64,000 nt of DNA, taken from the NCBI GenBank assembly GCA_030431095.1, contig JAUIJU010000001.1, forward strand, positions 1 through 64,000, written 5' to 3'. Both the position numbers and the translations under genes were made by a program. The notes under the pieces are model-generated. The model was not told where the DNA came from and made no database searches. It saw only the letters and a list, made by a program, of their open reading frames with translations. Source of the stretch: Gammaproteobacteria bacterium. GTDB taxonomy: Bacteria > Pseudomonadota > Gammaproteobacteria > Xanthomonadales > SZUA-36. This document shows, one piece after another, positions 1-64,000 of this stretch (the first letter of the stretch is position 1; every line of letters begins with the position of its first letter).

Positions 1-159
1 TTTCAGGTGCAGGCCTCGCGCGGAGTTTTCGTCACGGACCCAGAGGAATCGGCCTTCGTCCAGGCGCGCCTGGCCGTGCAACCCCGAGACCGAGGGGTCG
101 TCGAGTTGCAGGTCACAGGTGGCCTTGCTGCCGATGGAAACGGTGCGGTCTGCGTTCAC
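1..159 (-). CDS. FHA-domain protein, N-terminal fragment (runs off the left edge; start assumed GTG at 159)
   Basis: Reverse-strand translation from GTG at 159: VNADRTVSIGSKATCDLQLDDPSVSGLHGQARLDEGRFLWVRDENSARGLHLK, an FHA signature (SIG-x-CD-x-x-LDDPSVSxxH). Open to the window edge; absent from the ORF track. Confidence 0.72.
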   Translation of the reverse strand, partial: MNADRTVSIGSKATCDLQLDDPSVSGLHGQARLDEGRFLWVRDENSARGLHLK

Positions 160-267
160 GGTTCTTTTGTCTGCATCCCTGGCTGGTGCCGATTTCGCCC
201 ACGCCGGAACTCGGCGGCGCGGACCCTCATGTTAACTGATTTTCTCACTGATCTCGCCGCCGGACAC

Positions 268-1206
268 CTACTGGGCAAGCGCCAGGAAGCCCCCGGAGTT
301 CGCGCGTGCAAGGGTCTCCATGAAGGCCACGGTGCCCTGGTATTTGAAGTAGTCCCCGATGGTCACGGTGTGAATTTCCACGTCGCCCCGATTCGCCACC
401 GTGATGGCCTGTGCCAGCGATCGTGGTGGAAGGTCGCGATTGAACACCGGATTGGGCAGTCCGTCACTGAGCAGGATCACGGCGCCGGCAGGGGTTGCGA
501 AGGCCTGTTCGAAGGCGCCGAGCATCGGTGAACCGCCGTCGAAACGATCCGCAAGACCGTTCACGAATTGCATTGCCTGTCGCCGACTGGCGCCGCTGAC
601 CCGCGCCAGTTCACCTGCCGCGGGCCAGTGGTGGTACTGCGGGCCGGCATCGAGCTGTTGGAAACCGATGACACCGAATTCCATGCCCGGTTGCAGGGAG
701 TCGAGCGCGCGGGACACCGTGTCGGTCACCAGGGTCCGGTGCTCGGCCAGGTACTTGTTCATGTCCACCAGCAGAACGAAACGGGTCTGCTCCGTCTGCA
801 GGCCAAGGAAACGGAAGGTCACCCACTGGGTGGGTGTGGTCTCCGGCCCTTCTTCCGTGGTTGGCGGCGGCGGGGGCGGTTCATGCAGCGCGGCCTGCAG
901 CTGGGCGTCGCGGGTCTGGACTTCGCTGGCGAGGATGGCTTCCTCGGCCTCCAGTTCCTGGTGGCGGGTCTGCGCGGCGCTCAGCGCGACCATCAGCCGT
1001 TCAACGCCCAGTTCGCTCTCGTCCAGGCGGGCGTCGGAACGTTGCGCCAGGGCCTCCAGGTAGGCCAGGTGCCCTTCGAGACGCACCTCCTTCTGGTAGT
1101 CGGGCATCAGGATGATGGTGATGATGATGAACGCGCCCATCGCCGAGGCGAACAGGTCGACTGCGGACAGGGAATAGACCCCGAACACGCGCAAACGGGT
1201 CCTCAT
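268..1206 (-). CDS. Membrane-anchored coiled-coil VWA-domain protein, degenerate MIDAS
   Basis: N-term TM (AVDLFASAMGAFIIITIIL), coiled coil, Pro-rich linker, VWA core FVLLVDMNKYL...VILLSDGLPN. Overlaps the upstream paralog by an ATGA junction. Confidence 0.85.
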   Translation of the reverse strand: MRTRLRVFGVYSLSAVDLFASAMGAFIIITIILMPDYQKEVRLEGHLAYLEALAQRSDARLDESELGVERLMVALSAAQTRHQELEAEEAILASEVQTRDAQLQAALHEPPPPPPTTEEGPETTPTQWVTFRFLGLQTEQTRFVLLVDMNKYLAEHRTLVTDTVSRALDSLQPGMEFGVIGFQQLDAGPQYHHWPAAGELARVSGASRRQAMQFVNGLADRFDGGSPMLGAFEQAFATPAGAVILLSDGLPNPVFNRDLPPRSLAQAITVANRGDVEIHTVTIGDYFKYQGTVAFMETLARANSGGFLALAQ

Positions 1207-2132
1207 CGCGATACCCCGACGAAGTCACCGTTGTTGAGCCGCGACAGGGTCTGCAGGAACAGCACCAGGTTGCGGTTGTGGGTGTAGTCGCCAATGGCCA
1301 CCGTGTGCAATTCGGTCTGGCGAAACTGGTTGCGGTTGGAAATGTTCTCGATGATGAATCCCGGCGGGCTGTTGGGTTCACCATCACTCATCAGGATAAT
1401 GGCGCTCGCCGGGTATTCCATGGCGGCTTGCAGGGCGAAATGGGTCGGCGTGCTGCCCACGAATTTTCGGGCCAGTCCACGGGTGAACTCGCGGGCCTGG
1501 TGCAGGTTGTCCGGTGTGGCGCGCAGCAATGACTCGCCGCCGGGAAACCGCCACAGCACCGGTTGTGGATTGCCCTGGTAGCCGACGATGGCGAATTCGT
1601 TGCTTTCATTCAACGGCGCAAGGATGTCGAGCACAGAACGGATCATCAGGTCCTGGTAATTGATCATGCTGCCGGACATGTCCACCACGATCACGAAAGA
1701 CTTCGATTCCGAGGCGAGCCCGAGGATGGAAAACTCCACGCCTTCGTCGAGGTAGACCGGCTCGGGTTCCGGCGGCTCGATTTCGTCCGGCGCCGGCACG
1801 GGTACCGGCAATTCCGCGATCTGGCGATTGAGGTCATTCAATTCGCTGCGCAGACGGGACAGACGCGCCTGCGCGCCACGATTGGCCTCGTCGAGCTCCT
1901 GCAGCTCGCTCTGCATTCGACGATGCTCCGCTTCCCGGTCCTCGGCCTCACCGGCAGATCGGCGGCGCTGTTCCACCAGGTCGAGGGTGCGCGAAAAAGC
2001 ATCCTCCGGACCCGCGTTGCGGTAGTAAGGGAACAACAGCATCATCAGCAGGATGAACGCGCCCAGCGCCGACGCGAACAGGTCGATGGCGGAGGTGCTG
2101 AAGATGGAGGTTTCCCGGTCCGGGGTTTTCAA
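1203..2132 (-). CDS. Membrane-anchored coiled-coil VWA-domain protein, canonical MIDAS
   Basis: N-term TM (AIDLFASALGAFILLMMLLF), coiled coil, Pro-rich linker, VWA FVIVVDMSGSM (DxSGS)...GSTPTHFAL...IILMSDGEPN. Confidence 0.9.
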   Translation of the reverse strand: MKTPDRETSIFSTSAIDLFASALGAFILLMMLLFPYYRNAGPEDAFSRTLDLVEQRRRSAGEAEDREAEHRRMQSELQELDEANRGAQARLSRLRSELNDLNRQIAELPVPVPAPDEIEPPEPEPVYLDEGVEFSILGLASESKSFVIVVDMSGSMINYQDLMIRSVLDILAPLNESNEFAIVGYQGNPQPVLWRFPGGESLLRATPDNLHQAREFTRGLARKFVGSTPTHFALQAAMEYPASAIILMSDGEPNSPPGFIIENISNRNQFRQTELHTVAIGDYTHNRNLVLFLQTLSRLNNGDFVGVSR

Positions 2133-2280
2133 ACTGCGGTGCTCCTGTGGGCCCGATGGTCATTGACAGCGGGCAGGCCGCCTATGTTCAATGCGGCATT
2201 CCGATTCCCCGGCCCGCAGCCCGGTTCCGGGCCCGGAAAGTGTAATCAATCCGTCCCGGGGGTTCAGCAAAGCCAGTCTC

Positions 2281-5200
2281 ATGACCAGGCGTTTCATTCC
2301 ATTCCTGGCCGCCCTTGCCATCGTTCCGGTGTTGGCCTCGCATGCCGCGGAACTGCCCGGTGGTGGTCTGCAACAGGAATACTTCGTTCGCCAGCAGGCG
2401 GACGAAGCGGTGCTGATTCGCGTGGACGGCCACGAAGCGGAATTCGAGTCGGCTGTATTCACCATCGACGGGGAGCGGATCATCGCCTCGGGCGTGCCGG
2501 CCAGTCGTATCGCACCGCTGTTCCAGTACGTTCCGGGTGCGCCGGACGACCGGCAACTGGATATTCGCATCACGGCGCCGCTGGTGACGGGCAACAGCCG
2601 TTTCGATATGGGCCTGAGTCGCATGAACGTACGTGACGACCGTTCCGCGCGTCTGGACGAGGCCTACCGCTGGCTGTCCTTCGGCCTGGAGTTGCCGCCG
2701 GCGGATACCGCGGCGAACTGGAGCATCAAGGTCAACGCGCTGCTCGGTGCGGCCAACGGCTTCAGGGGTTTTGGCATGGAAGAGCTGGAGCTGTGGTCAC
2801 GGTTTTTCGTCGCGCAACTGACCCTGCACCGGCTGGGCGACAATCATTCCGCGCTGCAGGCGGCCGAGGACCTGCTCGCTTCACCAGGCGCGCGGCGTCA
2901 GCCCGTCATTCGCCTGGCGACAACCCGATTGAAGGCTGAAGCATTGTCCGCCCTCCGTGGCGCCGGCGAACTGCCAGTGACGGCGGATGACTCTGCGGAT
3001 CCGGTGCAGGTCGCGGCAGCGGCGACCCGCGCACAGGCCATCCGGCTTGGCCAGGACTTCGAGCATGCCGAGGCGCTGTTTTTGTCCGGCAGGGATTTTG
3101 CAGCGCGTCAGCGCTACGCCGACGCGTTGCAGCGCTACCAGGACGCGCTGGGACTGGCGGTGGACATCGAGGCCGATGACCTGGCCACGCGCATTCGGGA
3201 AGACCTCGTGGATATCCACGGCAAGCAGGGCGACGTGGCCGCCACCAGTGAAGTCCTGCAGGCCATCGAATCCCAGCTGACCGAGGACGGCGCCAATGAC
3301 GAACTCGCGCAGAACCTGCTGGCCCAGGGTCGCATCCTGGTCCGCACCTACCGCTTTGACGCGGCGACCGAGGTGCTGCGCCAGGCGCTGGAGTTCGAGC
3401 ACAACAGTGCGACGCGGGACCAGGTGCGCCTGGCCCTGGCAGAGGCCGCCTGGGGCCTGGGTGATCTCGACGAGGCCTGGGCGCAGGCGCGGGCGGCGGT
3501 GGTCGATCCTGCAGGCAACGGCTGGCGGCGTGCGACCCCGGTGCTGGATACGGGCCGCGGCCTGGCCATCCTGGCCGGCGTAGCGCGCGTTCGCGGTGAC
3601 CACCGGGTCATGAGCGAAGCCCGCGCCGCGCAGCGCCGTACGCTGGACTCCGCCGCAGAACGCGTTTTGTGGGCCTGGGAGCGCGCGCAGGACGAACTCG
3701 ACAGTCGCCCGCCCGGGCAGTCAGCGGCACCCTGGCTGCGGCAGGTTCGCGACGGCGCGTCGGCTGCCGGCCTGTCATCTCACGGCCACCTGGCGCAGTT
3801 GTGGCTGTGCCTGCTGGGCGTGGACTGTCTGGCCGGCGCGGTGGACGCTGCCTTCCGGTCGTTGCGTGACGCCGCCATTCCACGCCACCGCGTGGCTGCG
3901 CGCTACCTTGCGGGCATGCTGCACATGCGCGACGGGCGGCATGCCGCGGCCGCGGATACGCTGGAATCCGGAGTGCGGGAACTGGTGTTCCTGCGCTACA
4001 GCGTTCCCGGGGTCATGGGCGACTGGTCCTGGCGCTACAGTGAACGGCTTGGCGAGGCCCTGCTCGACGCGCTGCGCGCCACCGGGGACGACGCGCGTCT
4101 TCTGCTGGGCCTGGCCCGGCTGCGCTGGTTGCGCGCCGCGAACGACCCGGTGGGCCTGCCGTTCGATCCTGCCGTCAGCGGCCTGGACACCGACAGCTTT
4201 CGCGCGCAGCTGGCGCGACGCCAGTGGCCTGGCCTTCAGGACGATGTCGCGGCGCTGGATCACGCCCTGGCCCCGCTGCTGACCGAGGGGCAGGGCGCGT
4301 TCGAATCGGCCGCCGACTTTCTGTCCCGGCCCGGGCTGACGCGCTGGCTGAACGCGCTGGAGGCGGGTGAGGCCGTGCTGGATTATGACTTCTCAGGTCG
4401 CACGGCCCTGGCCCTGGTAGGCACGCGTGCCGGCGTGGTCCGCGTCAGCCTGGGTAACCGGTCCGGTGTTGACGGCTGGCGCACGTTTCTTGAACAGGCC
4501 GGGGAACACGACGTGACGGCCCTGGATCGCCTTTCCGCGCGTTGGGGCCAGCGCCTGCTGGCTCCGCTGCGGGACCGCCTGCCGAAGCGTGTGTACCTGG
4601 CTGCCGGCGCACCGATGGGCTACCTGCCATTCGAAGCGATGGCCGGAAGCACTACGGGTCAGCGTCCCCAGTTCATCCGCCTGGCGGCCTTCCCGGCACG
4701 ACCTGCGCCGGCCGTGCGCCTGGACGTTTCGGTGTCCTCACAGGTGTTTCTCGCCGGGCAGCCGAGCGACTACAGCTCCGGTTACCTGGAACGCCTCGAT
4801 ACCGGCGCCGAATTGCGCGCGGTCATGGACCGTTTCGTCGGTCCGGGCCTGCAGGTGATCCAGGGCGCCGCCCTGCAGGCGGACGAGTTCGACACGCCTG
4901 CTTTCCGCCAGGCTTCGCTGGCGCACCTGGCGATGCCCGCGTGGCTGGACACCGATCGACAGAATCGGTCCTGGCTCGAACTCAGCGAGGCGCGTCGAAC
5001 GGAAGGGCGCGTCCGCCTGCGGCCCAGGGACCTGGCCCGCTGGCGCATGCAGGCGGGCCTGGTGGTGTTTTCACGCGCCGAAGCCGCGGCGACGGGGCGC
5101 GCGGTCAGGCCGCCCCTGGTGTCCCAGGCGCTGGCGGCCGGCGCCGGGGCGGTCCTGGTGACCACCTGGTCCCTGGAAGGCGATGGTCAGGATGCAGCGT

Positions 5201-5337
5201 CGGCAGCTTTTCTGGGGTCGTTCTACGCTGCCTGGCAGGCAGGGGCGCCACCCCCGGCGGCACTGGAGCGCACGCGCGATGCGACCCGTGAAGCCGGTGG
5301 CACGGACTGGGCGCGATACCAGATATGGGTCGAATGA
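2281..5337 (+). CDS. TPR-repeat protein with C-terminal CHAT domain (catalytic residues apparently lost)
   Basis: Signal peptide from M at 2281 (MTRRFIPFLAALAIVPVLASHAAE); TPR-like helices in the middle; C-term CHAT-type blocks 'GAVLVTTWSLEGDGQDAASAAFLGSFYAAWQAGAPPPAALERTRDATREAG'. Confidence 0.82.
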   Translation: MTRRFIPFLAALAIVPVLASHAAELPGGGLQQEYFVRQQADEAVLIRVDGHEAEFESAVFTIDGERIIASGVPASRIAPLFQYVPGAPDDRQLDIRITAPLVTGNSRFDMGLSRMNVRDDRSARLDEAYRWLSFGLELPPADTAANWSIKVNALLGAANGFRGFGMEELELWSRFFVAQLTLHRLGDNHSALQAAEDLLASPGARRQPVIRLATTRLKAEALSALRGAGELPVTADDSADPVQVAAAATRAQAIRLGQDFEHAEALFLSGRDFAARQRYADALQRYQDALGLAVDIEADDLATRIREDLVDIHGKQGDVAATSEVLQAIESQLTEDGANDELAQNLLAQGRILVRTYRFDAATEVLRQALEFEHNSATRDQVRLALAEAAWGLGDLDEAWAQARAAVVDPAGNGWRRATPVLDTGRGLAILAGVARVRGDHRVMSEARAAQRRTLDSAAERVLWAWERAQDELDSRPPGQSAAPWLRQVRDGASAAGLSSHGHLAQLWLCLLGVDCLAGAVDAAFRSLRDAAIPRHRVAARYLAGMLHMRDGRHAAAADTLESGVRELVFLRYSVPGVMGDWSWRYSERLGEALLDALRATGDDARLLLGLARLRWLRAANDPVGLPFDPAVSGLDTDSFRAQLARRQWPGLQDDVAALDHALAPLLTEGQGAFESAADFLSRPGLTRWLNALEAGEAVLDYDFSGRTALALVGTRAGVVRVSLGNRSGVDGWRTFLEQAGEHDVTALDRLSARWGQRLLAPLRDRLPKRVYLAAGAPMGYLPFEAMAGSTTGQRPQFIRLAAFPARPAPAVRLDVSVSSQVFLAGQPSDYSSGYLERLDTGAELRAVMDRFVGPGLQVIQGAALQADEFDTPAFRQASLAHLAMPAWLDTDRQNRSWLELSEARRTEGRVRLRPRDLARWRMQAGLVVFSRAEAAATGRAVRPPLVSQALAAGAGAVLVTTWSLEGDGQDAASAAFLGSFYAAWQAGAPPPAALERTRDATREAGGTDWARYQIWVE

Positions 5338-5481
5338 ATCGCGCCTTCCCCGCCGTTCATCGGCCATTCACCATTGCCCTGTAGTCTTGATGATGACCTG
5401 TATTTTCAGGGCTGCCGCTCAGGCTGGCAATCGCTGCGCGTTGCGCGTATTTTTCGGTGACCGGGAGGAAAGGAGACAACC

Positions 5482-6294
5482 ATGAGCCAGGGTATGATTC
5501 GTCGCTTGGCCGCCGCGATGCTGGTGGCCCTGCTCATCGCCGCCTGCGCCACCAGCCCAACCGGGCGGCGGCAACTGATGCTGGTGTCCGAGGATTCGGC
5601 CATCGCCAGTTCCAGGGAGGCCTACGTGGCCACGGTTAACGACCTGAGCCGCAAGGGGCAGTTGTCCAGTGACCCGGCCGTCAATGCGCGGGTCAAGCAA
5701 ATCACCGGCCGCCTGATCACCGAGGCCATCCGCATGCGTCCGGACACGAAGGACTGGGAATGGAGCGTTGTGGTCATTGACGACCCGGACACGGTCAACG
5801 CCTGGTGCATGGCCGGTGGCCGCATGGCGGTCTACACCGGCCTGTTACAGGAAATTCAGCCCAGCGATGACGAGCTGGCCCAGGTCATGGGTCATGAAAT
5901 CGGCCATGCCCTGGCCAATCACACGGCGGAAAAGATGTCCGTGCAAATGGCCAGTTCACTGGGCGTCGCGGCGGTCGCGATCGCATCCGACCACCATGTG
6001 GCGGCCCTGGGTGGCGCCGCGCTGGCGGCGCAGCTGGCTGTGAACATGCCCAACAGCCGTGCCGCGGAAACGGAGGCTGACCGCATCGGCATCGAACTGG
6101 CCGCCAGGGCCGGCTACGATCCGGCCGCAGCGGCGACGTTGTGGCAGAAGATGGGCGCCCAGGGCGGCACGCCGCCCCAATTCCTGAGCACGCACCCGAG
6201 CCCGGACAACAGGCAGCGCAAACTGGCGGAACTGGAGCCGGAAATGCGCCGCTACTACGATCCCAACGGGAACCACCCCGTGTACCGGCTCTGA
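5482..6294 (+). CDS. M48 family metalloprotease, lipoprotein
   Basis: Lipobox (LLIAACATS), HExxH in MGHEIGHALANHTAEKMS, downstream AAETEADRIGIELAARAGYDP. Confidence 0.9.
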   Translation: MSQGMIRRLAAAMLVALLIAACATSPTGRRQLMLVSEDSAIASSREAYVATVNDLSRKGQLSSDPAVNARVKQITGRLITEAIRMRPDTKDWEWSVVVIDDPDTVNAWCMAGGRMAVYTGLLQEIQPSDDELAQVMGHEIGHALANHTAEKMSVQMASSLGVAAVAIASDHHVAALGGAALAAQLAVNMPNSRAAETEADRIGIELAARAGYDPAAAATLWQKMGAQGGTPPQFLSTHPSPDNRQRKLAELEPEMRRYYDPNGNHPVYRL

Positions 6295-6304
6295 GGAGGG
6301 TGGT

Positions 6305-6769
6305 TCAGGCTGCGGTGTCGCGAAGGCGTACGGCGACCACGCGGCCTTCGGCCGTGATCTCGTCGTCGACTGAAACGGTCACTTCCACCACCGCCTTGCG
6401 CTCCGAGGCCTCGACCACTGATGCGCTGAGTTCGATCGGCCGTCCATCCAGTGGCGTGGGTTTGCGGTAGTCGACGTGCAGTGAGGCGGTGACGCACCGG
6501 GGCGGCGTTGCATCGGCGCCGGGCGCGAAATGCGCTGCGCCAGTGGCGATTCCATGGCAGTCCACCAGGGAGGCGATCAGGCCGCCATACACCACGCCAG
6601 GTACGCCAAGCTGGTCGTCGTCGGGCCGAAACCGGGCCACCACCCTGTCGCCCTGGACGTAGCTTTTCAGTTGCAGACCGGCGTCATTTCGCGCGCCGCA
6701 GCCGTAGCAGACCTGGAACGCCGGATCGTACCGGTCCTGGATGGCGGGGGAAGGGTCGCTGTGAATCAT
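6305..6769 (-). CDS. PaaI-family hotdog-fold thioesterase
   Basis: FQVCYGCGARNDAGLQLKSY...GVVYGGLIASLVDCHG...LHVDYRKPTPLDGRPIELSA; start at 6769 overlaps the upstream stop. Confidence 0.82.
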   Translation of the reverse strand: MIHSDPSPAIQDRYDPAFQVCYGCGARNDAGLQLKSYVQGDRVVARFRPDDDQLGVPGVVYGGLIASLVDCHGIATGAAHFAPGADATPPRCVTASLHVDYRKPTPLDGRPIELSASVVEASERKAVVEVTVSVDDEITAEGRVVAVRLRDTAA

Positions 6770-7701
6770 GACGTCGAAGTCTCCTCGATGGCGCGGGCCA
6801 TGGCCCGGATGTGGTCGGGGCCCATACGGCAACACCCGCCCACGCCCCTGGCGCCGGCAAGAAGCCAGCGCCGGGCTTCCGCGGTGGTGTCCGGCGGCTC
6901 CGCCAGGTCCAGCCAGCGCTGTTGCCCGGCATCGTAGCGCTCACCGGAATTGGGGTAAACCAGCAACGGGAGCCCGGGTGCGGCACGACGCAGATGGTGC
7001 AACAGGCCAGGCAGGTGTCGGGGGGCGGTACAGTTGACGCCCAGCGCGACCACCCGCGGGTGGTCGACGAAAAGCGCCGCCGCCGACGCCACGGGTGACC
7101 CGTCGGAAAGGTGGCGTTCGTCACGGCAACAGAAACTGACCCAGGCGGGCGTTCGGACTTCGCGAAGCAGCGTAGCCAGAACCTCGGCTTCCGTCAGGCT
7201 GGGGAGGGTTTCGCAGGCCAGCACGTCGGCGCCGGTCGCGTCGAGCACTTCCAGCCGTGGACGGTGAAAGTCGACCAGGCCCGCGTGATCGATGGCGTAG
7301 ACGCCGGTGTACTCGGAGCCGTCGTTTCGGGTTGCGCCCCACGGACCGACACTGGCGGCGACGAGCGCCGGGGTCCTGTCGGCGGCTTCGCGCGCCAGGG
7401 ACACCGAGAGCGCCAGCAGACGATCCGATGCCGAACGGTCCAGCCCGAGCGAGGCGAACCCCTCGCGGCTGGCCTGGTAACTGGCCGTAATCAGCACCTC
7501 CGCGCCCGCCGCCACGTACTCCCGGTGAACTTGCCTGATCCGTTCCGGCGCCGAGTGCAGCAGTGCGGCGGACCACAAGCGGGGGTGCAGCGCCTCTCCC
7601 ATTTCTTCCAGGCGCGTCGCCAGCCCCCCGTCCAGCAGCAAAGGCCGACCCACCCGGAGTCTTCGCTGGAAACGCCCTTCAATCCATTTCGAGGAACTCA
7701 T
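6766..7701 (-). CDS. mmuM: Homocysteine S-methyltransferase family protein
   Basis: LLLDGGLATRLEEMG...ITASYQAS...GVNCTAPRHL...GARGVGGCCRMGPDHIRAMA (Zn-binding Cys motifs). Confidence 0.85.
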   Translation of the reverse strand: MSSSKWIEGRFQRRLRVGRPLLLDGGLATRLEEMGEALHPRLWSAALLHSAPERIRQVHREYVAAGAEVLITASYQASREGFASLGLDRSASDRLLALSVSLAREAADRTPALVAASVGPWGATRNDGSEYTGVYAIDHAGLVDFHRPRLEVLDATGADVLACETLPSLTEAEVLATLLREVRTPAWVSFCCRDERHLSDGSPVASAAALFVDHPRVVALGVNCTAPRHLPGLLHHLRRAAPGLPLLVYPNSGERYDAGQQRWLDLAEPPDTTAEARRWLLAGARGVGGCCRMGPDHIRAMARAIEETSTS

Positions 7702-7949
7702 ATAAAAAATATATAAAACAATAAAATAAACGATATATATAATGTAAAATATAGATAGATGAAACTGGAATTCACCCGCCGGTCGAGTCGATCACGATCC
7801 GCCTCGCTCCCCGGTGACCCGTACAGCGTCCTTCGTGACGGCACGATAACCGGCCGCCTGTCCGGCCCATCATCCGCCAAAACCGTGAACTAATACACGA
7901 AAAAGAAAACGCGAATTAGACAACAATAAAATTCAACCTCACCCCCCGC

Positions 7950-7955
7950 TATAAT
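7950..7955 (+). promoter_or_regulatory. Candidate -10 element (TATAAT) upstream of ettA
   Basis: Perfect TATAAT in an otherwise GC-rich context 37 nt before the ettA ATG; no convincing -35. Confidence 0.35.
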
Positions 7956-7991
7956 CCGCTCCCCGTTTCCCAACCCGGACTCTGCTTCATC

Positions 7992-9656
7992 ATGTCCCAG
8001 TATGTCTTCACCATGAACCGCGTGGGCAAGATCGTTCCGCCCAAGCGTGAAATTCTCAAGGACATCTCCCTGTCCTTTTTCCCCGGCGCCAAGATCGGTG
8101 TGCTGGGCCTGAATGGCGCCGGTAAATCCACCCTGCTGAGGATCATGGCCGGCGTTGACACCGACATCGAGGGCGAAGCGCGGCCGATGCCCGACCTGAA
8201 TATCGGCTATCTGCCGCAGGAGCCGGAACTGGACGAGACGCGGACGGTGCGTGAAAACGTCGAGGACGGTTTGCGTGAACCCCTTGACGCCCTGGCCGAC
8301 CTGGAGGCCCTTTACGCCGCCTACGCCGAACCGGACGCGGATTTCGACACCCTGGCCAAGAAGCAGGAGCGCCTGGAAAGTGTGATCGCGACCTGGGACG
8401 CGCACAACCTGGATACCCAGCTCGAGGTCGCTGCCGACGCGCTGCGCCTGCCGCCCTGGGACGTGAAGGTGGAACACCTGTCCGGAGGCGAGCGCCGCCG
8501 CGTGGCCCTGTGCCGCCTCTTGTTGTCCAAGCCCGACATGCTGCTGCTGGACGAGCCGACCAACCACCTGGACGCCGAGAGCGTGGGCTGGCTGGAGCAG
8601 TACCTGGTCGAGTATCCGGGCACCGTGGTGGCTATCACTCATGATCGCTATTTCCTGGACAATGCGGCCGGCTGGATCCTGGAACTCGATCGCGGCCGCG
8701 GCATTCCCTGGGAAGGCAATTACACCAACTGGCTGGAGCAGAAGGAACAGCGCCTGGCCATCGAGGAAAAACAGGAGGCGGCGCGCAAAAAGGCCATCCA
8801 GCACGAACTGGAGTGGGTGCGTTCCGGCGCCCGCGGGCGCCAGTCCAAGGGCAAGGCCCGCATGAACCGCTTCGAGGAACTGAGCAGCCAGGAATTCCAG
8901 AAGCGCAATGAGACCAACGAAATCTACATTCCGCCCGGCGAGCGCCTGGGCGACAAGGTGATCGAGGTACAGGGCCTGTCGAAGAGCTTCGGTGACAAGC
9001 TGCTGTTCGAGAACCTGGACTTCTCCGTGCCCAAGGGCGCCATCGTCGGCATCATCGGTGGCAACGGGGCGGGCAAGACGACACTGTTCAAGCTGATCAG
9101 CGGCGCCGAGCAGCCCGACCACGGCTCGGTGGAACTGGGCGGTACCGTCGAACTGGTCAACGTGCTTCAGTTGCGCGATCACCTGGACGACGGCAAAACG
9201 GTCTGGGAAGCGGTGTCCGACGGCCAGGACATTCTGCGGGTCGGCAATTTCGAGATGCCTTCGCGGGCCTACGTGGGGCGGTTCAACTTCAAGGGCTCGG
9301 ACCAGCAGAAGCGGGTGGGCGATCTATCCGGTGGTGAACGCGGCCGGCTCCAGCTGGCGGTCGCCTTGAAGCAGGGCGGCAACGTGCTGCTGCTCGACGA
9401 GCCGTCCAACGACCTCGACGTGGAAACCCTGCGCGCGCTGGAAGAGGCCCTGCTGGCGTTTCCGGGCTGCGCCATGGTGATCTCGCACGATCGCTGGTTC
9501 CTGGACCGCGTGGCCACCCACATCCTGGCCTTCGAAGGCGACAGCCAGGTGACCTTCTTCCCGGGTAACTACACCGAGTACGAGGAAGACCGCAAACGCC
9601 GCCTGGGCGACGACGCCGGTCCTCACCGGGTTCGTTACAAGCGCCTCAGGCAGTAG
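7992..9656 (+). CDS. ettA: Energy-dependent translational throttle protein EttA (ABC-F)
   Basis: 554 aa; two ABC domains (GLNGAGKSTL, LSGGERRRVALCRLLLSKPDMLLLDEPTNHLD; GGNGAGKTTL, LSGGERGRLQLA) and an ABC-F interdomain linker. Confidence 0.96.
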   Translation: MSQYVFTMNRVGKIVPPKREILKDISLSFFPGAKIGVLGLNGAGKSTLLRIMAGVDTDIEGEARPMPDLNIGYLPQEPELDETRTVRENVEDGLREPLDALADLEALYAAYAEPDADFDTLAKKQERLESVIATWDAHNLDTQLEVAADALRLPPWDVKVEHLSGGERRRVALCRLLLSKPDMLLLDEPTNHLDAESVGWLEQYLVEYPGTVVAITHDRYFLDNAAGWILELDRGRGIPWEGNYTNWLEQKEQRLAIEEKQEAARKKAIQHELEWVRSGARGRQSKGKARMNRFEELSSQEFQKRNETNEIYIPPGERLGDKVIEVQGLSKSFGDKLLFENLDFSVPKGAIVGIIGGNGAGKTTLFKLISGAEQPDHGSVELGGTVELVNVLQLRDHLDDGKTVWEAVSDGQDILRVGNFEMPSRAYVGRFNFKGSDQQKRVGDLSGGERGRLQLAVALKQGGNVLLLDEPSNDLDVETLRALEEALLAFPGCAMVISHDRWFLDRVATHILAFEGDSQVTFFPGNYTEYEEDRKRRLGDDAGPHRVRYKRLRQ

Positions 9657-9721
9657 GGGAGCACCCGGTCCTGGCCCGTCACCGCCATCCAGTCCAGCGA
9701 CCGCGGGCCCGCAGGCGCGGC

Positions 9722-11830
9722 GTGCGGTGGCTGGCTGCCGGCCTGTTGTGGGCCTGGCTGTCACCGATACTGGCGCAGTACGAGGGCCTGTGGCAGGGAC
9801 GTTTCGCCGGTGTGGCGCTGGTCATCGAAGGCCGGGAAGTCTCCCTGGTGCAGGTCACGCAGGATCATGCCTGGCCCCTGGATACCTTCGTGCACGACGC
9901 CGACGGCGGCTTCGACACCGGCGATGGGCGACGGTACCGGTTCCAGCGGGTGGACGGTCGGCTCGACATCCTGGACGCCCGGGACCAGCTGTTCCTGTCG
10001 TTCGTCCCGACGGACAGCCTGCCACCGGTGCAGTCGCCCACCGGCGATCCGGCTACGGTGTTCGACGTTTTCTGGGCTTCCTTCGCTGAGAACTACGCCC
10101 TGTTCGACCTTGCCGGGGTCGACTGGGCCGCTGAACGGCACCTGTGGCGTGAACAGGCCATGGCGGCAGGCTCGCCCGGCGCGCTGTTCGACCACCTGGC
10201 GGGCCTGATCGCGCCGCTGGATGATCGTCATACCACCCTGGTGCGGCCGGAGGCTGGCCAGCTGTTCCGCTCGGGACCGGCGTCCGATCCGTTCTGGCGC
10301 GGACAGGAAAACGCGTTCCTGGACAACATCGCCCGCCATTATCTTGGTCAACCCCTGCAGACCCGGGGGGCGGACCCCCGGCTCCGATTCGGCATCTTGC
10401 CGGGTGATGTCGGGTATCTGTCGGTGTCCAACTTCCTGGACGCGTCCGGTTTGCCGGACTTTGCAACCACCCTGGAACGGGTCCTGGAGCCCCTGCAGCA
10501 AACCCGCGGCCTGGTGATCGACTTCCGGTTCAATCCCGGGGGCATCGACCGCAATACCCGGACCCTGCTGGAGCGGATATTGCCGCCGTCACGCACCCTG
10601 GCCTACGTCCGCGAACGCCGCCTGAGCGGTCCGTTGCCAGCGGCGTTCGATGCGCCCGAGGTGCGCGTTCTGTCGCCGGCCAACAACGCCTTTCACCGCA
10701 GGCCAATGGTGTTCCTGACGGCACATGACACCGCCAGCGCCGCGGAAACGGTCCTGCTGGCGGTCATGGATCTGCCGCGGGCGGTTCAGGTGGGGGAGGT
10801 GACCGCGGGCGTCTTTTCCAATCTCCTGGTGCGGTATCTTCCCAACGGCTGGTACGCGACGCTCTCCAATGAACGCTACTACTCGCTCGACGGGATTTCC
10901 TACGAGCGGGCGGGTATTGCGCCGCACATCGACATTGCGCAATCGGACTACGATTTCATCAACGGCGTGGACCCTGCGGTGGACGCGGCGCTGGCGGTGA
11001 TCGACGCCCAGCCTGAAGCGGTGGATGCCCCCGCCACACCGGGAACCGGCATCAGTGGGCTGTGGTATGACCCGGCACGTGACGGCGAAGGATGGCACCT
11101 GCAGCGCGTGGACGACGATCGCGTGTTCGTCACGTTTTACACCTTCGACCCGGACGGCAGCGGCGCCCAGGACTGGCTGGTTGGCCTGGGCGAAGAAGTG
11201 GACGGTGAGCTGGTGCTGGACGAACTGTTGACCGCGCGGGGAGGACGGTTCGGCGCAGATGCGTCCGCATTGGCCGTGGAAACCGTGCCCTGGGGGCGTG
11301 GCGTGATGCGCTTCGAGGGTTGCGATGGTGCGGTGGCCTCCCTGTCGGGGCCGGACAGCCACCGTGGGTTCGTTTTTCGCCTGCGACCCCTGTCACGCAT
11401 TCCCGGGCTGGGCTGCGGCTCCGGAAACGTCGGGGCGCCGGCCCTGGCAGGGAGTTGGTATGTGCCCTCCCGCCCCGGAGAAGGCTGGCTGATCAGTCCG
11501 TCGGGTGCGGACGACGTGGTGGTGAGCTGGTACACCTTCGATGAAGCGGGTCGCCGTCGCTGGCTGATCGGAACCGGCCGCACGGAGGGATCCTCGTCCC
11601 TGGTTGTGCCGAACCTGTTCAGGGCGTTCGGCGCGACCTGGGGCCACGGGTTTCGGCCGGAGGACGCAACGTCGGAATCGCTGGGCGCGTTCAGTGTTTC
11701 CCTGCAAGGCTGCGATACGGCCGAGGTGTCGTTCACGCCACCCGGCCAAGCTCCGCTGAGATTCAGCGCAAGGCGCCTGACCCACGTTGCCGGAATCGAC
11801 TACCCGGCAGACTGCACGGCGTCCGACTGA
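9722..11830 (+). CDS. S41 family peptidase with two C-terminal GxWYxPxRxGEGW repeat domains
   Basis: Signal peptide from GTG; S41 blocks GDVGYLSVSNF, GLVIDFRFNPGG, VFLTAHDTASAAE; duplicated C-term domain. Confidence 0.85.
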   Translation: MRWLAAGLLWAWLSPILAQYEGLWQGRFAGVALVIEGREVSLVQVTQDHAWPLDTFVHDADGGFDTGDGRRYRFQRVDGRLDILDARDQLFLSFVPTDSLPPVQSPTGDPATVFDVFWASFAENYALFDLAGVDWAAERHLWREQAMAAGSPGALFDHLAGLIAPLDDRHTTLVRPEAGQLFRSGPASDPFWRGQENAFLDNIARHYLGQPLQTRGADPRLRFGILPGDVGYLSVSNFLDASGLPDFATTLERVLEPLQQTRGLVIDFRFNPGGIDRNTRTLLERILPPSRTLAYVRERRLSGPLPAAFDAPEVRVLSPANNAFHRRPMVFLTAHDTASAAETVLLAVMDLPRAVQVGEVTAGVFSNLLVRYLPNGWYATLSNERYYSLDGISYERAGIAPHIDIAQSDYDFINGVDPAVDAALAVIDAQPEAVDAPATPGTGISGLWYDPARDGEGWHLQRVDDDRVFVTFYTFDPDGSGAQDWLVGLGEEVDGELVLDELLTARGGRFGADASALAVETVPWGRGVMRFEGCDGAVASLSGPDSHRGFVFRLRPLSRIPGLGCGSGNVGAPALAGSWYVPSRPGEGWLISPSGADDVVVSWYTFDEAGRRRWLIGTGRTEGSSSLVVPNLFRAFGATWGHGFRPEDATSESLGAFSVSLQGCDTAEVSFTPPGQAPLRFSARRLTHVAGIDYPADCTASD

Positions 11831-12381
11831 GGTCCTTCCAGCGATCGAACCATCGCGGCGATGCGGGCCACGTGCGGGTCCAGGTGTCCTGCTTCGCTCA
11901 GGGCGCGGTCCAGCTGCAGCACGTATTCCCGGTTCGGGCCGCTGGGCCCTTCCGAGGCGCAGACCTGCTGGGCGATGTCCCGCTCGTCGGCCGGACCCAG
12001 GTAGTTTGGGTTGTCCGCGGTGGCGATCCAGGTCAGACCCTGCACCGTTCGCCCGTCCTCCAGGTGCAGCGGCAGCGAGAGGCGCTGATAGCCGCCTTGC
12101 TCCCGGTGGTCGAGACCGGCCAGGATTTCGTGTCGATCGGCGGCAGGCAGTTGAAAAGCCCGCCCCCAGCACCGGTGGCCTGGTTCGTCCACCAGGGTAA
12201 CGACCCGCCCGGGCGCGCCAGGCACACCGCGATGGTCGGTGGAACCCTGCCAGAATCGTCGTCGACGATGGTCGATGGCGGCTGCGTGGGCTCGCCGATA
12301 GGCGAACCCGGGCCGCCAGATCAGGGAGCCGTAACCGAAAATCCAGGTCTCGCCGCACGCGGCATCGTCAACCGATTCCAT
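11800..12381 (-). CDS. chaC: Gamma-glutamylcyclotransferase (ChaC family)
   Basis: WIFGYGSLIWRPGF...GVPGAPGRVVTLV...CWGRAFQL...NPNYLGP; start at 12381 chosen from an adjacent TATGAT. Confidence 0.92.
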   Translation of the reverse strand: MESVDDAACGETWIFGYGSLIWRPGFAYRRAHAAAIDHRRRRFWQGSTDHRGVPGAPGRVVTLVDEPGHRCWGRAFQLPAADRHEILAGLDHREQGGYQRLSLPLHLEDGRTVQGLTWIATADNPNYLGPADERDIAQQVCASEGPSGPNREYVLQLDRALSEAGHLDPHVARIAAMVRSLEGPQSDAVQSAG

Positions 12382-12463
12382 GCCTCGCATCATACGGGCC
12401 GGGCGCGTGGTTACAATGGCGCCCTTCCCGGACGGGTCAGTCCGGCGCCAAGAGCCCAAATCG

Positions 12464-13399
12464 ATGAATGCCATTTCCGTACTGATCCTGAGCCGAGATG
12501 CGGAAGAGTACGTGGCGCGCCTGCAGGATCTTCCCGGTGCCGAATTGCTGGTCGCGCGGGAAGGCGAGGGCTTGCCCGGGCGCGCCGCGCAGGCGTTGGT
12601 GGCGTTCGGCGAGCCTGACCGGGTGGCGCGGGCCTTGCCTGCTTTGCCTGCGGTGCGCTGGGTGCAAAGCACCTGGGCGGGCCTGACACCACTGTTGCCG
12701 GCAGCGACGAAGGGTATCGACGTGACCGGAGTCAAGAACGTCTTCGGCGCGCAAATGGCCGAGTACGCAATAGGCCACTTGCTGAGCCACGTGCTGGAGC
12801 TACCGGCGCGACGCGAAGCCCAGGCCGAAGGGCGCTGGCTGGACCGTCCCACCGGCAGCCTGGCCGGGGGAACGATGGGCGTGATGGGCACCGGGTCGAT
12901 CGGCGAGGTGGTTGCCAGGCGCGCGCTCGGCTTCGGCCTGCGCGTCATCGGCTACAGTCGCGGCGGCGCGCCGCGTGCGCCGTTCGAAACGGTTTACGCC
13001 GCCGATCGATTGCACGCATTTCTCGAACGCTGCGACTATCTGCTGGCCGTTTTGCCGGACACGCCGGATACCCGTGACCTGCTGGATTCGGCGGCGTTCT
13101 CGACGCTGCCGTCCGGCGCGCTGTTCATCAATGTGGGACGGGGGTCGCTGGTGGTCGACGAGGACCTGGTCGATGCCCTGGCCATGGGCCACCTGGGCGG
13201 CGCCGTGCTGGACGTGTTCCGCGAGGAGCCGCTGCCGGCCGGACACCCCTTCTGGAACGCGCCGCGCCTGAGCCTGACCGCGCACGTGGCGGCACGCAGT
13301 TGGCCCGCGGACATCGCGGAGATTTTCCGTGAGAATTTTCGGCGGTTCCAGGCCGGCGAGCCGTTGCGATACCGCCTTGATGCGGCGCGGGGATACTGA
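12464..13399 (+). CDS. D-2-hydroxyacid dehydrogenase (NAD(P)-binding)
   Basis: GVMGTGSIGEVVARRALGFGLRVIGYSR...LLAVLPDTPDTRDLLD...INVGRGSLVVDEDLVDAL...EEPLPAGHPFWNAPRLSLTAHVAARS. Confidence 0.9.
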   Translation: MNAISVLILSRDAEEYVARLQDLPGAELLVAREGEGLPGRAAQALVAFGEPDRVARALPALPAVRWVQSTWAGLTPLLPAATKGIDVTGVKNVFGAQMAEYAIGHLLSHVLELPARREAQAEGRWLDRPTGSLAGGTMGVMGTGSIGEVVARRALGFGLRVIGYSRGGAPRAPFETVYAADRLHAFLERCDYLLAVLPDTPDTRDLLDSAAFSTLPSGALFINVGRGSLVVDEDLVDALAMGHLGGAVLDVFREEPLPAGHPFWNAPRLSLTAHVAARSWPADIAEIFRENFRRFQAGEPLRYRLDAARGY

Positions 13400-13403
13400 A
13401 GGT

Positions 13404-14279
13404 TCAGCGGGTTCCGCCGGCAAGCAGCCGCTCGATCTCGTCCGGTGTCGGGCCGCACTGCGCCCCTTCGCGGGTCGTGGCGAGGGCGCCGGCGGCACAG
13501 GCGCGCTCCAGTGCGGCCTGGGGTTCCAGTCCCTGCATCAGGCCGGTGGCCAGCGCGGCGGTGAACGCGTCGCCGGCGCCGACCGAATCGACCACCTCGA
13601 CACGGGGTGCCTCGCTGGACGCCACCCAGCGGCCTTCCCGGGTCAACTCCGCGCCAGCCGCGCCATAGGTCACCGCCAGCCAACCAGCGTAGTCGGCCAG
13701 GCGCGGCCCGATGGCCTCGGCCTCGAGTTCGTTGACCACAAGGAGGTCGGTATGCGCCAGAACTTCGGGCGCCACCGGCCGGGCGGGCGCGGCGTTGACG
13801 CACAGGAACCCTTGGTGGGATTCAGCCAGGGTCGCCAGGGTGTCCATGGGCACTTCCAGTTGGGCGATGACGCCCTGGGCGCGGGGCAGCGATAGGTGCT
13901 CCGGGTCGAACTTCGCGTTGGCGCCAGGAGCGACCACGATGCGATTCTCACCGCGCGCGTCCACCTGGATCATGGCCAGGCCGGTGCATTCCCCCGCCAG
14001 GCGAACGACGCGGGACAGGTCCACGCCCTCTGATTCGAGGTGGCTCATGGCCAGGTCGGCATTGGCATCGTCACCGACACAGGCGATGAGCGCCACCCGG
14101 GCGCCGAGCCGCCGGGCCGCCAGCGCCTGGTTGCCGCCCTTGCCGCCGGGGTGATACTGCACGGTGGCGCCGCTGAGGGTTTCCCCGTCTCGCGGGAACG
14201 CATTGACGCGCGCCACCAGGTCGAGGTTGATGGAGCCGACCACGGCGAGGGTCAGCGGTTCGGGCGTCGGGTCAGCCAT
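13404..14279 (-). CDS. rbsK: Ribokinase (PfkB family)
   Basis: VVGSINLDLVARVNAFPRDGETLSG...YHPGGKGGNQALAARRLGA...DSVGAGDAFTAALATGL. Confidence 0.9.
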   Translation of the reverse strand: MADPTPEPLTLAVVGSINLDLVARVNAFPRDGETLSGATVQYHPGGKGGNQALAARRLGARVALIACVGDDANADLAMSHLESEGVDLSRVVRLAGECTGLAMIQVDARGENRIVVAPGANAKFDPEHLSLPRAQGVIAQLEVPMDTLATLAESHQGFLCVNAAPARPVAPEVLAHTDLLVVNELEAEAIGPRLADYAGWLAVTYGAAGAELTREGRWVASSEAPRVEVVDSVGAGDAFTAALATGLMQGLEPQAALERACAAGALATTREGAQCGPTPDEIERLLAGGTR

Positions 14280-14306
14280 GCGCGGAGTATAGTCCGCGGA
14301 TGGACG

Positions 14307-15125
14307 TCAAGGCGCGGTTTCCTTTCCCGGCACTTTCAGCATGGGCCAGTGACTGCAGTCCAGCGCCTCGCGATAGGCGTGCCAGCTGGCAAAGGCCAGC
14401 CAGGGGATGACCACCACCAGGCCCAACAGGGCGGTCATGACGCCGATCACGGTGAGGGTGACGATCATCGCGGCCCACAACGCCGCGGTCAGCTTGTTGC
14501 GCATGACCGCGTGAATGCTGGAAATCACCGCGGTGACCACGTCCACGTCACGATTGGCCAGCATGGGCAGCGAGAAGGCGCTGGCGGCGAAGCTGAAGGC
14601 GGCGAATACGCCGCCCACGGCGCTGCCGATGGCGAGAAATGCCGCGACCTGGATCCAGTCCGGGTCGGACTCCACCGGGAAAAATACGTGCACCATCGAT
14701 CCGGCGCGTGCCCAGATCAGAAACACGACCAGCAGCACGAGGCCGAACACCATGGCGTTCTGGAAAGGCCGACGCGCGGCCCGCAGGGTACGGCGCAACG
14801 AAGGCCGGGCGCCCGCCGCGAGCTGTCGGGGCACGGAGTACAGGGCGAAGGCCAGCAGGGGCGCCACGAACACGAATCCGGTCAGCAGGGTCAGCAACAG
14901 AACCCATCCGCCTATTTGCCAGGCCAGCCACGACAGCAGGGCGCTGACCACGAAGACGAAGAGGCCATAGCCCAGCGAAATGCCGGGCACTGCCCGGTAA
15001 TCTCGCCAGCCGGCCTGCAGCCAGCGCAAAGGCGCGCCAGGCGCGAGTTCACGACAGGGCGCGATCAGCGTCTGGTGATCGGCGGCCAGGCCGGGTTTCC
15101 GATCCGGGGGTTCGGGTTCGCTCAT
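14307..15125 (-). CDS. DUF2189-type integral membrane protein
   Basis: RDYRAVPGISLGYGLFVFV...GFVFVAPLLAFALYSVPRQLAAG plus multiple TMs. Confidence 0.8.
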   Translation of the reverse strand: MSEPEPPDRKPGLAADHQTLIAPCRELAPGAPLRWLQAGWRDYRAVPGISLGYGLFVFVVSALLSWLAWQIGGWVLLLTLLTGFVFVAPLLAFALYSVPRQLAAGARPSLRRTLRAARRPFQNAMVFGLVLLVVFLIWARAGSMVHVFFPVESDPDWIQVAAFLAIGSAVGGVFAAFSFAASAFSLPMLANRDVDVVTAVISSIHAVMRNKLTAALWAAMIVTLTVIGVMTALLGLVVVIPWLAFASWHAYREALDCSHWPMLKVPGKETAP

Positions 15126-15391
15126 GGGTGCGTAGGTTCGCGGGGTCTGTTCATCTTAGCGCCTCGCAGGCATGGATTCTCCAGGACCCATCCGATAAAA
15201 TCGGTATTGGATAACCGACAGACGAGTGTGGCCTTGCGTCTGCTCTCCGACCGGGCAAGGGGGTGCTCGCCGGGCGCCACGTGCTGCGCATCTGGATCGT
15301 CGTCGAAAATCCACGCCCGGTCACGGATAGCCAGCCCTTCACGTCACTCAGGCGTGTCAGGGTCCGCCAACGCTTCGAAGAGGAAGTCGCT

Positions 15392-16834
15392 GTGACCTAC
15401 AACGACAAGGTAGTAAGACAATTCACGGTTGCGACCGTGCTCTGGGGCATCGTCGGCATGCTGGTCGGCGTACTGATCGCCGCCCAGCTCTGGATTCCGG
15501 CGCTCAACTTCGACATCCCCTGGCTGACCTACAGCCGCCTGCGACCGCTGCACACCAATGCCGTGATCTTCGCCTTCGGCGGTTGCGCCCTGTTTGCCAC
15601 CTCGCTGTACGTGGTGCAACGCACCTGCCACGTTCGACTCATCAGTGACAAACTGGCTGCTTTCGTGTTCTGGGGCTGGCAGCTGGTCATCGTGGCGGCC
15701 GCCATCACCTTGCCTTTGGGCATCACGCAGAGCAAGGAGTACGCCGAGCTCGAGTGGCCGATCGACATCCTGATCGCGGTGGTCTGGGTGGCCTACGCCG
15801 TGCTCTACATCGGCACCATCATCAAACGGCGTGTCAGCCACATTTACGTGGCGAACTGGTTCTATGCGGCCTTCATCATCACCATTGCGTTGCTGCACAT
15901 CGTCAACAACCTGTCGATCCCGGTGTCGATGTGGAAGTCCTACCCAATCTACACCGGCGCCGTGGACGGCATGGTCCAGTGGTGGTACGGACACAACGCG
16001 GTCGGATTCTTCCTCACCGCCGGTTTCCTGGGAATGATGTACTACTACGTGCCGAAGCAGGCGGAACGGCCGATTTACTCCTACCGCCTGTCCATCGTGC
16101 ATTTCTGGGCGCTGATCTCCATTTACATGTGGGCCGGCCCCCACCACCTGCAGTACACTTCGCTGCCCAACTGGCTGCAGAGCCTGGGCATGGTGTTCTC
16201 GCTGATCCTGCTGGCGCCGAGCTGGGGCGGTATGATCAACGGGATCATGACCCTCTCGGGGGCCTGGCACAAACTGCGCACCGACCCGATCCTGAAATTC
16301 ATGATCGTGGCGCTGAGCTTTTACGGCATGTCCACCTTCGAAGGACCGATGATGTCCATCAAGACGGTGAACGCGCTCAGCCACTACACCGACTGGACCA
16401 TCGGCCATGTGCACTCCGGCGCCCTGGGCTGGGTGTCCATGATGACCATCGGTTCGCTGTACTGCATGATTCCGCGCCTGGTGGGCAAGAAGGAGATGCA
16501 CAGCGTGCCGGCCATCGACCTGCACTTCTGGACCTCCACCATCGGCGTGGTGCTGTACATCGCCTCGATGTGGATCGCGGGCGTCATGCAGGGCCTGATG
16601 TGGCGCGCCTTCAACGATGACGGCACCCTGACCTACACCTTCATCGAGACCATCGCGGCCACCAAGCCCTACTACGCGATTCGCCTGCTGGGCGGCATCC
16701 TGTTCTTCGGCGGCATGCTGATCATGGCCTGGAACACCTGGAAGACCATGGCCGGCGCCCAGCCGGTCGAGGTGGAGGCCGCGGAACCGGCCAACTGGGA
16801 CAGCAGCGCGGCTGCCGAGGGGGCCAAGGCATGA
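15392..16834 (+). CDS. ccoN: cbb3-type cytochrome c oxidase subunit I
   Basis: [25 protein letters not shown]..., [60 protein letters not shown] start at 15392. Confidence 0.97.
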
Positions 16835-17442
16835 GCAAGGCGCACAAGAAGCTCGAGAAGAACATCAACCTGATGTCCATCTGGATCGTCCTGGCGGTCA
16901 GCCTTGCCGGGCTGGTCGAACTGTTGCCGCTGGTGGCGCAGGACCAGTTCATCGAACCCTCGGAGGGCATCGAGCCGTATCCGCCACTGCAACTGGCTGG
17001 ACGGGACGTGTACGTGCGCGAGGGCTGTTACGTCTGCCACAGCCAGCAGGTGCGGCCCTTCCGATCAGAAACCGAGCGTTATGGTCCCTACTCGGTGGCG
17101 GGTGAGTCGGTATACGACCGCCCGTTTCAGTGGGGCTCCAAGCGCACCGGCCCGGACCTGCATCGCGTGGGCGGTCGCTACAGCGACGACTGGCACCGCA
17201 TTCACCTGATCAATCCGCGGGACGTGGTGCCCGAATCGAACATGCCCGGTTATCCCTGGCTGATGAGCAACACCGTCGACGGTGAAGAGGTCGCCAACAA
17301 GATGCGCTGGCTACAGCGCGTGGGCGACCCCTACACGGACGAGCAGATCGCCGGCGCGTCCGAAGCGGTGCAGGGCAAGACCGAGATGGAGGCGGTAATC
17401 GCCTACCTGCAGGGCCTCGGCACGACCCGGACGGGGCGTTGA
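16831..17442 (+). CDS. ccoO: cbb3-type cytochrome c oxidase subunit II
   Basis: [30 protein letters not shown]...[16 protein letters not shown]; single CxxCH. Confidence 0.97.
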
Positions 17443-17445
17443 TCC

Positions 17446-17619
17446 ATGGACGGGAACCTGTTGCGAGGCGCCATCCTGGTGGCGCTGATCATCGGCTTCG
17501 CCGGCATGTGGATATGGGCCTGGAGCCGCAAGCGCAAACCGGAGTTCGACCGGGCAGCGCAACTGCCCCTGGAAGAAGACGCTGTGTGTGACTCGTCGCC
17601 CGGCGAGCGGGAGGAATAA
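17446..17619 (+). CDS. ccoQ: cbb3-type oxidase small subunit CcoQ (57 aa)
   Basis: MDGNLLRGAILVALIIGFAGMWIWAWSRKRKPEFDRAAQLPLEEDAVCDSSPGEREE* between ccoO and ccoP; single TM then FDRAAQLPLEED. Below the ORF-track size cut-off. Confidence 0.92.
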   Translation: MDGNLLRGAILVALIIGFAGMWIWAWSRKRKPEFDRAAQLPLEEDAVCDSSPGEREE

Positions 17620-17622
17620 GGC

Positions 17623-18543
17623 ATGCTCGATACATTCTGGAACGTCTTTGCCATCGTCATCATCATTGGCAGCATCCTCGGTTGCTGGTGGCTGCTGCAC
17701 TGGACCAAGGGCATTTCCGACCGCGATGACGAAGATGACATTCACGACACCGGTCATGTCTGGGACCACGACATCCGTGAGCTGAACAACCCCCTGCCAC
17801 GCTGGTGGCTGAACCTGTTCAACATCACCATCGTTTTCGCCCTGGTGTACCTGGCGCTGTACCCGGGCCTGGGCAACATCGCAGGTTTCCTGGGGTGGAG
17901 CCAGGAAAACCAGTACGAAGAACAACGGGCCGAAGCGGAAGCCGCTACTGCGGAGGTGTTCGCCCGTTACAACGCGATGGACCTGGACGCATTGATCCGG
18001 GACGAGGCCGCAATGGAAACCGGTCGCCGACTGTTCGGCCAGAACTGCGCCATGTGCCACGGCTCCGATGCGCGCGGTGCTGACGGTTTCCCCAACCTGG
18101 TGGACGCGCATTGGCAGTGGGGCGGGGGCTACGACACGGTGCTGGCCACCATCGACGGCGGCCGCAATGCCGCCATGCCGCCCTGGGCGCCGGCCCTGGG
18201 CGAAGAGGGCGTGCCGCAGGTCATCGAGTACGTGCGCAGCCTGTCGGGCCTCGAACACGACGCGGCGCTCGCCACCGAGGGCCAGGGCAAATACGCCATG
18301 TTCTGTATCGCCTGCCACGGTCCGGACGGCACGGGCAATCCGGCCCTCGGTGCGCCCAACCTGACGGATGACTACTGGTTGTACGGCAGTGACCGGGAGA
18401 CCCTCGCGGAGGGCCTGCACGAAGGCCGTTTCGGCGCCATGCCCGCCTTCGGCGAACAGCTCAGCGAGGATCGTCGCAAACTTCTGGCGGCCTACGTGAT
18501 CGGCCTGGGTGAAAGCGCGGCCATTCGCGAAGGGCGGAACTGA
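17623..18543 (+). CDS. ccoP: cbb3-type cytochrome c oxidase subunit III
   Basis: HVWDHDIRELNNPLPRWWLNLFNITIVFALVYLALYPGLG; two CxxCH motifs (CAMCHGSDARG, CIACHGPDGTGN). Confidence 0.97.
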   Translation: MLDTFWNVFAIVIIIGSILGCWWLLHWTKGISDRDDEDDIHDTGHVWDHDIRELNNPLPRWWLNLFNITIVFALVYLALYPGLGNIAGFLGWSQENQYEEQRAEAEAATAEVFARYNAMDLDALIRDEAAMETGRRLFGQNCAMCHGSDARGADGFPNLVDAHWQWGGGYDTVLATIDGGRNAAMPPWAPALGEEGVPQVIEYVRSLSGLEHDAALATEGQGKYAMFCIACHGPDGTGNPALGAPNLTDDYWLYGSDRETLAEGLHEGRFGAMPAFGEQLSEDRRKLLAAYVIGLGESAAIREGRN

Positions 18544-18553
18544 AGGCGCGAAC

Positions 18554-18919
18554 ATGAGCCCCGAAACCGACGGGTCGCTGCCCGGACGCTGGAGTCGCAC
18601 GCGGCGTGACTGGGCGGTGTGCCTCTGGATCGCCTTCCTGGCCGCTTGCCTGGGCGCCTTTGCGCAGTTTGCCTTCATCGATCCGGAATTGCTTGGCCGG
18701 TCCTGGGTCATGGGCTGGGAAACGGACCTGCGGCTGACGTACGGACTGGGCTTCGGGTTTTTCTTCCTGATCGGCCTGTTCGCCGCCCGCCTGACCGCGT
18801 TCATGATCCGCACGGGTCCGCGCAGCGGGCACGCGCGCGGACAGGGTCGGCGCAAGCCGCCCCCGGTACGTGATCCGGGTGAGCTGAACCCGGATCTGCG
18901 CGAGGAGCAGTGGCGGTGA
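18554..18919 (+). CDS. Small two-TM membrane protein embedded in the cco operon, function unknown
   Basis: ORF between ccoP and ccoG, start MSPETDG; overlaps the ccoG start (18910); two hydrophobic segments. Confidence 0.7.
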   Translation: MSPETDGSLPGRWSRTRRDWAVCLWIAFLAACLGAFAQFAFIDPELLGRSWVMGWETDLRLTYGLGFGFFFLIGLFAARLTAFMIRTGPRSGHARGQGRRKPPPVRDPGELNPDLREEQWR

Positions 18920-20301
18920 ATGCGTCTCCGGGGGGCGGCGAGACCCTCTACGTCAAGGAGCCGAAAATTTATCCCCGCGAGGTCTCCGGGCGCTACGATC
19001 GCCTGCGCAAGATCGCGGTATTCGTACTCCTGGGCCTCTACTACCTCATGCCCTGGTTAACCTGGGATGGCCGCCAGGCCGTGCTTTTCGATCTCCCGGC
19101 GCGGCGTTTCTTCATCCTGGGACTGGAGTTCTGGCCACAGGATTTCATTTACCTGGCCCTGCTGCTGATTTGCGCGGGCCTGTCGTTGTTTTTCTTCACC
19201 GCCCTGGCCGGTCGCCTCTGGTGTGGCTACGCCTGTCCGCAGACGGTCTGGACCGAGGTGTTCCTGTGGATGGAGCGCTGGGTGGAGGGCGACCGCAACA
19301 AGCAGATGAAACTGGACAAGGCGCCGTGGAGCGCCCACAAGATCGGCCGCAAGGCGCTGAAACAGTTCCTATGGATCACGTTTGCGCTGTGGACCGGATT
19401 CACGTTCGTCGGTTTTTTCACGCCGATCCGTGAGCTGGGCATCGATGTGGTCTCGTTCTCCCTGGGCGGCTGGGAGTTGTTCTGGGGTCTGTTCTACAGT
19501 TTCGCGACCTACGGCAACGCGGGCATTTTGCGCAGCCAGGTGTGCAAATACATGTGCCCCTATGCACGGTTCCAGAGCGCCATGTTTGACCGCGATACGC
19601 TGGTCATTTCCTACGACGAGGCACGCGGGGAGCCCCGCGGGGGACGCAGGAAGAGTGCCGATCCGAAGGCGCTGGGCCTGGGCGATTGCGTGTCATGCAC
19701 GCTGTGTGTGCAGGTATGTCCCACGGGAATCGACATCCGTGACGGTCTGCAGTACGAGTGCATCGCCTGCGCAGCCTGCATCGATGTCTGCGACCAGGTC
19801 ATGGACAAGATGGGTTACGAGCCCGGACTGATTCGCTATACCACGGAGAACGCCCTGGAAGGCAAGCCGACCCACGTGCTGCGCCCCCGGGTGATCATTT
19901 ACGCCGTGTTGCTGGGCGCGGTACTGACCGGCATTTTCGTCTCCCTGGGAAACAAGGTGCCGCTGCGGGTTGAAATGATCCGGGATAGGAACACCCTGTA
20001 CCGGGAGGTAGGCAATGGCCTGGTGGAAAACGTCTACCGGCTGAAACTGATCAACCAGGATGCGGCGGCGCACCGCTACCGGGTCACCGTTCCCGACTAT
20101 CCTGAGATCACCACCGAGGCCTTTCCGGCGCTGGTGCTCGAAGCCGGCCAGGTGGGTGAATTCACCTTCACGTTGACGGCGCCGGCCAGTCTTGGCGCCG
20201 GCGCGATGGAAGTTGACGTGGTGTTCGAGGCGGAAGACGATCCCGCAATCGTCAAGGTCGCCGACTCCCGGCTGTTGCTGCCGGCCGGGAATGGCCAGTG
20301 A
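18910..20301 (+). CDS. ccoG: cbb3 oxidase accessory protein CcoG (RdxA/FixG-like ferredoxin)
   Basis: CGYACPQTVWTEVFLWMERWVEG, CKYMCPYARFQSAMFD, CVSCTLCVQVCPTGIDIRDGLQYECIACAACIDVCD. Confidence 0.96.
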   Translation: MAVNASPGGGETLYVKEPKIYPREVSGRYDRLRKIAVFVLLGLYYLMPWLTWDGRQAVLFDLPARRFFILGLEFWPQDFIYLALLLICAGLSLFFFTALAGRLWCGYACPQTVWTEVFLWMERWVEGDRNKQMKLDKAPWSAHKIGRKALKQFLWITFALWTGFTFVGFFTPIRELGIDVVSFSLGGWELFWGLFYSFATYGNAGILRSQVCKYMCPYARFQSAMFDRDTLVISYDEARGEPRGGRRKSADPKALGLGDCVSCTLCVQVCPTGIDIRDGLQYECIACAACIDVCDQVMDKMGYEPGLIRYTTENALEGKPTHVLRPRVIIYAVLLGAVLTGIFVSLGNKVPLRVEMIRDRNTLYREVGNGLVENVYRLKLINQDAAAHRYRVTVPDYPEITTEAFPALVLEAGQVGEFTFTLTAPASLGAGAMEVDVVFEAEDDPAIVKVADSRLLLPAGNGQ

Positions 20302-20537
20302 GCGTGGGCGCCGCTGAGCCGTCGCCACCCAGGCCCTGGTACCGTGAACCCTGGCCGTGGATCATCATCGGCCTGCTGGGCAGCGTGATGGTGGCCAGCG
20401 GGGTGACGGTCTGGATTGCCGTCACCCACCCTGACGCCCTGGTGGTCGAAGAAGGCGAATACCGCGAGATTCGCAGTGAAATGCGCGCCCAGGACGTGCC
20501 CGGCGCCCGGGACATCGACACCACCGACGACGGCTGA
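20298..20537 (+). CDS. ccoH: FixH/CcoH-like small membrane protein (short)
   Basis: PWYREPWPWIIIGLLGSVMVASGVTVWIAVTHPDALV between ccoG and ccoI; 79 aa. Confidence 0.7.
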   Translation: MSVGAAEPSPPRPWYREPWPWIIIGLLGSVMVASGVTVWIAVTHPDALVVEEGEYREIRSEMRAQDVPGARDIDTTDDG

Positions 20538-23054
20538 ATGGCGGTGGCCGCCCTGTCGTCCAGCGCGTCTCCTGCTGCTTCCGCCGCTGCGCCGGACCTG
20601 TGTTTTCACTGTGGCGAACCCTGTCCTCCGGCGACACGGCTGTTCGTCGAGCGGGATGAACAACGGCTGCCCGTGTGTTGCGCCGGCTGCCAGGCAGTCT
20701 CCGAACTGATCTTTTCCAGCGGACTCGCGCGTTACTACCGTTTTCGTGAAGGCCAGGCGCGCACCGCCGACCTCGACGTGGATGAACTGTTGGACGCCTG
20801 GTCCCGGTGTGACGAACGCCGCGCCCTGTGGGGCAGGGACCTGGGCGGCGGGCGATTTGACCTCCTGCTGCAGACCGAGGGCGTTCGATGCGCCGCCTGC
20901 TCATGGCTGATCCGCAGTCGTCTCGAGCCGCGCGATGGTATCGAGCGCGTCCAGGTCGATGTCGGCTCCGGATACACGCGGATCACCTGGCGGCCGGAAC
21001 GCATCAGGCTGAGCGAGATTGCCGCTACGCTGGCGCGAAGCGGATACCGCCCCCACCTTCCGCTGGCCGAGGATGAGGAGCGCGGCCGCCTGCGTGAGCG
21101 GCGTGACGCCCTGTTGCGTCTCGGCGTCGCGGGCCTGGGCATGATGCAGGTGATGATGTACGCAGTGGGCCTCTATGCCGGGGAATCTCTGGGCATCAGC
21201 GCCGGCGCCGAGCGATTCCTGGAATGGACCAGCCTGCTGGTGACGCTGCCCGTCGTGCTGTACGCCGGGCGGCCGTTCTTCGAGGGGGCGGTGGCCGGTC
21301 TCCAAATGGGGCGCATGGGCATGGACGTCCCCGTGTCACTGGCCATCGGCATTGCTTTTGTATCCAGTTGCGTCAACTTCTTTCGCGGCGCCGGCGAAGT
21401 GTATTTCGACAGCGTGGTCATGTTCGTGTTTTTTCTGTCCGCGGCGCGCACGGTGCAGTTGCTTCAGCGACACCGCAACCTCCAGGGGGGCGCGGCGCTG
21501 GCGCGGTTGCTTCCGGAGTGGGCCCAGCGCGTGGACGGGGACAGGCTGGAAACCGTGCTGCTGGGCGACCTGCGTGAAGGCGACCGCGTGCGGGTGACGC
21601 CCGGCGGACCGTTCCCCGCCGACGGCCATATCCTGGAGGGGCGCACGCGGGTCGACGAGGCGCTGTTGACGGGCGAATCTTGCTGGCTCGAACGGGTGCC
21701 GGGCGACGCCGTGGTGGGTGGCAGCCTGAACCGGGACCACTCGGTGGACATGGTGGTCAGCGCCATCGGCCAGGACACCACGGTATCGGCACTCGGTCGA
21801 CTGCTGCTGCAGGCGGGCGGGCGGGAAGGCCGTGGCGCCGGGCTGGCGGAGCGCACAGCCGGGTTCTTCGTGGCGGCCGTGCTGACCATTGCCGTTCTGA
21901 CCGGCCTGGCGTGGTGGTCCATCGACCCCACCCGCGTGTTGCCAACGGTGCTTGCGGTACTGGTGGTCAGTTGCCCCTGTGCGCTGTCCCTGGCGTTCCC
22001 TGCGGCGCTGGCGGCGGCCGGCCGACGGCTGCTTCGCGACGGCATTTTGCTGACCCGCGCTGATTCCCTGGAAGCCCTGGCCGCTGCAGACCGGGCGGTA
22101 TTCGACAAGACCGGCACGCTGACGGCCGGTCGGCCCGAGCTGGCGAGGGTTACGCTCAACCCCGACCACCCCATGGCTGAGACGCTGGGCGAACATGGCG
22201 CCAGGGCCGTGGCGGCCGCCCTGGAAACCCATTCCGCGCACCCATTGGCACGGGCGTTTCGTGGCAGTGGCGCGCCTTTGGAGGCGGTGGATGTGCAAGC
22301 GATCGAACACCGCGGTCTGCAGGGTCGAGTGGACGGACAGGCCTGGAGAATCGGCTCAGCCGCACTGGTGTGCCCTGGTGGCCCCACGGTGGACGAAGCG
22401 GATGCGGCCGGCCCGGTCTGGCTGGGCAATGACGCCGGCTGGCTGGCGCGATTTTCCATGCGGGACGGATTGCGTGAGGGTGGCGGACGCCTGGTGGAGC
22501 GCCTGGCCGATCGCGGGCTACGCGTCACGGTTGCGTCCGGGGATACGCTCGACGCCGTATGCCGGGTGGCGAAACGGCTGGGTATCCAGGACATCCATGC
22601 CGAGCTTTCCCCGGAAGGGAAAATGGCCCTGGTGCGGGCGCTGCAGGGCCAGGGGCACACCGTGCTGATGGTCGGGGATGGTGTCAACGACGGCCCGGTA
22701 TTGGCGGCTGCGGACGTATCCATGACCGTGCCCGGCGCCACCGAGCTGGCCAACAGCGCCGCGGACCTGATCCTGACCGGCGCCTCGCTGGACGGGGTCG
22801 GTGCCGCGGTGGACCTGGCACGCGAGACCCGGCGCGTGGTGCGCCAGAACCTGGCCTGGGCAGTGGCCTACAACCTGCTGGCCCTGCCGCTGGCCGTCAG
22901 CGGTCAGTTGGCGCCATGGATGGCGGCGCTGGGCATGTCGGCGTCCTCCCTGTTGGTGGTGCTGAACTCGGCGCGGCTCGCCAGGGGGTGCACTCTCGCC
23001 GTCACCGCCGTTGACGCTCCGGTGAAAGACGCCGGGCAGGCGGTGCGCGCGTGA
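20538..23054 (+). CDS. ccoI: Copper-translocating P-type ATPase CcoI/FixI
   Basis: CFHCGEPCP..., VVSCPCALSLAFPAALA, FDKTGTLTAGRP, MVGDGVNDGPVLAAADVS. Confidence 0.95.
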   Translation: MAVAALSSSASPAASAAAPDLCFHCGEPCPPATRLFVERDEQRLPVCCAGCQAVSELIFSSGLARYYRFREGQARTADLDVDELLDAWSRCDERRALWGRDLGGGRFDLLLQTEGVRCAACSWLIRSRLEPRDGIERVQVDVGSGYTRITWRPERIRLSEIAATLARSGYRPHLPLAEDEERGRLRERRDALLRLGVAGLGMMQVMMYAVGLYAGESLGISAGAERFLEWTSLLVTLPVVLYAGRPFFEGAVAGLQMGRMGMDVPVSLAIGIAFVSSCVNFFRGAGEVYFDSVVMFVFFLSAARTVQLLQRHRNLQGGAALARLLPEWAQRVDGDRLETVLLGDLREGDRVRVTPGGPFPADGHILEGRTRVDEALLTGESCWLERVPGDAVVGGSLNRDHSVDMVVSAIGQDTTVSALGRLLLQAGGREGRGAGLAERTAGFFVAAVLTIAVLTGLAWWSIDPTRVLPTVLAVLVVSCPCALSLAFPAALAAAGRRLLRDGILLTRADSLEALAAADRAVFDKTGTLTAGRPELARVTLNPDHPMAETLGEHGARAVAAALETHSAHPLARAFRGSGAPLEAVDVQAIEHRGLQGRVDGQAWRIGSAALVCPGGPTVDEADAAGPVWLGNDAGWLARFSMRDGLREGGGRLVERLADRGLRVTVASGDTLDAVCRVAKRLGIQDIHAELSPEGKMALVRALQGQGHTVLMVGDGVNDGPVLAAADVSMTVPGATELANSAADLILTGASLDGVGAAVDLARETRRVVRQNLAWAVAYNLLALPLAVSGQLAPWMAALGMSASSLLVVLNSARLARGCTLAVTAVDAPVKDAGQAVRA

Positions 23055-23278
23055 GCATCATCTACGTCATGATCCCATTGGCGCTGGTGCTCGTCGGGGT
23101 GGCCGTCTGGGCGCTGGTGTGGGCCATCCGCTCGGGCCAGTTCGACGAACTCGAGTCTCACGGCTGGACGCCGGTCCTGGACGACGACGAGCGTCCGCAC
23201 CCGGAGACACCGGCAGACCAGGAGCGCCCGCATTCCGGGCAAGGCGCCGGCGCGGACGGCGGGGAAGGTTCGGGTTGA
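23051..23278 (+). CDS. ccoS: cbb3-type oxidase assembly protein CcoS
   Basis: MSIIYVMIPLALVLVGVAVWALVWAIRSGQFDELESHGWTPVLDDD; overlaps the ccoI end. Confidence 0.93.
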   Translation: MSIIYVMIPLALVLVGVAVWALVWAIRSGQFDELESHGWTPVLDDDERPHPETPADQERPHSGQGAGADGGEGSG

Positions 23279-23994
23279 ACCTTGCGGAATGGTTGCCGAT
23301 CGGGGTGACCGCCTTCCTGGCCGGCCTGCTGGGCGGCGGCCATTGTTTCGGCATGTGCGCCGGTATCGCCGGCGGTCTGGGTGCGCTGTCCACGGGGCGG
23401 GGCGCCTGGGTTTCCGCCCTGTTGTTCAATGGTGGCCGGGTCCTGAGCTATGCGCTGCTCGGCGCCGTGTTCGCGGGTGTGCTGGGCCAGGCAGCGGAGG
23501 CGCTCGGCGTTCCGGGATGGTCACGTGGACTGCGCGCCGTCACCGCCGTGTTGATCGCCATGGTGGGCCTGCGTTTCACCTTTGACTGGCAGGGCCTCGC
23601 GCGAATCGAGCGCCTGGGTGCGGGACTCTGGGCACGGATATCGCCCCTGGCGCGCCGCGCTGCCTCCCGGCCGGGTTTTTTCGGACGCTTCGCGCTCGGC
23701 CTCACCTGGGGTTTTCTGCCCTGTGGGCTGGTCTACACCATGCTCCTGACCGCCACCAGTACCGGTTCGGCACCGTCGGGCTTCCTGACCATGCTGGCCT
23801 TCGGCCTGGGAACCCTACCGGCCCTGCTGGGCATGACCCTGTGGGCGCCGGCCCTGGCGGGGTTCCTGCAGGAGCGTGGTACGCGTCGGCTGGTCGGAAT
23901 GGGATTGCTGCTGTTGGCGGCCTGGACATTGCTGGTGCTCTGGGGACTTGGCGGCGGGCTCGAGCACGCACACCACGGTATGCATCATGGCTGA
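23275..23994 (+). CDS. SafE/TauE family (CcoJ-like) membrane protein
   Basis: TTG start overlapping the ccoS stop; GLLGGGHCFGMCAGIAGGLGAL...GFLPCGLVYTMLLTATSTGS. Confidence 0.85.
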   Translation: MNLAEWLPIGVTAFLAGLLGGGHCFGMCAGIAGGLGALSTGRGAWVSALLFNGGRVLSYALLGAVFAGVLGQAAEALGVPGWSRGLRAVTAVLIAMVGLRFTFDWQGLARIERLGAGLWARISPLARRAASRPGFFGRFALGLTWGFLPCGLVYTMLLTATSTGSAPSGFLTMLAFGLGTLPALLGMTLWAPALAGFLQERGTRRLVGMGLLLLAAWTLLVLWGLGGGLEHAHHGMHHG

Positions 23995-24055
23995 TCCGCC
24001 TTCGGCTCGCGGGCGGGGTTAGAATGCCTGCAGTCGACATGGGTGGGGAAAGTCC

Positions 24056-25687
24056 ATGAACGGTCGCATTCGCAGCATTTACGGCAGGGTTGTCTTCGTC
24101 CTGCTCGCCTCGGCGCTGGTCCTTGCCGCGCCGGTCCAGGGCCAGGACGAGACACCGGCCCCGGCTTCACCGCCGGCGCCGGTGGTCGATGCGCAGCCAT
24201 TGGGCTCCGTGGCGCAGGTTCGCGTGGACGGCAAGGTATTGTTCTCGGTGCGCGGTCTCAGCGCCTTTCCTGCGTCCCGGCGGGCGCGCCAGGTCTCAGA
24301 CCGGATCGTGGAGTTCGCCCGTAACGAGCGCGTTTCGCCGGAGCAACTCACCGTGCGCGAAGATGAACGCGGTCACTTCGTCCTGGAGGTCGGGGAACTC
24401 ATGGTCACCCGGCTGTTCGAGGAGGATGCCCATATTGAGGGCATCGCGCTGCCCCTGCTGTCCGAGGTTGTCGCCGTGCGCATCCGCGAGTCGGTGACCA
24501 AGTACCGGGCGGACCGGACCCCGAGGGCCTTATGGCGCTCAGCCCTGTTTTCCGTGGGCCTGACCGGTGTGCTGGCGTTGCTGGCCTGGGGCCTCCTGCG
24601 ACTGCGCCGCTGGCTGGAACGCGTGGTGCGCAGAAAGGTGGACCGCAGCATGGCGAACCTGGAGCGCAAATCCGGATCCGTGGTGCACCGCAGTCACCTG
24701 TGGGGCCTGGCGAACGGCCTGTTGCACGCCCTGTGGATTCTTTCCCTGCTGGTCATCGTCTATTTCTATCTTTCCTCGGTGCTGGGTACGTTTCCCTGGA
24801 CGCGGGGTTTCGCCCTGGTGCTGCTGGACTACATCGCCAATCCGTTGGCCCATATGGGCCAGGCCATCGTGCACGCCATCCCGGATCTGATGTTCCTGCT
24901 GGTGCTGTGGTTCGTGGTGCGCTACCTGCTGCGCACGCTCAAGTCCTTTTTCGAGGCCGTACATCGCGGCCGGGTCACGCTGGTCAACTTCGAGGCCGAT
25001 TGGGCGATGCCCACCTACCGGCTGCTGCGCATCGCGGTGATCGCCTTCGCGCTGGTGGTGGCCTATCCCTACATTCCCGGGTCGGATTCAGCCGCGTTCA
25101 AGGGCATTTCCCTGTTCCTGGGCGTGATCGTTTCACTGGGCTCGACGTCGTTCATTTCCAACCTGATCGCCGGCATTGCCCTGACCTACCGCGGCGTATT
25201 TCGCGAAGGGGACTGGGTGGTGATCGGTTCCGAGGAAGGGCGGGTGGAAGAAATCCGTTCCCAGGTCGTACGGCTGCGGACGCGGGACAATGAGCGCGTC
25301 AGTATTCCCAGTTCGACGATACTCAACGCCAATGTGACCAACCTGAGCGAACAGGCGGATGGCAAGGGCCTGGCACTGCGCGCCTATGTCGGACTGGGCT
25401 ACGACGTCGCCTGGCGCAAGGCGGAGGAACTGTTGCTGGCGGCGGCCGCCGACACCGAGGGCGTGCTCGCTGAGCCCGAACCCTGGGTTCAGACCAACGA
25501 CCTGGGAGACTGCTCGGTCACCCACATGCTGGTGGTGCGGGTAGCCGACGCCGGGCCGCTTCCCGCCATACGCACCCGTCTGCACCGGGCCATCCTGGAC
25601 CGCTTCCACGGGGCGGGCGTGCAGATCATGTCACCGTCCTACGTGGCCGACCCGGAATCTCCCAAGGTGCCACCGGTCGACAACTGA
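24056..25687 (+). CDS. Mechanosensitive ion channel (MscS) family protein
   Basis: GVIVSLGSTSFISNLIAGIALTYRGVFREGDWVVIGSEEGRVEEIRSQVVRLRTRDNERVSIPSSTILNANVTNLSE. Confidence 0.92.
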   Translation: MNGRIRSIYGRVVFVLLASALVLAAPVQGQDETPAPASPPAPVVDAQPLGSVAQVRVDGKVLFSVRGLSAFPASRRARQVSDRIVEFARNERVSPEQLTVREDERGHFVLEVGELMVTRLFEEDAHIEGIALPLLSEVVAVRIRESVTKYRADRTPRALWRSALFSVGLTGVLALLAWGLLRLRRWLERVVRRKVDRSMANLERKSGSVVHRSHLWGLANGLLHALWILSLLVIVYFYLSSVLGTFPWTRGFALVLLDYIANPLAHMGQAIVHAIPDLMFLLVLWFVVRYLLRTLKSFFEAVHRGRVTLVNFEADWAMPTYRLLRIAVIAFALVVAYPYIPGSDSAAFKGISLFLGVIVSLGSTSFISNLIAGIALTYRGVFREGDWVVIGSEEGRVEEIRSQVVRLRTRDNERVSIPSSTILNANVTNLSEQADGKGLALRAYVGLGYDVAWRKAEELLLAAAADTEGVLAEPEPWVQTNDLGDCSVTHMLVVRVADAGPLPAIRTRLHRAILDRFHGAGVQIMSPSYVADPESPKVPPVDN

Positions 25688-25694
25688 GCCGGTC

Positions 25695-25719
25695 GGCGGC
25701 CCGGACAGGCCGGGCCGCC
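25695..25719. terminator. Hairpin (10-bp perfect stem, 5-nt loop) between convergent genes
   Basis: ggcggcccgg-acagg-ccgggccgcc immediately after the MscS stop. Confidence 0.6.
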
Positions 25720-25739
25720 ACGATGCTTCGCTGTTTGTC

Positions 25740-28619
25740 TCAGGGCGTCACCGGCAAAAACTGGAAGCGGGCCACCTCCGTGGAGTCCGCCGCGTCCTGA
25801 CCCAGGGTCAGCGGGTGGTACTGGTTGGTGAGCCACCAGGGCAACTGGTCGGCGTAGTGGGGGCTCAGGAAGACGCCGCTGCGACCTCCAGGAATGATCT
25901 CTTCACCCACCGGACCGTCCGGTCCGAGTTCCCCGATGAATCGGCGTGCCGGTCCACCGCCGAACATGAATTCGTTCAGGCCGTTGGAGCGGGCGCCGTG
26001 TGCCGACGCGTCGACGGCGCCGCGGCCGCCGGAGCGGGCCAGGCCGGGCAGGTCCGGCGCCAGGTCGGCCAGGCCGCCACCGTTGGGCACGTTGAAGGGG
26101 TCCATGTTCAGCACGTGGTCGAACACGATACGGTGCAACTTGCCCCAACGGTAGTCCTCGAGGTTGGTCGAACCGCCGAACGCCGGTGCGAATTCCTCCG
26201 AGGCCAGCAGGTCCAGCGCGCCGGCCAGGCTGGCCAGAAGGATGGCGTCGCGGCTGTCCGCCGGCGTGGGTGGCTGCGCCATGGGCAGGTTGAAAAAGGG
26301 AATGCCCGAAGCGCCTATGCCCTGGTTCTGCTCGAAAGACTGCAGCAGCCAGGCAAAAGAACGCAGGGCTTCGGTGCTGCCCGGCAGATAGTCCCCCAAT
26401 CCAATCGCCCCCAGCGTGGCGTCGATCGTGTTGCCGATGGCCTGGCCACGCCAGGTCGCGTAGATCGTGGCCGCTACCGAAGCGTCGATCTCTTCCTGGG
26501 ACGGTTCCGGCAGGTCGGTGGCGTCATCGAAGGGGTCATAGCCTTCGGCGATGCCGGTGGGACTGCTGAACTGCCATGCCGCCAGGCGCGACACGGCTTC
26601 GACGATGCGCGGGTCGGCCGCGAACTGGGCGATGCCCGGCCAGGCGCCGTCGGCCGTGGCCCGGTCGAAGGCCTGCACAATGAACGGCGTCAGCAGTTCC
26701 GCATCCAGCCACTGGTGGTTGGACTGCAGCAACGCCATGTCGTCCAGGGTCACGTCGCCGCGTGCCACCAGCGCTTGCAGTTCCCGGTCGATGCGCCCCA
26801 TGCGCAGGGCGGAGTAGCCGGCGTTGAGATAGTACAGGCCGCCGCCCGGGCGCACCTGGTTCAGCGCGTTGTTGTCCAGCGTGTTGCCGACCGGGTCGTT
26901 GTTGGCATTGGCCAGGTAACCCCAGTCGGGGTTCACGGACTGGGGCATTTCTGCCCAGGGAAGGATCTCGAAGGCGGAAATTTGCCCGTCCTGGGGCGCC
27001 ATGCTGGTCAGCCACTCGTGGTTCAGCGCGCCCGAGCCATCGCGAATGAGGAACGGCGGCATGCCGCCAGCGGGCGCCATGTCGTTCTGCAGGTCCGCGC
27101 GCAGGGGCAATTCGCCGGTGGCGTAGTAGCCGATGTTGCCTTCGCGGTCGGCGTAGATGAAATTCTGCGAACCGACGTCGAAATCCTGCAGGGCCGCCTC
27201 GAAATCGTCGATGTTGCGCGCCTGGTTGATCTTGCGGAACGCCGCCAGTTCCAGTGTCGGGCCCCAGCCGATGTACTGCACGCTGAGCCCGAAGTCGCCG
27301 TCGATTTCCACCAGCGGCCCGTTGTTGCGCCGCGGCACGATCACCGTGATGGTGCCGCCGTCGTAAGGCACGTCGGCGCGCGAGACGTTATCTGCTTCGC
27401 CGTCCCCGACGGCGTTCGCGTAATAGCTCTGGAACAACCACTGGACCGGTTCGATCTGGCCCTGGAACAGGGTGTGCGTGGGCAGGCCCAGGCCGTTCAG
27501 CACCAGGGTCTCCTGGTAGGTGTCGGTCACATCCATCGGGTTGGTGGTTGTGCCCCAGCACAGGTCCTGGTTGCAGCCCTGGATGACTCCCGGCGCGCCG
27601 GGAAGACTGACGCCACTCACGGTAAACCCGCCATCGCCGGTCACGATGAGTTGTTCCTCGGTGAAGATAGGCGGCATGCCGAGTGACAGGTGCGGATCGT
27701 TCGCCACCAGGGGCAACCCATTGGCGGTGTGGGTCGCGGACACGGCCCACTCGTTGGACCCGCCGCGGCCTTCCCGCTTCTCCAGGGTCCCCGCCAGCAC
27801 CGGAATGTGCTCGATGCGTTCGCGGTAGCGGCCGGCCAGGCGTGCGGCCGTCTCGGAAACCCGGCCAATTCGCTGCGGTGCGGACCAGGGGACTCGGGCC
27901 GTCTTCGCGCGGCCCGCGCCGCCGCCCTTGCGATTCACCAGTTGCGGGTTGCCGACGCCGCCGATGCCGTCAAGAAATCCGGGTACGGAGACGCGTCCGT
28001 CGATCGGCGCGACGCGATGGGTGTCAACGGCGAACAGCGCGTTGCCGTCGAAGCCGCCGATATCGCCCACGGTCTGGTACGCCAGCGCCTTGATCGTGAA
28101 ATCGATGTCGAGGTCGAATGACAGCTGGAAGGCCAGCGCCTTGCCCACAACCACCGAGTCGATCGGCGTCCAGGCCGGAACCGTGGTCAGTTCCAGCGCG
28201 GTGTACTCCGGTGGCAGGGGGTTGCGGGCCAGCCAGGCGTTGACGCCGTCGGCGTAGGCGCCGAGCCAGGCCTGGGTGTCCGGGTCCAGGGCCGACCACG
28301 TTGCCATGGCGGCGCGGCGCAGCCCCAGCGTGCGCAACTGGATATCGCTGGCGAGCTGGGACGGACCGAACATCTCGGCGGATGTGCCGCTGGCCTGGCG
28401 CCGCGTTGCGTCCATCTGGAAAAAGCGATCCGCCGCGTGCAGGTAGCCCTGGGCGAAGATCACGCCCAGTTCGTCGGATCCCGAAATACTTGGTATGCCG
28501 AGCGCGTCGAGCTGCACGGTAACCGGCGTCGCGACGCCCGGGACCGTGATGTCTTCCTGGGCGGAGGCGGCTTGGTGAATGCCGATCGTGACGAGTAACA
28601 GGGTGAGATATCTGAGCAT
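25740..28619 (-). CDS. Penicillin acylase family protein (Ntn hydrolase)
   Basis: Signal peptide MLRYLTLLLVTIGIHQAASA; GLPSISG-like start and FAQGYLHAADRFFQMD; nucleophile block GRGGSNEWAVSATHTANGLPLVANDPHL. Confidence 0.92.
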   Translation of the reverse strand: MLRYLTLLLVTIGIHQAASAQEDITVPGVATPVTVQLDALGIPSISGSDELGVIFAQGYLHAADRFFQMDATRRQASGTSAEMFGPSQLASDIQLRTLGLRRAAMATWSALDPDTQAWLGAYADGVNAWLARNPLPPEYTALELTTVPAWTPIDSVVVGKALAFQLSFDLDIDFTIKALAYQTVGDIGGFDGNALFAVDTHRVAPIDGRVSVPGFLDGIGGVGNPQLVNRKGGGAGRAKTARVPWSAPQRIGRVSETAARLAGRYRERIEHIPVLAGTLEKREGRGGSNEWAVSATHTANGLPLVANDPHLSLGMPPIFTEEQLIVTGDGGFTVSGVSLPGAPGVIQGCNQDLCWGTTTNPMDVTDTYQETLVLNGLGLPTHTLFQGQIEPVQWLFQSYYANAVGDGEADNVSRADVPYDGGTITVIVPRRNNGPLVEIDGDFGLSVQYIGWGPTLELAAFRKINQARNIDDFEAALQDFDVGSQNFIYADREGNIGYYATGELPLRADLQNDMAPAGGMPPFLIRDGSGALNHEWLTSMAPQDGQISAFEILPWAEMPQSVNPDWGYLANANNDPVGNTLDNNALNQVRPGGGLYYLNAGYSALRMGRIDRELQALVARGDVTLDDMALLQSNHQWLDAELLTPFIVQAFDRATADGAWPGIAQFAADPRIVEAVSRLAAWQFSSPTGIAEGYDPFDDATDLPEPSQEEIDASVAATIYATWRGQAIGNTIDATLGAIGLGDYLPGSTEALRSFAWLLQSFEQNQGIGASGIPFFNLPMAQPPTPADSRDAILLASLAGALDLLASEEFAPAFGGSTNLEDYRWGKLHRIVFDHVLNMDPFNVPNGGGLADLAPDLPGLARSGGRGAVDASAHGARSNGLNEFMFGGGPARRFIGELGPDGPVGEEIIPGGRSGVFLSPHYADQLPWWLTNQYHPLTLGQDAADSTEVARFQFLPVTP

Positions 28620-28769
28620 GATCGTTCCTGTCTGTTTTTTGAGCCTGCAAGGAGTATAGAACACGTTTCGCTACGATCACGTCGATCGCGGGCGCGGGCC
28701 GAATCGAGTGTGCGCATTCAAACCAAAAGGGGAAAATGGGCGTCGGACCTGGAGAGTCGGCGTAACGAA

Positions 28770-30092
28770 ATGTCGCCGGGGCGCGTCTATGTCGTAACCG
28801 AGGGAGCACGACCATTGAAAATTGCCGACACGTCCGCGCAGGACGTGACCATCGAAAAGGGCTCGAGTCGAACCCGCTGGATGCTTGCCGCCGGGGCCGC
28901 CCTGGTCCTGGTGCTGATCGCCGTATGGGCCGTACCGGCTGTGCAGCGCTGGGCATCGTCCAGCGTCACCGTGCCGCTGGACCGCCTGCGTATCGCCACG
29001 GCCGAGGTGGATGACCTGGTCCGGGACGTTTCGGTACAGGGACGCGTGGTGGCCGCCGTGGCGCCGACACTGTTCGCGCCCGCCGAGGGCATCATCACCC
29101 TGCAGGTCGAGGCCGGCGCCGAGGTGACGCGAGGCCAGGTCCTGGCCGTGCTGGAGAGCCCGGAACTGCAGAATCGTCTGCAGCAGGAGCAGTCCACCCG
29201 GGACAGCCTGGCCGTGGAGCTGGATCGTCAGCGCATCGAGGCCAAGCAGCAGGCCCTGGACAACCAGAGGCAGGTGGACCAGGCCCGGGTGACGCTGACC
29301 GCGGCCGATCGTGAACACCGCCGCGCGGTCTCCGCATCGGAAATCGAGGCCATCAGCCAGGTGGACTTCGAGCGTGCCCGGGACGACCTGGAAACGGCGC
29401 GCCTTTCGCACAAGCACGCCGTCGAGGATGCCGCCCTGGACGACGAGCGTCTCGCTTTCGAACTACAGACCCGCGAGTTGCAACTCGATCGCCAGGCCCT
29501 GCTGGTGCAGGACCTCGAGCGCCAGGTCGCCGACCTGGAAATGAAATCACCGGTCAGCGGCATCGTCGGCAATCTGCTGGTGGACCAGAAAGCCAACGTG
29601 AACCGCAACCAGGCAGTGATGGCCGTGGTCGACCTGACCGCCTTCGAGGTGGAAGCTCAGGTCCCGGAAAGCTACGCCGACGATCTGGGCATCGGCATGC
29701 CGGCGGAGGTGTTGCTGGGCAACCGGCCGTTCGACGGCACGCTGGTGTCCGTGTCGCCGGAAGTGGTGGACAACCAGGTCACGACGCGCGTGCGCTTCGA
29801 AGGCGGTATGCCCCCGGGATTGCGCCAGAACCAGCGTCTGACCACCCGTATCCTCATGGAGACCCGGCAGAACGTATTGACCCTGCCGCGCGGCCAGTTC
29901 CTCGATACCGGTGGCGGCCGCGTGGCCTACGTGCTGGGTGACGACGGCATCGCGCGCCGCGTGCCCATCGAGGTGGGTGCGCGCAGCCTGGCCGCGGTGG
30001 AAATCACGGCCGGCCTGGCCGCCGGCGACCGCGTGGTGGTCTCGTCCATCGACGGCTTCCGCGGCGCGGACACGGTCCGGGTGACCAACTGA
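28770..30092 (+). CDS. HlyD/MacA-like periplasmic adaptor (exact start uncertain: 28770 or 28815)
   Basis: Single N-term TM, biotinyl-lipoyl block GIITLQVEAGAEVTRGQVLAVLESPEL, coiled coil, MKSPVSGIVGNLLVDQKANVNRNQ. Confidence 0.88.
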   Translation: MSPGRVYVVTEGARPLKIADTSAQDVTIEKGSSRTRWMLAAGAALVLVLIAVWAVPAVQRWASSSVTVPLDRLRIATAEVDDLVRDVSVQGRVVAAVAPTLFAPAEGIITLQVEAGAEVTRGQVLAVLESPELQNRLQQEQSTRDSLAVELDRQRIEAKQQALDNQRQVDQARVTLTAADREHRRAVSASEIEAISQVDFERARDDLETARLSHKHAVEDAALDDERLAFELQTRELQLDRQALLVQDLERQVADLEMKSPVSGIVGNLLVDQKANVNRNQAVMAVVDLTAFEVEAQVPESYADDLGIGMPAEVLLGNRPFDGTLVSVSPEVVDNQVTTRVRFEGGMPPGLRQNQRLTTRILMETRQNVLTLPRGQFLDTGGGRVAYVLGDDGIARRVPIEVGARSLAAVEITAGLAAGDRVVVSSIDGFRGADTVRVTN

Positions 30093-30132
30093 ATCCTTTA
30101 CGAACACGCACACGAGAACGCAGGAGACAATC

Positions 30133-30834
<702 letters not shown>

Positions 30835-30843
30835 GGGGGCGAC

Positions 30844-32157
30844 ATGTTCAATTACTACCTGAAACTGGGCTGGCTGAGCCTGCGGGCCAACCCCCTGCTC
30901 AGCCTGCTCATGGTGGCGGCGATCGGCGTCGGCATCGGCGCGTGCATGACCATCCTGACGGTCAACTACACCATGTCGGGCAATCCCATCCCCCACAAGT
31001 CGGACCAGCTGTACCACGTACAGCTCGACAGCTGGGATGCCAATGATCCCGGCGAGGATGGCTACAACCCGCCGGACCAGGTGACCTACAACGACGCCAT
31101 GGCGCTGATGAACGGCGCGCCGGGCTTTCGCCAGGTGGCGAGCAACCGCTCCGGCCTGGTGCTGGAGCCCGAGGGTGATGACGAGCGGCCCTTTTCGGTG
31201 GACGTGCGCAACACCTGGGCGGATTTCTTTCCCATGTTCGATACGCCTTTCCTGTACGGCAGCGGCTGGGACGATACGGCGGACACCACCCGGGAACCGG
31301 TGGTGGTGCTCAGCCGCGAGCTGAACGAACGCGTGTTTGGCGGCGAGGACTCGGTGGGCCGCACGGTGCGCATGAACGGCCTGAATTTCCGCGTGGTCGG
31401 GGTACTCGACGAATGGATGGTGGTGCCCAAGTTCTACGACGTCACCAACGGCCCGTTCAACGAGACCGAGGAAGCCTTCATCCCCTTCAACCTGGCTGTC
31501 GACCAGGAGTTGCCGCGCAACGGCAACACCAACTGCTGGAAACCGCCGGAGGGTGACGGCTTCGAGGCCTTCAAGAACTCCGAGTGCGTGTGGATCCAGT
31601 TCTGGGCGGAACTGCGCGACGAACAGGAGAAAGCCGCGTTCAGCAACTGGCTGGATGCCTACGTGGCCGAGCAGAAGGAACTGGGCCGGTTCCCGCGCCC
31701 CCTGAATAACCGCGTTCTGGCCGTCATGGAATGGATGGAGGACCGACAGGTGGTGGAAGACGATGCCCAGGTCATGCTGGGGCTGTCGTTCCTGTTCCTG
31801 GTGGTCTGCCTGCTCAACACCATCGGCCTGCTGCTGGCCAAGTTCATGCGCAAGACCGGTGACATCAGCGTGCGCCGCGCCCTGGGCGCCCGGCGCAGCG
31901 ACCTGTTTCGCCAGCACATGGTCGAAGCCGGTCTGATCGGCCTGGGCGGCGGCGTGCTCGGCATCGCCCTGACCTGGCTGGGCCTGCGCGGCATCGAGGT
32001 GCTGTTCGGCGAGTTTGTCGAAAACCTGGTCGGCCTGGACTGGGTGATGATGCTCACGGCCGTCGGCCTGGCCATCGTCTCGGCCCTGGTGGCCGGGCTC
32101 TACCCCACCTGGCGCGCGACGCGGATCATGCCCGCCAGCCAGCTCAAGGCGCAGTAG
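30844..32157 (+). CDS. ABC transporter permease (FtsX/MacB type)
   Basis: Four-TM FtsX topology; DISVRRALGARRSDLFRQHMVEAGLIGLGGGVLGIAL...GLYPTWRATRIMPASQLKAQ. Confidence 0.92.
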   Translation: MFNYYLKLGWLSLRANPLLSLLMVAAIGVGIGACMTILTVNYTMSGNPIPHKSDQLYHVQLDSWDANDPGEDGYNPPDQVTYNDAMALMNGAPGFRQVASNRSGLVLEPEGDDERPFSVDVRNTWADFFPMFDTPFLYGSGWDDTADTTREPVVVLSRELNERVFGGEDSVGRTVRMNGLNFRVVGVLDEWMVVPKFYDVTNGPFNETEEAFIPFNLAVDQELPRNGNTNCWKPPEGDGFEAFKNSECVWIQFWAELRDEQEKAAFSNWLDAYVAEQKELGRFPRPLNNRVLAVMEWMEDRQVVEDDAQVMLGLSFLFLVVCLLNTIGLLLAKFMRKTGDISVRRALGARRSDLFRQHMVEAGLIGLGGGVLGIALTWLGLRGIEVLFGEFVENLVGLDWVMMLTAVGLAIVSALVAGLYPTWRATRIMPASQLKAQ

Positions 32158-32168
32158 GAGGACAGACC

Positions 32169-33383
32169 ATGCAATTCGGACCCATCTGGCGTGCCCTGAT
32201 GCGCAACAAGACCGGCGCGATCCTGATCGCTCTGCAGGTGGCGGTGACCATGGCCATCATGGTGAACGCCATTTCCATCATTCAGACCCGCGCCGAGGCC
32301 ATGGCCCGGCCCAGCGGTATCGACGAGCCCAACATCTTTTACATCTCCAGCATCGGCTTCAATGACGCGTTCAACGAACGCGTGGCGGTGGAAGAGGACC
32401 TGGCGGCCCTGCGCGCCATGCCCGGTGTCGTGGACGCCCTGCAGACCAACAGCGTGCCCCTGTCGGGCGGCGGCTGGTCCATGGGGCTGCAGACCGAACC
32501 GGGTGACGACATGGACGGTGTCGGCGTGGCGGTCTACTTTGTCGACGACCATGCCCTGGACACCTACGACCTGGAACTGGTGGCCGGCGAATTCTTCTCG
32601 CCCACCGACATCGAGTGGCGCGAGGGCAGTTCGTCCACCTGGCCCGACCGTACGGTGATCACCGTGGCCATGGCCGAGGCGCTGTTCGGCGAGGACGAGT
32701 GGCGCAGTGGCGTGGGCAAGACCGTCTACATCAACAACAACGAACCCATGACCGTGACCGGCATCATCGATCGCATGCAGGCCGCCTGGAATGGCTGGGA
32801 CGGCGTCGAACGGACCATGCTGGTGCCCCAGCGCACCCTGTTCGGTTCGTCGCGCTACATCATCCGTGCCGAACCCGGCCTGCGCGACGAGTTGATGCCG
32901 CAAGTGGAGGAGATGCTGGCCCAGTCCAACAAGGACCGCATCGTGCGCGGCCTGCGCACCATGGAGGAGACGCGCGAACGCTCCTACCGGGGCGATGCGT
33001 CCATGATCAAGTTGCTGATGTTCACCATCGGACTGCTGTTGCTGATCACGGCGCTGGGTATTGTCGGCCTGGCCAGTTTCAGCGTAAGCCGGCGGACCAA
33101 GCAGATCGGCACCCGCCGGGCGCTGGGTGCGACCCGGGCGGACATTGCCGGCTACTTCATGTCGGAGAACCTGTTGATCAGCGGCATGGGCGTCTTGCTG
33201 GGCGCCGCCCTGACGGTGGGACTCAACATGTGGATGGTGGACGCCTTCGACCTCGACCGCATGGAGGTGTGGCTGGTCCCGGCCGCCATGGGGGTGTTGC
33301 TGGTGGTGGGCCAGCTGGCCGTGTTCGGTCCGGCGCGGCGGGCGTCGTCCGTGCCACCGGCGGTGGCCACGCGCACCGTCTGA
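32169..33383 (+). CDS. ABC transporter permease (FtsX/MacB type)
   Basis: FSVSRRTKQIGTRRALGATRADIAGYFMSENLLISGMGVLLGAAL...FGPARRASSVPPAVATRTV. Confidence 0.92.
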   Translation: MQFGPIWRALMRNKTGAILIALQVAVTMAIMVNAISIIQTRAEAMARPSGIDEPNIFYISSIGFNDAFNERVAVEEDLAALRAMPGVVDALQTNSVPLSGGGWSMGLQTEPGDDMDGVGVAVYFVDDHALDTYDLELVAGEFFSPTDIEWREGSSSTWPDRTVITVAMAEALFGEDEWRSGVGKTVYINNNEPMTVTGIIDRMQAAWNGWDGVERTMLVPQRTLFGSSRYIIRAEPGLRDELMPQVEEMLAQSNKDRIVRGLRTMEETRERSYRGDASMIKLLMFTIGLLLLITALGIVGLASFSVSRRTKQIGTRRALGATRADIAGYFMSENLLISGMGVLLGAALTVGLNMWMVDAFDLDRMEVWLVPAAMGVLLVVGQLAVFGPARRASSVPPAVATRTV

Positions 33384-33394
33384 ACCCTTCGACA

Positions 33395-33416
33395 GGGGTC
33401 GGCGTCAGCCGACCCC
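33395..33416. terminator. Hairpin (9-bp perfect stem) between convergent genes
   Basis: ggggtcggc-gtca-gccgacccc straddling the facing stop codons. Confidence 0.6.
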
Positions 33417-34241
33417 GGGGTCAATGCCCTTCAGCGCCATCAGGCGGTAAACCAGGCGCTCGCGGTGGCGCAGATCCACCAGCAGCTTCTCGCTCCAGCC
33501 CGTATCGGCCGTTTCGGGGCCGTAGTCGCTCGAATTGATCCGCGCGCGTTCGCGCAGATCGCCGAGCAGGGATTCGTCGAAACCCTGGCGTGACAGGTAG
33601 TCCGCCAGGTCGTCGTTCAGTCGCCACTGGCGCAGCAGATCGATGTCGGCCAGGTCGTCCATGAACCCGTCACCGTCGAGGTAGGCATCGTCCAGCCGCG
33701 CCAATACTTCCCGTGGATGGCGGCAGAACATGGTGAGCAGGGTAATGGTCATGGGCCCCACCGCAGGCGCCGGTTCACGATCGCCGAGCACGAGCCGTTG
33801 AATTCGGAGCATGTTCATGCGGGTGAATTCTTCCGGATCCAGGTTCGGGAAATTCGGGAATTCCTTGCGCAGCACCTCCAGGGGCAGGGTGTGATTCCGC
33901 CGCCACCAGCCAAAGGCGTAACGCGACCGGTGCCACGACAGGGGGTCACGGATCACCGCGACCACCGGCAGTTTACGGTAGCGTCGCGGGATCTGGCGCC
34001 AGGCGCCGTGCTGGTTGCGGCGTCGTTGAACGCTTTGACCCAGCAGCGGCGGCAACATCACTTCCCGGCAATAGGGGCCACCGGCAAGGCCGAAGGCCTG
34101 CATCAGACGCAAGCGGCGAGGGCGGCGTTCACGTGTCCGGGCGACCACGTCACGAACCACGGTGCGGGCGAAGGTGCTGCCGGTTTTCGGCATGTTCAGC
34201 AATACGAATCGGTGGGTGATCAGCACGTTGCACCCTTCCAC
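33405..34241 (-). CDS. Sulfotransferase-family protein
   Basis: RFVLLNMPKTGSTFARTVVRDVV (5'-PSB-like loop) and LPVVAVIRDPLSWHRSRYAFGWW (3'-PB-like block). Confidence 0.72.
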   Translation of the reverse strand: MEGCNVLITHRFVLLNMPKTGSTFARTVVRDVVARTRERRPRRLRLMQAFGLAGGPYCREVMLPPLLGQSVQRRRNQHGAWRQIPRRYRKLPVVAVIRDPLSWHRSRYAFGWWRRNHTLPLEVLRKEFPNFPNLDPEEFTRMNMLRIQRLVLGDREPAPAVGPMTITLLTMFCRHPREVLARLDDAYLDGDGFMDDLADIDLLRQWRLNDDLADYLSRQGFDESLLGDLRERARINSSDYGPETADTGWSEKLLVDLRHRERLVYRLMALKGIDPGVG

Positions 34242-34275
34242 GGGGCGGTGCGGGTGCTGGCAGGGATCGCCGTGG

Positions 34276-35568
34276 TCATGACATGGGCCACCGCGACGAC
34301 AACACCGCCCGCAGGGGCCCGATGCGCACGTTCAGCAGACGGCGCACCTGCAGGGCCAACAGCAGATTCCAGCTCACCACGCCGGCAGCGGTCGCAATGG
34401 CGGCGCCTACCAGGCCATGGGACGGAATCAGCAGCAGGCACAGCACCCCATTCACCAGCAGGCCGGTGACGAATCCCGCCAGGGTGCGGCGCTCCAGTCC
34501 CGTCATGTTCAGCAGCAGGGCGACCGAGCCCATGGCCACGTTGACCGACTGGCCCAGCACCAGCAAGCGCAATGCCGGCGTCGCCGCCACGTAGTCCGCC
34601 CCGTACACCCACCGCAGCACCGGCTCGGCGAAGATGAACAGGAGGAGGGCGCCGGGCAGCGCGCCGAGCAGCGACCAGCGCACCATGGTGTCGGAAATGA
34701 TCTGCAGGCGGGCGGAGTCGCCTTCGCGGTGCGCCCGCACGAACAACGGTGCGAACACCAGGTTGACGACCTGCAGGGGCATGGCCACGAACAGGGCCGC
34801 GCGGTCCGCCACGCGGAACAGGGCCGCCGAGGCAGGGTCGGACAGCCATCCCAGCAGCACCACCGCGAGCTGCGCCGAGACCAGGGTGGCAAAGGACAGG
34901 GCGGCGAATGGGGGCAATTCGCGTAGCCATTTGCCCGGCTCCAGTCGGACCGGCGCGGGATGAGGACGTGCCGCACCCAGCCAGAACGCCCGGGCGCAGA
35001 GCAGGGCGATTGCCCAAGACGCCACCATGCTGACCACGGCGGTACCGGGCGTGAGACCCGCGGCCAGCACCAGCGCCGCCAGCAGTAGCGCCTGCATCAA
35101 CGGTTGCACCAGCAGGGCCGGCGTCTGGGCGCGCAGCGGCAGATGCAGGCCTCGCAGGGTGGCGCTGGTCACGTTGGTCAGACCGATCAGCAGCAACAGG
35201 GGCAAGCCGAGCAGAAACAGCCCGGCTTCCGGGTCGGCGGGGACCGACCGGCGCAGGGCCAGGAACAGGATGGCCAGGCCCAGGGCGACGGACAAGACCC
35301 AGCCGGAAGCGGTCCGCAGCAGGCCGCGGATGCGCCCCCAGTCCTGGTCGAGATGAAATCTGGCGGTGTTGCGGACGATCAGGTTGGGCCAGCCGCAGAA
35401 GGCCGGGATCGCCAGCAGCGCCAGGGTGGCGGTAACGAACACGTAGTGACCGAACGGTTCCGGGCCCAGCACCCGCGCCAGCAACACGGATACGGCCAGG
35501 GTTAAAACCAGGGAAACACCCCGCAGGAACACCAGGGCCAGGGTGGAGGCGCGCAGCGAGGAGTTCAC
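34276..35568 (-). CDS. Oligosaccharide flippase / polysaccharide biosynthesis membrane protein (Wzx-like)
   Basis: VSLVLTLAVSVLLARVLGPEPFGHYVFV...; ~12 TMs; GTG start at 35568. Confidence 0.88.
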   Translation of the reverse strand: MNSSLRASTLALVFLRGVSLVLTLAVSVLLARVLGPEPFGHYVFVTATLALLAIPAFCGWPNLIVRNTARFHLDQDWGRIRGLLRTASGWVLSVALGLAILFLALRRSVPADPEAGLFLLGLPLLLLIGLTNVTSATLRGLHLPLRAQTPALLVQPLMQALLLAALVLAAGLTPGTAVVSMVASWAIALLCARAFWLGAARPHPAPVRLEPGKWLRELPPFAALSFATLVSAQLAVVLLGWLSDPASAALFRVADRAALFVAMPLQVVNLVFAPLFVRAHREGDSARLQIISDTMVRWSLLGALPGALLLFIFAEPVLRWVYGADYVAATPALRLLVLGQSVNVAMGSVALLLNMTGLERRTLAGFVTGLLVNGVLCLLLIPSHGLVGAAIATAAGVVSWNLLLALQVRRLLNVRIGPLRAVLSSRWPMS

Positions 35569-35657
35569 CGGGGTGTCGTGGTCCCGGTCCGGAAATCCGC
35601 CCCGCGAGGGGCTACAATGCGCGGTTTGCTGCTCTTCATGAGGGTGCGGAACGGCCC

Positions 35658-37406
35658 ATGGCCTCGGAAACGCCAAAAGTATCGGTAGTCGTGCCGGTTT
35701 ACAACACGCGGGCCACCGTGGGCGCGACCCTGGAATCGCTGCGCGCACAGACTTTCGGGGATTTCGAGGTCATCGTGGTCAACGATGGCAGTACCGACGA
35801 CAGCATGGAGGTGTGCCGGGCGTTCGAGGACGCGCGCGTGCGCATCGTGGAGCAGGAAAACCGGGGGCTGGCCGGGGCCCGCAACACGGGTCTGCGCGAG
35901 GCCCGGGGCGAACTGGTCGGCTTTCTCGACTCGGACGACCACTGGCTGCCGGAAAAGCTCGAACGGCACGTGGCGCAGTTCGAGGCCGACCCGGACCTGG
36001 GCCTGGCCTACAGCCACTCGGTGATGATGGACGACGACGGCGAGGACCTGATTATCCAGCAACGCGAAGGCGTGGCGGATACCGGGTTCGCCGATATCTA
36101 CACACGCAACGTGCTCGGTAACGGTTCCAACGCCGTGCTGCGTCGTGCCGTGTTCACTGGACGACCCCGCGAACCATCCCGCTTTCCGGCGCTGACGGGA
36201 TTCGACGAGGAACTGCGTCGTGCCGAAGATTTCGAGTTGTGGTGCCGGATCGCCGCCCTGACCGACTGGAAGATCCGTTGCCTGCCCGAGGCCCTGGTGC
36301 GCTATCGCATGAACCGCGCCGGACTCAGCGCCAACACCCTGGCGCAACGCAAGTATCACCTGCTGGCCATGGCAAAGGTGGCCGCATACGCGCCCGAACG
36401 CGCCGAAATTCACCGTCACGAGGCCGTGGCGCACCTGTACTGGCACCAGGCACGCACGCGCAGCCGCAATGGGGAGGCCCGCATGGCGCTGCGTGCCGCC
36501 CGCTTCGCCCTGTACTACGCGCCCGGCTCGCTGAATCTCAACCACTTTTTCATCACCTGCGCCGCGGCCAGCGCGGCGGTCCTGCCGCGGCGCTGGTATC
36601 CATCGGCCCTGAAGCTCGCCAGTCGCGCCTGGGGCCGCTGGCAGCGCCTGGGGATCGGCCCTGGTGGCGGCGGCCGGCAAGCGCCCGAGTCACCCGCGCC
36701 GCCGCTCGAGGAACAACTGCTGCCCCCGCCACGGTACGAGCGCCGGGGCTCGATGCCCAACCTGTTCTTCGTGTCGCACCGGCACCGGTTGATGTTTCTC
36801 TCGGTGTCGAAGAACGCCTCCACCTCGCTGAAGAAGATCATGTACCGGGAGGAATTCGGCCATGACGCCAATGACGAGGGAAAAGGGGTGCACGAGGCCT
36901 GGGGCTGGCGCGCGACACCCGGCAAGTCCCTGTCGGTGGATGACCACGAGGGGATTGCCGCCTACCCGGACTATCGACGCTTCGTGGTCTGGCGCGACCC
37001 GGTGTCACGGTTCCTGTCCGCCTACCACAACCGGGTGCTGTTCGCCGAGTTCGAGCACCCCTTTTACCTGCGTAAGCGCCTGGAAGGCATGGGCCTGGAG
37101 CAGTTCATCAACGTGACGGAACGGGTGCTGCAAATCGACAATCCGCTGCACATGGACGAACACCTGCGCCCCCAGCACCTGTGCTACGATCCGTCCGACG
37201 TGCAGGACATCGTGCCCATTCAGCACCTGAAGGCCTACCTGCTCAGCCAGTTCGGCATCGCAACACCGCCGCCCCTGAACGAGACCGTATTGCCGCGCCT
37301 GCCGGCGTCGGAGAAACAGCTGGCGCGCATTCGCGCCCTGTACGCGAAGGACTACGAGATCGAACCCGGCTGGACGCCGGCCCAGGCCCCGGCGGCGCCG
37401 GGCTGA
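35658..37406 (+). CDS. GT2 glycosyltransferase fused to a C-terminal sulfotransferase domain
   Basis: N-term VSVVVPVYNTRATVGATLESLRAQTFGDFEVIVVNDGSTDDS...FLDSDDHW; C-term RHRLMFLSVSKNASTSLKKIM...RRFVVWRDPVSRFLSAYHNRVLF. Confidence 0.88.
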   Translation: MASETPKVSVVVPVYNTRATVGATLESLRAQTFGDFEVIVVNDGSTDDSMEVCRAFEDARVRIVEQENRGLAGARNTGLREARGELVGFLDSDDHWLPEKLERHVAQFEADPDLGLAYSHSVMMDDDGEDLIIQQREGVADTGFADIYTRNVLGNGSNAVLRRAVFTGRPREPSRFPALTGFDEELRRAEDFELWCRIAALTDWKIRCLPEALVRYRMNRAGLSANTLAQRKYHLLAMAKVAAYAPERAEIHRHEAVAHLYWHQARTRSRNGEARMALRAARFALYYAPGSLNLNHFFITCAAASAAVLPRRWYPSALKLASRAWGRWQRLGIGPGGGGRQAPESPAPPLEEQLLPPPRYERRGSMPNLFFVSHRHRLMFLSVSKNASTSLKKIMYREEFGHDANDEGKGVHEAWGWRATPGKSLSVDDHEGIAAYPDYRRFVVWRDPVSRFLSAYHNRVLFAEFEHPFYLRKRLEGMGLEQFINVTERVLQIDNPLHMDEHLRPQHLCYDPSDVQDIVPIQHLKAYLLSQFGIATPPPLNETVLPRLPASEKQLARIRALYAKDYEIEPGWTPAQAPAAPG

Positions 37407-37418
37407 AGGAGCAGAACG

Positions 37419-38075
37419 ATGGACCTGAACTGGCACCAGGCCGTCTCCGTGTTCATGGGCTTTTTCGCCATTATGAATCCGGTCGCCGGCACCCCCGTAT
37501 TCCTGGGGCTGACCGCCGACGACGACACCGCCACACGGCGCCTGATCGCCATTCGGGCGCTGGCCGTGAGTTTCGGTATCGTGTTGCTGTTTGCTGCGGC
37601 CGGAAAAGTGATCTTCCAGGCCTTTGGCATCACCCTTGACGCGTTTCGCATCATGGGCGGTTTCCTGGTCGCCATGGTGGGTTACAAGATGGTCCAGGGT
37701 GGCGAGCACACGCCCGTGCAAAAGCCCAGTCGCGAGGACCGGGCGGACAGCCTGGATTCGCGCCTGGACGTGGCGATCACGCCCCTGGCCATGCCGCTGC
37801 TGGCGGGTCCCGGCACCATCGCCACCGCCATGAGCTTCGCGGCAGGCGCCGGCCTGGCGGCGTTCGTGGTGACCATGACCGCCTTCGCGGTATTGTGCGT
37901 GCTGACCTTCATCTTTTTCATGTCGGGCGAAAAATTCATTCGCTACATCGGCAAGAGCGGCATCAAGGTGGTCACTCGCCTGATGGGCCTGATCCTGGCG
38001 GTGATCGGTGTACAAATGCTGCTGGAGGGTCTTGCCGGGGCGATTACCCGCTACCTGGAGTCCGCCCCGACCTGA
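37419..38075 (+). CDS. MarC family integral membrane protein
   Basis: FFAIMNPVAGTPVFLGLTADDD...FRIMGGFLVAMVGYKMVQG...ITPLAMPLLAGPGTIATAMSFA; SD aaggag upstream. Confidence 0.92.
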   Translation: MDLNWHQAVSVFMGFFAIMNPVAGTPVFLGLTADDDTATRRLIAIRALAVSFGIVLLFAAAGKVIFQAFGITLDAFRIMGGFLVAMVGYKMVQGGEHTPVQKPSREDRADSLDSRLDVAITPLAMPLLAGPGTIATAMSFAAGAGLAAFVVTMTAFAVLCVLTFIFFMSGEKFIRYIGKSGIKVVTRLMGLILAVIGVQMLLEGLAGAITRYLESAPT

Positions 38076-38079
38076 GCCA

Positions 38080-38775
38080 CTACCAGCGCCGGGCCACGAA
38101 CAGTCCACCCAGGCCGGCAAGGATCATCGCCACCGCCAGGGCGTGGAACAGGTGGGCGTTGAGCATCGGCGGACGGTGGCGCCGTGAATATTCCTCGTAG
38201 ATTCGGCGCCCGCCTTCCACTTCGAGCGGGTAGTACGCGCCGCGGTACGTGCCGTGGTACATGTACCGGGGGTCCAGGCGCTCCAGCAAGGGATCATCCG
38301 CGTGCTCGCGGGCGATGTAACCGGAATCCAGGCTGTCGAAGCCGGCGAACACGAAATCGTTTTCGCCTTCCAGGATGACGCCCTTGGACACGTACACCCA
38401 CTCGTCGTCCGCGAAGCGCCGCTCGGTAACCACGAAGGACATCAGCGCGCCCCCCAGCGCCAGCAGCAACAGCGCGGCGACCAGCCAGCGGCGACGACTG
38501 CGGGCCGTCGCCTGCTGGCCACGACGCAACAGGTCCCGGATGTCGGCGATCTCGCGCAGCCGCTCGAGCTCACCCAGGCTGACCGCCTGAGCCAGGCGGT
38601 CAAGGCCGATCTCGTAGGCCTTGACCAGGCGGTCGAACATGTCTTCCGAGGGCGACGCCTTACCGCTCTCCAGCTTGGACAGGTACGACTGTTCAATGCC
38701 GATTTTCTCGGCCGCCATGGGCTGTGTCCAGCCCCGTGATTCGCGTTGTGCCTTCAGGTACTCACCGAATGTCAT
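38080..38775 (-). CDS. XRE-family HTH protein with C-terminal transmembrane/extracytoplasmic region
   Basis: MTFGEYLKAQRESRGWTQPMAAEKIGIEQSYLSKLESGKASPSEDMFDRLVKAY then TMs LVAALLLLALGGALMSFVV and ALAVAMILAGLGGLFVARRW. Confidence 0.87.
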   Translation of the reverse strand: MTFGEYLKAQRESRGWTQPMAAEKIGIEQSYLSKLESGKASPSEDMFDRLVKAYEIGLDRLAQAVSLGELERLREIADIRDLLRRGQQATARSRRRWLVAALLLLALGGALMSFVVTERRFADDEWVYVSKGVILEGENDFVFAGFDSLDSGYIAREHADDPLLERLDPRYMYHGTYRGAYYPLEVEGGRRIYEEYSRRHRPPMLNAHLFHALAVAMILAGLGGLFVARRW

Positions 38776-38922
38776 GCCTTGCTCCTCGCCCGGTCCATGC
38801 CGTGCCAAGTGGTTGATGTCAGGGCACAGTCTTGGGAATTCACGATCGGAATGCGAGATGAATATCAGGGAATATTAGCGAATTTCGCGCACGCCGGGCC
38901 GCCGTGGGCGTCCATTGGGGGT

Positions 38923-38953
38923 CGGAACCGGCCAAAGGCCTCGACCGGTTCCG
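38923..38953. terminator. Hairpin downstream of the Met-rich outer-membrane protein gene
   Basis: cggaaccgg ... ccggttccg, 9-bp perfect stem. Confidence 0.5.
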
Positions 38954-38976
38954 ATCCCGTCAGGGGCAAGGTCGGA

Positions 38977-40050
38977 TCAGTCCCAGCTGTACTGCAGGCC
39001 GGCCACCAGTTGCCAGTCCGTCTCCAGTTGGGGCCCGTCCAGGTCCTGGTGCAACGGTGTGAGCCACTCCAGCGCCAGGCGTACGCCGCCGTCAAAGCGA
39101 TGGTTGAGCCCCAGTCCCAGGTCCAGCCGCTCGGCGCCGAGGCGATCCGGGTCAGCGGTCTGCACCGGGCCCATGATGCCGGGATCCTGGCCTTCGACAT
39201 CACCGCGATCCAGGTATTCCAGGCGCAGGGAAAGGCTGGTGCGTGGCGTGAGCACGTAGCTGCCCCAGGTCGTCAGGCGGTGCTCGTCTCCCAGGCGGTA
39301 GCCCTCGTCGTTGTCTTCGACACGAAAGGTGCTGCGCCACTGCGCACCCCAGCCGAAATCGCCGCCCCAGGCTGACCAGGACAGGCCTGCAATCGGGTCC
39401 CAGGTGCCCGAACCCAGCTGCATCGGGTACGGCAGACGGATGGTGGGGCGCATGTTCATGGGGGTGAGCACGGTGCCCGTTTCGTCGTTCTCGCCGGTGG
39501 GCGCGGAGACGCCGAGGATGGCGTGCAGTTTCGCGTCCGGCTGGTCGACGAGGCTGACCAGGGCGCTGAGGGGCGTGTCGCCCAGGCCGGAGGTCTCGGT
39601 GCTGAAGGTTCCCAGGACGGTGGTGCCCATTCCGCCCTGGTAGGTCACGTGGTCCATGGATTTCTCCACGTAGTTGAGCATGGCCATCAGGGTGACCCGG
39701 TCGGAGGGCGCCCACATCAGGCCGGCCATGTGCATGTCCATGTCCATGCGCGTGGGCACGATCCGCAGGGTGGGGGGCTGTCCCGGCATACCGAAAAAAC
39801 GGTTGGGAATGGTGGTGGCGATGGTGTCGGGGTCGATGGCGTCCGAGCCCAGCAGATTTCCCGCCATGCTCATGCTCATGAAGCGGTAGGAGACCATCCA
39901 TTCACCCTTGTCGTGAACATGGTCTCCCATGACGCCGATCGGGGCGTGGCTGTCGGGCCGCGCCGGATCGCCGGACGGGTCGTGGTCGGCCATCACGGGG
40001 GCCGTTGCCGTGGCGAACGCGAGGGTCGCCAGCAATCGCAGGTGTTGCAT
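38977..40050 (-). CDS. Outer-membrane beta-barrel 'transporter'-like protein, Met/His-rich
   Basis: Signal peptide MQHLRLLATLAFATATAPVMA; HDKGEWMVSYRFMSMSMAGN; PTRMDMDMHMAGLMWAPSDRVTLMAML; alternating beta pattern to C-terminal W. Confidence 0.78.
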   Translation of the reverse strand: MQHLRLLATLAFATATAPVMADHDPSGDPARPDSHAPIGVMGDHVHDKGEWMVSYRFMSMSMAGNLLGSDAIDPDTIATTIPNRFFGMPGQPPTLRIVPTRMDMDMHMAGLMWAPSDRVTLMAMLNYVEKSMDHVTYQGGMGTTVLGTFSTETSGLGDTPLSALVSLVDQPDAKLHAILGVSAPTGENDETGTVLTPMNMRPTIRLPYPMQLGSGTWDPIAGLSWSAWGGDFGWGAQWRSTFRVEDNDEGYRLGDEHRLTTWGSYVLTPRTSLSLRLEYLDRGDVEGQDPGIMGPVQTADPDRLGAERLDLGLGLNHRFDGGVRLALEWLTPLHQDLDGPQLETDWQLVAGLQYSWD

Positions 40051-40129
40051 CGTTGTTCCTTGCTGTCTGAAGGTGGCACGCACGGGCGCGGCACCGGTTC
40101 GTCGGTGTTACGGATCGAACATCAGGGTT

Positions 40130-40561
40130 TCAGACAGCCTGGGGCGGGGCGCGGGCGCCGGGTCGGCGTTGCTGGCAGCTGGCGCGCGCCGGACGGTCCA
40201 CCGCGGGGTGCATGACCGGCGGCAGCGCCACGATCGTGGTGGGTGGGGGCGTACTCGGCAGGGCAGCCGACTGCAGGGCATCGCCGATGGCGCAGGGGCG
40301 GTCGGCGCTGAGCGTGTCAGGCGCCCGATCGGCGGGTTCATGATGGTGGTGGCCGCGAGACGCCGGCGTCGCGAACCAGGTGGCCGGAAAGCTGCTCGGG
40401 CAGGGGCTGAACCATTCGCCTGACGTCGCGTTGCCCGGCATGAACCCGGTCGGCGTCATGGCGCGCAGGGTCAGGCACAACAGGGCCAGCCAGCAGGCAA
40501 TCGGCGATCGGGTGAGGCGGCGTCGGTACATGTAGGGGCGGCACGGCGGATTGGCCGTCAT
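40130..40561 (-). CDS. DUF2946-like small secreted/membrane protein
   Basis: CWLALLCLTLRAMTPTGFMPG...HHHHEPAD...CAIGDALQSAALP. Confidence 0.6.
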   Translation of the reverse strand: MTANPPCRPYMYRRRLTRSPIACWLALLCLTLRAMTPTGFMPGNATSGEWFSPCPSSFPATWFATPASRGHHHHEPADRAPDTLSADRPCAIGDALQSAALPSTPPPTTIVALPPVMHPAVDRPARASCQQRRPGARAPPQAV

Positions 40562-40635
40562 TGTCCCACAGCACGGGGCGCCGTGACAGTTTCCCGGCCT
40601 GTGACTGGCGTGGCGCAGGCGTTATCCTTGGGCCC

Positions 40636-41658
40636 ATGTCCGTCCTCGTCACCGGCTCTTCCGGCCATCTCGGCGAAGCCCTGGTCCGTACCCTGGAGGC
40701 GGATGGGCAGGTGGTGTGCGGCATCGATCGCTTGCCGGCGCCGCAGACAACCGAGGTCGGCAGCATCACCGATCCCGGCTTCGTGCGCGAGGCGATGAGC
40801 GGGCAGCGCGTCGTTTTACACACTGCCACGCTGCACAAGCCGCACGTGGTCACGCACCCGAAACAGGCATTCGTCGACGTCAACGTCAGCGGCACGCTGA
40901 ATCTTTTGCAGGCCGCCGTCGATGCTGGCGTGGAGGCTTTCGTGTTCACTTCCACCACCAGCGTGTTCGGCGCTGCAATGACGCTCGCGCAGGGTGCGAC
41001 GCGGGCGGTGTGGGTAGACGAGCATCTCAACCCCGTGCCAAAGAACATCTATGGCGTGACCAAGAGGGCCGCCGAGGACTTGTGTGAGCTGTTCCACCGC
41101 CGGTACGGCCTGCCATGCCTGGTGCTGCGCACTTCGCGCTTCTTCCCGGAGCAGGACGACAGCGCGGAACGTCGCGGCGCATTTGGCGACGACAACCTGA
41201 AGGCCAACGAATTGCTGTTCCGGCGGGCCGACCTGGCCGACATGGTGTCGGCTCATCAGTGCGCCATGCAGCGTGCCGTCGCGCTGGGATTCGGACGCTA
41301 CGTGGTCAGCGCGGCGACGCCGTTTTCGCGTGCTGACCGGGCCGCATTGCTGGCGGATGCGCCGGCAGTGGTCGAACGTTGTTTTCCCGGGTTCACCGAA
41401 CGATACCGCGCGGCCGGCTGGCGGATGTTTCCCGCGATCGGCCGGGTCTACGACAGCGCCCTGGCGCAGCGTGACCTGGCCTGGACCCCCCGTTACGATT
41501 TTGCACACGTATTGGGCTGCCTTGCGCGTGGTGAGGATTTTTCCAGCCCGCTGGCGCGCCGGGTGGGCAGCAAGGGCTATCACCCGGGAACCTGCACGGA
41601 TAAACCGTTTCCAGTGGACGAAGCGGCCCAGGCCCATGGCGGAGCGTCCATTGGATAG
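40636..41658 (+). CDS. NAD(P)-dependent sugar epimerase/dehydratase family protein
   Basis: SVLVTGSSGHLGEALVRTL...NVSGTLNLLQAAVDAGVEAFVFTSTTSVFG...YGVTKRAAEDL. Confidence 0.9.
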   Translation: MSVLVTGSSGHLGEALVRTLEADGQVVCGIDRLPAPQTTEVGSITDPGFVREAMSGQRVVLHTATLHKPHVVTHPKQAFVDVNVSGTLNLLQAAVDAGVEAFVFTSTTSVFGAAMTLAQGATRAVWVDEHLNPVPKNIYGVTKRAAEDLCELFHRRYGLPCLVLRTSRFFPEQDDSAERRGAFGDDNLKANELLFRRADLADMVSAHQCAMQRAVALGFGRYVVSAATPFSRADRAALLADAPAVVERCFPGFTERYRAAGWRMFPAIGRVYDSALAQRDLAWTPRYDFAHVLGCLARGEDFSSPLARRVGSKGYHPGTCTDKPFPVDEAAQAHGGASIG

Positions 41659-42955
41659 CGCCGGGTCCAGCGACGGGCCGGCGCGCGAGGACGGCGCGCC
41701 GGATGCGGTGACGGACCGCCTGGCCGTACGCCGGCTGGACAGCCTGCGGGCGATCAGCACGGATGCCTGGGACGCCCTGTTTCCCGGCGGCAATCCGTTC
41801 GTGAGGCACGCCTTTCTCAGCGCGCTGGAAGACAGTGGTTCCGCGGATGCCGGGTCCGGTTGGACGCCGCAACACCTGGTGGTCGAGCGGGACGGAGCGG
41901 TTGTCGCCGCGCTGCCGTTGTATCTCAAGTCGCATTCCTACGGCGAGTTCGTGTTCGACTGGGGCTGGGCCGAGGCGTGGTCCCGCCACGGACTGGCCTA
42001 TTACCCGAAGCTGGTGTCCGCGGTGCCTTTCTGTCCCAGCGAGGGTCCGCGGCTGGGCGTGGCGCCGGGCGAGGACGCGTGCGCCCTGGGCGCCACGGCA
42101 GCGCGTGCCGTGCTCGATGTCACTGTGCGCGAAGGCCTGTCCAGTTGGCACCTCCTCTTCCCCGACAATGCCTGCCTGGCGGCGTTGACCCGACACGACG
42201 CGGATGACGTTCTGTTGCAGCGCCAGGACGTTCAGTTTCATTTCCGCAATCCGGGCTTCGCCCATTTCGATGATTTTCTGGCTTCGTTACGCTCCAAACG
42301 ACGGAAAAACCTGCGCAAGGAGCGCCGCCGCGTGGCGAGCCAGGGTGTCAAAGTGGAACGCCAGGTGGGCAGCGATATTCGCCCGTCGGACTGGAAGGAC
42401 TTTTACCATTGCTACGTCAGTACGTTCATCAAGCGCAGTGGCCACCCGGGATACCTGACACGCGAGTTTTTCGAACTCCTGCTGGAGCGCATGCCGGAGC
42501 AGTTGTTGCTGGTGGTGGCTCGTCGTGACGAGCGGGTCGTGGCCGGGGCCCTGTTCCTGTTCGACGAGAAACGGCTGTACGGCCGCTGGTGGGGTGCACT
42601 GGAGCGCATCGACTGCCTCCACTTCGAGGTCTGTTTTTACCAGGGCATCGAGTTCGCAATCGAGCACGGACTGCACGTATTCGATCCCGGTACCCAGGGA
42701 GAGCACAAACTGATGCGTGGCTTCGAACCGGTCACCACCCGGTCGGTACACTACATCCGTGACCCCCGATTCCGAGCGGCGATCGCCGATTTTCTTCACC
42801 GTGAACGCGACCACACGGCATCCTACGGAGCGCAGGCAGCCGCCTACCTGCCGTTCCGCAGAGACGGTGAAAGTGACGAGTCTTCCGGCCAGGACAGCAC
42901 CGACGGCACCGCGCGGCCGGCACGTGGCGGTCGAAATACGCCGGGATCGGCGTAG
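41636..42955 (+). CDS. GNAT-fold acyltransferase (DUF482/peptidogalycan-biosynthesis-like)
   Basis: GNPFVRHAFLSALEDSGSA...GWTPQHLVVERDGAVVAALPLYLKSHSYGEFVFDWGWAEAW...RSKRRKNLRKERRRV. Confidence 0.88.
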   Translation: MAERPLDSAGSSDGPAREDGAPDAVTDRLAVRRLDSLRAISTDAWDALFPGGNPFVRHAFLSALEDSGSADAGSGWTPQHLVVERDGAVVAALPLYLKSHSYGEFVFDWGWAEAWSRHGLAYYPKLVSAVPFCPSEGPRLGVAPGEDACALGATAARAVLDVTVREGLSSWHLLFPDNACLAALTRHDADDVLLQRQDVQFHFRNPGFAHFDDFLASLRSKRRKNLRKERRRVASQGVKVERQVGSDIRPSDWKDFYHCYVSTFIKRSGHPGYLTREFFELLLERMPEQLLLVVARRDERVVAGALFLFDEKRLYGRWWGALERIDCLHFEVCFYQGIEFAIEHGLHVFDPGTQGEHKLMRGFEPVTTRSVHYIRDPRFRAAIADFLHRERDHTASYGAQAAAYLPFRRDGESDESSGQDSTDGTARPARGGRNTPGSA

Positions 42956-43734
42956 AAGTTCGCGTCCTGCCGACCCGGCCACCAGCCGGGAATGCCCATG
43001 AATGGCAGAGGGCACAAGGCGCCCGGTGAATCCATCGGGCCTCCCGACGACCAGAGGTCGGCCAGCGCGGCGTCAAGGCGGTCTGGATCGTTGACCACCC
43101 CGACTTCGGCCTGCAGTAGCAGGCAGTGACCGGTCATGGCTTTGTAGGGCTGGAACAATTTCTCCAGGTTGGCGTGGCCCACCACCCACGTGGCGAGCCC
43201 CGCGGGCCAGCATTCGCCTGCCGCGCCGAACAGCGCAGTCCAGTCGTGGCGCGCCAGCGCCTCCAGGGGCGCGCGGTCCGTTCCCGCGATGACGAGGCCA
43301 CATTCGTCGAACAGGGTCAGCGCGTCGCGCACGGGGCCGCGGCGGCCTCTGCGGGACCCGGGCAGGGCTTCCAGGTGGCGGCGGTTGAGCGTCGCCTTGA
43401 GCCGTGGAAAACGGGCCCAGACCAGGGCGTTGCACACATCGTGAAGATCACCCGGACGGGTGCTGACACGGCCGCTGGCGGCGATTTCGCGTTCATAGCC
43501 GGCCTCCCCGACGGGTTCGGGTAACTCCGCGGGCGGCAGGAAGCGCACGATGGCGCCTGCTCCACCGGGTGTCGACGTACGCGTGCCCGGCGGCAGCAGG
43601 GCGTCGAAATCTGACGCCGCCGGAAAGCGGTCCGATGGCAGCCGTTCGAGATATGGCCGGTACGGCGCCCATGCCGGGTGGTCCGTGACCTTTTCCCACG
43701 CCGGTGCGTCAGATGTCCTACACGACGACGACAT
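42844..43734 (-). CDS. DUF3025-type protein
   Basis: RVSTRPGDLHDVCNALVWARFPRLKATLNRRHLEAL; start MSSSC at 43734 probable. Confidence 0.82.
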   Translation of the reverse strand: MSSSCRTSDAPAWEKVTDHPAWAPYRPYLERLPSDRFPAASDFDALLPPGTRTSTPGGAGAIVRFLPPAELPEPVGEAGYEREIAASGRVSTRPGDLHDVCNALVWARFPRLKATLNRRHLEALPGSRRGRRGPVRDALTLFDECGLVIAGTDRAPLEALARHDWTALFGAAGECWPAGLATWVVGHANLEKLFQPYKAMTGHCLLLQAEVGVVNDPDRLDAALADLWSSGGPMDSPGALCPLPFMGIPGWWPGRQDANFYADPGVFRPPRAGRAVPSVLSWPEDSSLSPSLRNGR

Positions 43735-43802
43735 GAAGGGAGGACAGTACGCCAAGTCGTGTGATTTGGAACAATGCCATGTTGAAAAACTATACTGGGC
43801 GC

Positions 43803-44525
43803 ATGAACCGCCTGTCAGCCCTTTGTCTCGTCATGACGTTCTGCCTGGCCGCGACCGCCGGAGCCGTTGAGCCCGCCGATGCCGGGGGGCAGCCGTTGTC
43901 GGACGAGGCGCGCGCCGCGGCTGAAGAGTCGCCACTCGAACTGGACGACCTGGAAGTGGTGTCCGAGGGCTTCGGCTTCGAACAGGAGTTCACCCTGCGC
44001 CTGCTGCGCCAGGCGCTGTACAAGCCCAAAAGTTTCAAGCAGGAACATCGTGACGAATGGGTGTGCTGGATCGACGAAGCCACCGGATCGCATTTCAATT
44101 ATCTCAACTGCGCGCGCAATGGAGACATCTGGGCGCTCGAGCGGCCAGGCGGCATGGGCGCGCCCACGGTACCGGCCGGTGGCTATGGCAAGATTCTTCG
44201 CAGCGAGCGACCCGTGAACCGGTACAAGCTGGAGCAGGCGCTCAAGCACCTGAACGGTCCCGAGGGGTTCGACCAGGAATTCCTGTCCATGGCCGTCAGT
44301 GGCGAGCGCCCCCCTCGGGACGTACCCAGCGACGAGGAACTGGACCAGTTTGCACGGGCCTACGAAGTTATCGGACGCCTGCAGTCACGCGGCGCCAGCG
44401 AACAGCGGCAGGTCAACGCCATCGAGGCCCAGGGCCTGAGCCTGGCGCGCTATAACCACATCGCCGAATTGACCCAGGTGTACCAGAGCATCGAAAACAG
44501 CGTGGCGGCGCGTCTCGATCATTGA
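43803..44525 (+). CDS. Secreted hypothetical protein
   Basis: Signal peptide MNRLSALCLVMTFCLAATAGAVEPA; perfect TATACT 6 nt upstream of ATG; no family recognised. Confidence 0.75.
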   Translation: MNRLSALCLVMTFCLAATAGAVEPADAGGQPLSDEARAAAEESPLELDDLEVVSEGFGFEQEFTLRLLRQALYKPKSFKQEHRDEWVCWIDEATGSHFNYLNCARNGDIWALERPGGMGAPTVPAGGYGKILRSERPVNRYKLEQALKHLNGPEGFDQEFLSMAVSGERPPRDVPSDEELDQFARAYEVIGRLQSRGASEQRQVNAIEAQGLSLARYNHIAELTQVYQSIENSVAARLDH

Positions 44526-44528
44526 CGT

Positions 44529-45131
44529 TCAAGGCGCGGCCAGTTGCCCGCTGATTTCCTGCAGTCCGCGGTCCAGGCCCTGTTGGAAGGCGCTGACGAT
44601 GGCGTGCATGCGATTGGTCTCCACCGTGACCCGTTGCAGGGTGCTCACGGGAACCGTTGTTTCACCGCAGGCCTCGATACCCCGGATTTCAATCTCCACC
44701 GCACGGGTCACGCCCGCGGTGTCGATCCGGCCGTAAAAGCGCCGGACCTCCAGTTGCAGCAGGCACTCCGCCTGTCGTGCGTGCTCACCGGTGCGGACCG
44801 GAGAATTCACGGCGGATTCGAGGCTGCGCGCCACCAGTGAGCCGAGCAGTTCCGGCAAATGATCGGGCCAGCGGGCCCCGGAATAGCGGTTCAGCCTGGC
44901 CTGTTCATCGAGGTTCAGGATGCGGTCGGTGTCCAGTCCCGGAACCACGCTCAGCTGGACCACGAGATGGCCGGCGAAGTCCGGCGACGTCGCGCCCGAC
45001 AGGTCGACCGGATCCAGCCACCAATGGGACAATGGCGGCGCGTCGGATTGCAGCAGGCCGCCGCAGCCGGCCAGGCCACCGCAGCCCAGGGCCAGGAACA
45101 GCAACCAGCGACGTTTCAGACAAAAGCGCAT
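44529..45131 (-). CDS. ABC-type transport auxiliary lipoprotein (PqiC-like)
   Basis: Lipobox LAGCGG; HLVVQLSVVPGLDTDRILN...VNRYSGARWPDHLPELLGSLVARSLE-type pattern; 3' end of the MCE operon. Confidence 0.82.
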   Translation of the reverse strand: MRFCLKRRWLLFLALGCGGLAGCGGLLQSDAPPLSHWWLDPVDLSGATSPDFAGHLVVQLSVVPGLDTDRILNLDEQARLNRYSGARWPDHLPELLGSLVARSLESAVNSPVRTGEHARQAECLLQLEVRRFYGRIDTAGVTRAVEIEIRGIEACGETTVPVSTLQRVTVETNRMHAIVSAFQQGLDRGLQEISGQLAAP

Positions 45132-45135
45132 GATG

Positions 45136-46068
45136 TCAGTCCTCCACCGTGATGGCGTCCTGGGCAGGGCGGTACAGGGCGCGCGAGGGCTCCTGGCGGA
45201 AATCCTCGATGAGTTTTTCCAGCTCCCGCATTGTGGCGCGGGCTTCGCCGACCAGCGCGGGAACCTGGCCCAGCCCGTCTCGGGCGAAGGCCTGCACGTC
45301 GCTGTCGCTGCGTTCCAGCCAGTCGTCCAGGCGTGCGGTCAGCTGGCGCAGCTCGACGGTGGCCTGTTCCAGGTTGGCGAAGGCCTCGTTGGCCACCGGT
45401 GCGGCGTCGCCGACCAGGTGTTCGATCCGTTCCGCTGCGCCGCGTATCTCCGCCAGCGTGGCCTCGAGGGAACCGGGCAAGGCGGCAATCTGCGCGTCCT
45501 GCGTCGCCAGGGCATCGGTCAGGGTGCGAAGGTTGTGCAGGGAGGCGCTGACCGCGGCGCGGTTGTCTTCGTGCAGCAGGTCATTGGCGTTGGCCAGCAA
45601 CTGGTCCATTTTGTCCAGGACGGCTGGCGCCGAGGACAGCAACGCGGAAAACCCGGTATCCCGGTACGGTATGACCGGCATGGCTTCGCCCGGTGGCGTA
45701 CGCAGCGGCTCGTGATCACCGGGCTCGGCGGAGAGGTTGATGACCGAAACGCCGGTGATACCCTGCGCCGCCAGCGTGGCCCAGGTGCCGCTGTCCACCG
45801 GGGTGGATTCGCGCACCCGGATCTCCACCTGTACGCGAGCCGGATTTCCGGGCACGATGGCCAGCCGGGTGACCTCCCCGACCTGCACGCCCATGAAGAA
45901 CACGGGGCCGCCCAGGGTGAGACCGCTGACGTCCGACTCGATCAGCACCCGGTAGCGCGAGGCAGACTCCGAGCCACGCTGGCCGGTGAACCACACGGCC
46001 AGCACGATGCCCAGGGCCAGCGCCGCGATCACGAACAATCCGACGGACAGGTTGCGATCAGCCGACAT
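45136..46068 (-). CDS. MlaD family (MCE domain) protein
   Basis: SVGLFVIAALALGIVLAVWFTG...YRVLIESDVSGLTLGGPVFFMGVQVGEVTRLAI; coiled-coil tail. Confidence 0.93.
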   Translation of the reverse strand: MSADRNLSVGLFVIAALALGIVLAVWFTGQRGSESASRYRVLIESDVSGLTLGGPVFFMGVQVGEVTRLAIVPGNPARVQVEIRVRESTPVDSGTWATLAAQGITGVSVINLSAEPGDHEPLRTPPGEAMPVIPYRDTGFSALLSSAPAVLDKMDQLLANANDLLHEDNRAAVSASLHNLRTLTDALATQDAQIAALPGSLEATLAEIRGAAERIEHLVGDAAPVANEAFANLEQATVELRQLTARLDDWLERSDSDVQAFARDGLGQVPALVGEARATMRELEKLIEDFRQEPSRALYRPAQDAITVED

Positions 46069-46837
46069 CGCCAGCCTCCTTTGCGCGCCAGGCGCGACGG
46101 GAGCGGGGGGCGCCGAAATACTCTCGAATCCAGGGGTGAGCGTCCGCCACGATCTCCTCGGCAGTACCGACCCGCACCTGCCGGTCGACCAGCACGGCGA
46201 TGCGGTCACAGGTGTTGAACAGGCTGTCCACGTCGTGGGTGATCATCAGGATGGTCAGGTCGAGGTTATCGTGGAGGTAGGTGATGAGTTCATCAAACTC
46301 GGTCGCGGCGATGGGGTCAAGGCCGGCCGTGGGTTCGTCCAGGAACAGGATACGCGGTTCCATGGCCAGCGCGCGGGCCAGGGAGACGCGTTTGCGCATG
46401 CCGCCCGACAGTTCGGAGGGATACTTGTCGGCCGCCGACAGCGACAGGCCCACCATGATGAGCTTCAGACTGGCCAGCTCATGCCGGGTCGATGCGGGCA
46501 TGTCCGAGTGCAGCGCGATGGGCAGCTCCACGTTCTCCTGTACGGTCAGGTTGGACAGCAGCGCACCGTTCTGAAACAGAACACCCCAGGCCGTGGTGGG
46601 TCCCGCTTCCCGGTAGTGAATGGACTGGCCCATGACGCGGATCTCGCCCTCGTTGAAGGGGTGCAGGCCCAGGATGCTGCGCATGAGCACCGATTTACCC
46701 GACCCGGAGCCGCCGACCAGGCCCAGGATCTCGTCGCGTTTCACCGACAGGTTCAGCCCTTCGTGCACCACGTGGGGCCCGAACCGGTTCACCAGGTTGC
46801 GGACCTCGATGATGGCGTCGACGACGGGCGCGTTCAA
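46058..46837 (-). CDS. ABC transporter ATP-binding protein (MlaF-like)
   Basis: LVGGSGSGKSVLMRSILGLH...ELSGGMRKRVSLARALAMEPRILFLDEPTAGLDPIAATEFD. Confidence 0.94.
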   Translation of the reverse strand: MNAPVVDAIIEVRNLVNRFGPHVVHEGLNLSVKRDEILGLVGGSGSGKSVLMRSILGLHPFNEGEIRVMGQSIHYREAGPTTAWGVLFQNGALLSNLTVQENVELPIALHSDMPASTRHELASLKLIMVGLSLSAADKYPSELSGGMRKRVSLARALAMEPRILFLDEPTAGLDPIAATEFDELITYLHDNLDLTILMITHDVDSLFNTCDRIAVLVDRQVRVGTAEEIVADAHPWIREYFGAPRSRRAWRAKEAGDVG

Positions 46838-47955
46838 AACCCGACCCTTGTGAAAATCGTGGTGAAGAAAGCGTCTGCGCAGATGATCAGCACGATGGAC
46901 AGCACCACGGCTTCGGTGGTCTTGCGGCCCAGTTCCTCGGCCGAGCGCTCAACCTGCATGCCGCGCAGTGTTCCCACTGCGGCGATCAGGAATGCGAAGA
47001 AGGGTGTCTTGATCAGGCCGGCCATGTAGTCGTTCATGTCGGTACTCGCCGCCACGCGCTCGACGAACTGCAGGGTGCTGATGTCCAGGTAGGCAATGGT
47101 GATCAGGGCGCCGCCGGCCAGGCCGGCCAGGTTGGCAAACAGGGTCAGGGCAGGAAGGGCGATGATCAGCGCCATGATGCGTGGCAACACCAGTTGCCGG
47201 GTGGGGTTGAGGCCCATGACCTGCATCGCGTCGACTTCCTCGTTGAGTTTCATGGTGCCCAGCGAGGCGGCGAAAGCGCTGCCGGAGCGTCCCGCCACCA
47301 TCACCGCCGCCAGCAGGGCGCCCATCTCGCGCACGACGGCGATGCTGACCATGTCCACCACGAACACCTGGGCGCCGAAACGCTCCAGTTGGCTGGCGCC
47401 CTGGTAAGCGAGCACGATGCCGATCAGGAAGGTGATCATCATGACCACCGGGATCGCCTGTACCCCGGCCTGGTGCACCTGGCGCAGGGTTTCGGCGATC
47501 ATCATGCGCGTGGGCAGCCGCAGGCCCTCGGACAGCCAGCGGGTGACCTGTCCGGTGTCCTCCACGCCCCGCGTGACCACTTCGCCGATGGCCTCGAGTC
47601 CGCGGCGCAGCGGATGGGTCGGTGTGCGCTGGTCGCGAAGCAGTGCATGTTCGCGGATGGCCGCGGCGTCGATGATGTGGCGCAGGAACTTGAAGTGCGC
47701 GGCGCGGAATCCCTCGAAATTCGAGGTCAACCCCACCTCGCTGAGCTGCTGGGCCCGGTCGACCAGCACCCAGGCGCCGGCGATATCGATTTCGCGCAGG
47801 CCGTCACAGAGGAATTCCACGTGCCGGTCGGCCCGGTCGCGCACCTCGGCGGAGGCCTCTTCCAGCGCCCGGACGTTTTCGAACAGCCAGTCTCCCCGAA
47901 CCCGCACGCGAAGGGCTTCCGGCGTGGATTCGATGCTGAGAAATGGGCTCGTCAT
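46834..47955 (-). CDS. MlaE family permease with N-terminal STAS-like domain
   Basis: STAS-like N-term (DIAGAWVLVDRAQQLSEVG) then MlaE blocks GAQVFVVDMVSIAVVREMGALLAAVMVAGRSGSAFAASLGTMKLNEEVDAM. Confidence 0.93.
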   Translation of the reverse strand: MTSPFLSIESTPEALRVRVRGDWLFENVRALEEASAEVRDRADRHVEFLCDGLREIDIAGAWVLVDRAQQLSEVGLTSNFEGFRAAHFKFLRHIIDAAAIREHALLRDQRTPTHPLRRGLEAIGEVVTRGVEDTGQVTRWLSEGLRLPTRMMIAETLRQVHQAGVQAIPVVMMITFLIGIVLAYQGASQLERFGAQVFVVDMVSIAVVREMGALLAAVMVAGRSGSAFAASLGTMKLNEEVDAMQVMGLNPTRQLVLPRIMALIIALPALTLFANLAGLAGGALITIAYLDISTLQFVERVAASTDMNDYMAGLIKTPFFAFLIAAVGTLRGMQVERSAEELGRKTTEAVVLSIVLIICADAFFTTIFTRVGF

Positions 47956-48089
47956 GACCCCCGCCGACGGACCGCTGTGAGAGGAACGTCCATTTAAGCA
48001 CAAGGGTTTGTCCATGACACGATTCCCCCTAAGATGGTCGCCTGCGTCCCTCGGGGGGAGGGGCGCGCCCGATCCCGAGGAACCTTTCA

Positions 48090-49094
48090 TTGCGCGCCTT
48101 GAAGATACTGTTTCCGGCCCTGTCACTGCTGTGCGTCGCCCCGCCCGTTTCCAGCCAGGTTTTCGTGCGTACGGCGACGCTGGAGGCCGTCGTGGTGGAC
48201 CGTGTGCAACGGGCGCCGGCCGAAGTCGTGCCATTGAACGACAGCTCGCTGGCCGCCGAGGTCAATGCGGTGGTCAGCCAGGTGGCGGCGGACGTGGGGC
48301 AGGCCGTCGCGCAGGGTGAGCTCCTGCTGGCGCTGGACGACACGGATTTCCGCCTGCGGGTGCAGGCGGCCGATGCCGCGCTGACCTCGGCCCGGGCGCG
48401 CTTCGAGGAGGCCCATGCCAAGCTGGAGCGCGCCCGTCGCCTCGGCGCGGACAACTACGTCTCCGAGGATGAATTGCTGACACGGGAAACCGCGCTGGCC
48501 GTTGGTGAGGCCGACATTCACAGCGCCGAAGCCCAACTGGCCATCGCCCGGCGAGAGCTGGAGAAGTGCCGGGTGCTGGCGCCGTTTGACGGCGTCGTGC
48601 GCTCACGCAGCGCCCAACTGGGGGCCTACGTGACGGTGGGTAGCCCCCTGGTGCGCCTGACCCAGACTGACCGGATCGAGGTCGACGCCGAAGTGCCGGT
48701 CAACAGCGCCCTCGAACTGGAAAACGCCGTGGAAGCCTGGTTCGAATCCCGCGGCCGTAACTGGCCATTGCGCTTGCTTCGCTTGTCGCCGGTGGTCGAG
48801 GCCGAACGGCGTGCACGGTTGGCGCGCTTCGCCTTCCAGGGCGAGGCCGCGGCGGCGGGACAAAGCGGGCAGGTGGCATGGCGCGTGGCCGGTGGACTGC
48901 TGCCCGCGAACCTGCTGAGTCGTCGTGACGGCCGGCTGGGTGTGTTCCTGCTGGAGGACGGCCAGGCACGCTTCGTGCCATTGCCCGACGCTGAGGAGGG
49001 TCGCCCCGTGCCGGTGAGCCTGCCACCCGACAGCCAGGTCGTCGTGCAGGGACAGGACCGCCTGCAGGACGGCGATCCCGCCACCGCGCACTGA
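48090..49094 (+). CDS. RND efflux periplasmic adaptor (HlyD-like; TTG start)
   Basis: Signal peptide; VNAVVSQVAADVGQAVAQGELLLALDDTDFRLRVQAADAALTSARARFEEAHAKLERARRL...VLAPFDGVVRSRSAQLGAYVTVGSPLVRL. Confidence 0.9.
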   Translation: MRALKILFPALSLLCVAPPVSSQVFVRTATLEAVVVDRVQRAPAEVVPLNDSSLAAEVNAVVSQVAADVGQAVAQGELLLALDDTDFRLRVQAADAALTSARARFEEAHAKLERARRLGADNYVSEDELLTRETALAVGEADIHSAEAQLAIARRELEKCRVLAPFDGVVRSRSAQLGAYVTVGSPLVRLTQTDRIEVDAEVPVNSALELENAVEAWFESRGRNWPLRLLRLSPVVEAERRARLARFAFQGEAAAAGQSGQVAWRVAGGLLPANLLSRRDGRLGVFLLEDGQARFVPLPDAEEGRPVPVSLPPDSQVVVQGQDRLQDGDPATAH

Positions 49095-49100
49095 TTCATC

Positions 49101-52100
49101 GTGTTCCGCAGCCTGCTCACCAACCATCCGCTGGTGAACATCCTTTTCGGGGTGGTGATGGCCATGGGCGCCCTGTCCTATTTTTCCATGCCGCGTGAGC
49201 AGGACCCCGAAATCAATTTCAACTGGGTGGTTGTGCGCACCCTGTTGCCGGGGGCCTCGGCAGAGGACGTCGAGCAACTGGTCACCGGTCCCCTCGAAGA
49301 CGGCATCCGCAACGTCCAGGACATTCGTTGGGTGGTCAGCACGACCCGTGAGAGTGCATCGAGCATCCTGGTCCGTTTTCGTGACCTGTCGCAGCGTGAA
49401 TTCGACAAGCGCATCAATGACATCCGCCGCGAAGTGCAGACCCGGGCCAATGACGAACTGCCGGACGAGGCCGATGACCCCTGGGTCCTGGAGGTGACCA
49501 CCTCCACCGGCTTTCCCACCGCCCTGGTGGTGGTCACGGGGCAAGCGGATGACGAGAACCTGCGCCGCCAGGCCCGCATCGTGCGCGAGGACCTTGAGCG
49601 GCTGGCCGGCGTGGACCAGATTATCGACATCGGTTTGCGCGAGCCGGAATTGCAGGTGCGGCTGCACCCGGAGGAACTCGCAGCCCGTGGACTGCTGGCC
49701 AGTGACATCGCCGACAACCTGGGCGCCGCGTTTCGCGACACCTTCGCCGGCAAGGTACGGGTCGCCGGAGATGAGTGGCTGGTCCGGGTGGAAGGCACCA
49801 CCGATGACCCGGAGGTGCTGGCCGGATTCCAGGTCGCGCCACGAGGGCGTCCTGAGGCTTTCGTGGCCCTGGAGGAGGTCGCCGCCATCGGCAGAGCACG
49901 CGCCGACGCCACGCAACTGGTGTCCTTCGAGGGCCATCCGGCCGCCGCCATGTCGGTCACCAAAATCCCCTACACCAACACCCTGGAACTGGTCGATCGC
50001 CTGAACGATTACATCGACGGGCGGAACGCCCAGCTCGAGGGCAGTGGTATTCGCCTGGTGCTGGCTGATGATCAGACCGTCGCCACCCGCGAGGCCATCG
50101 GCATCATGCAGAACAACGCCCTGCTCGGCCTGATGCTGGTGCTCGGGGTCTGCTGGGCTTTCCTGGGCCTGCGCATTGCCGTGATGGTCACGCTGGGGAT
50201 CGGATTTTCCATCGCCGGGACTTTGTGGGTGCTGCAATTTACCGGCAACACCCTGAACGTGTCGGTCTTGCTGGGGATCGTCATCGTGCTGGGCATGCTG
50301 GTGGACGACGCGGTGGTGGTGGTGGAGGCGATGTATTACCGGTTACAGCGCGGCATGGCGGCGATACCGGCGGCATTGGATGCGCTGCGAGAGGTCGCCC
50401 AGCCCGTGACCACCTCGGTCATGACCACGATGGCCGCATTCATGCCGCTGATGCTGCTGCCGGGTATCGTCGGGGACTTCATGTTCGTGATTCCCTTCGT
50501 GGTCACCGTGGGCCTGGCCGTGTCTCTGGTGGAGGCGTTCTGGATTTTGCCCAGTCACGTGATCTCGATGGGGCACGGCGAAGTGGACCCGGGCGGGGAA
50601 CGTAGCCTGCGCACGCGCTGGACACACCGCATCCGCATCCGCTACACACGCATGCTGTGCCACGTGATGCGGCGTCCCGTACGTTACATCGGCGCCGGCG
50701 CGCTGGCTTTCACCCTGGCCATCATCGCTGTGGGTGCGGGACTGATCCGAATGGAGTTTTTTGTGTTCGACCCGGTGCGCCTGTTCTACGTGAACCTGGA
50801 CATGCCGCCAGACGCGCCCATCGAGGAGACCCTGCGCCAGGGCGGGTTGGTGGAGCAGGAAGTGCGCAAGCATCTCGATCCTGGTGAAATTCGCGCCATC
50901 ACCGTGAACGCCGGCATCAAGTTCACCGACGAAGAGGCGTTGTACGGCGACCAGTACGCCCAGGTGCAGGTTTCGCTGGCGCCGGCCACACCGGACATGC
51001 GCAATGTGTACCAGGTGGTGGAGTCCATGGAGGACGCAGTACGCGCCGCGCCGGTGGACGGTGAAGTCAGTTTCATGGTCATCACCGGTGGACCGCCGGC
51101 GGCCAGCGACATCAGCGCCAAGGTGCGTTCCGACGACTTTGTGGAACTGCGCGCGGCCACAGATGCGGTCAAGGCCCTGGTGCAGGATCTGCCCGGTACG
51201 CGCAACGTGACCGACAACGACGTGCCCGGGCGCGCCGAGTTGGTGCTGGAACTGGACCAGCCGGCAGTACGCCGCGCAGGGCTGACACCGGGCGAAGTGG
51301 CGCGCGCCCTTCGCCTGCACCAGGACGGAGAAGTGGTGGCGTTTTTTCGCCACGAAGGTGAGAAGGTGGAGCTGCGTGTGATGGGCGCCGAACGCGAGCA
51401 GCAGGACGTGCACGCCGTGCTGCACGAGCCATTCGTGCTGGCGGACGGCACGACCACCACCTTTGGGGCGCTGGCCCGGGTGCGCACCGAGCGCGGCCGC
51501 GGCGCCATCCAGCATTACAACTACCGTCGCGCCCTGACCGTGGAAGCGGATATCGACCCCCTCATCACCGACACGGTGACCGTCAATCGCCAACTGGCGG
51601 AGCGCTGGGCCGAGATCCAGGGGCAGTTCCCCGGCGCCAACATCGACCAGTCCGGCGCCCTGGATGACATCCAGGAAAGCCTGGACGCCATGGCGGGCCT
51701 GTTCCTGCTGGGCCTGGGGCTGATCTACCTGATCATCGCAACGCAGTTTCGCAGCTATTTCCAGCCGTTGCTGATCCTGGCCACGGTGCCAATGGCATTC
51801 ACCGGCGTCGTGTTCGGCCTCTTGCTGACCGGCAATCCGCTGAGCCTGTACACCCTGTACGGTGTCATTGCGCTGACCGGCATCGCGGTGAACAGCGCCA
51901 TCGTACTGATCGATGCGGCCAATGCGCGCATCCGCGCCGGCATGCGGCCGCTTCACGCCACGGTCTACGCCGCGCGCCGCCGCGTGGTGCCGATCCTGAT
52001 GACCACCACCACGACCATCGCCGGACTGTTCTCACTGGCCGTGGGCCTTGGCGGAAAATCACTGGTGTGGGGACCGGTGGCGTCCTCCATCGTGGCCGGC

Positions 52101-52202
52101 CTGGGTGTGGCCAGCCTGCTGACGCTGTTCCTGGTGCCGACCCTGTACCGGGTTTTTCAGCGGGGTCATGGAGGGGCGGAGTTTCTCAAGGCGCATGGAT
52201 AG
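49101..52202 (+). CDS. RND efflux transporter permease
   Basis: 1033 aa; MFRSLLTNHPLVNILFGVVMAMGALSYFSMPREQDPEINFNWVVV...; ITTSVMTTMAAFMPLMLL; GVIALTGIAVNSAIVLIDAAN. Confidence 0.94.
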   Translation: MFRSLLTNHPLVNILFGVVMAMGALSYFSMPREQDPEINFNWVVVRTLLPGASAEDVEQLVTGPLEDGIRNVQDIRWVVSTTRESASSILVRFRDLSQREFDKRINDIRREVQTRANDELPDEADDPWVLEVTTSTGFPTALVVVTGQADDENLRRQARIVREDLERLAGVDQIIDIGLREPELQVRLHPEELAARGLLASDIADNLGAAFRDTFAGKVRVAGDEWLVRVEGTTDDPEVLAGFQVAPRGRPEAFVALEEVAAIGRARADATQLVSFEGHPAAAMSVTKIPYTNTLELVDRLNDYIDGRNAQLEGSGIRLVLADDQTVATREAIGIMQNNALLGLMLVLGVCWAFLGLRIAVMVTLGIGFSIAGTLWVLQFTGNTLNVSVLLGIVIVLGMLVDDAVVVVEAMYYRLQRGMAAIPAALDALREVAQPVTTSVMTTMAAFMPLMLLPGIVGDFMFVIPFVVTVGLAVSLVEAFWILPSHVISMGHGEVDPGGERSLRTRWTHRIRIRYTRMLCHVMRRPVRYIGAGALAFTLAIIAVGAGLIRMEFFVFDPVRLFYVNLDMPPDAPIEETLRQGGLVEQEVRKHLDPGEIRAITVNAGIKFTDEEALYGDQYAQVQVSLAPATPDMRNVYQVVESMEDAVRAAPVDGEVSFMVITGGPPAASDISAKVRSDDFVELRAATDAVKALVQDLPGTRNVTDNDVPGRAELVLELDQPAVRRAGLTPGEVARALRLHQDGEVVAFFRHEGEKVELRVMGAEREQQDVHAVLHEPFVLADGTTTTFGALARVRTERGRGAIQHYNYRRALTVEADIDPLITDTVTVNRQLAERWAEIQGQFPGANIDQSGALDDIQESLDAMAGLFLLGLGLIYLIIATQFRSYFQPLLILATVPMAFTGVVFGLLLTGNPLSLYTLYGVIALTGIAVNSAIVLIDAANARIRAGMRPLHATVYAARRRVVPILMTTTTTIAGLFSLAVGLGGKSLVWGPVASSIVAGLGVASLLTLFLVPTLYRVFQRGHGGAEFLKAHG

Positions 52203-52254
52203 TGGAATGCGGGGCTGGGGTTGGGTCCGGGTCGGCTGGACGGTTCTGTTGACC

Positions 52255-52473
52255 GGGGTCGGCTGGAGCACCCCGTTGCGGGATCGGGACGTTGGCCTTC
52301 GGCTTCCCTCGCTGCTCTCCGCTTGGTGGGTACGGCTCGCTTGCATGCGTTCCCGGGCTCTGGATTCATCACGAGGCTCGCCTCAGGCCGCTGAAGGCGG
52401 CCTGCCCCAGTCGCTCCGGTCGCTCGGCAACGACCCTTAAAAGATCCCGCAACGGGATGCCCCAGCCGCCCCC
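52255..52473. repeat. Repeat unit L: 129-bp core (52294-52422) inside a ~31-bp imperfect terminal inverted repeat
   Basis: 52272-52285 (cccgttgcgggatc) is the perfect reverse complement of 52443-52456; complementarity extends imperfectly to 52255 and 52473. Confidence 0.8.
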
Positions 52474-52488
52474 TGCATCGAGACCCTC

Positions 52489-52513
52489 CACCCCCACACA
52501 TTTTGTTGGGGTG
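52489..52513 (+). terminator. Hairpin followed by ctttctt; possible terminator of the RND operon
   Basis: caccccCaca-cattt-tgtTggggtg (10-bp stem, one mismatch) then ctttcttg. Confidence 0.45.
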
Positions 52514-52902
52514 CTTTCTTGTCACCCTTCCGGGCCTTGTCGGCTGGGAAGTGCGTTTAGCACCAGGGTGCCGCGCCACGTGGCCTCCATGGGTCGGCCC
52601 CTTCGAGTCGAACGGGCCGGCGTGCAGGCGGGTAAACCGGTGAAGACGGCTTTTGTCGTTAGGGCCAGCATGTTCCTGGCTCCGGCTCATCCGCTGGGCA
52701 GCCCGGCGCACTGTGCCGGACCCCGCAATCGAAGGGAGCCAAGAGAAGCTGCCGGCATTCTCGGCAACAGTTCACCCCTGCAGACCGCCTTTCCTTACGG
52801 CCCGGGAGCACGTTTCCTGCAAGCGGGTGATAGGTAAGACGCGGTGCCCCAAAAGAACTCCACCCAAAGAAAGCGATGACCGGGTCGGGTGCTCCGATGC
52901 AA

Positions 52903-53119
52903 GGGAACGGGTGGGTCCCCCTTGGGGCGGGCCATTAAGGAGAGAGCCGAGCGACCGGAGCGACTGGGGAAAGCCGCCTTCAGCGGCTTTAGGCGAGCCT
53001 CGTGATGAATCCCGAGCCCGGGAGCGCATGCAAGCGAGCCGTACCCACCAAGCGGAGAGCAGCGAGGGAAGCCGAAGGCCGAACGACAGGCCCGCCCCAA
53101 GGGGGAGCCGCCCGTTCCC
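52903..53119. repeat. Repeat unit R: inverted copy of the 129-bp core (52952-53080) inside its own ~31-bp terminal inverted repeat
   Basis: 52916-52933 (tcccccttggggcgggcc) is the perfect reverse complement of 53089-53106; extends to 52903/53119 with 29/31 match. Confidence 0.82.
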
Positions 53120-53248
53120 GGCCAACAACAGCACCCAACCCGACCAGGTCAATCACCGTTCGCCCCGACAGGCCCGCCCCAAGGGGGCGCCGCCCGTTCC
53201 CGGCCAACAAAAGCACCCAGCCCGCCCAGGTCAATCACGGCCGAAACC
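53085..53248. repeat. Tandem direct repeat, period 82 bp, two copies
   Basis: gacaggcccgccccaaggggg[a/c]gccgcccgttcccggccaacaa... at 53085 and 53167. Confidence 0.85.
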
Positions 53249-53341
53249 CAATTTGGTCGATTCACAAAACCTTCATGGAACGGTAAGGGCGGTGTCATGG
53301 CCCGGGCGCAGGATGGTCGAGGATAGTGTAGGGAAGGTGTA

Positions 53342-53881
53342 ATGGACTGGAACGTGCAACCCGTGCGAAGGATGGTCGCCCTGGACCTGGCGCTGTGCCT
53401 GCGTTTCAATCGAGCTTGCGTGTTTCTTCCGGTGCGGCGCTTTTTCGCGGTCATCAGCTGGCTGGGCAACGGGAAGGTCTGGTACGTGCTGATGCTGCTG
53501 TTGCCCTTGCTACACGGCAGGCCGGGGCTGCAGGTCAGCCTGCAGATGGCGATTGCGGGCATTGCCGGCGTGACCGTCTACAAGTTGATCAAGCACTTCA
53601 CTCACCGACCGCGACCCTACATGCAGCACCAGACCATCGTGCTGGGCGCCGCCCCCCTTGACCAGTTCAGTTTCCCATCGGGGCACACCCTGCATGCCGT
53701 GATGTTCACCCTGATCGTCTGCGCGGCCTTTCCGGTCATGGCCTGGTTGCTGGTGCCATTCACCCTGCTGGTGGCGGCCTCCCGTGTCATTCTGGGATTG
53801 CACTATCCGACGGACGTCCTGTTGGGCGCCGGCGTGGGCGTTCTTCTGGCCTTGCTGGTACCGGTCGTCGCGGTTCCCTGA
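53342..53881 (+). CDS. Phosphatase PAP2 family protein
   Basis: KHFTHRPRPY...SFPSGHTLHAVMFTL...ASRVILGLHYPTDVLLGAGVGVL. Confidence 0.9.
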   Translation: MDWNVQPVRRMVALDLALCLRFNRACVFLPVRRFFAVISWLGNGKVWYVLMLLLPLLHGRPGLQVSLQMAIAGIAGVTVYKLIKHFTHRPRPYMQHQTIVLGAAPLDQFSFPSGHTLHAVMFTLIVCAAFPVMAWLLVPFTLLVAASRVILGLHYPTDVLLGAGVGVLLALLVPVVAVP

Positions 53882-53977
53882 ACAAGCCGCTTATCCTTCT
53901 CCAAATGTAACCTTTCTTCGTTGGCAGGCGTCAAAGCCGGGACGAGGTTGCAGTCAGACAACGGAGGAGCATCAACC

Positions 53978-54751
53978 ATGAGAACACGCACATTGACCAC
54001 TGCGATGGTCGCGCTGGCCGTGTCGGGACAGGCGGTCGCCTGGAGCGGCTGTGAGCATCGCCGCGAGATCGACGAGCGGCTGGACCTGTCCGGCAGCCAA
54101 TCCCTTGAAGTGATCGCCGCCGCGGGCGACCTGGACATCACCGGAAAATCCGGACTGGATCATGTGCGCGTCCGCGCCACGGTCTGTGCATCCGAGGAGG
54201 ACTGGGCGCAGGAGGCGGGCGTGGACCTTCGCGGAGGAGCGTCGGCACGGGTCGCCGTGGTGACGCCCGACACTGATTGGGGCGGTGGCAACCGCTACGT
54301 GTATGTCGATCTGCAACTGGAGGTGCCGTCCGACCTTGCGCTGGACGTGAGTGACAGCAGTGGCGACATCGAACTCGAGGACGTGGGTGCCGTGAAGTTG
54401 CGCGACAGCAGCGGTGATATCGAGATCGATGGGGCCGTTTCGGTGGAGGTCCAGGATTCTTCCGGTGATATCGAACTGTTCGACGTAACCCGCGACGTCA
54501 TCGTGGTATCCGACAGCTCTGGCGACATCCGCGGCCAGGACATCGAGGGCAGCGTGCTGGTCGCCAAGGACAGTTCCGGGGACATCCGTTTCAAGGAAGT
54601 GGGCGGCGACTTCATCGTCGAGCGCGATTCCTCGGGTGACATCGTGGCCTTGACCATCGGCGGTGATTTTGCCGTGCTGCGTGATGGCAGCGGCGAAGTG
54701 AGTCACCGCGAAGTCGGCGGCACGGTCGACATTCCCCGCGACAAACGCTGA
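53978..54751 (+). CDS. Secreted DUF4097-like protein with seven DSSGDI-type tandem repeats
   Basis: Signal peptide MRTRTLTTAMVALAVSGQAVA; DSSGDI repeats every 17-19 aa, last copy DGSGEV. Confidence 0.85.
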   Translation: MRTRTLTTAMVALAVSGQAVAWSGCEHRREIDERLDLSGSQSLEVIAAAGDLDITGKSGLDHVRVRATVCASEEDWAQEAGVDLRGGASARVAVVTPDTDWGGGNRYVYVDLQLEVPSDLALDVSDSSGDIELEDVGAVKLRDSSGDIEIDGAVSVEVQDSSGDIELFDVTRDVIVVSDSSGDIRGQDIEGSVLVAKDSSGDIRFKEVGGDFIVERDSSGDIVALTIGGDFAVLRDGSGEVSHREVGGTVDIPRDKR

Positions 54752-54840
54752 AGCACGGGCAGGGGGGCGGTACCGGGGAATCCGTGACGCCGATCGCGCC
54801 GGCGCTTGCGCCGGCCCGCGCTTTTGCCTAGCGTGGTCGC

Positions 54841-55500
54841 ATGGCAACCGAAGTCATCGACCTCAGCCGGGGACATTCCCTGGTCAACGTTCTGCTCGCC
54901 GAAATCCGTGACGTTGGGATCCAGGGTGATCCCCTGCGGTTTCGGCGCAATATCGAGCGCTTCGGCGAAATTCTGGGATACGAGATCAGCAAGCGCCTGG
55001 CCTACGAGCCGCGACGGGTGCGCACGCCCCTGGCGGAAACCACGGTCCCCGTTCTGAGTGAACAGCCGGTGCTCGCCACCATCCTGCGCGCGGGTCTGCC
55101 GCTTCACCAGGGATTGCTGAACGTGTTCGACCGGGCCGACAACGCCTTCGTTTCCGCCTACCGCAAACACGAAGGTGACGAGGCGCACTTCGAGGTTGAA
55201 ATCGAATATCTGGCCAGCCCCTCGCTGGAAGGCCGTACCCTGATCCTCTGCGACCCCATGCTGGCCACCGGTTCGAGCATGGTGCTGGCCTGGAAGGCCC
55301 TGCTGGAACGGGGTATGCCGGCGCAAACACACATCGTCTCGGTCATCAGCAGCGAAGCAGGTGTGGCCTGTGTGCAGGCCGAATTGCCCGGGAACACCAC
55401 CGTCTGGGTGGCCGCGATGGACCCGGAACTGAACGATCACGCCTACATCGTGCCCGGCCTCGGCGATGCCGGCGACCTGTGTTACGGCGACAAGGCCTGA
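54841..55500 (+). CDS. upp: Uracil phosphoribosyltransferase
   Basis: VLATILRAGLPLHQGLLNVFDRADNAFVSAYRKH...LILCDPMLATGSSMVLAWKALLERG (PRPP loop). Confidence 0.9.
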   Translation: MATEVIDLSRGHSLVNVLLAEIRDVGIQGDPLRFRRNIERFGEILGYEISKRLAYEPRRVRTPLAETTVPVLSEQPVLATILRAGLPLHQGLLNVFDRADNAFVSAYRKHEGDEAHFEVEIEYLASPSLEGRTLILCDPMLATGSSMVLAWKALLERGMPAQTHIVSVISSEAGVACVQAELPGNTTVWVAAMDPELNDHAYIVPGLGDAGDLCYGDKA

Positions 55501-55532
55501 CACCATCCAGCAGTCTGTTTTTCTCGAACCCC

Positions 55533-56159
55533 TCAGTTCAGGGTCTGCCAGACCAGGCGGGCCGCCAGGGCCAGCAGAATGATGCCAAACAGGCGCTCCA
55601 GCCATACCGACTGCGCCTGGAGCCGGGGCAACCAGGCAGGACGCGAAAACGCCCAGGCCACCAGCAGGTACCACAACGCGTCAATCGTCATGGCCGTGGC
55701 GGCATAGCCCAGGCGGGCGGCAAGCGAGGTGTCCGGCCCGATGACCTGGCTGAACAAGGCAATGAAGAACACCGCGATCTTGGGGTTCAGGAACACCACC
55801 AGGAAGCCTTCCCGGAGGGCGCTGCCGCGACCGGGGTTGGCGGACGCGCCGGGCGTCTGCCCGGAGGGCTTCGCTGACAGACCCTTGATGCCCAGCCAGG
55901 CGAGATAGGCCGCGCCCCCCCACTGCATGGCGGTGAACAGGACCGGCGAAGTGGTGACCAGGAACGCCAGGCCCGAGATGCAGGCCAGCGCATAGCAGCC
56001 GATGCCCAGCCCGTGGGCCAGCGCGGCGGCGCTGCCCTGCCAGCGTCCGCCAACCAGGGTCTGGCGCAGCACGACTGCCAGGGATGGTCCGGGGGACATC
56101 GCGCCCAGTGCGCAGATCGAGACGACGGCGAGCCAGGTGGCGAGGTTCACGACAGGCAA
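55533..56159 (-). CDS. LysE family transporter
   Basis: MSPGPSLAVVLRQTLVGGRWQGSAAALAHGLGIGCYALACISGL...GAAYLAWLGIKGL...FLVVFLNPKIAVFFIALFSQV. Confidence 0.9.
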   Translation of the reverse strand: MPVVNLATWLAVVSICALGAMSPGPSLAVVLRQTLVGGRWQGSAAALAHGLGIGCYALACISGLAFLVTTSPVLFTAMQWGGAAYLAWLGIKGLSAKPSGQTPGASANPGRGSALREGFLVVFLNPKIAVFFIALFSQVIGPDTSLAARLGYAATAMTIDALWYLLVAWAFSRPAWLPRLQAQSVWLERLFGIILLALAARLVWQTLN

Positions 56160-56292
56160 AAGGCTGTGGCAGGCATCTCGACATGCTAGGCGGCGGTAAG
56201 CACACGGACAAGTTCAGGGCGAACGATTCCAAGTGTCATTCCCGGTCGGATATTGCTAAGGTTGATGCAAGGCTGTTTTGCAACCCGGGGGG

Positions 56293-57159
56293 ATGACCAT
56301 GACCAGGCAACTGGCCATCATCGTGACGACTGTCCTGCTGTTGACCGGCTGCGCGCAGTCGGGCGGCCCGTCATCGGAAATGGCGCTGACCGACGCGCCC
56401 AAGTTCGGCAAATTCATCTGGCACGACCTGATCACGGACGACGTTGCGGCCGCACGGGCGTTCTACGGGGACCTGCTGGGCTGGACCTTCGAGGATTCGC
56501 GGCGTCCCGGCAGCCGCACCCCGTACACGCTGATCCGTTCCGCCACCGGGGATTACGTGGGGGGCATCGTGGCCCTCGACGACCCGGACTCCGGCGCGGA
56601 CTATTCGCGCTGGCTGCCCTACTACGCGGTACCTGACGTGGACGCGGCGGCCGAGGCCAGCGCCCGAAGTGGTGGTGAAGTCGTGGTCCGGCCGCGCGAT
56701 GTGGGCATGGTCGCGCGAGTGGCCGCGGTGCGTGACCCGACCAACGCGGTGGTTGGATTCATCAGCAGCAACATCGGCTACCCCATCGACCCACTGGCCC
56801 CCGGCACCGGCGACGTGGCCTGGAACGAACTGGTCACTTCCGATCCTGCCGCCGCCGCCGCATTCTACGCCGGGTTGTCACACGGCGCTGTGCGGGAAGA
56901 GCCGCGAGGCGACCAGGTCTATCGCATGTTGCGCAATGAAGGCCGTGACCGCGCCGGCGTGATGCCCCGGCCCAACGAGGACATCGAGCCCCTGTGGTTG
57001 ACCTATTTCGCGGTGCGTGATCCGGCCGCGTCGGCGTCACGTGTGGCCGCACTGGGCGGCGAGGTGCTGATGGCGCCCAGCGACAGCGTGCGCGGAGGCA
57101 GCATCGCCCTGGTCACCGACCCCACCGGCGCCGTGCTCGGCCTGCTGCGCAACCCTTGA
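56293..57159 (+). CDS. VOC family protein (two glyoxalase-like domains), putative lipoprotein
   Basis: Lipobox LLTGCAQS; GKFIWHDLITDDVAAARAFYGDLLGWTFE and AWNELVTSDPAAAAAFYAGL. Confidence 0.87.
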   Translation: MTMTRQLAIIVTTVLLLTGCAQSGGPSSEMALTDAPKFGKFIWHDLITDDVAAARAFYGDLLGWTFEDSRRPGSRTPYTLIRSATGDYVGGIVALDDPDSGADYSRWLPYYAVPDVDAAAEASARSGGEVVVRPRDVGMVARVAAVRDPTNAVVGFISSNIGYPIDPLAPGTGDVAWNELVTSDPAAAAAFYAGLSHGAVREEPRGDQVYRMLRNEGRDRAGVMPRPNEDIEPLWLTYFAVRDPAASASRVAALGGEVLMAPSDSVRGGSIALVTDPTGAVLGLLRNP

Positions 57160-57169
57160 GGATCCTGTC

Positions 57170-57343
57170 ATGAATGCACTCCGTCATTCCGGAACGATTC
57201 GCCGCAACCTGTGGCTCGGACTGCTGACCGCGGCCTGCCTGGCGCTGGGTGGCTGCAGCGGCAATGTCGGCGTCGGTATGAGCGTCGGCGTTCCGATCGG
57301 GAACCATGGGTACATCAGCGTGGGTGGCGGGAACTGGTTCTAG
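57170..57343 (+). CDS. Small Gly-rich putative lipoprotein (57 aa)
   Basis: MNALRHSGTIRRNLWLGLLTAACLALGGCSGNVGVGMSVGVPIGNHGYISVGGGNWF*; lipobox LGGC; absent from the ORF track. Confidence 0.65.
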   Translation: MNALRHSGTIRRNLWLGLLTAACLALGGCSGNVGVGMSVGVPIGNHGYISVGGGNWF

Positions 57344-57373
57344 GCAATTCGCTGCTGAGGGTATCATCCGCGC

Positions 57374-58057
57374 ATGGCGTGGCTGTTGCTGCTTGGATTC
57401 ATCATCGCGGCCGTGTACCTGCCTTCGTGGTGGGTGCGCCGAACCCTGTCGCGCTACGCCCGCCCCGAAGACCGCTATCCTGCCACTGGGGCCGACCTGG
57501 CGCGTCACCTGCTGGACCTTCACGGCCTCCAGGGGGTCAAGGTCGAAGTGACCGAACAGGGCGATCACTACGACCCGGACGCCAAGGCGGTGCGCCTGGC
57601 CGCGGAGCGGTTCCACGGGCAATCGTTGACCGCGGTCACGGTGGCGGCGCACGAGGTGGGGCACGCCTTGCAGGACGCGACGGACTATCGGCCCCTGCGC
57701 TGGCGTTCGCAGCTGGTTCGGCTGACACGTCCCCTGGAGCGCCTCGGCGCCGGAATACTGATCGGTGCGCCGTTGCTGGCCCTGCTGTTCCGCCTGCCGT
57801 CGGTCACGCTGGCCCTGGTGGCAGGCGGACTGCTGACGCTGGGCGCCTCCACCCTGGTGCACCTGGTCACCCTGCCAACGGAATTCGACGCCAGCTTCTC
57901 CCGCGCCATGCCGCTGCTGCGAAAGGATGGCGTCCTGATACCGGCCGACCACCCGCACGCGAAAAGGATACTGACCGCCGCGGCCATGACCTACGTGGCT
58001 GCTTCCCTCATGAGCCTGCTGAACGTGGCGCGCTGGTGGACCTTGCTTCGGCGCTGA
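57374..58057 (+). CDS. Zinc metallopeptidase (YugP-like)
   Basis: VTVAAHEVGHALQDATDYRPLRWRSQLV...TLPTEFDASFSRAMPLL. Confidence 0.9.
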   Translation: MAWLLLLGFIIAAVYLPSWWVRRTLSRYARPEDRYPATGADLARHLLDLHGLQGVKVEVTEQGDHYDPDAKAVRLAAERFHGQSLTAVTVAAHEVGHALQDATDYRPLRWRSQLVRLTRPLERLGAGILIGAPLLALLFRLPSVTLALVAGGLLTLGASTLVHLVTLPTEFDASFSRAMPLLRKDGVLIPADHPHAKRILTAAAMTYVAASLMSLLNVARWWTLLRR

Positions 58058-58096
58058 GCGCGCCGTCGGCCTGACAGCGGGCCGGCGGCTTACCCC

Positions 58097-58855
58097 ATGG
58101 CGACCCGGCAACGGTTCATGGCCTCTGGCGTTCACTTCGCACTCAGTGCGTTGGTGCTGGCGCCCGTGCTCGTCGCCGTGTTCGTGTTCTGGTACCCGGC
58201 GCCCTGGTTCGAGGTGCAGGGGGCAGCCGGCGTGGTGGCGGTACTGATCGGCGTGCAGATTCTGGCTGGGCCTTTGCTGACCGCACTGGTCTTCCGGCCG
58301 GGCAAGAAAGGACTGGTATTCGACCTGGTGGTCATCGCGGTGCTGCAGCTCATGGCGCTGGGTTGGGGCACCTGGGTCATGCATGACGAACGTCCGCGCT
58401 ACGTGGTGTTTGCGGTCGACCGCTTCGTACCCCTGGCCGGCAAGGACGTGAATGTGGGTGCCGCGGGCATGGAGGCGTTCGACCGCGCGGGGACTGGAGC
58501 TCCGGTGTACGCCTTTGCCGAGATGCCCATGGGCGCGGCGTTCCAGGCATTGCAGGACAGCGTCCTGTTCGGCGGTGGCCCGGACCTGGAACGGCGACCG
58601 GAGTATTGGCGCTCGTTCGAAGGGCTCGGAGGCGCGGTGCTGCAGGCGGCGCGGCCGCTGGGCGAACTGCGCGCGCAGCGCCCGGACCGGGACGGCGCGT
58701 TGGCTGAAGCGGCGCTCGCCCTCGGTCTGGATCCGGAAGACACCCCGTTTTTGCCCGTGGTTGGCAAGCGGCGGGATTTTGCGGCCTTGCTGGACCCCCG
58801 TTCCGCCCGGGTTCTGGACGTGGTGCCGGTCGACCCCTGGATCGGGCGCCGCTGA
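58097..58855 (+). CDS. TfpX/TfpZ-like type IV pilin accessory protein
   Basis: RFMASGVHFALSALVLAPVLVAVFVFWYPAPWFEVQGAAGV...GPLLTALVFRPGKKGLVFDLVVIAVLQL...YVVFAVDRF. Confidence 0.8.
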   Translation: MATRQRFMASGVHFALSALVLAPVLVAVFVFWYPAPWFEVQGAAGVVAVLIGVQILAGPLLTALVFRPGKKGLVFDLVVIAVLQLMALGWGTWVMHDERPRYVVFAVDRFVPLAGKDVNVGAAGMEAFDRAGTGAPVYAFAEMPMGAAFQALQDSVLFGGGPDLERRPEYWRSFEGLGGAVLQAARPLGELRAQRPDRDGALAEAALALGLDPEDTPFLPVVGKRRDFAALLDPRSARVLDVVPVDPWIGRR

Positions 58856-58883
58856 GCGGCCCGTGGCGTGATACCGTAGCGCG

Positions 58884-60044
58884 ATGCGCCCCGAACTGGT
58901 CGACAAGTTGCCGGGATTCGGCACCACCATTTTCTCCGTGATGACCCGCCTGGCGCAGGAGCACGGCGCCATAAACCTGTCCCAGGGTTTCCCGGATTTC
59001 GAAGGGCCGCAGCTGCTGCGCGATCGCGCAGCCTGGCACATGAACCACGGGCACAACCAGTATTCGCCCTTGCCCGGTGTGGCCCCGTTGCGCGAGGCCA
59101 TTGCCGTCAAGGTGGCCGATTGCTATGGCGCCCGACTCGACCCGGAACGTGAGTTGTGTGTTACACCCGGGGCGACCGAGGCACTGTCCTGCGCCATCGC
59201 CTGCACCATCCATGCCGGCGACCAGGCCATCATCATCGACCCGGCCTATGACACTTATGACCCCTGTGTGCGGCTGAACGGCGGCGAGCCGGTTCACGTT
59301 CCCGTGACCCGTGGCTTTCGTGTTGACTGGGACCGTGTCGAAAGCGTGCTCACCGATCGCACTCGCCTGTTGATCCTCAATTCACCCCACAATCCCACAG
59401 GCACCGCCTGGGATCCGGAGGATCTGGAGGCCCTGCGTCGAATCACGCGGAAGCACCCCTTGTTCCTGCTCTCGGACGAGGTGTATGAACACATCGTTTT
59501 CGATGGCCGGCCCCACCTCGGCCTGTTGCGTGACCCGGAACTGTACAAACGCGCATTCGTGGTGTCGTCCTTCGGTAAGACCTATCACGCCACCGGCTGG
59601 CGGGTGGGCTACTGCGCGGCGCCCCCACGGCTGATGTCGGCGTTTTTGCGCATTCACCAGTTCACCAATTTCAGTACCCACACACCCCTCCAGTACGCCA
59701 TTGCCGACGTGCTGCGTGACCTGCCGGAGCACCACCGGACGCTGGGCGCGTTCTATCAGGCCAAGCGCGATACCTTTCTCGATCTGCTCGCCGACACCCC
59801 GTTTCGCCTCACACCGTCCTCCGGCACCTATTTTCAATTGGCCGACTATGGCGAAATTTCGGACGAACCGGACACTGAGTTCGCACGCCGCCTGACCACG
59901 CAATACGGCGTGGCGGCCATTCCGGTGACGCCGTTCTATTGCAAGCCGCCGAACGACCTGCACGTGGTGCGGTTCTGTTTTGCCAAGGACGACGCCACGC
60001 TTGCCGAGGCAGCGCAGCGCCTGCGTGCGGTGGCGCCGGCCTGA
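58884..60044 (+). CDS. ybdL: Methionine aminotransferase-like PLP enzyme
   Basis: INLSQGFPDFEGPQLLRDRAAWHMNHGHNQYSPLPGVAPLREAI...VVSSFGKTYHATGWRVGYCAAP. Confidence 0.88.
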   Translation: MRPELVDKLPGFGTTIFSVMTRLAQEHGAINLSQGFPDFEGPQLLRDRAAWHMNHGHNQYSPLPGVAPLREAIAVKVADCYGARLDPERELCVTPGATEALSCAIACTIHAGDQAIIIDPAYDTYDPCVRLNGGEPVHVPVTRGFRVDWDRVESVLTDRTRLLILNSPHNPTGTAWDPEDLEALRRITRKHPLFLLSDEVYEHIVFDGRPHLGLLRDPELYKRAFVVSSFGKTYHATGWRVGYCAAPPRLMSAFLRIHQFTNFSTHTPLQYAIADVLRDLPEHHRTLGAFYQAKRDTFLDLLADTPFRLTPSSGTYFQLADYGEISDEPDTEFARRLTTQYGVAAIPVTPFYCKPPNDLHVVRFCFAKDDATLAEAAQRLRAVAPA

Positions 60045-60156
60045 ATTTCGGCCTGTCCCGTGTCCTTTGCGACGAACCGTTTATGGATGAGATGAGCGGC
60101 GGGCGCCGTTCGGTGAAATTCACGGCGGCGGTGAAGAAACCCACTACAATGCCCGC

Positions 60157-61266
60157 ATGATGTTAGGGGCGTTGCTGAACAATCATAAAAAGCTGTTCTG
60201 GTGGTTACACCTGGGCGGTTGGGCGTTTTGGGGCATTTTCGTCAAGTACCTGTACACCACGCAGGTGACCAACGAGGAGATTCCCGGATACCACGTCTAC
60301 GTGGCGGTCATCACCGTGATCGGCGCCGTAATCACCTTCGCACTGCGGTTCGCGTACCGCTGGATACTGGGCAAACCGTTCTGGGCGCAGGCAATGACTT
60401 TCCTGGCCGGCAGCGCCGGCGGCGCCTACCTGTGGATGCAGAGCCGCAGTTTCATTTTTCAGCGGTACGTGCAGGACGAGAAAGAGTTTGGCGAGTGGGT
60501 CGAAAAGATGGGCGCCGCCGCGGAAATTTACGAGAGCGTGGCCTATTTTTCCACGTTCACCAGCGCCTGGACGGTAATCGCGGTCTGGAGTGCCCTGTAT
60601 TTCGGCATCAAGTACCACCGGGTGTTCCAGGAAGTCAGTGAGAGCGCACTCAAATCCGCCGCGATGGCGCACGAGGCGCAGTTGAAGATGCTGCGCTACC
60701 AGCTCAACCCGCACTTCCTGTTCAACACGCTGAACGCCATTTCCACCCTGGTGCTGGAGCAGGATACCGAGCTGGCCAATCGCATGGTGACCAAGCTGTC
60801 CCGCTTCCTGCGTTTTTCGCTGGACAACGACCCCATGCAGAAGGTCAGCCTGGACGAGGAACTGGAAGCCATCGGGCTCTACCTGGGCATCGAGAAGGTA
60901 CGCTTCGAGGAGCGCCTGCGCCTGGAAGAAGACATCGAAACGGGCGCGAGGAAAGCCCTGATTCCAAGCCTCCTGCTGCAACCGCTGGTGGAGAACGCCA
61001 TCAAGTACGGAATCGCCCGCTCGGAAGACGGCGGCACCCTCAAGATCTCCGCGCGGGTCTTCGGTGGAGAGTTGTTGCTGGAACTGAGCGATGACGGGCC
61101 GGGCTGTGACCTCGAGGACGGCAACATTTGCGGTGGGGGCGGGGTCGGTCTGCGCAACACCAGGGAGCGGCTGCAGGAACTCTACGGCAAGCACCACGGC
61201 TTTCGCCTGAGCCACACCGACCCGCATGGTCTGACCATCAACATCCGCATACCTTACGAAACCTGA
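60157..61266 (+). CDS. LytS/AlgZ-type sensor histidine kinase
   Basis: N-term TMs; LKMLRYQLNPHFLFNTLNAISTLVLEQ (His_kinase), LIPSLLLQPLVENAIKYGIA (N box), GGGGVGLRNTRERLQELYG. Confidence 0.92.
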   Translation: MMLGALLNNHKKLFWWLHLGGWAFWGIFVKYLYTTQVTNEEIPGYHVYVAVITVIGAVITFALRFAYRWILGKPFWAQAMTFLAGSAGGAYLWMQSRSFIFQRYVQDEKEFGEWVEKMGAAAEIYESVAYFSTFTSAWTVIAVWSALYFGIKYHRVFQEVSESALKSAAMAHEAQLKMLRYQLNPHFLFNTLNAISTLVLEQDTELANRMVTKLSRFLRFSLDNDPMQKVSLDEELEAIGLYLGIEKVRFEERLRLEEDIETGARKALIPSLLLQPLVENAIKYGIARSEDGGTLKISARVFGGELLLELSDDGPGCDLEDGNICGGGGVGLRNTRERLQELYGKHHGFRLSHTDPHGLTINIRIPYET

Positions 61267-61295
61267 TCGTACCGGCCTGGCATCGAGGATCTGCG

Positions 61296-63902
61296 TCAGC
61301 GGTTCCTCTCGGCCCTGCGTATCCTGAACAGCGTGCCCTGCACGTCTTCGTCGATCAGCTGCAGGCGCCAGGCCCTGGCAGGCGTGTCGTCCAGGCCGAG
61401 GCGTTTCCAACGGCGGCTGGCCCACTCCCCGATGATCTCCGACGGGTCGCCATCGGTGAAATCCCCGAGAAAGAGCACGAAGTCCGCGTTCTCCATGCGC
61501 AGGGGGCCGGGCAGCTCATGCACTACCGAAACGCTGTGTGGCAGCAGTTGGTACTTGGCGCGCAGCCCGAAGTAGCGGTGCTCGTCCGGATCCCGTACCA
61601 GGAGGATGCGTCGGGGGGGCGCGCCGAAATGTTCCTCCGCCAGGCGTTCGAGGTAGGACGAGAACACGCCGAGCTCACCATCACGCATGCGCTCCGCTAC
61701 GCTCATGTGACGCAGTTGGGCCAACGACAACTCCGCCTGGCGTACCCGGTCCCAGCCCCAGCGCAGGTCGAGCGCAAGCCAGCCGATGAACAGCATGACC
61801 ACCAGGCACAACACGCCTTCACGACGACCGGCGAAGCACCAGGCCAGCAAACCGGCAAGCAGGACCGTGGCGATCACCAGGCCGGTCAGCGGCAGTGCCT
61901 GGCGCATGGCGCCTCCTGGCAGCCAGTGCGCCGAGCGCTGGGTCCACAGTTCGAAGTCGGTCCACTGCACGGGAAGCAGGGCCAGGGCGTTGCCCAGGTC
62001 CAGGCTTTCGAGGCTCGCCTGCCGGATCGTGGCCGGCGCACCCTGGTTTTCCGGAAAGAAAAACCCGAACTCGACGATCCGGCCGTACCAGTCCTCGGAA
62101 GCGGCCAGGTCGAACACGCGGGCGCCGTCGAGGGTGATGCGGGAAACCTGTCGCGGCTGATTGGCTCGCCGCCAGAAAAACGCCGGCGCCTGGTCCAGGG
62201 AAACGATTTCGTCATCGAATTCGAGGTCCAGCCGCAGCAGCCGCCACTGTGATGAATCCAGGTCCACGCGGCCGGAGGAAAGCAGGGCGATGCCATCCTG
62301 GTACCGTTCGACCATCAGGGTGTCAGCCTCCAGCTGTCCGCCGCCGATCACGAAATCCAGGTGTTCCGCGTCCAGGGCCAGGCGCTGCAGTGTCTCGTCG
62401 CCGTGCATCCGCCATTGCCAGGCCATCACCGACAATCCGACAACCAGGACGGCGCTGCCCAGCCCAAACACGACGGCGCGCCGAATGCCTGGCCGCGCAA
62501 GGGGCGCCAAACCGGCCGGTAACGCCCGCGACAGCGTCACCGTGGCCAGGAACAGCACGGCCGGCAGCATTTGCAAGGGCATCCGGTTGATGGCGGTGTA
62601 GTCCTGCGCCCAGGCGCCTTCGGTAGTGAACACGAAGATGACCACCTGCATCGTGATAAACACCGCGAAAAACGCTCCGCTCACCCGGGCCAGCCGTGGT
62701 GCGTGGCGGGTCAGCAGCAGGCAGCCCGCGGCGAGCACGAAAGCCCACAGCAAGTGCCAGCTACCCAGCAGGAAGGCGTTGCGCAGGTAGGCCTCGCCCA
62801 CGTCGTGAACCTGCAGCGTAATGACGCCCTTGAAGGGGATGAACAACAGGTCACGGCGCCAGCCCACCCGGCCCATGCCGGGAATGTCGATGACCGTCAT
62901 GCCGGTCGCCCAGGCCAACACGGCCAAGGCCACGAGCGCACCGCCGATCATCAACAGGGTTCGGGAACGCAACAGGCTCAGCGCGACAACCAGGGCTCCG
63001 GCCAGGCACCAGGCCAGCCCTTCGACCTTGACGCCCACGCCCAGCAGCAGCAGCGCCGAGCCCAGGAGCACGATCCCGCGTCGTCGCTCCAGCAGGCCGA
63101 GGAGCAGGCCGGTCATGCCCAGTCCCGCGAATCCGGCCAGCCAGATGTCCGCGTACCCGCCCAGGGACATGTGGGCGCCGAAGATGGGCGTTGAAAACAG
63201 GAGATAGATCGCGGCGACCGCGCCGACCCGGCCCACCCCGGCACCGCGCAGGCACCCGGCAAGGCCCAGGGCGATGGCCACGGCGCATGCCAGGACCGGA
63301 ACGTTGACCAGTGTCTCGTGCCACTGGCCCAGGCCCAGCGCCGCCCACAACGGCATCAGCGAAGGCAGGTAGGGATAGCGCAACGCCGGCGTGGTGTAGA
63401 CCTCGGGGTCCGTGCTCAGAATCCAGCTGACGGGACTGACGATGGGCGCCAGGTGTCCGGCGTGAAACCAGGCCTTTGCCCGGTAGACCCAGACGGTCCA
63501 GCCGTCCCAGGGAAACACCGGCTGGGCCAGGATTTCCACCAGCGAGAAGCCGAAGTGAAAGCCAATGCCGCACAGCCCCGCCAATACGAGCCACCGTTCC
63601 GCCGGCGGCAACGAGGCGCCGCTGCGGACCTGCCCGCGTGATGATGCTCGCAGAAGCTGTAAACCGGCAACGGCCGCGACGCCGGCAAAAACGGCATTGA
63701 TGGCCCACCAGGAAAACGCGCCAAGCAGTGCGTCGCTGACGCGCAGGGCGACGGACAGGACGGCAACGCCAAGGAAAAAACCGAAGCCGAGGTGACGCAA
63801 AAGGCTGCCGGGACCTGGCGGGTCGCCAGCCGCCGCGCGCAAGGCGAGGGCGCCGGCGGCCCAGGGCAAGGCGATTCCAAGCAGCAGGTTCAGCAAGGCC
63901 AT
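61296..63902 (-). CDS. Large polytopic membrane protein, possibly GT-C glycosyltransferase-like
   Basis: 868 aa, long N-terminal multi-TM region, C-term soluble domain; no family recognised with certainty. Confidence 0.7.
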   Translation of the reverse strand: MALLNLLLGIALPWAAGALALRAAAGDPPGPGSLLRHLGFGFFLGVAVLSVALRVSDALLGAFSWWAINAVFAGVAAVAGLQLLRASSRGQVRSGASLPPAERWLVLAGLCGIGFHFGFSLVEILAQPVFPWDGWTVWVYRAKAWFHAGHLAPIVSPVSWILSTDPEVYTTPALRYPYLPSLMPLWAALGLGQWHETLVNVPVLACAVAIALGLAGCLRGAGVGRVGAVAAIYLLFSTPIFGAHMSLGGYADIWLAGFAGLGMTGLLLGLLERRRGIVLLGSALLLLGVGVKVEGLAWCLAGALVVALSLLRSRTLLMIGGALVALAVLAWATGMTVIDIPGMGRVGWRRDLLFIPFKGVITLQVHDVGEAYLRNAFLLGSWHLLWAFVLAAGCLLLTRHAPRLARVSGAFFAVFITMQVVIFVFTTEGAWAQDYTAINRMPLQMLPAVLFLATVTLSRALPAGLAPLARPGIRRAVVFGLGSAVLVVGLSVMAWQWRMHGDETLQRLALDAEHLDFVIGGGQLEADTLMVERYQDGIALLSSGRVDLDSSQWRLLRLDLEFDDEIVSLDQAPAFFWRRANQPRQVSRITLDGARVFDLAASEDWYGRIVEFGFFFPENQGAPATIRQASLESLDLGNALALLPVQWTDFELWTQRSAHWLPGGAMRQALPLTGLVIATVLLAGLLAWCFAGRREGVLCLVVMLFIGWLALDLRWGWDRVRQAELSLAQLRHMSVAERMRDGELGVFSSYLERLAEEHFGAPPRRILLVRDPDEHRYFGLRAKYQLLPHSVSVVHELPGPLRMENADFVLFLGDFTDGDPSEIIGEWASRRWKRLGLDDTPARAWRLQLIDEDVQGTLFRIRRAERNR

Positions 63903-63920
63903 GCGCGTCGTTCGGCTTGC

Positions 63921-64000
63921 TCAGTTCCCGTCGGCATCACCGAATCGGGAAGCCTGGCCAGTGGGCGGCCCCGATGGTTCCCGACCCGCGTCGCGGTCCC
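63921..64000 (-). CDS. Possible C-terminal end of an upstream CDS running off the right edge
   Basis: Open reverse frame ...DRDAGREPSGPPTGQASRFGDADGN* ending 18 nt before the 868-aa ORF. Confidence 0.35.
   Translation of the reverse strand, partial: DRDAGREPSGPPTGQASRFGDADGN

Follow-up and report, generated by a model that had tools for sequence, protein, structure and literature searches.

Do the VWA, FHA and CHAT genes at the left end of this contig form one functional unit, and does that unit belong to any described system? The window (the whole stretch of 64,000 nucleotides analysed) has the first nucleotide of contig C2 as its position 1, and an initial annotation of its first genes had proposed a single signalling or conflict module matching no named system. 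The claim of an unnamed arrangement does not hold for the core, which fits the putative TPH-vWA/TolQ motor (PMC12204202); TPH is the transpore helix. The features at issue are as follows.

1..159, minus strand: 5' part of an FHA-domain gene, the rest cut by the contig edge (Pfam FHA 5e-6; alignment with the related locus L024)
268..1206, minus strand: VWA2, with a transpore helix, a coiled-coil stalk and a VWA fold with a degenerate metal site (Pfam VWA_3 1.1e-8; alignment; AlphaFold and Foldseek)
1096..1176, minus strand: transpore helix of VWA2 with invariant Asp, SAVDLFASAMGAF (alignment, Asp17 the same in 12/12)
1203..2132, minus strand: VWA1, a transpore-helix protein with a canonical metal-site VWA head and a TTG start (Pfam VWA_3 6.3e-10; sequence; alignment)
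1227..1694, minus strand: VWA domain of VWA1, DMSGSM ... T ... D (Pfam match, residues 147-302)
2022..2102, minus strand: transpore helix of VWA1 with invariant Asp, SAIDLFASALGAFILLMMLLFP (alignment)
2133..2280, no strand: divergent upstream region common to the operon and the CHAT gene (ORF coordinates)
2281..5337, plus strand: TPR pseudo-CHAT protein of 1018 aa, predicted secreted, a clade-specific accessory (Pfam CHAT 3.8e-14; weak TPR matches; L024 and L025 orthologues)
4549..5304, plus strand: CHAT domain, residues 757-1008 (Pfam; alignment)

The VWA genes are, as initially described, a coupled pair of membrane paralogues: both products match Pfam VWA_3, their mutual identity is 34%, and the genes overlap as ATGA (1206-1203, minus strand), with a ribosome-binding-like AGGAG read directly in the sequence 5' of VWA1. 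The pair is heterologous, and alignment confirms the assignment of VWA1 as canonical and VWA2 as degenerate. The metal-site motif DxSGS..T..D is kept in VWA1, whereas VWA2 has DMNKY where DMSGS is expected and Ser instead of Thr; four VWA2 orthologues are degenerate at the same position. Despite DMNKY, the VWA2 head keeps the VWA fold (pLDDT about 90 in the AlphaFold model; Foldseek matches to VWA structures in the PDB at 5.5e-9). The N-terminus of the VWA proteins is an ExbD/MotB-like transpore helix, and Asp17 within SAxDLFAS is invariant across all 12 TPH proteins aligned.

The edge-cut FHA gene proposed about 108 nt past VWA2 also stands. Alignment with L024 places its start most likely at a GTG at ~159, 108 nt past the VWA2 stop; the Pfam match spans the first 45/67 positions up to the contig edge, and the protein is 66% identical to the L024 FHA protein (FHA proteins of relatives are about 140 aa). 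The rest of the gene lies on another contig of this genome, C151, where a colinear continuation of the operon begins about 7 bp past the window edge. Gene order in the L024 operon is VWA1-VWA2-FHA-MotA/ExbB-(dead trypsin/TM/FHA)-(dead kinase/TM/FGE). The left flank, where the initial annotation would have looked for a kinase, a channel or a MoxR ATPase, supplies a channel of the MotA/ExbB type and also a kinase-like protein (C151, L024); a MoxR-type AAA+ gene near the VWA genes, the partner expected in MoxR-vWA ternary conflict systems, was not noticed in the scanned part of the L024-L027 neighbourhoods. The MotA-like protein matches Pfam MotA_ExbB (5e-12) and, weakly at the profile level, TolQ structures (0.006). 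Its residues T175 and T212 are invariant in an alignment of 19 sequences, and no ExbD gene was recognised beside the MotA_ExbB gene on C151 or in L024.

This neighbourhood is conserved. The VWA pair adjoins FHA genes again in L024, L025, L026 and L027, so the arrangement is not due to chance, and an FHA gene lies at most two genes from MotA in 16/17 close-family loci compared with 2/20 in the broader family. PP2C genes occur near MotA in L031, L034, L073, L103, L105 and L106. Many close-family loci also have kinase or trypsin-FHA genes, and two members of the close family (L105, L107) have no TPH gene within reach. Periplasmic heads are exchangeable, being either VWA or a beta-rich domain without a Pfam match that may resemble DUF2135-type domains. 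The subfamily occurs in scattered Gammaproteobacteria and on one Rhizobium plasmid. Within one order its distribution is sporadic (9/43 genomes carry the locus); a plasmid search with the MotA protein gave a single match, on that conjugative Rhizobium plasmid, and one with VWA1 gave none. We note that the C-terminus of a ~430-aa protein of the broader family weakly matches FHA in hhalign (probability 46%, E 2e-4).

The CHAT gene belongs to a narrower set. ORF coordinates and the Pfam match (PF12770) bear out a TPR-CHAT gene divergent from VWA1 across the 2133-2280 intergenic region, and the sequence agrees with the earlier reading of the product as dead and exported: its N-terminal stretch reads as a signal peptide, and the His-Cys dyad is incomplete, with His882 kept and the Cys position occupied by Ala933 (Ala in L024, Leu in L025). 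The AlphaFold model is poor (pLDDT 56) and does not confirm the fold. Divergent orthologues adjoin VWA1 in L024 and L025, so that three related genomes have CHAT beside their VWA pair (CHAT identity 31-58%, lowest at 31% in L025); a class-wide search found it in no other of 369 genomes. Absence from the paralogous cluster described below and from most related loci, including the other close-family ones, rules out CHAT as a core component. Of the single unit first proposed, the VWA/FHA part is therefore conserved, while CHAT is, judged by its distribution, a clade-specific accessory.

The genome also holds a paralogous cluster, C85, with a second VWA pair and an intact-looking kinase and no MotA gene; the genome's only MotA gene of this family lies in the window operon. 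Because the intact-looking kinase sits in the cluster that lacks MotA, a single pore and a single kinase probably serve both clusters. In alignment, kinase motifs are lost in C151 and intact in C85 and L026, and half of the kinase domain is gone from L024. Trypsin motifs are lost in the window clade and kept in L031, L034, L103, L104 and L108. The divergence of VWA1 from VWA2 is older than the cluster duplication, and both are separate from the pairs of the broader family (tree split 100/99). The only PP2C_2 found in the genome lies within the T6SS locus on contig C4. With the genome at 87% completeness, assembly gaps may account for the absence of a second MotA or a local PP2C.

From homology and the published AF3 models of related TPH-vWA/TolQ complexes (PMC12204202), we consider it reasonably probable that the operon encodes a proton-driven VWA motor of the inner membrane, gated by threonine phosphorylation. 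On this view the window contains the first genes of an operon whose products would assemble into a PMF-driven 5:2 motor of the MotA/TolQ/ExbB class. Its pore would consist of five copies of the MotA-like protein encoded on C151, and VWA1 and VWA2, each contributing a transpore helix with its Asp, would pair as the rotor. The coiled-coil stalks and the two VWA heads, of which that of VWA1 would have a working metal site and that of VWA2 a degenerate one, would reach into the periplasm and pass force to an envelope partner. Cytoplasmic threonine phosphorylation would set the state of the motor: a component may be phosphorylated by a transmembrane kinase whose periplasmic part is an FGE-type sensor, FHA proteins would dock on the resulting phosphothreonine, and PP2C would reset it. 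The operon's own dead kinase, trypsin-like and CHAT domains may serve as scaffolds in this genome. The sequences directly show which genes are present, that their synteny is conserved, which motifs they keep, which catalytic residues are lost and in what order the duplications occurred; motor activity, the 5:2 stoichiometry, phospho-gating, sharing between clusters and any cellular role are inferred from them, and for that role our guesses are envelope maintenance, adhesion or motility.

The motor idea itself is not new, since the core matches the TPH-vWA/TolQ motor already predicted. What appears undescribed is the link of such a core to kinase, phosphatase and FHA genes, as in 16 related loci. 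Literature on VWA/ExbB/FHA/kinase or CHAT/VWA/FHA modules, as far as it was covered, contained the motor core in PMC12204202 and no paper on a phosphothreonine link; the text of PMC12204202 has no kinase, phospho or forkhead, and its single FHA match is FhaC. Tentatively, and with rather less confidence than for the motor, these loci may represent a subfamily of their own among ion-driven periplasmic motors, one in which threonine phosphorylation acts directly as the gate (by way of kinase, PP2C and several FHA readers) and the heads, VWA or beta-rich, can be swapped; the window lineage would use one pore and one live kinase for two duplicated VWA rotor pairs and keep dead enzymes as scaffolds. 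Few ion-driven envelope motors are known, and how they are controlled is poorly understood. If the subfamily consistently encodes kinase, phosphatase and FHA readers, it would be a case of phosphothreonine signalling switching an envelope motor; the head swap would make motor output modular, and a previously unexplained VWA/FHA/CHAT cluster becomes a testable machine.

The same parts could instead form a PMF-dependent envelope sensor that produces no force, in which the VWA heads respond to ligand or strain by altering the pore or an FHA scaffold, and kinase, FHA and PP2C relay the signal inwards. Heavy signalling content beside MotA in 16/17 loci, the dead enzyme domains and exchangeable heads that look like sensor modules all suit this reading. 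We nevertheless consider it unlikely: the conserved Asp and Thr are residues of energised motors, and known members of the MotAB/ExbBD/TolQR/ZorAB superfamily perform mechanical work at the envelope. Loss of so many active sites could also mean that the window copy is a decaying duplicate whose work is done by C85, given that four domains (kinase, trypsin, VWA2 and CHAT) lack catalytic or metal-site residues and L024 is down to half of its kinase domain. Decay is very improbable, however: every frame is open, identity to the L024 counterparts is 84% for VWA1 and 79% for VWA2, L025 still has a degenerate VWA2 (59% identity) and a CHAT that lacks the Cys (31% identity), and the family's only MotA gene in the genome is in this operon.

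The conflict role first suggested, with a Zorya-like stator and a caspase-like CHAT effector acting against phage, draws on ZorAB being a stator-type defence motor, on CHAT domains known from conflict systems, and on the sporadic distribution with a conjugative plasmid copy. It is not supported, because PADLOC matches are weak (coiled-coil only for four window proteins, best E 0.006), the neighbourhood showed no noticeable MoxR/NTPase partner, and the CHAT protein, predicted to be secreted, lacks its Cys in three species. Annotated neighbours showed no nuclease or NTPase effector, the MotA protein has no homologue in phage records, most related loci lack CHAT, and an NTPase-vWA conflict-system paper has no MotA, ExbB or CHAT; we regard this role as very improbable. 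Slightly less probable still is a T6SS regulator built from the kinase and FHA parts. The genome does have a T6SS, and the logic of kinase, FHA, PP2C and periplasmic activator is similar (PMC6082577), but the tss genes are on contig C4 with their own FHA and PP2C, none were seen on C2, C151 or C85, and none were noticed in related MotA-FHA loci; this reading was rejected.

Among known systems, secreted TPR-CHAT proteins share with the window protein an N-terminal signal, TPR repeats and then a CHAT domain, but the catalytic Cys is missing in all three members here. The T6SS threonine phosphorylation pathway (PpkA, PppA, Fha, TagR) likewise combines a transmembrane kinase, PP2C, an FHA reader and a periplasmic input domain; it differs in that the loci studied here have no Tss genes, fuse an FGE-type domain to the kinase and neighbour a MotA-type complex. 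With the MotAB/ExbBD/TolQR/ZorAB superfamily the operon shares a MotA_ExbB domain and a partner with an Asp-bearing transmembrane helix, although the partner's head is VWA or beta-rich rather than ExbD/TolR or peptidoglycan-binding, and phospho-signalling genes are attached. The closest comparison is with the TPH-vWA/TolQ putative motors (Mol Biol Evol 2025, Fig. 4c,d; Idiomarina homologues), described as a heterologous transpore-helix vWA gene pair beside a tolQ-like gene without tolR/exbD, with conserved Asp and Thr residues and a proposed role as PMF-driven force transducer (PMC12204202). The operon likewise has an Asp-bearing N-terminal transpore helix on its VWA proteins, a heterologous VWA pair with a MotA/TolQ-type gene and no recognised ExbD, and the Thr of the putative pentamer ring (T175, T212). 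It nonetheless belongs to another subfamily, with a MotA that shares about 25% identity with broader-family sequences such as L080, with FHA, PP2C, kinase and trypsin-FHA genes attached, and with heads that may be non-VWA.

The genes at the left edge of the window are as the initial annotation described them, and lie as follows:

2281-5337, plus strand, exported TPR-CHAT protein of 1018 aa
2132-1203, minus strand, VWA1
1206-268, minus strand, VWA2, sharing an ATGA overlap with VWA1
start near 159, minus strand, FHA gene cut by the contig edge

Window position 1 is the first base of contig C2, in a 3.2-Mb genome that is 87% complete in 178 contigs. The nearest relative found, locus L024 of a gammaproteobacterial MAG (JAUHYP010000002.1; VWA1 identity 84%), encodes CHAT divergently from VWA1, VWA2, FHA, MotA/ExbB, a protein with signal peptide, trypsin-like, TM and FHA segments, a protein with kinase remnant, TM, repeats and FGE, and a secreted low-complexity protein, followed by two convergent genes with exported products. 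Contig C151 of the window's genome holds the same continuation (identities: MotA 89-95%, TM-FHA 67%, kinase-FGE 79%). With L024 as the alignment reference, ~7 bp within the FHA gene separate the window edge from the end of C151, and we infer the join from synteny rather than reads. The initial annotation had suggested looking in this flank for a MotA/ExbB-like channel and a kinase; since the continuation carries both, that check is positive.

CHAT flanks the VWA pair in the window, L024 and a further relative, L025, and lacks the catalytic Cys in all three. The outer flank differs in L025, so the CHAT-VWA adjacency outlasted local rearrangement. A CHAT search at 1e-8 found no match in the other genomes among 369 of the class, and CHAT is best regarded as a periplasmic scaffold or partner specific to this lineage. 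At L025:1563-6793 (JADFKH010000015.1), a force-transducer cluster (MotA/ExbB/ExbD/TonB/TPR-like, named by reading) directly adjoins the CHAT gene.

A paralogous cluster on contig C85 of the window's genome (L027), and in the relative on the same contig (L026), has the order VWA1-VWA2-FHA-FHA-trypsin/FHA-kinase/FGE, with a secreted protein and, as outer neighbour, a FadL-type outer-membrane protein; neither MotA nor CHAT occurs in either cluster. In the C85 and L026 kinases the catalytic Lys, HGDIKPxN and DFG are all present; none of the three survives in the C151 kinase, and half of the L024 domain is gone. An intact-looking C85 kinase without MotA, together with the single MotA of this family found in the genome and its dead C151 kinase, suggests that operon and cluster share pore and kinase, only as a hypothesis because the genome is incomplete and encodes other kinases. 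Large exported proteins with lipobox-like starts and MORN-like C-terminal repeats (L024:18561-20645; L027:2782-4734, on C85) are conserved beside both clusters at 47% identity.

At the start of both VWA proteins is a short hydrophobic helix, SAxDLFAS, with an Asp shared by all aligned sequences (12/12); a coiled-coil stalk comes next, and then the VWA head. PF01618 matches the MotA-like protein (5e-12), which shows weak alignment to TolQ structures (E 0.006); in 19/19 sequences, each of its two pore helices retains a Thr. VWA heads follow the transpore helix in L031, L034 and the window clade; L031 and L034 have one VWA gene each, with a canonical metal site. At five loci (L033, L035, L094, L103 and L109) the same helix is joined to another head, which conserves a DxDLxVxD pattern and lacks a Pfam match; L104 has this head, its helix start cut off by the gene call. 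In the VWA tree, where L031 and L034 are only weakly placed, the clade's canonical plus degenerate pair predates duplication of its two clusters and arose separately from the broader family's pairs.

We compared 17 close loci, where MotA shares 41-56% identity with that of the window's genome once its own clade is set aside, and 20 broader loci (about 25-37%). An FHA gene lies within two genes of MotA in 16/17 close versus 2/20 broader loci, as scored with profiles derived from the same loci; some close loci served to train the FHA profile, and Pfam independently confirms FHA domains in the loci scanned. Close loci commonly also encode a PP2C, a trypsin-TM-FHA protein and Ser/Thr kinases. The trypsin-TM-FHA protein has an unfused counterpart at G000:C72:1410-3610 in the window's genome, where a separate FHA-TM gene adjoins a trypsin-like gene whose motifs look intact (NYHVV, GMSGGP). 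Close loci occur in several gammaproteobacterial lineages and in 9/43 genomes of one order; a conjugative plasmid of Rhizobium leguminosarum carries one as well. On that plasmid, pRlBT01d (L094; NZ_CP125637.1, 148444-179055), PP2C-FHA-kinase genes diverge from FHA, MotA and a transpore-helix protein with a beta-rich head, with further genes for a 1610-aa exported protein, a VWA-TM-FHA protein and a second kinase. Broader loci have TPR and PEGA/FGE instead, along with a conserved ~430-aa protein between MotA and VWA1 (L080:8955-10241 and homologues), which has no Pfam match and a weakly FHA-like C-terminus.

Gene content, synteny, motifs, catalytic residue loss and tree order are what the sequences support directly. 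The operon probably encodes a PMF-driven motor of 5:2 stoichiometry, with VWA heads that would work on a partner in the envelope; FHA proteins would read the threonine phosphorylation that switches the motor, and PP2C would reset it. Of the single functional unit first proposed, VWA and FHA hold together, with MotA and kinase added, and CHAT becomes accessory rather than core; a conflict role is not supported. Envelope maintenance, adhesion or motility are guesses at the cellular role.

The proposed kinase/FHA/PP2C logic resembles threonine phosphorylation in the T6SS (PMC6082577). The window's genome encodes its T6SS on a different contig, together with a dedicated FHA protein and PP2C (both by Pfam), so the window operon is not that pathway's locus; this T6SS locus (G000:C4:1-12000) has TssA/B/C/J/K/L/M-like genes, named by reading, and a TagF-like gene. 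The predicted TPH-vWA/TolQ family comprises heterologous, Asp-bearing pairs without tolR that may act as PMF-driven force transducers (PMC12204202). The Asp helix and pore Thr described above are hallmarks reported there, and by every feature testable in sequence the window's core belongs to this family. The text of that paper contains no kinase, phospho or forkhead terms, and the FHA, PP2C, kinase and trypsin-FHA genes of the close family are absent from it. The core matches an already predicted kind of motor, in a subfamily that differs by its FHA, kinase and PP2C neighbours.
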